Part shown: positions 1 through 38,104 of the stretch, piece after piece
Layout: every line of letters starts with the position of its first letter
How positions within the stretch are numbered: position 1 is the first letter of the stretch
Source of the DNA: Deltaproteobacteria bacterium
GTDB lineage: Bacteria; Desulfobacterota; Deferrimicrobia; Deferrimicrobiales; Deferrimicrobiaceae
Reading direction: 5' to 3'
Assembly: GCA_030668225.1 (NCBI GenBank)
Contig: DAOUUI010000005.1
Coordinates: 1-38,104 of the forward strand
DNA: 38,104 nucleotides
Notes under the pieces: model-generated
What the model was told of the DNA's origin: nothing
Seen by the model: only the letters and a program-made list of their open reading frames with translations
Database searches by the model: none
Program-made: the position numbers and the translations under genes

Positions 1-1
1 A

Positions 2-160
2 TTTCCCGCGGCGGCGATCATCATCACGGCAGGAGGGAAGCCGAAGGTCGACGAGATCCGGTCTCTTCTGACGAAGACCCACTCGTTGCCGCAAGGGAAA
101 GTATTGGCAAGCGCGGGGAGCGGGGGCAGGGAGACGGAACTGCTGCTGGTCATTCCCTGA
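2..160 (+). CDS. C-terminal end of an unrecognised protein (partial)
   Basis: An open frame enters from the left edge and runs 52 codons to a TGA. The visible tail is mixed polar and hydrophobic, with a Gly/Ser-rich stretch (SAGSGG) followed by a beta-strand-like ending ELLLVIP. I do not recognise the family, and the piece is too short to assign a function. Codon use (GC-rich third positions) fits the neighbours, so it is probably a real gene rather than a chance frame. It is followed 11 bases later by a palindromic repeat and then by the nitroreductase gene on the same strand. Confidence 0.5.
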   Translation, partial: FPAAAIIITAGGKPKVDEIRSLLTKTHSLPQGKVLASAGSGGRETELLLVIP

Positions 161-171
161 ATGAACCTGTG

Positions 172-220
172 CGGGGACACTCCTCTCCCGTATTCCGGAG
201 ATGAATCAGGAATGTCCCCG
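172..220. repeat. REP-like imperfect palindrome
   Basis: The outer arms CGGGGACACTCCT (172-184) and AGGAATGTCCCCG (208-220) are complementary over 13 positions with a single G-T wobble, and the interior has a small CTCC/GGAG pairing. The architecture and the GGGGACA end resemble repetitive extragenic palindromes mobilised by REP-associated tyrosine transposases (RAYTs), an attribution made from memory of such elements. It sits just after the stop of the partial gene, so its transcript could also act as a 3-prime hairpin, but there is no T-tract. Confidence 0.55.
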
Positions 221-323
221 GCAGATTGTGTCGAGCGCCGGTACCAGACCGTAATTACGAGGCGCAAGCACCTTAAGGATCGCGTACCCGGTTCACAAAC
301 ATTCCACGAGGGGAGCTAAAGGG

Positions 324-932
324 ATGGACGTTTTCCACGCCATGAAGGGGCGGCAAAGCATTCGGAAATTCAGCAGGGAACCGGTCCCCCGGGAGAAGAT
401 CCTCAGGATGGTCGAAGCGGCCACCTGGGCTCCGTCCGCGGGGAACGCCCAGAACGCCAGGTTCCTCGTCGTGGAGGAAGCCGCGCTTCTCGCCCGGATG
501 AAGGGGATCGTGGACGACCTGCTCTCCCGGATCACGGGAAAGACGGTCCCCCCCGACAAGATCAATTACCACAACCTCTTCGCCGAAGCGCCTGTCGCGG
601 TCTGTGTCGTCGGGAAACCGTACGAATCGGCGACGGACCGCCACCTGCGGGAAAAAGACCCGGAGAGGCACAGGGTCAGGCGCTACCAGGTGAACGCCGG
701 CCTGCAGAGCGCCGCTTCGTCCATCACCCAGTTTCTCCTCGCGGCCCATTCCCTGGGATATGGCACGTGCTGGATGACCGGTCCCCTCGTGGCCAAGCCG
801 GAGCTCGAATCCGCCCTCTCCATCCGGCCCCCCGAGGAACTCCTCGCCATCATCGCCCTGGGAATCCCGGACTCGTCGCCTCCACCGAAACCGTCCAGGA
901 AACCGCCGGAGGAGATCACAGAGTTCCGGTAA
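324..932 (+). CDS. nitroreductase family protein
   Basis: A 202-residue FMN-dependent oxidoreductase of the nitroreductase fold, expected to reduce nitro compounds, quinones or similar acceptors with NAD(P)H in the cytoplasm; the natural substrate cannot be read from sequence. Seen: the N-terminal FMN phosphate-binding signature RQSIRKFSREPVP (about residues 10-22), the APSAGNAQ segment near residue 36, and the YGTCWMTG motif near residue 150 that lines the flavin in the dimer. Length is normal for the family. The start is an ATG with a GAGG-type ribosome site upstream. The C-terminus is Pro/Lys-rich, and the last 17 bases overlap convergently with the 3-prime end of the CBS-domain gene. It appears monocistronic. 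Confidence 0.9.
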   Translation: MDVFHAMKGRQSIRKFSREPVPREKILRMVEAATWAPSAGNAQNARFLVVEEAALLARMKGIVDDLLSRITGKTVPPDKINYHNLFAEAPVAVCVVGKPYESATDRHLREKDPERHRVRRYQVNAGLQSAASSITQFLLAAHSLGYGTCWMTGPLVAKPELESALSIRPPEELLAIIALGIPDSSPPPKPSRKPPEEITEFR

Positions 933-2193
933 GACCCGTTTTTTCGAACCGAAGACGCTTGATCCGGAACCGCTCGGTTTCGACGACCGTGACGCGGTAC
1001 CCGTAGGAGAGGAATGTCACCACCCCTTCCGGGACACTCTGGAGGCAGTCCAGCGCGAAGCCTCCTGCGGTCTCGTAAGTGTCCCCCAGGGGGATGTCGA
1101 TGCCGTACTCGTCCCGGAGGACCCGGATCGGCGTCGAGGCGGGGACCGACAGCGCCCCGTCCTTTTCCCACTCCGGGACCTCGGGGGAATCCGACCCCTC
1201 CGTCAGCCTTCCCACGATCTCCTCGAGGAGGTCGTGAATCGTGATGATTCCGCACAGTTTCCCGTGTTCGTCGATGACGACGGCCAGGTGGACCCTCGTC
1301 CTCTGAAACCGGCGGAGCAGGTCCATCATTTTCATCGATTCGGGGACGTAGACGGGCTTCTCGATGAACTGTTCCCATTTTTCGCTCACTCCCGGCCGGA
1401 AGAAGTTCCGGGAGGAGAGGATCCCCTCGATGTCCTCACCGTCAGGGCTCAACATGGGGTACCGCGAGAATCCGGCGTTCCCGACCACGGCCGCCGCATC
1501 CGCAAACGCCATTCCCTTCCGCAGGCACACGACCTCGGACCAGGGGGTCATCACCTCGTTCACCACCGTCTCCCCGAAGCGGAAGATCCCCTCGATCATC
1601 TTCTCCTCCGCGGGATCGATCGTTCCGTGCTCCGCCCCCTCCTCGATCACATCGAGGATCCCTTCCTCCGAACCGAAACGGATGTCCAGGAGGGCCTCGG
1701 GGACATACCCCTTCCCGAACAGGAGCCTGCCCAGGCGATCCAGAAGCCTCGCGGGAGCGGCAGCCCCGCGCAGGGTACGCAGACCCGCCTTGCCTCCCAG
1801 TCGCAGGATCCGTCGGGGGTGGGACATCGCGCCCTGCGTCGAAAGGTTCTCCAGGTAGAACAAGAGGAGCAGGAAGAAAAGCACCCACCCGGCCGGCACC
1901 GCGGCGGCGGTCCATCCCTGCAGGCGCCTGAAGAAAGAGAGAGCCGCCCCGCCCGCGCATAGACCCGCCAGCGCCTTGCACGCCGCCGCGGCCACCCAGA
2001 GGGAGAAAGGATGACGGACTATGGGGTCGCGAACGGCATGGAGCAGCCCGCCGGCCAGCTCCTGTCCCACGGACGCGTCCTCCGCAAGTCCCTCCTCGCC
2101 CACGATCAGGAGGGAGGAACGCAGCGCGGTCACCGCCGCTCCTGCTGCGGCAAGCAGGAGCGCCGCCACCACTAAAGCCCAGGGGATCCACAT
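916..2193 (-). CDS. CorC/HlyC-type CBS-domain membrane protein
   Basis: A 425-residue protein of the so-called hemolysin or CNNM/CorC family, whose members are linked to divalent cation efflux or resistance (family knowledge). Hydrophobic segments lie near residues 3-22, 63-84 and 97-114. They are followed by the conserved EEGILDVIEEGAEHGTID region (about 176-193), the VMTPWSEVVCL start of a CBS pair (214-224), a second CBS ending CGIITIHDLLEEIVG (314-328), and a C-terminal CorC_HlyC domain. The N-terminal half is short and Ala-rich compared with a full DUF21 (CNNM) transmembrane domain, so it may be divergent. No clear Shine-Dalgarno precedes the ATG; a TATATT box lies only about 7 bases upstream, so a leaderless message is possible. 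Confidence 0.85.
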   Translation of the reverse strand: MWIPWALVVAALLLAAAGAAVTALRSSLLIVGEEGLAEDASVGQELAGGLLHAVRDPIVRHPFSLWVAAAACKALAGLCAGGAALSFFRRLQGWTAAAVPAGWVLFFLLLLFYLENLSTQGAMSHPRRILRLGGKAGLRTLRGAAAPARLLDRLGRLLFGKGYVPEALLDIRFGSEEGILDVIEEGAEHGTIDPAEEKMIEGIFRFGETVVNEVMTPWSEVVCLRKGMAFADAAAVVGNAGFSRYPMLSPDGEDIEGILSSRNFFRPGVSEKWEQFIEKPVYVPESMKMMDLLRRFQRTRVHLAVVIDEHGKLCGIITIHDLLEEIVGRLTEGSDSPEVPEWEKDGALSVPASTPIRVLRDEYGIDIPLGDTYETAGGFALDCLQSVPEGVVTFLSYGYRVTVVETERFRIKRLRFEKTGLTGTL

Positions 2194-2238
2194 AGGTACA
2201 ATATATCCGATGTGATAATATTATTCGCCGGGGTTTCG

Positions 2239-3189
2239 ATGAAAAACGTCGCCTATGTCTACCATCCGGACTACCTGCTTCACAGCGCCACCTTCGAACA
2301 CCCTGAATCCCCGGACCGCCTGGTCGCAATCAACAGGAATCTCGAGAACGCCGGACTCTTCGAGACGCTGGTGCCGGTCACCCCGGACTACCCGGACAAC
2401 GGGGATATCCTCCGCGTTCACGACCCCGACTACCTGCGGAAACTGGAGAATGCCTGCCGGCGGGGGGACCTCACTCTCGACGCCGAGGACACCTACCTGA
2501 ACAAGAACTCCTACCTGATCGCGCTGCTTTCGGCGGGGGGTGCCATCGCGGGAGCCGATGCCGTCGCCTCGGGGAAGGTCGACAGGGCGTTCTGCGCCGT
2601 TCGGCCCCCGGGGCACCATGCCGCGCGCAACGAAGGGATGGGGTTCTGCCTCCTGAACAACGCGGCGATCACCGTCCGGGCGCTTCAGGAGTCACACGGC
2701 GTCTCCCGGGTAATGATCATCGACTGGGACGTCCATCACGGGAATGGAACACAGAGCATCTTCTGGGAGGACCCGTCGGTATTTTTCTTCAGCATCCACG
2801 AGAACCCCGCCTTCCTCTATCCCGGCACGGGCCGGCGGTGGGAGACGGGGAAAGGGGCCGGAGAGGGTACGACCCTCAACGCTCCGATGCCGCCAGGCGC
2901 GGGGGATGACGAGTACCGCCTGGCGTTCGAGCAGATCCTTGCTCCCGCGGCGGAAAGGTTCCGCCCCGAATTTCTCGTCCTGTCCGCCGGGTTTGACGCG
3001 CACCGCGACGACCCGCTGGCAGACCTCGAGCTCACGGATGAGGGTTTTCGTTTCCTGTCGAGGTTCGCCGTCGACCTGGCAAACCGATACTGCGGCGGGA
3101 GGATCGTTTCGATACTCGAGGGGGGATACGAACGGGAATCCCTTACGCGTTGCACGGAAATCCACATCCGGGAGCTCCAGCAGGACTGA
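2239..3189 (+). CDS. acuC: histone deacetylase superfamily protein (AcuC-like)
   Basis: A zinc-dependent deacetylase of the arginase/HDAC fold, acting on acetyl-lysine or acetyl-polyamine type substrates; bacterial relatives are called AcuC. With the start at the ATG (MKNVAYVYHPDYLL), the characteristic motifs are RPPGHHA (about 122-128, the two catalytic His), GFCLLNN, DWDVHHGNGT (162-171, metal Asp and His), SAGFDAH (metal Asp about 253) and LEGGY near the C-terminus. All key residues are present, and 316 residues is normal. An upstream in-frame GTG at 2212 would add nine residues, but the GGGG box sits correctly for the ATG. It is followed after 26 bases by the acuB-like gene, a pairing known from Bacillus acetoin-utilisation loci. 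Confidence 0.88.
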   Translation: MKNVAYVYHPDYLLHSATFEHPESPDRLVAINRNLENAGLFETLVPVTPDYPDNGDILRVHDPDYLRKLENACRRGDLTLDAEDTYLNKNSYLIALLSAGGAIAGADAVASGKVDRAFCAVRPPGHHAARNEGMGFCLLNNAAITVRALQESHGVSRVMIIDWDVHHGNGTQSIFWEDPSVFFFSIHENPAFLYPGTGRRWETGKGAGEGTTLNAPMPPGAGDDEYRLAFEQILAPAAERFRPEFLVLSAGFDAHRDDPLADLELTDEGFRFLSRFAVDLANRYCGGRIVSILEGGYERESLTRCTEIHIRELQQD

Positions 3190-3215
3190 CCCCGGGGATT
3201 ACGGAGGAGTCTTCC

Positions 3216-3875
3216 ATGTTCGTCACCCGTAGAATGCAGCGCAACGTCTCTACGATTGCCCCTTCCGCCTCTCTCGAGGAGGCACGCCGCCTGATGCGGG
3301 AGAAAAGCGTGCGACAGCTCCCTGTCAAAGACGAGGACGGCAAGCTCGTCGGCATGGTGTCGGACCGGGATATCCGGGAGGCGATGCTGCCGGTGGGGCT
3401 TCTTCCCGGCTCTTCGGAAAAGGAAATGGAGAAAATACTGGCCGATACACCCGTGGAAAAGGTCATGACCCGGAAGGTGGTCGCCGCCACGGTCAACGAC
3501 TCCCTCGAGGACGCGATCGTCCTCCTGCACGATTTCCATGTCAACGCCCTCCCGGTGGTGGACGAAGAGGGGAAGGTGGCCGGGATCATCACGAGAACGG
3601 ACGTCCTCAATGCGTTCATCGAGGCGCTGGGGGTGGGGGAAATCAGCAGCCGGCTGGAAGTCGTGGTTCCCGACGTCCCGGGCGCGCTTGCCGGGATCGT
3701 CACGATCGTCAAGACCTTCCATGTGAACATCACGAGCATTCTTACCACCGGCCACACCGAGGCGGGGAAAAGAACTGTTTTCTTCCGGATTTCGACCCTC
3801 AACGTGGGGCCTATCCGGAAGGCCCTCCAGGAGGCAGGGTACCGGATCCTCAACCCCGCGGACTTTCGGGAATGA
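3216..3875 (+). CDS. acuB: tandem CBS plus ACT-domain protein (AcuB-like)
   Basis: A 219-residue probable regulatory protein. Residues 1-60 and 77-140 form two CBS motifs (note VSDRDIRE and the second VAGIITRTDVLNAF), expected to bind adenine nucleotides. Residues about 146-215 form an ACT-like domain (VVVPDVPGALAGIVTIVK). This CBS-CBS-ACT layout is that of AcuB. Start chosen at an ATG preceded by GGAGGAG. It lies directly behind the AcuC-like deacetylase and overlaps the dehydrogenase gene by four bases (ATGA), so the three are probably cotranscribed. In Bacillus the Acu system controls acetyl-CoA synthetase by lysine acetylation (established knowledge); no acetyltransferase AcuA or acetyl-CoA synthetase is visible here. 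Confidence 0.85.
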   Translation: MFVTRRMQRNVSTIAPSASLEEARRLMREKSVRQLPVKDEDGKLVGMVSDRDIREAMLPVGLLPGSSEKEMEKILADTPVEKVMTRKVVAATVNDSLEDAIVLLHDFHVNALPVVDEEGKVAGIITRTDVLNAFIEALGVGEISSRLEVVVPDVPGALAGIVTIVKTFHVNITSILTTGHTEAGKRTVFFRISTLNVGPIRKALQEAGYRILNPADFRE

Positions 3876-4876
3876 AAGCGATGCTGCTTCCGGAGAGGGG
3901 GCCGATCGAAACCTCCCCCCTCGTCCTGACGGACCTCCCGGACCCGTCTCCCGGCCCCGGAGAGATCCGTGTGAAGGTTTCCGTCTGCGGGATCTGCCGG
4001 ACGGATCTGCACGTCATCGAGGGCGACCTGCCGCCCCTCCGGACGCCTGTGATTCCGGGCCACCAGGTCGTGGGAACGGTGGACGCCGCCGGAGAAGAGG
4101 CATCCAGGTTCCCTCCCGGAACCCGTGTGGGAATCGCGTGGCTTGCGCAAACGTGCGGGGAATGCGATTTCTGCGCGGCCGGCAGGGAAAACCTGTGCGA
4201 CCGGCCGCTCTTCACGGGGTATCACCGCGACGGCGGCTTCGCCGAGTATGCGGTCGTGCCGGAGGCGTTCGCCTATCCCCTCCCTCCCGCCTTCCGGGAT
4301 GCGGAGGCCGCCCCGCTCCTGTGTGCGGGGATCATCGGGTTCCGCGCCCTGCGGAGGGCCGACCTGCCACGCGGGGGAACGCTGGCGCTCTACGGCTTCG
4401 GGTCGTCCGCCCACATCGTGATCCAGCTCGCCCTGCACCGGGGGTGCGGGGTCTTCGTCGTAACCCGCGGGGAGAAGCACCGCGACCTCGCGAAACGGAT
4501 GGGGGCTTCCTGGGCGGGGGAGAACCCGGAGGAGATGCCGGAAGCCCCAGACTCGGCAATCCTGTTTGCCCCGGTGGGGGAACTGGTCCCCCGGGCGCTG
4601 AAACGTCTGAAAAAGGGAGGGACCCTGTCGCTCGCGGGCATCCACATGAGCGACATTCCCACGATGAGGTACGAGGAGTGCCTCTTCTACGAGAAGAACG
4701 TCCGGAGCGTCACGGCCAACACGCGCCAGGACGGGGAGGACCTGCTCCTGGAAGCGTCGGAGATCCCTCTCCGGCCGAAGGTCACCCTCTTCCCCCTCGA
4801 GGAGGCAAACCGGGCCCTCAAGCTGCTCAAGGCGGATAAACTCGAGGGAACGGGCGTCCTGACCGTAGGGGGATGA
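3872..4876 (+). CDS. zinc-dependent alcohol dehydrogenase family protein
   Basis: A 334-residue medium-chain dehydrogenase/reductase that would oxidise alcohols or reduce aldehydes with NAD(P). The catalytic zinc site is visible as CGICRTDLH (Cys about 38) and GHQVVG (His about 62). The structural zinc cluster is CGECDFCAAGRENLC (about 95-109, four Cys). The Rossmann segment LYGFGSSAHIVIQLA, near residue 173, departs from the usual GxGxxG spacing (GFGSSA). The start ATG overlaps the acuB-like stop by four bases. It is closest in feel to class IV/AdhP-like zinc ADHs, but the substrate cannot be assigned. It converges on the FAD dehydrogenase gene with 23 bases between the two ends. Confidence 0.85.
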   Translation: MKAMLLPERGPIETSPLVLTDLPDPSPGPGEIRVKVSVCGICRTDLHVIEGDLPPLRTPVIPGHQVVGTVDAAGEEASRFPPGTRVGIAWLAQTCGECDFCAAGRENLCDRPLFTGYHRDGGFAEYAVVPEAFAYPLPPAFRDAEAAPLLCAGIIGFRALRRADLPRGGTLALYGFGSSAHIVIQLALHRGCGVFVVTRGEKHRDLAKRMGASWAGENPEEMPEAPDSAILFAPVGELVPRALKRLKKGGTLSLAGIHMSDIPTMRYEECLFYEKNVRSVTANTRQDGEDLLLEASEIPLRPKVTLFPLEEANRALKLLKADKLEGTGVLTVGG

Positions 4877-4899
4877 TCCCCCCCCTTCTCGCGGAAGGG

Positions 4900-6276
4900 C
4901 TATTCCTTCCCCTCCTTCCGCAGAATCCCCTCCACGGCGAGGATGCCGTTGAGCGCGGCGCCGACGATCCCCCGGGATTTCCCCACACCATCCCCGGCCA
5001 CGAAGAGGTTCGGGATGTTGGTCTCGAGATACCGGTCGGTTTCGTACTTCGTGTCGTAGAACTTGATCTCGGGGACGTACACCGTCGTGGAGGGGTGCGC
5101 CACCCCCGGAATGACGCGCGCGAGAAGAAGCAGGCTCTCCCTCAGGTTGTCGACGATGCGCCCGGGGTAGGCATAGGAGATGTCCCCCGGCGTCACGCCC
5201 GGGCCCAGGGGAAGGGTCGGCGTCATCTTGTCGTAGCCGAGAGCGGCCGAGTGGAACGTCTCGGCCTTGGAGCGTCTCCCTTCCGTCAGGTCCCCCCACC
5301 GCTGGACGACGAGGCTGTCCCCGCCGCCCCAGAAGTTGGCGAACTCCATCACCTTGCGGCCCATCTCCGTCGTGTCCTGGATCGGTTCGGTCATCGAGAC
5401 GGTGTTCAGGATCGCGAAATTGCTGTTCGGCGTCTTTCTCTGTTTCAGCGCGTCCCCGTTCACCAGCCGGTATCCGTTCCTCATTTCCACCCGGACCCTC
5501 CCGCCCGGGTTGGTGCAGAAGGTACGGGTCCGATCGCCGTGGGTGGGGGTGACGAACAGGAACTTGGGGTCGTACAGGACCTGCGTGATCTCGTCGTACA
5601 CCGCCTGTGCCACTTCGACGCGGCACCCGATGTCGATGGCGCCGTACCGGATTTTCGCGCCGATCCCGCGGGCGACCTCCCGGAACCAGTAGGCGCCCTC
5701 CCTGCCCGGGGCCGCCAGCACATATCGGGAGAGGAACTCCCCCTTCGCGCTTCGCACAAGGAACCGCCCGTCGTCGCATCGCCGGATGTCCGTAACCCGC
5801 GTGCGGAGCGAGAACGCGATCCCCTTCCCCCGTAATGCGTCGGTCATCCGGGCGACGACGCGGTGGGCGAGGTCGGTTCCCATGTGCCTCTGCTTCGCGG
5901 GAAGGAGCGTGATGTCCCAGAACCCCTTGGCGGTCCGGTGCCGCACCCAGGAGACCCGGTCCAGCCACCAGCCGATCCGCTCGGCGTCCACCCCGTAAAG
6001 GGTGCGGTCGGCCCCGTGCTCCAGAAACACCTCGTCGACCCTCGCGATCCGCTCTTCGGCCTCGCTTTCCGATATGCCCAACTCGGAGAGGTCGAGCCCG
6101 ATGTGCGGGGAGAGGTTCAGCTTGCCGTCGGTCATGGCCCCGGCCCCGCCGGTGCGGCCCTTCTCCTCCAGGACAAGAACGCGAAGCTTCCCTGCCATCG
6201 CCCGGGCGGCGAATAGCCCGGCGGGTCCCGCTCCGACGATGACGACATCCCAGACGGCCGGGCGTTCAGCGGACAC
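4900..6276 (-). CDS. FAD-dependent dehydrogenase (COG2509-like)
   Basis: A flavoprotein of about 458 residues with the Rossmann dinucleotide motif VVIVGAGPAGL at its N-terminus (about 11-21) and a second FAD motif near the C-terminus (NLFVAGDGVGKSRGIVGAALNG). The middle contains the long substrate domain of the poorly characterised COG2509 FAD-dependent dehydrogenases. The open frame extends 76 codons further upstream, but that part is antisense-like low-complexity Arg/Pro/Ser. A GTG at 6276 with GGGAGG five bases before it gives the natural start. The gene overlaps the 3-prime end of the GHMP kinase by 11 bases, implying translational coupling. Its reaction is unknown; relatives are sometimes called geranylgeranyl-reductase-like. 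Confidence 0.8.
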   Translation of the reverse strand: MSAERPAVWDVVIVGAGPAGLFAARAMAGKLRVLVLEEKGRTGGAGAMTDGKLNLSPHIGLDLSELGISESEAEERIARVDEVFLEHGADRTLYGVDAERIGWWLDRVSWVRHRTAKGFWDITLLPAKQRHMGTDLAHRVVARMTDALRGKGIAFSLRTRVTDIRRCDDGRFLVRSAKGEFLSRYVLAAPGREGAYWFREVARGIGAKIRYGAIDIGCRVEVAQAVYDEITQVLYDPKFLFVTPTHGDRTRTFCTNPGGRVRVEMRNGYRLVNGDALKQRKTPNSNFAILNTVSMTEPIQDTTEMGRKVMEFANFWGGGDSLVVQRWGDLTEGRRSKAETFHSAALGYDKMTPTLPLGPGVTPGDISYAYPGRIVDNLRESLLLLARVIPGVAHPSTTVYVPEIKFYDTKYETDRYLETNIPNLFVAGDGVGKSRGIVGAALNGILAVEGILRKEGKE

Positions 6277-7321
6277 CGACACCTCCCGCGCGTGAAATCC
6301 GCGGGCCGGCGGAGATCCGGAACGGGAAGGGCGAGAATCCCCGTCGCCTGAGGACCTCCTCCACCGCTTCCCGGTCCCCGGGATCGCGGAGCAGGCCGAA
6401 CACCATCCCTCCACCGCCGGCACCGCAAAGCTTGGCCCCGGACACCATCTTTCGGAATTCGGGGGAAGAGAACAGACGGTCCACCGCCTGCGTGGAAATG
6501 CCACGGGCGATCATTCTACGGTTCGCCCACTCCCGCGCAACGGCCCGCCCGAGCCGGTCGATCTCCCCCGCGGACACGGCCTCCCACGCATCCCTCGCGG
6601 CGTCCGCGATCCCGCGGAATCTCCGGAGCGTCACGGGATTCCCGTCGATCGCCCCTCGAATCATCCGCCAGTTCAACCCCGCGGAGAAGTGCGCCTTTCC
6701 TGTGCCCGCCAGAAACCCGTGCGCCGCCAGCTTCCGCCCGGCGGGGCTTCCCGGCGGAAACCTCTCCGCCTCTGTCCGGCCCGGAAGATACCGGATCCCC
6801 AGGACCCCGCCGCGCAGCGCCGCGATGTGGTCCTGGGATCCGGTGAGGTTCCTCAGGTAGGCGGCCTCGATCTCCATCGCTTCCCGCGCCGTCTCCCTCC
6901 AGCCTTTCTGCCTCCCGAGGAGGCAACGCATCGCAAGCATCGTGGCAATCAGAAGGGCGGACGACGCCCCCATCCCGGATCCGACGGGCGAGTCGTTTCC
7001 GAACCGCAGCTCGATGCCGGTCCGGGGCGGGAAGTGCCGCAGGGCCGCAGCGACCAGACCGAAGACCCCTCTGGTCGGAAAACCGTGCGTGTCGCCGGCT
7101 TCCGACCGGCGAGAGAAGTTATCGGAAACGAGACGGGCAGTGCCCCGGACGGGGCGGATCGAGACAACGCTTTCCACATGGATCGCCGCGTTGACGGTCA
7201 TTGAGGCCGGAACGAGAAGATAGAGGGGAAAGATGTCGAGGGTTCCCCCCGCGAGGTCGACCCGGTTGGGCACCACGACCTTGACCAGAGGGTCTCCTCC
7301 CCGGTATTTCGGCTTCGCCAA
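6266..7321 (-). CDS. GHMP-family small-molecule kinase
   Basis: A 351-residue ATP-dependent kinase of the galactokinase/homoserine/mevalonate/phosphomevalonate superfamily. Seen: the N-terminal substrate motif PNRVDLAGGTLDIFPLYL (18-35), the ATP loop SPVGSGMGASSALLIA (111-126), and the C-terminal glycine-rich motif KLCGAGGGGMVFGL. The variant DLAGGTLDI is characteristic of a subgroup often annotated as sugar or heptose-phosphate kinases; with gmhA 2 kb away a heptose role is conceivable but not shown. The start is a TTG with a GGAAGGGG box at good spacing. The following FAD dehydrogenase overlaps it, so the two probably work together or are at least co-expressed. Confidence 0.82.
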   Translation of the reverse strand: MAKPKYRGGDPLVKVVVPNRVDLAGGTLDIFPLYLLVPASMTVNAAIHVESVVSIRPVRGTARLVSDNFSRRSEAGDTHGFPTRGVFGLVAAALRHFPPRTGIELRFGNDSPVGSGMGASSALLIATMLAMRCLLGRQKGWRETAREAMEIEAAYLRNLTGSQDHIAALRGGVLGIRYLPGRTEAERFPPGSPAGRKLAAHGFLAGTGKAHFSAGLNWRMIRGAIDGNPVTLRRFRGIADAARDAWEAVSAGEIDRLGRAVAREWANRRMIARGISTQAVDRLFSSPEFRKMVSGAKLCGAGGGGMVFGLLRDPGDREAVEEVLRRRGFSPFPFRISAGPRISRAGGVGVR

Positions 7322-7400
7322 CTTGCCCCTTCCCGCGCGATGCGTCGTTCTGTTTTTATCTTACACGGCGGCGTCGGAAGAAAAAGACGTCATTTCTCCC

Positions 7401-7430
7401 TTTACGGCACCCAGGGTCGCCCTGTATAAA
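7401..7430 (+). promoter_or_regulatory. candidate sigma-70 promoter for the UPF0173 gene
   Basis: TTTACG and TATAAA are separated by 18 bases and end 50 bases before the ATG, inside a locally AT-rich stretch of the divergent gap between the GHMP kinase and the hydrolase. This is a visual match only. Confidence 0.45.
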
Positions 7431-7480
7431 ATTTAAGGATAGGACGCCCGATCCGCACACCTTCGGACAGGAGGTTCCCG

Positions 7481-8182
7481 ATGCCGCCCGTCAAGATCCG
7501 CTGGTTCGGCCATTCCGGCTTTTCCCTCCAGGACCCCTCCGGCAAGACCGTGCTGATCGACCCGTGGTTCCAGGGGAACCCGACCGCACCCTTCGGGTCG
7601 GAGGAGGTAAAAAGCGCGGAGTTTCTGCTTCTCACGCACGACCACTTCGACCACACGGCCGACGCCGCCGCGTTGGTCCACCAGACAGGGGCTCTCGTGG
7701 TCGGGATCTTCGAACTGGTCGGCGACCTGAAGGCGAAGGGCGTTCCCGAGTCCCAGCTCCTGCACGGCGGGATCGGGATGAACGTGGGAGGCACCGTGGT
7801 GCTCGACGGATTTTCCTTTACCATGACGGAGGCGCATCACTCCTGCACGCTCGGCGCGCCCGTCGGATACGTCATCCAGACCCCCTCCGGCGTGACCATC
7901 TACCATTCGGGGGACACGGGCGTCTTCGCCAACATGGCGATCATCGGGGAACTCTACCCCATCGATGTGGCGCTGCTGCCGATCGGCTCGGTGTTCACGA
8001 TGGATTACCGCCAGGCGGCGAAGGCAGCCGACCTGCTCAAGGCGAAGACGGTCATTCCGATGCACTTCGGAACGTTCCCGATCCTGGAACCGAACGCGGA
8101 CCGTTTCGTTGCGGAAATGAAGAAAAACACTCCGGGGACGAAAGTGATCGTCCTGAGCCCGGGAGAAGAGACTTCCCTCTGA
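7481..8182 (+). CDS. UPF0173-type metal-dependent hydrolase
   Basis: A 233-residue cytoplasmic metallo-beta-lactamase-fold hydrolase of the UPF0173/UlaG-like group. The metal site THDHFDH (52-58) is complete, and the later ligands in YHSGDTG (about 141-147) and PMHFGTF (about 194-200) are visible; GHSGF at the N-terminus is typical. There is no signal peptide and the length is standard. The ATG has a strong AGGAGG ribosome site eight bases upstream. It appears to be a single-gene unit between divergent and convergent neighbours. UlaG itself opens ascorbate-6-phosphate lactone, but the substrate of this subgroup is not known to me. Confidence 0.88.
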   Translation: MPPVKIRWFGHSGFSLQDPSGKTVLIDPWFQGNPTAPFGSEEVKSAEFLLLTHDHFDHTADAAALVHQTGALVVGIFELVGDLKAKGVPESQLLHGGIGMNVGGTVVLDGFSFTMTEAHHSCTLGAPVGYVIQTPSGVTIYHSGDTGVFANMAIIGELYPIDVALLPIGSVFTMDYRQAAKAADLLKAKTVIPMHFGTFPILEPNADRFVAEMKKNTPGTKVIVLSPGEETSL

Positions 8183-8206
8183 CCCCGCGGCGCGAGGTCT
8201 CCCGGG

Positions 8207-9142
8207 TCACCCGATCTTTTCGGCCACGGCGGCCATGAGGAGAGGGAAGAGAATCTCGTGCGGCCCGATCAGGTGAACCCCCTTTCCCCCGCCGCTAGTG
8301 GGACGCGATACGACGTTTACATCCGGGCGGTACAGCTTCTGGAAATCCATGTTCACGGTGGTGATCCTCGATAGGGGGTTCCCGAGGTTCCGGGCAACCG
8401 ACACGGCCTTGAGGAAGACCTCGGGAAGAACCACGGCAGATCCGACGTTTAGATAGACCCCCCCCTGCAGGCGGGCGACCAGCCCGCAGAAGGATCGGAA
8501 ATCCCGAAGCGAGGCCTCCCCCATCGCGGCGCCGTCCGTTTCGGGATGCATGTGCGTGACGTCCGCACCGACGCAGACGTGGACGGTCACCGGAATCCCC
8601 TGCTTCCATGCACCGGCGAGAAGAGAACGGTCGCGGTGGGGAGCGCGGGACCCGGCGATTGCCTTCCCGACAGCCGCCCCGAAGCCGAGTCCCTCTCCGA
8701 TCCCGGCCGCCAGCGCCCCCTGAATGAACTGGGCCGTCTCGCGGGCCATCCCGAAGGATCCGTCCGCCAGTTGCGAAGCCACGTCCTCCGAAGTCTTCCC
8801 CGCCAGGGCGAGCTCCACGTCGTGGATCACCCCCGCCCCGTTCATGGCGACTCCGTCGAAGATCCGTTCCGACAGTCCCTGCAGCAGGAGGGGGGAAAGT
8901 CCCACCTTGATGAAATGGGCCCCGATCCCGAGCAGGACGGGTGCCCCCCGACGCCTGGCCCGGACCACCGCGTCCACCACCGCTCGGAAATCCTTCGCTG
9001 CCAGGTAATCGGGGAGCCCGGAGAGGAACGCGCCGAAGGACATCCCTTTCCGAACGGGAGCCGCACATCCCCGGAAGGAGACCTTGCTTTTCCTGGACCG
9101 AAGGGAGGTGCGCCGGAGCCGGGAGAAGTCGAGCTCCTTCAT
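8207..9142 (-). CDS. deoxyhypusine-synthase-like protein
   Basis: A 311-residue protein resembling the deoxyhypusine synthase/SAM-independent NAD-binding family: an N-terminal lead-in, a GIGAHFIKVGLSP segment, then GAGVIHDVELALAGK and, near the C-terminus, NVGSAVVLPEVFLKAVSVARN. The resemblance is from memory and moderate. Bacteria lack eIF5A, so the true substrate would differ, and I cannot confirm the catalytic lysine without alignment. The start ATG overlaps the gmhA-like stop by four bases (ATGA); the frame extends 36 codons further, but that part lies within gmhA. Coupling to a heptose isomerase suggests an envelope or sugar context. It may also be an uncharacterised family conserved in deltaproteobacteria. 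Confidence 0.6.
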   Translation of the reverse strand: MKELDFSRLRRTSLRSRKSKVSFRGCAAPVRKGMSFGAFLSGLPDYLAAKDFRAVVDAVVRARRRGAPVLLGIGAHFIKVGLSPLLLQGLSERIFDGVAMNGAGVIHDVELALAGKTSEDVASQLADGSFGMARETAQFIQGALAAGIGEGLGFGAAVGKAIAGSRAPHRDRSLLAGAWKQGIPVTVHVCVGADVTHMHPETDGAAMGEASLRDFRSFCGLVARLQGGVYLNVGSAVVLPEVFLKAVSVARNLGNPLSRITTVNMDFQKLYRPDVNVVSRPTSGGGKGVHLIGPHEILFPLLMAAVAEKIG

Positions 9143-9720
9143 CGCTTCCCGACCTCGCGGAAAAGCAAGGTGTCCGTGAGATCGCAAAGGATGTGTCCCA
9201 CCACGATGTGCGCCTCCTGGATCTTCGGGGTGCTCTTGGAAGGAACGCAAAGGGCGATGTCCGCCAGAGAGGCCGCCTTCCCCCCATCCCCCACGAGCGC
9301 GATCGTGACCATCCCCTGTTTTTTCGCCACCCGGAATGCCTTGAGCACGTTCTGGGAGTTTCCGCTCGTGCTGATTCCAAGCGCGATGTCCCCTTTTTTG
9401 CCGAGGGCCTTGATCTGCTTGCTGAAGACATCGTCGAAGGAGTAATCGTTCGAGATGCTGGTAAGAATGGACGTGTCCGTGGTCAGGGCGATGGCGGGCA
9501 GGGGCGGCCGCTCGATCAGGAACCGGTTCATGAACTCGGCCGCAATATGCTGGGCGTCGGCGGCGCTTCCCCCGTTGCCGAAGAGAAGAACCTTCCTCCC
9601 TGCCTTGAATGCCTCCGCGATCGTCTTTGCAGCCTCCAGGATGTCGCCGGGCATTGTCTCGATCATCCGAAGGCGGAGGTCCACCCCCTCTTTCAGCATC
9701 TTTGCGATCGCGGCCTTCAC
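9139..9720 (-). CDS. gmhA: phosphoheptose isomerase (SIS domain)
   Basis: A 193-residue cytoplasmic isomerase converting sedoheptulose 7-phosphate to D-glycero-D-manno-heptose 7-phosphate, the first step toward the LPS inner-core heptose. Motifs: GNGGSAADAQHIAAEF (48-63), GISTSGNSQNV near 115, and QEAHIVVGHILCD near the C-terminus, where the conserved His and Glu of GmhA fall. The start is GTG with a GGAGGGG site about seven bases upstream. The upstream gap is divergent with the CoA-binding gene. The gene is translationally coupled to the deoxyhypusine-synthase-like gene. A DiaA-like SIS protein is the main alternative. Confidence 0.85.
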   Translation of the reverse strand: MKAAIAKMLKEGVDLRLRMIETMPGDILEAAKTIAEAFKAGRKVLLFGNGGSAADAQHIAAEFMNRFLIERPPLPAIALTTDTSILTSISNDYSFDDVFSKQIKALGKKGDIALGISTSGNSQNVLKAFRVAKKQGMVTIALVGDGGKAASLADIALCVPSKSTPKIQEAHIVVGHILCDLTDTLLFREVGKR

Positions 9721-9871
9721 ATGGAATCCCCTCCGGAATGGTAGAGAAAATCTAATCCCTTTTCCTCGGGAGTGTCAAGGAACCAGAAACGTGTAATCTT
9801 TCTTTTCGGAAAAAACCAAGGTAGCATAAATTGCATCTATATTTTCCTGAAGGGGATCTCCCCTGGAAGAC

Positions 9872-10261
9872 GTGGTCGACCGGATCCTGGACGGGGCGAA
9901 AACCGTGGCCGTCGTGGGGCTTTCGGACAACCCCGATCGCCCGAGCCATTACGTGGCGCTCTACCTCCAGGAGAGGGGGTACCGGATCATTCCGGTAAAC
10001 CCCATGCTGAGGGAAGTACTGGGAGAGAAATCGTACGGATCCCTGACGGAGATTCCGGGCGGGGCAGATCTGGTCGACGTGTTCCGGAAGTCGGTGGCCG
10101 TGCCCGGGATCGCCGAGGAGGCGATCCGGATCGGCGCAAAGTACTTCTGGATGCAGGAGGGCGTCGTGAACGAGCAGGCCAGGGAGATGCTCGCGGCGGC
10201 AAGGATCCCCGTGGTGATGAACCGCTGCATGAAGAAGGAGCTCGAAATCAGAGGAAGGTAA
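9872..10261 (+). CDS. CoA-binding domain protein
   Basis: A 129-residue single-domain Rossmann protein of the YccU/CoA_binding_2 type. Seen: TVAVVGLSDNPDRPSHYVA (nucleotide loop, about 11-29), GYRIIPVNP, and the GAKYFWMQEGVVNEQA segment that typifies this family. Such stand-alone proteins bind coenzyme A, but their role is unclear. The GTG start follows a GGAAG sequence; no ATG fits better. The gap upstream (9721-9871) is AT-rich with several TATA-like boxes and probably holds promoters for both this gene and gmhA, but no unambiguous pair of boxes. Confidence 0.85.
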   Translation: MVDRILDGAKTVAVVGLSDNPDRPSHYVALYLQERGYRIIPVNPMLREVLGEKSYGSLTEIPGGADLVDVFRKSVAVPGIAEEAIRIGAKYFWMQEGVVNEQAREMLAAARIPVVMNRCMKKELEIRGR

Positions 10262-10364
10262 TCAACCCAGGCGGCCCGGCCCTTGAAGGATAGAGGAGCC
10301 CCTCTTGACGACCGGCGTTCGTTAAGGCGAGGCGGCGAAGAAGGGGGCGGGCATGGAGGAAACG

Positions 10365-10691
10365 ATGGCCGGAAGCATAGTGGAACTCAACAGCGGCAAT
10401 TTCAAGGCAACGGTTGAAACCGGCCCCACCCCGGTGCTGGTCGATTTCTGGGCTCCCTGGTGCGGTCCGTGCCGGGTCATCGCGCCCATTCTCGAAGAGG
10501 TGGCAAAGGAATTCGACGGGAAGGTGCGGGTTGCCAAGTTGAACGTGGACGACAGCCCGGACATCGCCTCGCAGTTCGGGGTACGCGGAATCCCAACCCT
10601 CATCCTGTTCAAGGAAGGGCAGATCAAGGGGCAGATGGTGGGGGTCAATCCCAAGAACAACATCATCCAGCTGATACAGAAAAACCTTTGA
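10365..10691 (+). CDS. trxA: thioredoxin
   Basis: A classical cytoplasmic thioredoxin of 108 residues with the redox centre WAPWCGPCR (Cys33 and Cys36), the buried Asp near residue 27 (VDFWA) and the cis-Pro loop GIPTLILF. It reduces protein disulfides using thioredoxin reductase (not in the window). An ATG four codons earlier is possible, but the second ATG has GGAGG at ideal spacing and gives the usual length. The following lipoprotein gene begins one base after the stop, so both are probably on one transcript. Confidence 0.93.
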   Translation: MAGSIVELNSGNFKATVETGPTPVLVDFWAPWCGPCRVIAPILEEVAKEFDGKVRVAKLNVDDSPDIASQFGVRGIPTLILFKEGQIKGQMVGVNPKNNIIQLIQKNL

Positions 10692-10692
10692 T

Positions 10693-11310
10693 GTGACCGG
10701 AAGTCCGTACCCAGGGGTGGGCAGGACGCAACTGACGAAAGCTCTCGTCCTCCTGGCGTCCCTTTCTCTTTTCACCGGATGCGGAGCGAAGAGCATTTCC
10801 GTCGGCTCCATCCCCTTTCCCGCGAAAAAACCGGTATTCCTCACCGGAGACGGGAAGAAGACAGCGGGACTTCCGCAGTCGTCCGAGCCCATCCGCCTGG
10901 TCTTTCTCGATTCCCCGTGGTGTCCGCAGTGCGTCGAGGCCTGGGGCGCCCTCGTGTCGGCGACTTCGACGTTCCCACCGGGCTCCGTTCACATCTACCG
11001 GATCCTGTTCGACCGTGAAAAGATCTACGCGCAGGAAGAGAATCGGGAGGTCGCCCCCCTCGATGGTTCCGCCAGACCAGGCACGACGGACTTCCCTTCC
11101 CATGCGGCGTTGCCCGCAGTGACAACCCTCACGGCGCTCCCCGAGCCGTTCCTGGATCAGTTCCAGGTCGGCCAGGTACCCGTCATCCTCCTTTTGGACG
11201 AACCCGGCTTGGTCGAAAAGCGTTGGACCGGGTACTCCCCCTCCATGCGCGACCAGCTGGCGGAGGAGGTCAGACGGAGAATGGGATCTCCTCCCCCGAC
11301 TGAAAAATAA
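10693..11310 (+). CDS. thioredoxin-fold lipoprotein
   Basis: A 205-residue exported protein. The N-terminus has a short charged part, a hydrophobic core (ALVLLASLSL) and a lipobox-like LFTGC, so Cys30 is probably lipidated. Residues 67-80 form a beta strand followed by SPWCPQC (Cys77, Cys80), and VPVILLLDEPG further on looks like the cis-Pro strand of a thioredoxin fold. It may be a TlpA/ResA-like thiol reductase at the membrane, paired with cytoplasmic TrxA. The start is GTG immediately after the trxA stop; a second GTG at 10717 would give a shorter signal peptide. Its 3-prime end overlaps the end of rodA convergently by 41 bases. No precise family recognised. Confidence 0.7.
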   Translation: MTGSPYPGVGRTQLTKALVLLASLSLFTGCGAKSISVGSIPFPAKKPVFLTGDGKKTAGLPQSSEPIRLVFLDSPWCPQCVEAWGALVSATSTFPPGSVHIYRILFDREKIYAQEENREVAPLDGSARPGTTDFPSHAALPAVTTLTALPEPFLDQFQVGQVPVILLLDEPGLVEKRWTGYSPSMRDQLAEEVRRRMGSPPPTEK

Positions 11311-12391
11311 ACCTGGTCCGGGAGAGGTTGGCGAGAATCCCCATAGCCATCATGTTCGTGAGCATCGAGGACCCGCCGTAACTGACGAAGGGAAGCGGTA
11401 TCCCGACCACCGGAAAAAGCCCGCACACCATAGCGACATTGATGACGATATGGGCGAGGAAATAGGAGGCTAGCCCACCGCACGCAAAGGAAGCGAACCT
11501 GTCCTGGGACTGGGAGGCAAGGTAGAACATCCGGTAGACCAGCGCGAGAAACAGGAGGAGCAGGACCAACGAACCGGCGAAGCCCCATTCCTCGGAGAAT
11601 ATGGCGAAGGCGAAATCCGTGTGCTGCTCGGGGAGAAACCGGAGCGACCCCTGTGTCCCCTGGAGATATCCCTTCCCGAACACCCCTCCCGAACCCACGG
11701 CGATCTTGGACTGGATGACGTGGTACCCGGCGCCCAGGGGGTCCCTGCCGGGGTCAAGAAAGGTCAGTATCCGCTGCTTCTGGTAGTCCCTCATCACGAA
11801 CCAGAGACCGGGAATCGCCGCCGCCCCTGCCACGCCCACCAGGGCAAAGACCTTTCCCCGGACGCAGGCGATCACCATCATCGCAGCCAGAATGATCAGG
11901 AATACTCCCGCTGTCCCCAGGTCGGGCTGCAGCGCCACGAGCAGGAACGGCGCCATTGTGATCCCTCCCGCCGGCAACAGGTCGCGAAACCCGATCCCTT
12001 CGTAGGTGTACCGCCCGGAGAAATAGCTCGCGAGAGCGAGGATGAGGGCGATCTTGGCAAACTCCGAAGGCTGGAAGTTGATTCCGCCGAGGGAGAGCCA
12101 CCGTTGAGCGCCGCCCCGTACCTTGCCGATAAGGAGGACGACCAGGAGGAGAACGACGGCTGCGAGAAAGATGTGCCAGGCCCTCTCCTCGATCACTCCG
12201 CTCCCGATGAAGCAAAAGAAGAAAAAGACGCACATCCCGAGCAGGATCCAGACCATCTGCTTGTAAAAAAGGGAAATTCCGGAAGACGGGAAGACCCTCG
12301 TCCCGCTGTATATATTCAGAAGCCCCGCCCCGCAAAGGACGAGGACCAGGAAGAACACGGGCCAGTCCATCCTGGCGAGCTTTTTCCACAT
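11270..12391 (-). CDS. rodA: rod-shape determining peptidoglycan polymerase RodA
   Basis: A 373-residue SEDS-family glycosyltransferase of the inner membrane with about ten hydrophobic segments. It polymerises lipid II during elongation together with PBP2. Typical motifs: DWPVFFLVLVLCGAGLLNIYSG at the N-terminus (residues 9-30), the ANDxG-like region around LSLGGINFQPSEFAK (family signature), and near the C-terminus PLPFVSYGGSSMLTNM. The ATG has GGAGG nine bases upstream, lying inside the end of mrdA. Last gene of the mre cluster. Its final 41 bases also code for the lipoprotein on the other strand. Confidence 0.95.
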   Translation of the reverse strand: MWKKLARMDWPVFFLVLVLCGAGLLNIYSGTRVFPSSGISLFYKQMVWILLGMCVFFFFCFIGSGVIEERAWHIFLAAVVLLLVVLLIGKVRGGAQRWLSLGGINFQPSEFAKIALILALASYFSGRYTYEGIGFRDLLPAGGITMAPFLLVALQPDLGTAGVFLIILAAMMVIACVRGKVFALVGVAGAAAIPGLWFVMRDYQKQRILTFLDPGRDPLGAGYHVIQSKIAVGSGGVFGKGYLQGTQGSLRFLPEQHTDFAFAIFSEEWGFAGSLVLLLLFLALVYRMFYLASQSQDRFASFACGGLASYFLAHIVINVAMVCGLFPVVGIPLPFVSYGGSSMLTNMMAMGILANLSRTRFIFQSGEEIPFSV

Positions 12392-12394
12392 GGT

Positions 12395-14236
12395 TTAAAC
12401 CTCCCCCCCCTTCCCGCCGACCTGCTTCAACCGGAAGAACTCCTGCATCACGGCCTTGACCACGGGAGCCGCCGCCGATCCTCCGTGCCCCCCGTGCTCC
12501 ACCATCACAACGACACAGATCTCGGGATCCGGGACGGGCGCAAAACCGACGAACCAGGCGTGGTCCCGTATTTCATAGGGAAGATCCTCGGATTTGATCA
12601 TCTTTCCTTTCACGGTTACGATCTGCGCCGTCCCGGTCTTCCCCCCGACCTCGATCCCGGGGAGTTTGGCCACCCCGCCCGTCCCGGAATCGTTGACCAC
12701 ACCCGCCAGGGCCCGCCGAACGAAGGCCACGTTTTCGGATTTCCAGGGCAGCACTCTTTCCCGGTGGGGGGGAAATTCCTCCACCGAACCGTCCACCCGG
12801 ACGACCCGGCTCACCAGGCGGGGGCGCATCACCTCCCCCCCCGTCGCGATCGCCGCGTAGGCCGAAAGCATCCCCAGCGGCGTGATGTGGATCGCGCCCT
12901 GTCCGATGCCGAGCAGGACACTTTCGTGAATGCGCCACCGGTCTTTCCTCACTTCACGCTTCCAATGAGTGTCCGGAACCAGGCCTGATTTTTCACCAGG
13001 CAACTCCACGCCGGTCAGGACGCCGAGGCCGATACCCCGTTCCAGGGATGCGACCCGGTCCGGGTCGAGTTTCATGCCCAGGGTGTAGAAATACACGTCA
13101 CAGGACTGCACGATGGCCTTGTACATGTCCACCATCCCGTGCCCATTCTTCTTCCAGCACCGGAACGCACGGTTCCCCAGCTGGAAGGATCCATCGCAGC
13201 GGACTTTCGCTTTCGGGTTCTGGACCCCATCCTCCAGCGCCGAAAGCGCCAGAAGCGGCTTTATCGTCGATCCGGGCGCGTATGTCCCCTGGAGTCCCTT
13301 GTTCTGCATCGGGGTTCCCGGGTTCTTGACCAGGCTCTCCCATTCCTCCTTCCGGATCCCATGGGAGAATGCGTTCGGATCGAACGCGGGCGCGGAGACA
13401 AAGGTAAGGATGTCTCCGGTCTTCGGGTTCATCGCGATCACGGCTCCCGCCCGATTCTTCATCGCCTCGTACGCCACCTTCTGCATGTCCGCATCGATCG
13501 TGGTCTGGACGGTTCCCCCCGTCCGGGGGAGCACCTCGTTCACCAGCCGTTTGTCCCTGCCGGCTGCGTCCACTTCCACCTGCCGCCCCCCGTTCTCCCC
13601 GCGAAGTACGCCCTCCCTGGCCTTCTCGAGCCCGTACTTGCCCACAACGTCCCCCAGCGAGGGCCACCCCCCCGTGGCCGCCGCAAGTTCCTGTTCGTTC
13701 GCCTCCCCCACGTACCCGAGGACATGGGCGAATTCCGGCCCTAGGGGATAGCTTCGCTTCGCCTCGACCAGGATGGAAAACCCGGGGAGGGTTTCCCGGT
13801 TGAACTCGATCACCGATACCTGTTCGAACCGCAAGTCGCGTGACACCGTGATGCTCCGGAAGGGGTTCGCCTCCTTCGCCTTGAGGATCTTCTCGCGGAT
13901 CTCCCGGGAATCGAACTCCACCACCTCCGAAAGGAGCCTGAGCTCCCCCTCGAGGTCGGTTACGTCCACCGGTGTGCTGATGAGATCGAAGGATCCCTCG
14001 GTTTCGCCGATCGACCTTCCTTTCCTGTCGAGGATGACCCCGCGGGGTGCCCGGACGACCCGGATCCGTATCCTGTTGTTCTCGGAAAGGGTCCGGAACT
14101 GCTCGTACCTCGCCACCTGGAGCCAGTAGAGGCGCCCCAGGAGAAGGAGGAACAGGGCTATCCCGATTCCCTGGAGAATGCGGACCCTCGATGCGATCCA
14201 GGGGTCCTGCTCCCGCTTCCGGATGCGACCGTTCAT
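12395..14236 (-). CDS. mrdA: penicillin-binding protein 2 (elongasome transpeptidase)
   Basis: A class B PBP of 613 residues anchored by one N-terminal helix (about 16-40). The non-catalytic pedestal domain (APRGVILDRKGR near 63-74) is followed by the transpeptidase with the active-site STIK (Ser323-Lys326), SCD (378-380) and KTGT (533-536) triad motifs, all intact. It cross-links peptidoglycan during lateral growth with RodA and MreBCD. The frame continues 142 codons upstream, but that part is antisense to mreD; the ATG at 14236 overlaps the mreD stop as ATGA and gives the standard length. Confidence 0.95.
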   Translation of the reverse strand: MNGRIRKREQDPWIASRVRILQGIGIALFLLLLGRLYWLQVARYEQFRTLSENNRIRIRVVRAPRGVILDRKGRSIGETEGSFDLISTPVDVTDLEGELRLLSEVVEFDSREIREKILKAKEANPFRSITVSRDLRFEQVSVIEFNRETLPGFSILVEAKRSYPLGPEFAHVLGYVGEANEQELAAATGGWPSLGDVVGKYGLEKAREGVLRGENGGRQVEVDAAGRDKRLVNEVLPRTGGTVQTTIDADMQKVAYEAMKNRAGAVIAMNPKTGDILTFVSAPAFDPNAFSHGIRKEEWESLVKNPGTPMQNKGLQGTYAPGSTIKPLLALSALEDGVQNPKAKVRCDGSFQLGNRAFRCWKKNGHGMVDMYKAIVQSCDVYFYTLGMKLDPDRVASLERGIGLGVLTGVELPGEKSGLVPDTHWKREVRKDRWRIHESVLLGIGQGAIHITPLGMLSAYAAIATGGEVMRPRLVSRVVRVDGSVEEFPPHRERVLPWKSENVAFVRRALAGVVNDSGTGGVAKLPGIEVGGKTGTAQIVTVKGKMIKSEDLPYEIRDHAWFVGFAPVPDPEICVVVMVEHGGHGGSAAAPVVKAVMQEFFRLKQVGGKGGEV

Positions 14237-14718
14237 TCCCGGATCCCCTGCCACCGGCCGTAGAGGTCCATGAAGAGAAAGACGGCAAGGAGCGACGTCC
14301 AGGCGATCCGGACCGCCTCCTCCGCACCCCAAAGAAGGGAGAACGGGTTGCCACCCTCCAGGACCAGCAGGAGGACGACGGAGGCGGACTCGGCCGCGAG
14401 AAGCCCCGCAACGATCAGAAGGACAAAGATCTCGGCGCGGAGGAAGATACGGCGGCCGATTTCGCTCGCGGCGAAATAGACCCCCAGCGAGGCGAGAAAA
14501 AACACCCCGGGCGGGCCGGAAATCGTCACCTCGCGGAACACCGCGGGGAGAAGAGCGGCGAGGAATCCGAGCGGGCCGGGAAGAAACAGACCGGAGTAGA
14601 CGATCGCCAGGAACGAGAAATCCGGCAGGAGAAACCAGGGGAGGAACCCGGAGAGCAGCCACACGTTCATCGCCGTCCCGGCAAACGACAGCGCGAGAAG
14701 CACGAGGAGGGGTCTCAC
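14233..14718 (-). CDS. mreD: rod shape-determining protein MreD
   Basis: A 161-residue inner-membrane protein with about five hydrophobic segments and very few charged residues outside loops. Weak family motifs are expected, so identification rests on size, hydrophobicity and position between mreC and mrdA. The start is a GTG overlapping the mreC stop (GTGA), and its own stop overlaps the mrdA start, a sign of tight translational coupling. Part of the elongasome with MreB and MreC. Confidence 0.85.
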   Translation of the reverse strand: MRPLLVLLALSFAGTAMNVWLLSGFLPWFLLPDFSFLAIVYSGLFLPGPLGFLAALLPAVFREVTISGPPGVFFLASLGVYFAASEIGRRIFLRAEIFVLLIVAGLLAAESASVVLLLVLEGGNPFSLLWGAEEAVRIAWTSLLAVFLFMDLYGRWQGIRE

Positions 14719-15590
14719 GGCGTCCCTCCCCGAAACGGGACCGCGGGACGGGACAGGACGACCAGGACCTCCTCCACGGACAGGAAGTTCACGGCGCTTA
14801 CCACCCGGATGTTCAGAAAGAGCCCCTCGCGGGGACGGTCCACGCTCACGACGGTGCCCAGAAGGGTTCCCTTCGGCATGCTCCCGTCGAACCCGGAGAA
14901 AAGGATCCGGTCGCCCGCCACCACGTCCTGGGTCTTGGAGACGTACTTCAGCCGGCAGATGTTTCCCCCCATTCCCTCGGCGATCGCCCGGACGCGGGTG
15001 CGCTCGACGATCACGTCCGCGGCGAAGCGGCTGTCGGTCAGGAGGATGACCTCGGAAAGATCCGGGTAGGTCCGGTGCACGCGTCCAACGGCCCCCGCCG
15101 GGGCGACAACCGACATCCCTGCCTCGATCCCCGCTCCACTCCCCCCTTCGATGAAGATTCCCTGGAACCAGGGAGAGACGTCGTGCCCCACGACGCGGGC
15201 TCCGAGCTTCTTCTTCTCCAGGGTCTTCGAGAACCGCAGCAGCTCCCTGAGCCTCTGGTTCTCCAGCACCGCGTCCCGGCTTTCCTTCAGGTTCTCTTTC
15301 AGCACCGCCGCTTCCTTCCGGAGTTCCGCATTTTCCCGGGATACGGTCACCAGTTCAATGTACCCCGACCAAACGGAGGAGGCCCCCTGCCGGAGGAAAC
15401 CGACAGACTCGTAGACGGGTCGGAACACGTACGTCCCGATCCCCCCGACGAAACTGTCCAGGGAAAACCCGGGGGGGCGGACGAAGAACTGGATCGCCGC
15501 CACCATAAGGGCGATCATGAGGAGGAGACGCCACCACTTTCGAAGGAAATTCAACACCGTCAGCCGATCTTTCCGGTGCGGCTTACGCAC
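14715..15590 (-). CDS. mreC: rod shape-determining protein MreC
   Basis: A 291-residue bitopic protein: a cytoplasmic basic N-terminus, one membrane helix near residues 19-36, a coiled coil rich in Glu/Leu (about 70-115, SRENAELRKEAAVLKENL) and the beta-rich periplasmic MreC domain (VVGHDVSPWFQGIFIEGG, later GDRILFSGFDGSMPKG). It scaffolds PBP2/RodA outside the membrane. The GTG start nine bases after the mreB stop has no strong ribosome site, so coupling to mreB translation is likely. Confidence 0.92.
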   Translation of the reverse strand: MRKPHRKDRLTVLNFLRKWWRLLLMIALMVAAIQFFVRPPGFSLDSFVGGIGTYVFRPVYESVGFLRQGASSVWSGYIELVTVSRENAELRKEAAVLKENLKESRDAVLENQRLRELLRFSKTLEKKKLGARVVGHDVSPWFQGIFIEGGSGAGIEAGMSVVAPAGAVGRVHRTYPDLSEVILLTDSRFAADVIVERTRVRAIAEGMGGNICRLKYVSKTQDVVAGDRILFSGFDGSMPKGTLLGTVVSVDRPREGLFLNIRVVSAVNFLSVEEVLVVLSRPAVPFRGGTP

Positions 15591-15599
15591 AAACCCGAC

Positions 15600-16770
<1,171 letters not shown>

Positions 16771-16817
16771 GTCTTCTTTCGTTTGACTTATTCATCCCCA
16801 CGGGAGAAATCATAGCC

Positions 16818-18686
16818 ATGCTCGACGTGCTTCGCCGGAACGCCGGTTCCTGGGTCATCAAGGGCATCCTCACGTTCATCGCACTCACCTTCATCTGGTG
16901 GGGCGTGGGCTCGTACTCCGAGAGCAGTCGCGACGTTGCGGCCACGGTCGGCGAAGAGACGATTTCCATGACGGAGTTCGCCGAGGCGTACGCCGGGATG
17001 GAGAAGACGTACCGGGAAGTATATGGAAAAGCGTTCACCCCGGAGATGGCCAAGGCGCTCAACCTTCGCAGGCAAGCCATGGAATCCCTCATCCGCCAGA
17101 AACTCATGCTTGCCGAGGCGGAAACGATGGGGATCGCCACCTCCAAAGAGGAGGTCCAGCAGGAGATCGCGGCGACTCCCGCGTTCCAGGTCGACGGGAA
17201 GTTCCGAGAGGATCGGTACCAGAGCATCCTCACCTACAACCGGGTTCTCCCGTCGGAATATGAGGCCGCCAGGAGGGAGGAGATCACGATCCGGAAGGTG
17301 GAGGGGCTGTTTTCCGCCTCCGCCCGTGTCCCCGAAAGCGAAGCGCACGACCTCTACAACCTGACGTTCAGGAAGATCAAGCTGCTCGTGGTCGCATCCG
17401 ATCCGGCCGGGGTGAAGAAAATCCCTTCCCCGACGGAGGGCGAACTCGCGGCGAAGTACGAGCAGACCAGGGAGAGCTACCGGATTCCCGCCCGGGTGAA
17501 ACTCTCCGTGGCCCCGTTTTCCCCGGAGACGTTCGCCGCCAGGATAAAGCCTTCCGAGCAGGAGATCCTGTCCTTCTACGAGGGAAATGCCGACAGGTTC
17601 CAGACCGAGGAGTCCCGGCTGGTGCATCCCGTAACCGTCTCCTACGCGGCAGGCGCAAAGGAGGCGGCCCGCAAAAAAACGGAGGAGGCGCTCGCGGAGG
17701 GGAGGAAGGGGAAAACCCGGTTCGAGGAGATCGCGAAGAAGCTGTCCCGGGGCAAGGAAGGGGCGACCTGGGTCACGCGGAGCGAGATGCGGCCCGATCT
17801 TGCCGACGCCGTTTTCTCCGCGGCGGTGGACGATGTGGTCGGTCCCGTCGACACCGGGCGAGAGTTCACCATCGTCCGCGTCAATCGGATCAAGTTCTCC
17901 GAAATCCTTCCCCTGGAGCAGGTCCGGGAGCGCGTGCTTGCTCTCCTCAAACTCGAGAGGGGGAAGGACATCGCGGTCATCCGGGCCTACGAGGCGCACG
18001 GGAAAGCGATGGAATCGCAGGACCTCGCGGGTGCGTGCGCGCCGTTCGGAGTCACTCCCCGGGAGACAGGATGGTCGGACGACGGGAAGGAAAACGATGT
18101 CCCTCCCGCAGTCGTCCAGGAGGCGCTGCTGCTCCAGCCGGGCGATATCGGGCCGGTCAGGGCGGTCGGTGATACGCATTATCTCTTCCGCGTCACCGCC
18201 AAGGAGAACTCCCGCATTCCGCCTCTTTCGGATGTGCGGAACCGGGTCGAGGCCGACGTCGAGCAGGAGAAGAGGATAGCCTCCGCGAGGGCGGAAATCG
18301 GAAAAGCCTTGACCGACGCGAAAACGTCGTCCGACCTGAAACGGAATGCAACGAGGGCCGGACTGGCCGTGACAACCACCCCCTTCTTCCCCCCGCTTTC
18401 CGAATCGCTCCCCGGAATCCTTGCGGAGGCGGGGGATATCCGAAGGGACCTGCTCGACCTTTCCCCGAAGTCCCCCGTTTCCTCCAAAGTGTTCACGGCC
18501 GGAACGAGATTCCTCTCGGTCGCATTCGTCGCGGAACAGCCCGCGGACCAGAAGGAATGGGAAACCGGAAAGGATGCCTTCCTTCAGGGGCTGGTGGAGC
18601 GAAAACGGGTGGGCGCCCTCGAGGCGTTCCTCACCGAGCGCATGAAACAGGCCAAGGTGCAGATCAACCCCGAAGCCCTCAAGTAA
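16818..18686 (+). CDS. ppiD: periplasmic folding chaperone/peptidyl-prolyl isomerase (PpiD/SurA type)
   Basis: A 622-residue membrane-anchored protein. The N-terminus has one membrane helix (about 15-33, IKGILTFIALTFIWWGVG), placing the rest in the periplasm. Residues about 36-190 match the SurA_N/PpiD chaperone region (ATVGEETISMTEFAEAY, MESLIRQKLMLAEAE). A parvulin-like domain follows near residues 265-360 (RFEEIAKKLSRGKEGATW, then FTIVRVNRI), and a long helical C-terminal region closes it. Length matches PpiD of E. coli. It helps newly exported proteins fold at the Sec exit. A single-gene unit with its own promoter and terminator. The parvulin core looks degenerate, so isomerase activity is uncertain. 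Confidence 0.85.
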   Translation: MLDVLRRNAGSWVIKGILTFIALTFIWWGVGSYSESSRDVAATVGEETISMTEFAEAYAGMEKTYREVYGKAFTPEMAKALNLRRQAMESLIRQKLMLAEAETMGIATSKEEVQQEIAATPAFQVDGKFREDRYQSILTYNRVLPSEYEAARREEITIRKVEGLFSASARVPESEAHDLYNLTFRKIKLLVVASDPAGVKKIPSPTEGELAAKYEQTRESYRIPARVKLSVAPFSPETFAARIKPSEQEILSFYEGNADRFQTEESRLVHPVTVSYAAGAKEAARKKTEEALAEGRKGKTRFEEIAKKLSRGKEGATWVTRSEMRPDLADAVFSAAVDDVVGPVDTGREFTIVRVNRIKFSEILPLEQVRERVLALLKLERGKDIAVIRAYEAHGKAMESQDLAGACAPFGVTPRETGWSDDGKENDVPPAVVQEALLLQPGDIGPVRAVGDTHYLFRVTAKENSRIPPLSDVRNRVEADVEQEKRIASARAEIGKALTDAKTSSDLKRNATRAGLAVTTTPFFPPLSESLPGILAEAGDIRRDLLDLSPKSPVSSKVFTAGTRFLSVAFVAEQPADQKEWETGKDAFLQGLVERKRVGALEAFLTERMKQAKVQINPEALK

Positions 18687-18713
18687 TCGAAACGATAAAC
18701 GAACCGAACGGAG

Positions 18714-18743
18714 AAGGGGCCCCCGCGGGGGCCCCTTTCGTTT
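18714..18743 (+). terminator. perfect palindromic terminator
   Basis: A 24-base perfect palindrome (18714-18737, arms AAGGGGCCCCC) followed by TTTCGTTT starts 27 bases after the foldase stop. On the other strand the hairpin is followed by a T-containing stretch (GTTCGGTTCGTTTATCG), so it may also terminate hppA transcripts arriving from the right, about 60 bases past the hppA stop. Confidence 0.85.
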
Positions 18744-18803
18744 GTCGCTGCGTGTTTTCCTCCCGCCCCGCCCGCGGGTTCCTCGAGCCGGGGCGAGAAA
18801 CCG

Positions 18804-21347
<2,544 letters not shown>

Positions 21348-21460
21348 GACCCCTCCCTGTACTGGAGATATAAGATGTGACGGGAAATCCGTCGGAAACA
21401 ACTCGCTATCACGGACCCAAAGGCCCGGTTCGCTTCCGTGCGCGAAGAGTAAAACGAGTA
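21348..21460 (-). promoter_or_regulatory. structured 5-prime leader of hppA (candidate)
   Basis: Between the predicted start of transcription and hppA the minus strand can fold into nested helices: ACTCG (21459-21455) with CGAGT (21405-21401), enclosing CACGGA (21440-21435) with TCCGTG (21415-21410), followed by a separate hairpin GACGG/CCGTC (21393-21379). An alternative hairpin TTCGC/GCGAA (21446-21429) would compete with the inner helix. It matches no riboswitch class I know. Pairing was found by eye. Confidence 0.4.
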
Positions 21461-21461
21461 G

Positions 21462-21490
21462 TAAATAGCATGGAACTCCCGACAGGTCAA
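21462..21490 (-). promoter_or_regulatory. candidate promoter for hppA
   Basis: On the minus strand TTGACC (21490-21485), a 17-base spacer and TATTTA (21467-21462). The -35 box matches five of six consensus bases; the -10 is weak. It begins about 40 bases after the dynamin-like stop, suggesting hppA can be expressed independently of the fluoride-switch transcript. Confidence 0.5.
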
Positions 21491-21527
21491 GAGGAAACGG
21501 GCCGGGGGACGGGGGACCGGACCGCCG

Positions 21528-23189
21528 CTACGGAGGAACCTCGAGGTAGCCCGTGAGTTCCGAAATCACCTCGGAAATCCCGGGGGATTCGGCGGCTTGC
21601 CGTCCCAGAAGGTCCTCCAGGGTGGACAGTTCGCTCCGGATGGTCTTCTTCGCCTGCCCGGCCAGTCGGGCGATCTCCGAACCGGTGCTTTCCCTCCAGG
21701 CGGCGGAAAGGCGGAACAGGTTCTTCTCGGTCTCGAAGCCGACATGGTGCAGGAAGTGGCGCCGGATGAGCGGTCCGAACAACGCGGTGGGGATGAGGAA
21801 CCATACGATGTCGAAGTGCGAGTCGAACACCCGGCCGCACGACGTGTCGGGCATGGGGGGGAGGCTCACATCCAGGGATACGCGGGACCTTTCGAACTCG
21901 ATGCCCAGAACCGTGCGCACATTGTCCGCCAGGCGTCCCTGAAACCCCTCCACCAGTCGCTCCATCCTGCCCCGAACGTCCTGGAGCATCTCCTGAAACC
22001 CCTCCGCCTCGGATGCGGAAAGGTCTGCCATTTCCCGCGTGTAGTGGTCCTGCGCCCACCGCTCGTACCGGCGGGTCAGCCGCCAGAGATTCCCCCGCCA
22101 GGAAGACATCTCCCCCGCAAGCAACTCCCGGGTCTTCCGCAGAAGCGTTCCCTCGTGCCGAAGAATCCTCCCTTCGATTCTCACCCGGACGTCCTCCCGG
22201 CACTTTCCGGCGACCAGCGAGACCTCCTCGAGGACGTTTTCGAGCTGCACGCGTTCGTTCAGGATGCGCCCTCGGAGGCTCTCCCGGAGGGAATCGTGGG
22301 AGGTCGACGCCTTCCAGGCGATCCGGAGGTACTGGCGCTGCTCCCGGATCAGGGTGCGCATCTTGTGGGACAGGATGGCCTTCGTCTCCTCCTCCCGGCG
22401 GGACGCAAGCGGAGCGAGAAGGCGCTCCGCGATCTCCCCGCGCCAATGGTCTACTCCGGAACGGCAGGAAAAATGGAACAACGGGAAAGCCGTCCCCAAT
22501 TTCTTGCCGAGGGTGGCACGCACATGCCGGGTGACGGCGGCCAGGTCTGATTCGCTCAACAGATCCACCTTCGTCAGGAGAATCACGATCCGGGGGGTGT
22601 GCCGGGCCAGGTCGGAAAGAAGGTCGATGTCCTGCTCCGAAACCGGCTGGTCCGCGCTGATGGCGACCAGGGCGGCTGCGGCCCGGGGGAGCCAATCCAT
22701 CGTCACCTGCGTGTTGTGCCTGAAGGCGCTTCCCAGGCCCGGGGTGTCGAGGAAGCGGGTGTTGGGATACCTGCGAAGAGAGGGCAGATCCACGGTCACC
22801 AGGGCAACGCCCTTCCGGTTCTCCGGGTTTTCCTCTTCCGTGACGAAGTTCGGAAGCTCCGTGACCGGAACGATGCGCTCCCCGCCATCTTCGAACCTGA
22901 CGCGCGCCTGCTCCCGCTCCCCGAAGCCCAATACCGTGATAACGGAGGTCACGGGTACCGCCCCGACGGGCAGGACGTCCCGGCCCGTGAGGCAATTCAG
23001 AAAGGAACTTTTCCCCGCCTTGAACCGGCCCAGCACGGCGATGTCGATTACGCCGTCATCGCGAAGCCCCTGCCGGCATGCCTGGATCTGCGGGGCGAGG
23101 CTTTGCAGCCGGAAACGGTCCCCGATCTCGACGAGCCGCTCCAGGAGCCGCTCCGGTCTATCCTCCCGCAACATCACGTTACCCGCCAT
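21528..23189 (-). CDS. dynamin-like GTPase behind a fluoride riboswitch
   Basis: A 553-residue bacterial dynamin-family protein. G-domain motifs are intact: P-loop GRFKAGKSS (54-62), switch threonine in PVTSVITV (79-86), DTPG (148-151) and TKVD (206-209). Residues about 260-430 are long charged helices forming the stalk, and residues 458-476 (HFDIVWFLIPTALFGPLIR) are a hydrophobic paddle-like segment expected to insert in the membrane. Another helix-rich part closes the protein. Family members remodel or protect membranes; this one has no known substrate. A GGAG box after an A-tract lies 12 bases before the ATG, slightly far. The gene is the first behind the predicted fluoride aptamer, which suggests a role in fluoride stress. 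Confidence 0.87.
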   Translation of the reverse strand: MAGNVMLREDRPERLLERLVEIGDRFRLQSLAPQIQACRQGLRDDGVIDIAVLGRFKAGKSSFLNCLTGRDVLPVGAVPVTSVITVLGFGEREQARVRFEDGGERIVPVTELPNFVTEEENPENRKGVALVTVDLPSLRRYPNTRFLDTPGLGSAFRHNTQVTMDWLPRAAAALVAISADQPVSEQDIDLLSDLARHTPRIVILLTKVDLLSESDLAAVTRHVRATLGKKLGTAFPLFHFSCRSGVDHWRGEIAERLLAPLASRREEETKAILSHKMRTLIREQRQYLRIAWKASTSHDSLRESLRGRILNERVQLENVLEEVSLVAGKCREDVRVRIEGRILRHEGTLLRKTRELLAGEMSSWRGNLWRLTRRYERWAQDHYTREMADLSASEAEGFQEMLQDVRGRMERLVEGFQGRLADNVRTVLGIEFERSRVSLDVSLPPMPDTSCGRVFDSHFDIVWFLIPTALFGPLIRRHFLHHVGFETEKNLFRLSAAWRESTGSEIARLAGQAKKTIRSELSTLEDLLGRQAAESPGISEVISELTGYLEVPP

Positions 23190-23239
23190 GGTGCCCGGAC
23201 ACTCCTTTTTTCGCCCTGCAAGATCCCGAATACGACAAC

Positions 23240-23309
23240 GCCCGTCGGGAGACCCCGGCGGGCATCGTTTCCTTAAGAACTCCCCCTCAAAGCCGAAGCC
23301 CCGCCGGGC
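23240..23309 (-). promoter_or_regulatory. putative expression platform with two exclusive helices
   Basis: Downstream of the aptamer a strong hairpin (23263-23240: GCCCG, a wobble, CGGG, a four-base loop, CCCG, CGGGC) could act as an attenuator although it lacks a T-tract. Its 5-prime arm CCCGCCGGG (23262-23254) is exactly complementary over nine bases to CCCGGCGGG (23308-23300), just after the aptamer. Forming that longer-range helix would prevent the hairpin. This arrangement is typical of a riboswitch decision, but the direction of control is not evident from the sequence. Confidence 0.55.
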
Positions 23310-23320
23310 ATGCCTTCTCC

Positions 23321-23373
23321 ACGGTCAGGGGTCATCAGCCCATACGGGCGGTTGAAGGCGAACCCCATCGCCT
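23321..23373 (-). promoter_or_regulatory. fluoride riboswitch aptamer (crcB motif)
   Basis: Read on the minus strand, the element starts GGCGATGGGGTTCGCC and contains the conserved CTGATG (23338-23333) followed by ACCCCTGAC. The three helices expected of the crcB/fluoride class are all present: GGCGA with TCGCC (23372-23368 and 23361-23357), GGGGT with ACCCC (23366-23362 and 23332-23328), and GCCC with GGGC around a four-base loop (23349-23346 and 23341-23338). The linker TTCAACC matches the usual A-rich joining segment. It lies about 130 bases before the dynamin-like start and on its strand, so it should sense fluoride in that transcript. Confidence 0.87.
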
Positions 23374-23396
23374 TTCCTGAAAAAAACCACCGACCC

Positions 23397-23405
23397 ATGA
23401 TATCA
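23397..23405 (-). promoter_or_regulatory. extended -10 promoter of the fluoride-switch transcript
   Basis: TGATATCAT on the minus strand is an extended -10 (TG, one base, TATCAT). Transcription would begin near 23390, about 17 bases before the aptamer. No good -35 is visible at the usual distance. Confidence 0.5.
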
Positions 23406-23479
23406 CAATGCCGGGGACGAAAAACTCCGTTCCTTACGCCCCCCGCCGGAGCGTCTCGGGGGAAACCGAAAAGCGGTAG

Positions 23480-23488
23480 TGATATAGT
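23480..23488 (+). promoter_or_regulatory. extended -10 promoter of dusB
   Basis: TGATATAGT is an extended -10 whose expected start of transcription (near 23495) falls within about three bases of the dusB ATG. The message would be leaderless or nearly so. A weak AGGA lies seven bases before the ATG, usable only if transcription starts further upstream. Confidence 0.45.
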
Positions 23489-23497
23489 AGGAATATC

Positions 23498-24454
23498 ATG
23501 GAGTTCGCGGGGAAACGGATCCTGGCCCCCCTCGCGGGGATCACGGACAGCACGTTCCGGCTGCTTTGCCGGGAAAACGGAGCCGACGTTACGGTTACGG
23601 AGATGATCTCCGCAAAGGGACTGCTCATGCATCCCGAACGGACGGGCCGGTACCTCCAATACGGGAAGGGGGAACGCCCCGTCGGGGCGCAACTGTTCGG
23701 GGCGATTCCGGAGGAGATGGCCGAAGCGGCCGCGGAAATCAGGCGCCTCGGGTTCGACTTCGTGGACATCAACATGGGGTGCCCTGTCCGGAAGGTCACG
23801 GCAGGCGGGTCGGGGGCGGCCCTGCTCTCCCACCCTCGCCTCGCCGGAAGAATCGCGCAGGCGGCCGTCTCCGCCGCGGGGATCCCCGTCACCGTGAAGA
23901 TCCGGTCGGGCTTCGGCAAGGAACCCGACTCGTACCTCGCGGTGGCGGCAGAGGTCTTCGGCGCGGGGGCTGCCGCAGTCACCCTCCACCCCCGTACCCG
24001 GGGGCAGATGTTTTCCGGCAAAGCCGATTGGGAACAGATCGCCCGTTTGAAAAAGGAATTCCCCGACCGCGTCGTGATCGGAAACGGAGATGTCAGACAA
24101 CCGGAAGACGCCTGGCGCATGGTTTCGGAGACCGGGTGCGACGCGGTGATGATCGGCCGGGCAGCTTTGGGAAACCCCTGGATCTTCTCCGCAATCCTTA
24201 AGGGGGTTCCCGCCGCAGCGGGAGCAGGCACGCAGGGGATGGCGATCGGCCCTTCCCCCGAAGAACGCAGGGCGCTGATCCTCAGGCACGGAGAGGAGAT
24301 GCACCGACGCAAAGGGGAGCCCGGGATCCGGGAGATGCGAAAGCACCTTGCCTGGTACAGCCGGGGGATCCCCGGCTCCTCCGCATTCCGGGGGCACCTC
24401 GTGAGAGTCAAGACCTTCGACGAATTCCGCCTGGCCGTAGAGCGATTCTTTTGA
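23498..24454 (+). CDS. dusB: tRNA-dihydrouridine synthase
   Basis: A 318-residue FMN enzyme that reduces uridines in the tRNA D-loop. Family signatures: LAPLAGITDSTFRLLCRE (about 9-26), the NMGCPVRKV loop with the catalytic Cys95, IPVTVKIRSGF, TLHPRTRGQMFSGKADW, and IGNGDVRQPEDA, then MIGRAALGNPWIF. The TIM-barrel and helical C-terminal parts are complete. It heads the dusB-ntrB-ntrC order long known as nifR3-ntrBC in alphaproteobacteria. Its stop overlaps the next start (TTGA). Confidence 0.93.
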   Translation: MEFAGKRILAPLAGITDSTFRLLCRENGADVTVTEMISAKGLLMHPERTGRYLQYGKGERPVGAQLFGAIPEEMAEAAAEIRRLGFDFVDINMGCPVRKVTAGGSGAALLSHPRLAGRIAQAAVSAAGIPVTVKIRSGFGKEPDSYLAVAAEVFGAGAAAVTLHPRTRGQMFSGKADWEQIARLKKEFPDRVVIGNGDVRQPEDAWRMVSETGCDAVMIGRAALGNPWIFSAILKGVPAAAGAGTQGMAIGPSPEERRALILRHGEEMHRRKGEPGIREMRKHLAWYSRGIPGSSAFRGHLVRVKTFDEFRLAVERFF

Positions 24455-25572
24455 GCGATCTCTTCCAGCAGACGCTTGAATCCGTAAATATCGGGGTCCT
24501 CGCTTTCGACGGGGCGGGAAGGCTCGTCTACGTCAACCCGGCGGCCGAGGAGATCCTCCACGGGTCGGCGCGCGCGCTCACCGGGAAACATTACCGGACG
24601 GTTTTTCGGGGATCCCCCGGCGCCGCACGGATTCTGCGGAAGGCCCTGGAGGAAAATGCGGCCGTCACCGGATACGACGTGGAGCTTAAGGATTCCCGCC
24701 GGGCGCAGGCGGCGGGCAACCAGCCTTCCCCCTCGTTCCCCGTCATCATCGGGGCGTCGCCCATGCCCGGTCCCGCGGGAGAGGCAAACGGGGCCGTGCT
24801 GTCGATCAAGCCCGCCGAGATCCTGACCCTGGTCAGGCAGGAGGAGAGAGCCGCCGTGAGCGCCGAGGAACTGCAGACGCTCGCCTACGGGATCGCGCAC
24901 GAGATCAGGAACCCGCTGGGGGGAATCCGCGGCGCGGCCCAGTGGATGTTGCGGGGAGAGGCCTCCGAGGGGGAGCGCCAGGAAGGAACACGGCTGATCC
25001 TCCGGGAGGCGGAAAGAATCAACGGACTCGTGGAGAAGATGCTCGAGATGGGGAGGACTCCGCCGCCGCCCCGCCCGTTCCCCGTCCTGCCGATCCTCCG
25101 GGAGGCCGAGGAACTCATGCGCGCGGACGTGCGCGCCGGGAAGAAGGAGATCCGCTTCGAGATCGTCACCGACCCGAGCCTTCCCGACGTCTCCGGACAC
25201 CCGGACTCCGTGTTCCGGGCGATCGTGAACGTCCTCAAGAACGCCGTGGAAGCCATACCGGAGAAGGGAACCGTCAGGATCCACACCCGGATGAACGTCA
25301 ATTACCGGTGGGGGCGTGCGAGGGGCAGGACACGGTCCTTCGTGGACATCTTCATCACCGATGACGGCACGGGGATGTCGGAGCAGGAGATAAGAAGGGC
25401 GATGCTTCCCTTCTACACGACAAAGGCGAAGGGAACCGGGCTTGGTCTCGTGATGGCGAGACAGTCGATCTCCCGATACGGAGGGAAGATGGGAATAAAA
25501 TCCGTGCGAGGAGCGGGAACGACGGTTACAATATCCCTTCCAGTCACTCCCGGAAAGAAAAAAGGCCCGTGA
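24451..25572 (+). CDS. ntrB: NtrB-type sensor histidine kinase
   Basis: A 373-residue soluble kinase without membrane segments. It has an N-terminal PAS domain (ESVNIGVLAFDGAGRLVYVN, 10-29), a phosphoacceptor helix GIAHEIRNPLGGIRG (His150), then the HATPase with N-box NVLKNAVEAIPE, DDGTGMSEQE and TGLGLVMARQSISRYGG. The overall layout is that of NtrB/GlnL, which phosphorylates NtrC under nitrogen limitation. The start is TTG, overlapping the dusB stop; the stop overlaps the regulator start (GTGA). Because deltaproteobacteria have many NtrB-like kinases, the nitrogen role is inferred from the dusB context. Confidence 0.82.
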   Translation: MSDLFQQTLESVNIGVLAFDGAGRLVYVNPAAEEILHGSARALTGKHYRTVFRGSPGAARILRKALEENAAVTGYDVELKDSRRAQAAGNQPSPSFPVIIGASPMPGPAGEANGAVLSIKPAEILTLVRQEERAAVSAEELQTLAYGIAHEIRNPLGGIRGAAQWMLRGEASEGERQEGTRLILREAERINGLVEKMLEMGRTPPPPRPFPVLPILREAEELMRADVRAGKKEIRFEIVTDPSLPDVSGHPDSVFRAIVNVLKNAVEAIPEKGTVRIHTRMNVNYRWGRARGRTRSFVDIFITDDGTGMSEQEIRRAMLPFYTTKAKGTGLGLVMARQSISRYGGKMGIKSVRGAGTTVTISLPVTPGKKKGP

Positions 25573-27005
25573 AGAAAGTCCTCATCGCAGACGACGACGA
25601 GAGCATACGCTGGGTCCTCAAGAAGACGGTTGCGGGAAAGGGGTTCGTACCCGACCTGGCGGAGGATGGGGAAAAAGCGCTTTCCCTGCTGACCCGGAAC
25701 ACCTACGCCGCGGCCTTCATCGACATCCGCATGCCCGGCATGGAAGGGATCGAGGTCCTCGAACGGATCCAGGCGAGGAAATCCCCGACCCGGTTCTTCA
25801 TCATGACGGCCGTCCGCCGCCCGGACGCCGCCGCACGTTCCACCCGCGCGGGCGCCGCGGAGTTCATCACGAAGCCGTTCGACATCGCCTATATCGAGAA
25901 GCTTCTCGGGGAAGTCGCGAAGGAGTCGACCTCCCGCGAACGGCCGTACCGGTCGGAAGCCCCCGAAGAGTGGAAGGCATTCCGGATCGTGGGACGGAGC
26001 CGGGCCATCCTGGACGTGTTCCTGGGCGTGGGGAAGGTGGCCGACGCCGGCGCCACGGTTCTGCTGCTGGGAGACCGCGGCGTGGGGAAGGAACTCGTCG
26101 CCCGCTGTATCCACGAACTGGGCACCCCCGACGGCCCTTTCGTGGCGGTCAACCCCTCCGCCATCCCGAGGGATCTGCAGGAGGCGGAACTGTTCGGATT
26201 CGAGAAGGGGGCGTTCACCGGAGCGGAAACGGCACGGGAAGGGAAACTGGAGGCGGCCTCGGGGGGCACCCTCTTTCTCGACGAGGTCGGGGACATCCCG
26301 ACCGACCTCCAGGCGAAGCTTCTCCGCGTTCTGCAGGAAAAGGAGTTCTCGAAGCTGGGGTCGAATCGGGAACGGAAGTTCCGGGGACGCGTCATCGCGG
26401 CCACCAACCGGGATCTGCGGAGGATGGTCGCGGACGGAAAGTTCCGGGAGGATCTCTTCGACCGGCTGAACATCTTCCCGATCCGGGTCCCTCCCCTGTC
26501 GGAGAGGCGGGAGGATATCCCCCTTCTCGCGGATTACTTCCTCCAGAAGTATTGCACGATCCTCTCCCGCCCCCCCCGGTCGTTCTCGAAAGAGGCGCTG
26601 GAGGTGGTCGCGGCCCATCACTGGAAAGGAAACGTCCGGGAGCTGGAAAATTTCGTCCAAAGGCTGGCCGTCCTCTCCTCGGGGAAGCTCCTTCGGCGGG
26701 AGGAGGTGGCGAGGGAGCTGGCCAAGGCGGACGGTGCGCTGGACTTCTCCACCGCCCCGCTGGAGCATGTCATCGAGGAGCGGGTCCGCGAGTTCGTGGG
26801 GCGCCTGGGGGGTGCGATCGAGAGCGAGGACGATCTGCACGGTTACTTCCTCCGCCAGATGGAAAAACCTCTCATCAAGGTCGTCCTGGAGGCAACGGGC
26901 GGAAACCAGGTGAAGGCCGCGGCGATTCTGGGGATCAACCGGAACACCCTGCGGAAAAAATTGCGGTCTCTATCCCTTCTCTCCAGGAAAAGGAGGTCCC
27001 GATGA
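25569..27005 (+). CDS. ntrC: sigma-54-dependent response regulator (NtrC family)
   Basis: A 478-residue regulator. The receiver domain has acidic pocket DDDE, phosphoacceptor Asp52 (FIDIRMPG) and Lys102 (FITKPF). The AAA+ domain has Walker A GDRGVGKE (168-175), the sigma-54 contact loop GAFTGA (214-219), Walker B GGTLFLDEVGDIP and the arginine region FREDLFDRLNIFPI. The C-terminal Fis-type helix-turn-helix is GNQVKAAAILGINRNTLRKK (20 residues). All parts are intact, so it should activate sigma-54 promoters when phosphorylated by the adjacent kinase. The start is GTG overlapping the kinase stop, and the stop overlaps the thiE start. Confidence 0.88.
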   Translation: MKKVLIADDDESIRWVLKKTVAGKGFVPDLAEDGEKALSLLTRNTYAAAFIDIRMPGMEGIEVLERIQARKSPTRFFIMTAVRRPDAAARSTRAGAAEFITKPFDIAYIEKLLGEVAKESTSRERPYRSEAPEEWKAFRIVGRSRAILDVFLGVGKVADAGATVLLLGDRGVGKELVARCIHELGTPDGPFVAVNPSAIPRDLQEAELFGFEKGAFTGAETAREGKLEAASGGTLFLDEVGDIPTDLQAKLLRVLQEKEFSKLGSNRERKFRGRVIAATNRDLRRMVADGKFREDLFDRLNIFPIRVPPLSERREDIPLLADYFLQKYCTILSRPPRSFSKEALEVVAAHHWKGNVRELENFVQRLAVLSSGKLLRREEVARELAKADGALDFSTAPLEHVIEERVREFVGRLGGAIESEDDLHGYFLRQMEKPLIKVVLEATGGNQVKAAAILGINRNTLRKKLRSLSLLSRKRRSR

Positions 27006-27685
27006 GCGTGAAACGGACCGGCTCCTCTTCCCTTCGGATCGAAGGGCTCTACGGGGTCCTTGATCCCTCCGTTGTCACCCTCGACGCGAAGGATCCCGAG
27101 GAGGCGCTGGAAATCGCGGTTTCGGAGGCGCTTGCCGGAGGGTGCCGGATCATCCAGTACCGCGACAAGCACGCCTCTCCCCGGAAGGCATTCTCCCGGG
27201 CACGAAGGCTGGCCGGAATCTGCGGGAAAGCAGGAGCCCTCTTCGTCGTCAACGACCGCCTCGACGTAGCCCTGATGGCGGGGGCCGGCGGTTGCCACCT
27301 CGGGCAGGACGACCTCCCCATTCCGGAAGCGCGGAGACTTACCCCCCCGGGGTTCCTTCTGGGAACGTCGACGCACAACGTCGTCGAGGCACGGCAGGCG
27401 GAGCAGGACGGGGCGGACTACATCGGGGTGGGAGCGATCTTCCGGACGACGACCAAGGACGACGCCCTGGAACCCGGGGGCCCGAAGCTCGTCGCGGAGG
27501 TGGCGAGTTCCGTCTCCCTCCCCGCCATCGCCATTTCCGGAATTACCCGGGAGAACGTCCGGGAGGTAATCCGGGCGGGGGCATCCGGGTTCGCGGTGAT
27601 CTCGGACCTGTTCGGCGGCCCGGAGATCCGGGAGCGCGCCAGGGAGTTCCTGCGGATATGGGAAGAGGAAAAAAACCGGCGGTAA
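27002..27685 (+). CDS. thiE: thiamine-phosphate synthase
   Basis: A 227-residue TIM-barrel enzyme joining hydroxymethylpyrimidine pyrophosphate and thiazole phosphate to form thiamine phosphate. Motifs: GGCRIIQYRDKHASPRKAF (substrate loop, about 41-59), LFVVNDRLDVALMAGAGGCH, HLGQDDLP, then GVGAIFRTTTKDDA and PAIAISGITRENV. The ATG is preceded by AGGAGG five bases upstream, inside the end of ntrC. No TPP riboswitch is visible before it, and expression seems tied to the upstream operon. The thiD gene begins within its last 28 bases. Confidence 0.93.
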   Translation: MSVKRTGSSSLRIEGLYGVLDPSVVTLDAKDPEEALEIAVSEALAGGCRIIQYRDKHASPRKAFSRARRLAGICGKAGALFVVNDRLDVALMAGAGGCHLGQDDLPIPEARRLTPPGFLLGTSTHNVVEARQAEQDGADYIGVGAIFRTTTKDDALEPGGPKLVAEVASSVSLPAIAISGITRENVREVIRAGASGFAVISDLFGGPEIRERAREFLRIWEEEKNRR

Positions 27686-28500
27686 TCCTGGCCTTCGGGG
27701 GGTTCGATCCCTCCGGGGGGGCCGGGGTTGTAATGGACGCCAAGGCGGCGGGCGCGGCGGGCGGGTACGCCGTCGTCGTACCATCCTGCCTTGCGATCCA
27801 GACCACAACGACGTTCGACCGGATCGTTCCCCTGCCGCGCATCGCCCTGGAGCGATCGCTGTCCTGCGCCGCGGAAAGTTTCCGTCTCCGGGCCGTCAAG
27901 GTCGGGATGGTCGGTACACGCGCGGCCGCGGAAGCCCTGCTCCGCTTCCTCGCGAAACACAAGGGGTTGCCGGTCGTCCTGGATCCGGTGCTTCGGTCCT
28001 CCGCCGGCACGCCTCTCCTCGCGGGGAGCGCCCTGCCGGCCTATCGGAAGATTCTGGGCCTCGCAACGGTTCTCACACCCAACCTCCCCGAGATCGAGAA
28101 GATCCTCGACAGGACGGTAGGGGGATTCCGGGATGCCATCGCCGCCGCCCGGGACCTCTCCCTCGTGTCGGAAGCCTCGGTCCTGCTTACGGGTGGGCAT
28201 TTCCCCTGGCCGGGAAAACGCGGAGTCGATATTCTCTTCGACGGCGGATCGGTCACGCTGCTGCCGCCGGGGCGGACCTTCCTGCGACGCAACCCGCACG
28301 GCACCGGGTGCGCCCTCGCGTCGGGAATTGCCGCCCGGATCGCGGCCGGAGACCCTCTCCCGGAGGCGGTGAAGACCGCGAAATCGCTGTTGGAGAGGCA
28401 TGTCGCAGAAGGATTTCCCTCCGCGGAGGGGCGTTGGACCCTGGTCGCCTCCGACAGGACACCCCGCCCGGCGGGAAGATCCGGCAGGCGCCCGTCGTAG
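27658..28500 (+). CDS. thiD: hydroxymethylpyrimidine/phosphomethylpyrimidine kinase
   Basis: A 280-residue ribokinase-like enzyme phosphorylating HMP and HMP-phosphate, the substrate supplier for ThiE. Seen: AFGGFDPSGGAGVVMDAKA (N-terminal substrate motif), VVLDPVLRSSAGTPLL, LTPNLPEIEKIL, and the C-terminal anion hole NPHGTGCALASGIAA. The ATG overlaps thiE by 28 bases; GGGAG lies 12 bases before it. The reading frame continues upstream within thiE, but that part is out-of-frame shadow. It ends 55 bases from the convergent dnaB. Confidence 0.92.
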   Translation: MGRGKKPAVILAFGGFDPSGGAGVVMDAKAAGAAGGYAVVVPSCLAIQTTTTFDRIVPLPRIALERSLSCAAESFRLRAVKVGMVGTRAAAEALLRFLAKHKGLPVVLDPVLRSSAGTPLLAGSALPAYRKILGLATVLTPNLPEIEKILDRTVGGFRDAIAAARDLSLVSEASVLLTGGHFPWPGKRGVDILFDGGSVTLLPPGRTFLRRNPHGTGCALASGIAARIAAGDPLPEAVKTAKSLLERHVAEGFPSAEGRWTLVASDRTPRPAGRSGRRPS

Positions 28501-28544
28501 CCCACGGAAAGGGAATGATCAATCCGCCGGCACGATGCCGTGGG
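28501..28544. terminator. weak inverted repeat between thiD and dnaB
   Basis: CCCACGG (28501-28507) and CCGTGGG (28538-28544) can pair across a 30-base loop in the gap between the convergent genes. The loop is long and no T-tract follows, so the terminator call is tentative. Confidence 0.25.
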
Positions 28545-28555
28545 GATAGATCAAG

Positions 28556-29941
28556 CTAGTCGTAGTCCCGCGCCATGTCCTCGAAGCGGGTGTACTGGGC
28601 CAGAAAGGTGAGCGGGATGACGCCCATCGGGCCGTTGCGCTGCTTGCCGATGATGATCTCGGCGACCCCCTTCTTCTCCTCCGGGGTCTCGGCCTTGCTG
28701 TACATCTCCTCCCTATATATAAACAGAATTAAATCTGAATCCTGTTCTATCGCCCCTGATTCCCTCAGGTCGGACATCTGGGGCCGCTTGTCGATCCTGC
28801 TCTCCACTCCCCGATTGAGCTGGGAGATGGCGAGGACCGGGAGGTTGAGTTCCTTGGCCAGGGCCTTGAGCGACCGGGAGATTTCCGATATCTCCTGGAC
28901 GCGGTTGTCCTGGCCGCCCCGCGAAGACGACCCGCGCATGAGCTGGAGGTAATCGACGATGATCATCCCGATATTCTTGTCCTTCTTGAGGCGGCGTGCC
29001 TTTGCCCGCAACTCGATGGCGGAGAGGGTTCCGGAATCGTCGGTGTAGATCGGCGCCTCGGACAGTTTTCCCACGGAGGCAACGATCTTGTTGATCTCGT
29101 CCTGGGTCAGGTACCCGGTCCGAAGCCGCTGGAAATTGACCCGCGCCTCCGAACAGATCATCCGCAGGGCGAGCTGCTGGCGGCTCATCTCCAGCGAGAA
29201 GATCGCGACCGGGAGTCCGTTGCGGAGAGAGGCATGGAGGGCGACGTTCAGGCTGAAGGCCGTCTTCCCCATGCCGGGACGGGCCGCGATGACGACCATG
29301 TCGGACTTCTGGAATCCCGCGGTCAGCTGGTCGAGGTCGCGGAAGCCGGAGGGAACCCCGGTGATCAGCTCCTTCTTCTCGTAGAGCTTCTCGATCTCCT
29401 GCATCGCCTCCTTGCCCATTTCCGCCATCGAGTAGAAGGAGGGCTTGATTTTATCCTCGGCAATCGCGAAGATCGCCTGCTCGGTCTCGTCGAGAAAGTC
29501 ATCGACTTCGCCCACGCCCTGGAACGCGGAATTCGTGACCTGCTGGGCGACTGCGATCATCCTTCGGAGGATCGCCTTCTCCTTGACCAGCCTTGCGTAA
29601 TCCGCGACGTTCGATGTGGTGGGAATGTTGTTGATGAGCTCCGAGAGGTAGGAAAGCCCCCCCACCTCGTTCGCCACGTTCCGGGCGTTCAGGGACTCGG
29701 AAAGCGTCAACTGGTCGATCGCGCGGCCGCGCTCGTAAAGCTCCACCATCGTGGAGAAGAGCGTCCTGTGGGCGCCCTGATAGAAGTCGTCCGGGCGGAG
29801 GACCTCCACGACCTCGTTCATCAGGTCGTTGTTGAGCAGAACCGAGGCGAGCACTGCCTGCTCTGCCTCGAGGCTGTGGGGAGGAACCTTCAGGAGAGAG
29901 GGTTCCGCACCTCCGCGCGCCGTCAACCGCGGACCACTCAT
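28556..29941 (-). CDS. dnaB: replicative DNA helicase DnaB
   Basis: A 461-residue hexameric helicase that unwinds DNA ahead of the replisome. The N-terminal DnaG-interacting helical domain (SLEAEQAVLASVLLN, about 23-37) is followed by the RecA-like domain with Walker A ARPGMGKTAFSLN, FSLEMS, Walker B MIIVDYLQLMRG, and LAISQLNRGVE. No intein or insertion interrupts it. The ATG has GGAAGGGGG six bases upstream. It is the last gene of the rpsF-to-dnaB unit. Confidence 0.97.
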   Translation of the reverse strand: MSGPRLTARGGAEPSLLKVPPHSLEAEQAVLASVLLNNDLMNEVVEVLRPDDFYQGAHRTLFSTMVELYERGRAIDQLTLSESLNARNVANEVGGLSYLSELINNIPTTSNVADYARLVKEKAILRRMIAVAQQVTNSAFQGVGEVDDFLDETEQAIFAIAEDKIKPSFYSMAEMGKEAMQEIEKLYEKKELITGVPSGFRDLDQLTAGFQKSDMVVIAARPGMGKTAFSLNVALHASLRNGLPVAIFSLEMSRQQLALRMICSEARVNFQRLRTGYLTQDEINKIVASVGKLSEAPIYTDDSGTLSAIELRAKARRLKKDKNIGMIIVDYLQLMRGSSSRGGQDNRVQEISEISRSLKALAKELNLPVLAISQLNRGVESRIDKRPQMSDLRESGAIEQDSDLILFIYREEMYSKAETPEEKKGVAEIIIGKQRNGPMGVIPLTFLAQYTRFEDMARDYD

Positions 29942-29969
29942 GTCGACCCCCTTCCTAAAAGGATGGTCG

Positions 29970-30413
29970 CTATTCCGACACTACGCTTACCGGGACCTCG
30001 GGAACGATGTCCGTCCCCGCCTTGACTTTCACCTTGTACTCCCCGATCTGTTTGATCGGCTCGGAAAGCAGCACCGACTTCCGGTCGACGGGTACCCCGG
30101 CCCTCTCGAGCGCTTCGGCGATATCGCGCGACGTGACCGCCCCGAAAAGTTTCCCCTCCTCCCCCGCTTTCGCCGGGATGGTCAGGGACAGGGATGCGAG
30201 CTTCTCGCCCAGTTCCTCCGCTCCCTTCCGGGTTTTCTTCGCGCGGGCATCGATGACACGGCGATCGTGCTCGAGCGCCCGGAGGTTGCGCATGTTGGCC
30301 TGGACCGCCAGACGCTTCGGGATGAGGTAATTGCGGCCGTACCCGTCGGCGACCTTGATGACGTCACCGGCTTTTCCCAGGCTTTCGAAATCCTCCTGCA
30401 GGATCACTTTCAT
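29970..30413 (-). CDS. rplI: 50S ribosomal protein L9
   Basis: A 147-residue ribosomal protein with the typical N-domain (MKVILQEDFESLGKAGDVIK then RNYLIPKRLAV) joined by a long helix to the C-domain (GKLFGAVTSRDIAEAL). Length is normal. It follows rpsR with a 10-base gap and precedes dnaB by 28 bases. The ATG has AGGGGG seven bases upstream. Confidence 0.96.
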   Translation of the reverse strand: MKVILQEDFESLGKAGDVIKVADGYGRNYLIPKRLAVQANMRNLRALEHDRRVIDARAKKTRKGAEELGEKLASLSLTIPAKAGEEGKLFGAVTSRDIAEALERAGVPVDRKSVLLSEPIKQIGEYKVKVKAGTDIVPEVPVSVVSE

Positions 30414-30423
30414 CGGTTTCCCC

Positions 30424-30717
30424 CTACTTTACCTGCGTCGCCGTGAACGGCACCAGCGCCACGATACGTGCCTTCTTGATCTCCCCCGTCAGCTTGCGTT
30501 GGTGGGTCGCACACGCCCCCGAAATCCTGCGGGGAACGATCTTGCCCCGCTCGGAGATGAAGTGCTTGAGCAGGTACACGTTCTTGTAGTCGATCCGGAG
30601 GTCCTTCTCCGCGCAGAACCGGCAGAACTTTTTCCGGACGTACCGTCTTCTCGGGCCGCCTCCGGGCCCTCCCGCGGGCCTTCCCGGGCCGGACCTCGGT
30701 CTCATTGGGGTGCTCAT
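30424..30717 (-). CDS. rpsR: 30S ribosomal protein S18, cysteine-containing form
   Basis: A 97-residue S18. The core runs from about residue 26 ([13 protein letters not shown]) through [19 protein letters not shown] to the C-terminus. The pair CRFC together with CATH provides three Cys and one His, the pattern of the zinc-binding C-plus form; many bacteria carry a C-minus version. The first 25 residues are a Gly/Pro/Arg-rich extension not found in short S18 proteins. S18 partners S6 in the small subunit platform. Confidence 0.95.
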
Positions 30718-30750
30718 CGTTTTCCTGTCGCCTCCTGAAGTTGGTTCTCG

Positions 30751-31152
30751 TTAAAACGGAATGTCGTCTTCCTGGGCGTCCGTCGGCTGGGCGCCCGGGT
30801 CGCCTTCGACCGGTGCCCCGCCTCTTTGCCCTCCCCCGAGGAACTGGACCCCCCCCGCTACCACTTCGATCTTGCTCCTTTTTGTCCCTTCCGACTCCCA
30901 GCGGCGCTGGCGAAGGCGTCCCTCCACGAGCACGGGGCGGCCCTTGGAAAGATACTCCGCGCAGGTTTCTCCCAGTTTCCCGAAGGCAACAACGTCGAAA
31001 TAGGACACCTCTTCCTTGGGCTCATTATTCTGCTTGTACCGTGAGTTGACCGCAATGGAAAAACTGGTCACCGACAGGCCGGAAGGAAGGTACCGGATCT
31101 CCGGATCGCGGACCAGGTTCCCTGCGAGAATCACCCGGTTGAAGGCAACCAT
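30751..31152 (-). CDS. ssb: single-stranded DNA-binding protein
   Basis: A 133-residue SSB: OB fold in the first 105 residues (FNRVILAGNLVRDPEIRYLP, later YFDVVAFGKLGETCAEYL), a short Gly/Pro/Gln linker, and the acidic tip EDDIPF that recruits repair and replication partners. The linker is shorter than in E. coli. Its position between rpsF and rpsR is the order best known from Firmicutes and is also found elsewhere. Confidence 0.96.
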   Translation of the reverse strand: MVAFNRVILAGNLVRDPEIRYLPSGLSVTSFSIAVNSRYKQNNEPKEEVSYFDVVAFGKLGETCAEYLSKGRPVLVEGRLRQRRWESEGTKRSKIEVVAGGVQFLGGGQRGGAPVEGDPGAQPTDAQEDDIPF

Positions 31153-31167
31153 CTGTCCTCCTTCCCC

Positions 31168-31578
31168 CTATGTGGAGGGCGGTTCGTCCGCAGGCGCGGA
31201 GGTCCCGGGAATCTCCCCGTTGCTCTCTCCACCGGTCTCCTCCCCGGAAGGGGCCTCCTCCGCAGCCGGCTCCGCAGCGGCCGGTTTGACCTCGAAATCC
31301 ACGCGGGACGTCAAGTGGCGCATCACGCCGTCGAAAATCTTGATGTTGCGCTCTACCTCCTCCACCACTCCACGCTCCCCGGAGTAGATCAGAAAGGTGT
31401 AATACGCATTGTGCGTCTTCCGGATCGGGTAGGCAAGTTTCCGGATTCCCCAATCGTCCTGCTTGAGAATCTCCCCCTCGAACGAAGCGATTATCCCCTC
31501 GATCTTGGTGAGAAATTCCTTGCGCCGGTCCTCGGGGAGTTCCGGATCGAACAGGATGGCGGTCTCGTACTTTGTCAT
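31168..31578 (-). CDS. rpsF: 30S ribosomal protein S6
   Basis: A 136-residue S6. The ferredoxin-like core (MTKYETAILFDPELPEDRR, then RKLAYPIRKTHNAYYTFLIY) ends near residue 97. The remaining 40 residues are an Ala/Glu/Pro/Ser-rich acidic tail, longer than the core family and probably disordered; E. coli S6 also carries an acidic end that is glutamylated. The start is the ATG with AGGAGG ten bases upstream; a TTG three codons earlier is too close to the ribosome site. Confidence 0.95.
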   Translation of the reverse strand: MTKYETAILFDPELPEDRRKEFLTKIEGIIASFEGEILKQDDWGIRKLAYPIRKTHNAYYTFLIYSGERGVVEEVERNIKIFDGVMRHLTSRVDFEVKPAAAEPAAEEAPSGEETGGESNGEIPGTSAPADEPPST

Positions 31579-31597
31579 CGTACCCAAGCCTCCTTTC

Positions 31598-31665
31598 GGC
31601 TCATCGAGCCCCCGGTCTTAAGCCGGGGGCAAGGAGTATGTCTCCTGCCGTCCCTTTTTCAGGGA
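31598..31665 (-). promoter_or_regulatory. hairpin-rich leader of rpsF
   Basis: Four perfect hairpins follow one another between the pth stop and the rpsF ribosome site: TCCCT/AGGGA (31665-31651), AGGAG/CTCCT (31646-31632), GCCCCCGG/CCGGGGGC (31630-31608) and GGCTC/GAGCC (31610-31598). The last two share three bases and cannot both form fully. The final one abuts the AGGAGG of rpsF. Autoregulation by the S6:S18 complex through the rpsF leader is known in bacteria; whether this is that motif is inferred from position only. Confidence 0.5.
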
Positions 31666-32279
31666 GGTGGTGCCGCGCGACGAGCGTTCCAGCTCGTCGA
31701 CGCCTTGTCAAACCCTTCCCGGAGGATGTCCGTGACAGCCTCCGCAGCGGAGGAAACTCCGCCTCTGAACCGGTCCTGCAACTCCTCCGGGACCGGGCTT
31801 AGAACGAAATCAGACGGATCGACACCCTCCGGGGGCCGACCGATTCCGACGCGAACCCGCAGGAACTCCCCGGTACCGAGTTCCTCCTTGAGCGAACGGA
31901 GGCCGTTGTGCCCCCCCGTACCGCCTCCCCGCTTCAGCCTCACGACACCCAGGGCAAGATCCAGATCATCGTGAAGGACAACGAGGTCTTCGGGAGACCC
32001 CGCGAAGCTCCCGTAGACGGGCGCCACGGCCCGTCCACTGAGATTCATGTAGGTCCTCGGCTTGCCGAGGAGAACCGTCGCCCCCTCCACCAGCCCTACT
32101 CCGACCTCTGCCTCCCCGGAAGACCGAAGGCGGATGCCGGCGGAGATCGCCAGGAGATCCACCGCCAGGAAGCCTGCGTTATGAAACGTCCCCGCGTACC
32201 ACCGGCCGGGGTTCCCGAGCCCGAACACAAGACGCGAAGGGACGGGGCTACTTCTCCTCTTCCTCAGGTTCCGCCACAC
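31659..32279 (-). CDS. pth: peptidyl-tRNA hydrolase
   Basis: A 206-residue hydrolase that recycles peptidyl-tRNAs released from stalled ribosomes. Key residues: FGLGNPGRWYAGTFHNAGF (catalytic His in FHN), KPRTYMNLSG, VVLHDDLDLALGVVRLKRGG and GGHNGLRSL. The only convenient start is a GTG 17 residues before the conserved VFGLGNPG, giving a longer basic N-terminus than usual; it overlaps the end of rplY by 32 bases. Codons between it and the conserved core offer no other ATG, GTG or TTG until the core itself. Confidence 0.92.
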   Translation of the reverse strand: MWRNLRKRRSSPVPSRLVFGLGNPGRWYAGTFHNAGFLAVDLLAISAGIRLRSSGEAEVGVGLVEGATVLLGKPRTYMNLSGRAVAPVYGSFAGSPEDLVVLHDDLDLALGVVRLKRGGGTGGHNGLRSLKEELGTGEFLRVRVGIGRPPEGVDPSDFVLSPVPEELQDRFRGGVSSAAEAVTDILREGFDKASTSWNARRAAPPP

Positions 32280-32916
32280 TGGCGCCTTCCGCCGCTTCCG
32301 TTGCCACCGCCGCCGCCTCCTCGGTCGCCACGCTTACGACCTCCTCGACCCTCGGGGCATGGACGGCAACGATGGTGGTCCTCGTGTCCTTCTCCAGGGG
32401 ATGGACTCCCTCGGGGAACGTCACGTCCTCCAGGTGAAGGGAATGTCCGATCTCGAGGGGCGTGACGTCCACCTCCAGGAACTCCGGCACGTTTTTCGGC
32501 AGGCATTCGACCTCGAGGCTGCGGGTCACCTGCTCGACGACGCCTCCCTGCTCGATCCCGACCGCCTTTCCCTTGACGCGGATGGGCACTTCGATGCGGA
32601 ACTTCTTCCCGAAGGCGACCTCGTAGAAATCGACGTGTATGACCCGGTCCGTCCGGGGGTTCGTCTGGATCTCCTTGATGACCGCATACGACTCCTTCGC
32701 CTCTGTCTCGTCCTGCACGTTCAAACGGACGATGACAGCCCCCCGGCGGGCGACGCTCAGGAACTTTTCCAGATCCCGGCGATTGAACTCGATCGAACGG
32801 CTTTCCAGACCCTTCCCGTACATGACCCCGGGAACCTTTCCCAGGAAAAGCACTTTCCGGGCAGCTTCTTTTCCGGACCCATGGCGGCGAACCGCCGTCA
32901 ACTCCATCATGGCCAT
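32248..32916 (-). CDS. rplY: 50S ribosomal protein L25 (Ctc form)
   Basis: A 222-residue L25/TL5/Ctc protein binding 5S rRNA. The N-terminal L25 domain (about 5-95, ending VIHVDFYEV) is followed by the TL5 C-terminal beta domain (EVPIRVKGKAVGIEQGGVVEQ starts it) and an Ala/Glu/Val-rich acidic tail of about 30 residues. The ATG has GGGGG eight bases upstream; two further ATGs follow within four codons. It sits 14 bases after prs, in the usual prs-rplY-pth order. Confidence 0.95.
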   Translation of the reverse strand: MAMMELTAVRRHGSGKEAARKVLFLGKVPGVMYGKGLESRSIEFNRRDLEKFLSVARRGAVIVRLNVQDETEAKESYAVIKEIQTNPRTDRVIHVDFYEVAFGKKFRIEVPIRVKGKAVGIEQGGVVEQVTRSLEVECLPKNVPEFLEVDVTPLEIGHSLHLEDVTFPEGVHPLEKDTRTTIVAVHAPRVEEVVSVATEEAAAVATEAAEGASVAEPEEEEK

Positions 32917-32930
32917 TTCGTTATCCCCCG

Positions 32931-33866
32931 CTACACAAAGAGCGAACTCACAGAATCGTTAAAGTGGATCCGCTTGATGGCTTCCCCGAGAAGACCAGCC
33001 ACCGAGAGGACCTGGATCTTCTTGCACGCCGCTTTTTCCCCCAGGGGGATCGTGTTGGTGACCACGAGCTGCTCGATCCCGGACTTCTCCAGGCGATCGA
33101 TCGCCGGGCCCGACAGGACAGGGTGGGTGGCGCAGGCAAACACCCGCTTCGCCCCGCTCTCGCGCAGCGCGTTGGCCGCCTGGACCATCGTCCCCGCCGT
33201 GTCCACCATGTCGTCCAGTATTACAGCCGTTTTCCCGTCGACTTCGCCGATGATGTTCATCACCTTGGACTCGTTGGGCCCCGCCCGCCGCTTGTCAATG
33301 ATCGCCAGCGTGGCGTTCAGCCGCTTGGCGAAGGCTCGCGCCCGCTCCACTCCCCCCGCGTCGGGGGATACGAACACGATGTCGTTGTCCCAGTTCTCCT
33401 TGATGTAATCGAGCATCACGGGAGCGGCATACAGGTGGTCGACGGGAATATTGAAGAATCCCTGGATCTGACCCGCGTGCAGGTCCACCGTGAGAACCCG
33501 GGAAACGCCGGCCGCCGTCAGCATGTCCGCCACGAGCTTGGCGGTAATCGGTGCGCGGGGAAGCACCTTCCGGTCCTGCCGCGCGTATCCGTAGTAGGGG
33601 ATGACCGCCGTGACCCTCTTGGCGGAAGAGCGCTTCAGGGCGTCCATGAGGATGAGAAGTTCGACCAGGTGGTCGTTCACCGGGGGGCAGGTCGGCTGTA
33701 CGATAAAGACGTCCACCCCCCGGACATTCTCCCCGATGTCGACGTTGATCTCCCCGTCGCCAAACCGCTTTACCACCGCGGCCCCCATGGGAATGGAGAG
33801 AAAGGCGCAGATCTCCCTGGCCAGATCGATATTCGCGTTGCCCGTAAACAGCTTGAGCCTGGTCAC
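32931..33866 (-). CDS. prs: ribose-phosphate pyrophosphokinase
   Basis: A 311-residue enzyme making PRPP from ribose 5-phosphate and ATP for nucleotide, His and Trp synthesis. Signatures: [18 protein letters not shown] (about 33-50), [26 protein letters not shown] and the PRPP loop [14 protein letters not shown]. The start is GTG with AGGGG seven bases upstream; an overlapping ATG is out of frame. A near-consensus promoter lies about 50 bases upstream, so prs heads the transcript through dnaB. Confidence 0.97.
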
Positions 33867-33913
33867 ACCATTCCCCTGCTCGGAAAACCGTCCGATGAAT
33901 TAAAGAAAAAGCT

Positions 33914-33941
33914 ATTATACCGATTGGCAGTGCCTTGGCAA
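33914..33941 (-). promoter_or_regulatory. strong promoter of the prs-to-dnaB unit
   Basis: On the minus strand TTGCCA (33941-33936), a 16-base spacer and a perfect TATAAT (33919-33914). It lies between the tRNA 3-prime end and prs, with transcription expected near 33907. Confidence 0.8.
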
Positions 33942-33955
33942 GGGGAAAACGGAAA

Positions 33956-34029
33956 TGGCTGGGAGGGAAGGGGTCGAACCTTCACTAGAGGCTCCAAAGG
34001 CCCCTGTCCTGCCGTTAGACGACCTCCCA
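33956..34029 (-). tRNA. tRNA-Gln (anticodon TTG)
   Basis: A 74-base cloverleaf on the minus strand: acceptor TGGGAGG pairs with CCTCCCA, the anticodon stem GGGGC/GCCTC encloses the loop CTTTGGA with anticodon TTG (reads CAA/CAG), the T-arm has GGTTCGACCCC, and the 3-prime CCA is encoded. The initial T opposite A is usual for bacterial tRNA-Gln. It lies between spoVG and prs, as in Geobacter-type genomes. Confidence 0.95.
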
Positions 34030-34135
34030 GCGCAACGTACCCGGACCATCTTCCCCCGCACCGAACCCCCGCGCGAGGGCCTGCCGCCGGGCCGGCCGGA
34101 TGCCTCCGGAACGGAAGACGCGGTCCGTGAGAATG

Positions 34136-34420
34136 TTAACGGGCCAGTGCAAGACCGTCAAGCCTCTGGATCTCGCGCTCGTATTCCCGCAGCACCGCCT
34201 CCTCGATCATCTGGCGTGTCTCGTTGTTCAACGGGTGCGCCGTGTCGCGGTACGTTCCGTCCTTTTTCTTCTTGCTGGGCATCGCCACGAACAGCCCGCT
34301 GTTGCCGTTGATGACCTTCAGGTCCCGGACGACGAAGCATCCGTCGAAGACAATCGTGGCGTATCCCTTCAGCTTCTCGTCCTCGGCCACGGGATAGACC
34401 TTCACCTCGGTGAGCTGCAT
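34136..34420 (-). CDS. spoVG: SpoVG family RNA/DNA-binding regulator
   Basis: A 94-residue SpoVG. The conserved stretch LKGYATIVFDGCFVVRDLKV (18-37) and GLFVAMPSKKKKDGTYRD (42-59) are intact. Named for a sporulation phenotype in Bacillus, it is a site-specific nucleic-acid-binding regulator also found in non-sporulating bacteria, so it does not imply spore formation here. The ATG has GGAGGGGG upstream. It follows ispE with a 21-base gap, the usual neighbour. Confidence 0.95.
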   Translation of the reverse strand: MQLTEVKVYPVAEDEKLKGYATIVFDGCFVVRDLKVINGNSGLFVAMPSKKKKDGTYRDTAHPLNNETRQMIEEAVLREYEREIQRLDGLALAR

Positions 34421-34441
34421 CTTCCCCCTCCTCTCCCGCCA

Positions 34442-35293
34442 TCATATGTTGCAGGCGACAAAAACCCTCCGCCCCTTCCCGTTCTCCAGTGTTTTTTCCG
34501 CCCTGCGCGCATCCTTCTCGCTCCGAAACAGGCCGAACACCGCGGAGCCGCTCCCGGAGAGACCCGCAGCCTCCGCCCCCGCTTCCCGCAGCTCCCTCTT
34601 CATGCCCGGAATGTCCGGCCGTTCTTTCTCCCAGACGCTCTCGAAATCGTTTTCCACGGCAGAGACCAGATCACCCCACTCCCGAAAAGAAGGGGGCTCC
34701 TCTCTCCCGGGAGGGTCGCCCGCGTCCCGCCCCAGCCTTTCGAACCCTTCCCGCGTCGGTAGCCCGAACGGGGGCTTGACGATCACCGCGTAGAAAGGAA
34801 CGTTCCATTCGACCGGCGTCAGAACGTCTCCGAACCCCTCCACGAGGGCCGGGCGCCCAAGCGTGAAGAACGGGACGTCCGCCCCGACAGCGGCCGCGAT
34901 GGAGAGAAGCGTCTCCGGGGAGAGCGACTTCCCGGTCAGGGCGATCAGGCCCTTCAGTGTGGCTGCCGCGTCGGAACTGCCTCCTCCCAGGCCCGCCTCC
35001 GGGGGGATGGTCTTGCGGATCCGGATACGGATCCCTCCCGGGACGCCCGCCCGGCCCCGAAAGAGGACGGCTGCCCTGTGGCAACTGTTCCGCGCGTCTC
35101 CGGGCACAGCGGGGTCGGAAACCTCCACGGTGATGTCCGCTAAGGTTTCCTCCACGGTGACCTCGTCGTAGAGGGATACCGGAACCATGACCGATCGTAT
35201 GTTGTGGAGTCCGTCGGGACGTTTCCCGAAAACCCGGAGGGAGATGTTCAGCTTGGCCGGGGCGAGGAAAGAAACTGCCGAGGATGCGTTCAC
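34442..35293 (-). CDS. ispE: 4-diphosphocytidyl-2-C-methyl-D-erythritol kinase
   Basis: A 283-residue GHMP kinase of the non-mevalonate isoprenoid pathway. N-terminal PAKLNISLRVFGKRPDGLHN (12-31) carries the conserved Lys and His, the ATP loop is PPEAGLGGGSSDAAATL, and GLSGSGSAVFGLF lies at the C-terminus. The start is GTG with little ribosome-site support (GGGCAT). Transcription probably begins only about 26 bases upstream from the promoter listed here. Confidence 0.93.
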   Translation of the reverse strand: MNASSAVSFLAPAKLNISLRVFGKRPDGLHNIRSVMVPVSLYDEVTVEETLADITVEVSDPAVPGDARNSCHRAAVLFRGRAGVPGGIRIRIRKTIPPEAGLGGGSSDAAATLKGLIALTGKSLSPETLLSIAAAVGADVPFFTLGRPALVEGFGDVLTPVEWNVPFYAVIVKPPFGLPTREGFERLGRDAGDPPGREEPPSFREWGDLVSAVENDFESVWEKERPDIPGMKRELREAGAEAAGLSGSGSAVFGLFRSEKDARRAEKTLENGKGRRVFVACNI

Positions 35294-35325
35294 ACTATGC
35301 CCATTTCAAACAGTGTTTTTATTTC

Positions 35326-35354
35326 ACCCTACTATCCGCCTCCCCCTTTGTCAA
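35326..35354 (-). promoter_or_regulatory. promoter upstream of ispE
   Basis: On the minus strand a perfect TTGACA (35354-35349), a 17-base spacer and TAGGGT (35331-35326). The -10 keeps the important first T, second A and last T. It lies between the clpB stop and ispE and may serve ispE, spoVG and the tRNA. Confidence 0.6.
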
Positions 35355-35361
35355 GACATCC

Positions 35362-35376
35362 GCGGCATGCAGCCGC
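35362..35376 (-). terminator. short hairpin after clpB
   Basis: GCGGC and GCCGC pair around a five-base loop, three bases after the clpB stop. No T-tract follows, so termination would be inefficient or rely on Rho. Confidence 0.3.
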
Positions 35377-35379
35377 CCC

Positions 35380-37962
35380 TCAAGATTTTCGGAAAGTAAA
35401 ACCGGTGTTTGCGTCCGCATCGACCAGGACGGAATCCCCCTCGCGAAATTCCCCCTTGAGAATGAGGAGCGCGAGAGGGTCCTGGAGGTGCTTCTGGATG
35501 GCACGGCGCAGCGGCCTCGCCCCGTACGTGGGGTCGTACCCGATCTCCGCGAGCCTCTCCCTGGCGGGTTCGGTGACCTTCACCGTGATCTTCCTGTCCG
35601 CAAGCCGGTCGTTCAGTTCCCGGAGCATGATCGAGATGATTCTCGTCAACTCCTCCCTTCCGAGGGACCGGAACAGGATGATCTCATCGAGGCGGTTCAG
35701 GAACTCGGGGCGGAATTCCCGGCGAAGTTCCTCCATGACCTTCTCCCGGACAACATCCTCCCCCTTCCCGGAGAGTTCCTGGATCCAGCGGGAGCCGACG
35801 TTCGAGGTGAGAATCACAACAGTGTTTCGGAAATCAACGGTCCTCCCCTTCCCGTCGGTCAGGCGCCCGTCCTCGAGGATCTGAAGAAGGATGTGGAAGA
35901 CATCGGGGTGTGCCTTCTCCACCTCGTCGAAGAGGACCACGGTGTACGGCTTCCGGCGAACCGCTTCGGTCAGCGCCCCCCCTTCCTCATACCCGACATA
36001 CCCGGGCGGGGCCCCGATCATCCGTGCCACGGAGTGCTTCTCCATGTACTCGGACATGTCGAGGCGCACCATCGCCGACTCATCGTCGAAGAGGAACTGG
36101 GACAGGGCCCTGGCAAGCTCCGTCTTCCCCACGCCGGTGGGCCCCATGAACAGGAAAGATCCAATGGGGCGTCCGGGGTCCTTCATGCCCGATTTGGCTC
36201 TCCGGACGGCGTTCGCAACGAGGCGGACGGCGTCTTCCTGGCCCACCACCCGCTCTCCCAGGCGCTCCTCCATCCGGACGAGCTTCTGGATCTCCCCCTC
36301 GACCATCCGCGACACCGGAATCCTGGTCCACCGGGAGACGACGTGGGCGATGTCCTCCTCGTCCACCTCTTCTTTGAGGAGCCGCTCCCTTTGCGCGGCG
36401 GAGGTCTTCCCCGCCGCATCCTCCGTTTCCCTCTGCAGTGCAGGGATGACACCGTACTTGAGCTCCGAGGCCCTCCCGAGGTTCCCTTCCCGCTCGGCCC
36501 GCTGCATCTCCGAGAGGGCACGCTCGATCTTCTCCTTGATTTCGCGGCTCCTTCCGATGGCCTTCTTCTCCTCCTCCCACCGGGACCGGTCCTCCGCCAC
36601 TTTCCCCGCAAGCGCCGCCAATTCATCCTGGATCCGGGCGAGCCGCCTCCCCGAGGCGGCGTCCGTCTCCTTCGAAAGGGCCTGTTTCTCCATCTCCAGC
36701 TGGTTGATCTTCCTTTCGACCTCGTCGATCTCGGTGGGGACGGAGTCGATCTCGATCTTGAGCTTCGACGCGGCCTCGTCCATCAGGTCGATCGCCTTGT
36801 CGGGGAGGAACCGGTCGGAGATGTACCGGTTCGACAGGGTGGCGGCGGCGATCAAGGCCGAATCCTTGATCCGGACGCCGTGGTGCACCTCGTACCTCCC
36901 CTTGAGACCGCGCAGAATCGCGATGGTGTCCTCGACGGACGGCTCCTCCACGAGCACGGGCTGGAACCGCCGCTCCAGCGCCGCGTCCTTTTCGACGTAC
37001 TTGCGGTACTCGTCCAGGGTGGTCGCACCGACGCAGCGCAGCTCCCCCCTGGCAAGGGCAGGCTTCAGCATGTTGGAGGCGTCCATCGCCCCTTCCGCCT
37101 TGCCGGCCCCCACGAGCGTATGCAGCTCGTCGATCACGAGGATCACTTGCCCTTCCGCGGCGGCGATTTCCTTAAGAACGGCCTTCAGCCGGTCCTCGAA
37201 CTCACCGCGGTACTTCGAACCTGCGATCAACGCCCCCATGTCCAGGGCGAGAACCCGCTTGTCCCGCAACCCCTCGGGGATGTCGCCGGAGACGACCCGC
37301 TGGGCGAGCCCTTCGGCGATCGCCGTCTTCCCAACTCCCGGGTCTCCGATCAGGACGGGATTGTTCTTCGTCCGGCGGGAGAGGACCTGAATCACTCTCC
37401 GGATCTCGTCGTCTCTCCCGATCACCGGATCGAGCTTTTCCCGGCGCGCCAGATCGGTAAGATCCCGGCAATACTTTTCGAGCGCCTGGTACTTCGCCTC
37501 GGGATGATCATCTGTAACCCGCTGCGTCCCCCGGATGGAGGAAAGCGCCGTGAGGAGCCCCTCCCGCGTCACGCCGTGCCTGCGGAGCAGGTCCGCGACG
37601 GCCCCCGGTTCGGAGATCATGGCGATGAGGAAGTGCTCTGCGGAGAGGTACTCGTCCCGGAACGAGCCCGCCTCGGAGAGCGCCCGTTGGAACAGCGGCT
37701 CCATCCCGGGGGAAAGCCCCCGGCTTACGGCTCCCGACACCTTGGGGAAGGAACCGAGCAGGGAGTTAACCTCGGACAGGAGTTGTTTCCCCTGCACCCC
37801 CACCCGGGCGAAGATGTCTGTCGCCACGCCCCCCTCCTGCCGGAGCAGGGCGACGAAAAGATGCTCGGGCTCCACCTGCGCGTGTCCCGCCTCCGAGGCG
37901 ATGCGCACGGCGTCCTGCAGAGCCTCCTGCGATTTCACTGTCAGTTTGTCCAGAGAGATCAT
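35380..37962 (-). CDS. clpB: ATP-dependent disaggregase ClpB
   Basis: An 860-residue Hsp100 chaperone that extracts proteins from aggregates with DnaK. Domains in order: N-domain (residues 1-145, two repeats), AAA1 with Walker [14 protein letters not shown] near 206, the coiled-coil middle domain (about 400-530), and AAA2 with [14 protein letters not shown] near 607 and Walker [15 protein letters not shown]. Full length with no deletion. It lacks the IGF/L loop of ClpA/X as far as I can see, consistent with ClpB. The ribosome site is weak (TAAG). It lies 42 bases after the HtrA-like gene, perhaps a heat-shock pair. No internal second start was identified. Confidence 0.96.
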
Positions 37963-38004
37963 CGGATATTCTTACAGCTCGGCAAGGGGGACACTCCCAC
38001 AGAG

Positions 38005-38104
38005 TTACCGGTTCTTCACCGCAAGGAAGACCCGCCCCTCGCCCCGCTCCACCAGGAACAGGATGGTCTTTTCCTCCTTGACCTTCCCGATCTGTGTATC
38101 GAAC
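38005..38104 (-). CDS. C-terminal end of a probable HtrA/DegP-type protease (partial)
   Basis: The last 32 residues before a TAA: IGKVKEEKTILFLVERGEG followed by RVFLAVKNR. This resembles the final strand of the PDZ domain in DegP/DegQ-type periplasmic proteases, where a LLVxRxGxxxFVAL pattern closes the protein. Only this piece lies in the window, so the call rests on a short resemblance. It precedes clpB on the same strand. Confidence 0.55.
   Translation of the reverse strand, partial: FDTQIGKVKEEKTILFLVERGEGRVFLAVKNR

Follow-up and report, generated by a model that had tools for sequence, protein, structure and literature searches.

A predicted fluoride riboswitch in front of a dynamin-like GTPase gene in a deltaproteobacterial genome, a pairing that recurs across many phyla

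Introduction

How cells survive fluoride has repeatedly come to light through the genes that stand behind fluoride riboswitches. The FRM operon of E. cloacae, ppaC-uspA-eno-gpmA-crcB-orf5249, is one such fluoride riboswitch operon (PMC5533749). Its description contains no mention of dynamin or GTP, a review (PMC11139923) makes no mention of GTPase, and the genes listed in the fluoride-resistance review and in the 2010 description of the riboswitch motif are other ones. Our search found no literature that links dynamins or GTPases to the fluoride riboswitch or to crcB; the survey of Baker et al. 2012 lay outside its scope, and an earlier mention is possible. Bacterial dynamins, for their part, have been described in connection with stress. 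IniA, a mycobacterial dynamin-like protein, is reported to be induced by drugs and to cut and remodel membranes with GTP (PMC6715688), and DynA of Bacillus subtilis is reported to take part in membrane surveillance under stress (PMC8844932), with no link to fluoride found for the latter.

Here we describe a locus from a Deltaproteobacteria bacterium of the Deferrimicrobiaceae, situated in a stretch of 38,104 nucleotides (contig DAOUUI010000005.1, hereafter the window). It carries an aptamer of the same class as the known fluoride riboswitch operons (PMC5533749, PMC11139923), but differs from them in that a dynamin-like GTPase is the first and sole gene of the unit and that no exporter is present. 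The partners known from those operons, namely CrcB, enolase, UspA, the Na+/H+ antiporter and MutS, also occur together with relatives of this GTPase elsewhere.

The riboswitch and its leader

An earlier note on this DNA had placed an aptamer of the crcB class on the strand of the dynamin-like gene, which the covariance model RF01734 bears out (Table 1). In the cmscan analysis the match has an E-value of 6.7e-13 for the window and spans the whole model (1-64 of 64); it is the single copy in the 2.1-Mb draft genome. With the ATG of the GTPase starting 129 nt 3' of it on the same strand, the aptamer lies in the 5' leader of this gene. The loop pseudoknot, left unpaired in the Rfam structure line, served as a second, independent check. 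Following the pattern GGNG/CNCC, it reads GGGG/CCCC in the window versus GGAG/CTCC, GAAG/CTTC or GGCG/CGCC at most other sites, a difference that is compensatory at the sequence level, and it is fully paired in 82 of the 89 riboswitch sites of related genomes, the few unpaired cases looking like misplacements of the pattern. In two congeners the aptamer is near-identical while its flanks have diverged. Judged by score and covariation the aptamer is genuine, and binding of fluoride with raised expression is predicted from its class.

Table 1. Positions of the riboswitch-GTPase unit and its neighbours in the window
Feature	Position	Strand	Evidence
Extended -10 element TGATATCAT, promoter of riboswitch and GTPase	23397..23405	-	Sequence; congener equivalents
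Fluoride riboswitch aptamer (RF01734)	23319..23381	-	55.5 bits, gathering score 34; pseudoknot covariation
Candidate expression platform, a leader hairpin 3' of the aptamer with a poor U-tract	23235..23268	-	Congener sequence
Ribosome-binding site of the GTPase, AAGGAG, with the ATG 12 nt downstream	23202..23207	-	Sequence
Dynamin-like GTPase, 553 aa	21528..23189	-	Pfam, alignments, AlphaFold model, Foldseek, motif positions
Promoter of hppA, TTGACC-N17-TATTTA, outside the fluoride unit	21462..21490	-	Kept in G001 and in relatives lacking the GTPase
Neighbouring gene hppA (membrane pyrophosphatase), probably with a transcript of its own	18804..21347	-	PF03030 match, synteny
dusB, divergent neighbour	23498..24454	+	Adjoins hppA directly in relatives

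The extended -10 element was found where the note had put it, and two congeners keep an extended -10 there, reading TGATACAAT or TGATACTAT; a strict -35/-10 scan listed no promoter for this leader. The hairpin between aptamer and start codon is also present in the two congeners, with a compensatory change from an A-U to a G-C pair. The terminator scan of the leader revealed no canonical terminator and did not list this hairpin, and the whole leader folds no better than shuffled sequences (z -0.67). Competing hairpins are seen in the minimum free energy fold of the leader; since the alternative pairing is weaker in the congeners, a switch between them is not claimed.

The dynamin-like GTPase

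The translated gene behind the riboswitch contains a Dynamin_N domain (PF00350, E 7e-23), in agreement with the earlier reading. It displays the P-loop GRFKAGKS (position 54), DTPG (148), TKVD (206) and, at 463, WFLIP, a hydrophobic tip that is conserved. The residues of G1 (GxFKxGKS), G3 (DTPG) and G4 (K and D of TKxD) are invariant or nearly so in alignments of 31 and 59 sequences. The AlphaFold model (pLDDT 86.9) has a G domain and a trunk of long helices, which are predicted for residues 265-528 and bear the WFLIP tip. No transmembrane span is evident at this tip, which probably inserts into the inner membrane.

The best Foldseek matches of the model are IniA (6j72), which ranks first, and BDLP, both with low whole-chain TM-scores of 0.3-0.4, attributed to the orientation of the trunk. 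IniA is a stress-induced bacterial dynamin, but it shares only about 16% identity with our protein and is induced by drugs, whereas the GTPase of the window is expected to be under an RNA switch for fluoride. The profile of the GTPase matches BDLP of Nostoc (2j68) over nearly its full length (E 5e-43, 35-571 of 583 positions), with G domain and helical trunk in common; BDLP is longer, with 695 aa, and we know of no riboswitch linked to it. DynA, also a dynamin with a stress role, is much larger, and the GTPase matches only the first ~320 of the 1187 positions of the NCBIfam DynA model. In our best explanation, the GTPase belongs to a broad clade of bacterial dynamins of the BDLP/IniA type that is tied to fluoride stress.

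The neighbouring hppA gene

The next gene in line encodes HppA (PF03030, E 1e-181), as the note had stated; its ATG at position 21347 is preceded by AGGGAGGGG. Upstream and divergent from the riboswitch are dusB and the genes of a histidine kinase and an NtrC-type regulator. A 538-aa open frame without Pfam or NCBIfam match was also seen in the window (15075-16691, + strand).

The note had further proposed that hppA and the GTPase form one fluoride-induced module. In all 26 genomes searched hppA is present, also in members of the family that have neither riboswitch nor GTPase, and in seven relatives it is the immediate neighbour of dusB-ntrB-ntrC, no GTPase separating them. The riboswitch-GTPase unit lies between dusB and hppA in the window genome (G000) and in G001, and beside dusB at a contig edge in G002. 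As the synteny indicates, the adjacency of dusB and hppA without the GTPase is ancestral, and the unit appears to have been inserted whole between the two genes. The promoter of hppA is kept in relatives that have no GTPase at this site. While the HppA proteins of the window and G003 are 90% identical, the GTPase of the window shares only about 40% identity with its counterparts in G003 and G004; this suggests that the unit was laterally acquired and landed beside hppA by chance. Synteny and promoter conservation thus speak against hppA as a part of a fluoride module, and the gene is, on this comparative evidence, independent of the unit.

Other fluoride genes in the genome and genus

That no exporter is encoded in the window had been noted before; for CrcB (PF02537) this extends to the whole genome, as well as to single-contig G001 and three further genus members (G002-G004). 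Neither the window genome, a 96.5%-complete draft, nor G001, which agrees with it in CrcB, CPA2 and riboswitch count, contains a second fluoride riboswitch or the riboswitch-linked kind of CPA2 antiporter. The window genome does have two CLC genes, both of the long CBS-domain type, and therefore presumably not CLC-F, which we take to be the short type. With no CrcB and no second riboswitch in either genome, the riboswitch of the window genome has no visible output other than the GTPase.

Distribution of the pairing

Riboswitch and GTPase were searched independently in 148 related genomes. Within the window's family, 16 genomes contain the riboswitch and the same 16 contain the GTPase (E < 1e-100), compared to none of the eight family genomes without riboswitch. 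The note had named close relatives with the GTPase but without the aptamer as an outcome that would speak against its reading; no such genome is seen in the family. Among the GTPases with strong matches in the 148 genomes (groups A and B), 30 of 35 have a riboswitch at most 2.1 kb away. Of the five exceptions, three belong to group A and are found on short or edge contigs separate from the riboswitch; the other two, of group B, truly have none nearby. As none of 38 further PF00350 genes from these genomes lies near a riboswitch, chance proximity was rejected. In a tree including these control dynamins, group A forms one side of a branch with an SH-aLRT support of 99%, and a 14-member core of group B is supported with 100%.

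A survey of the genes behind the motif, as the note had recommended, revealed the GTPase as the first gene in 25 of 89 cases in the 148 genomes, equal to the CPA2 Na+/H+ antiporter (25) and more often than CrcB (6). These counts were obtained by tblastn, because antisense open reading frames in GC-rich relatives misled simple gene calling. Hence the joint-commonest first gene behind fluoride riboswitches in one phylum is of a membrane-remodelling GTPase type that goes unmentioned in the papers searched.

A wider scan of GTDB used the GTPase alignment alone as query and was followed by Rfam scans of the flanks of the 80 loci obtained; it overlaps in part with the survey above, a few genomes being common to both. 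A fluoride riboswitch was found in the flanks of 64 of the 80 loci, directly upstream on the same strand in 43, further upstream on the same strand in 16 and otherwise placed in five. The remaining 16 loci have none, some of them lying at contig ends or amid fluoride genes. Almost all loci stem from metagenome bins labelled as about ten phyla, including Desulfobacterota-type bins, Verrucomicrobia, Planctomycetota, Acidobacteria, Sumerlaeota, Goldiibacteriota, Chlorobiota, Bacillota, Actinobacteria and Bacteroidales; the one named strain is Syntrophomonas palmitatica (Bacillota). The Bacteroidales copies are mostly without riboswitch and have other neighbours. Several of them adjoin alpha/beta hydrolases or XdhC, so the clade is not purely linked to fluoride. 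Neighbours at the 80 loci comprise enolase (21), CPA2 (18), DUF190 (13), CrcB (11) and UspA (9), and the operon partners of the GTPase also include MutS and MFS; of these partners, CrcB, enolase, the Na+/H+ exchanger, UspA and MutS are known fluoride genes. Going by these genome comparisons, the linkage of riboswitch and GTPase is recurrent across many phyla and not a local oddity.

Proposed function and alternative explanations

We consider the locus a self-contained unit of promoter, fluoride riboswitch and dynamin-like GTPase, in which the GTPase is most likely a fluoride-induced guard of the membrane similar to IniA and BDLP, a reading that we hold with fair confidence. Since membrane roles linked to stress are reported for IniA and DynA and the closest structures are those of IniA and BDLP, this is the best-supported reading. 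By analogy with the riboswitch class, Mg2+-bound fluoride would stabilise the aptamer and switch the GTPase on. With its intact G domain, its long helical trunk and a hydrophobic tip probably inserted in the inner membrane, the protein would assemble with GTP on the membrane and remodel, seal or tighten it, comparable to IniA and DynA, guarding it while permeation of HF and acidification threaten the proton barrier. In this way it may complement export by CrcB, antiport by CPA2 and replacement of poisoned enzymes such as enolase, its operon-mates elsewhere.

Fluorometallates bind GTPases, and the GTPase could itself be a target poisoned by fluoride, blocked by metal fluoride and GDP as a mimic of the transition state, with the cell making more of it as it does of enolase and pyrophosphatase. 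The operons shared with enolase would fit. Yet ordinary dynamins of the same genomes do not stand behind a riboswitch, and because the gene is not a housekeeping one, being present in the family alongside the riboswitch and otherwise absent, poisoning explains the locus less well than protection of the membrane and is unlikely. Fluoride might also engage the GTPase directly, in that GDP with MgF3- or AlF4- locks the membrane-assembled state, so that the protein is activated in addition to being induced, or it might titrate metal fluoride; its nucleotide-binding motifs are all intact, and the GTPase is the sole riboswitch output of a genome without CrcB, but its sequence bears no special signature, making such engagement quite improbable.

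Several genomes have the GTPase in one operon with CrcB and DUF190, where it might assist a fluoride exporter, for instance through the latter's placement or protection in the membrane. This is very doubtful given the absence of CrcB from the five genus members searched and the CBS-domain type of both CLC genes in the window genome. The least probable reading joins riboswitch, GTPase and hppA in a single module of membrane remodelling and pyrophosphate removal. It draws on the position of hppA next in line in G000 and G001, on a membrane pyrophosphatase following a riboswitch-linked antiporter in G057, and on the finding of no family-I soluble pyrophosphatase in G000; against it stand the location of hppA elsewhere in relatives and its presence in every genome searched, besides the ancestral gene order and the promoter of its own. 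What holds of the module proposed in the earlier note is thus the riboswitch as the evident control of the GTPase, borne by the linkage counts, whereas the joint part with hppA falls away.

Returning to the membrane guard, its confirmation would make the membrane itself a target or barrier in fluoride stress, give a whole clade of bacterial dynamins a physiological cue, which most of them lack, and offer a candidate explanation for fluoride tolerance without Fluc or CLC-F. The idea is directly testable, as the inducer is known and cheap and the pair is present in a named strain. Going further, a dedicated dynamin under direct fluoride RNA control in many phyla might constitute a non-export defence able to stand alone, possibly also switched at the protein level by GDP-metal fluoride; this we put forward tentatively and regard as rather doubtful.

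Further genes near fluoride riboswitches

Some additional observations were made at the surveyed loci. One region (L037:1-16000, G008) is a fluoride island with four fluoride riboswitches in 10 kb, located before antiporter, UspA, CrcB and DUF190 genes and two GTPases. Downstream of a fluoride riboswitch in this region lies the gene of a divergent dynamin-like GTPase (L037:3182-4864, + strand) with a Cys-rich C-terminal half (CPICG...) in place of the usual trunk; the domain search finds the G domain only, and the protein may be a fusion or belong to a different family. Proteins of DUF6062 (PF19538) with CPxC motifs are encoded behind fluoride riboswitches in three genomes (L082, L087 and the L073:9153 region) and adjoin a group A GTPase in a fourth (L160:3134-3928), making DUF6062 another uncharacterised candidate fluoride gene. 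A 260-aa protein of the prenyltransferase-type alpha-alpha toroid fold (PF00432) recurs behind riboswitches and after enolase in L129, L132, L143, L145 and L147. Finally, an nhaA-I (lithium) riboswitch (L133:9024-9080, + strand) has a CPA2 antiporter and fluoride riboswitches in its vicinity.
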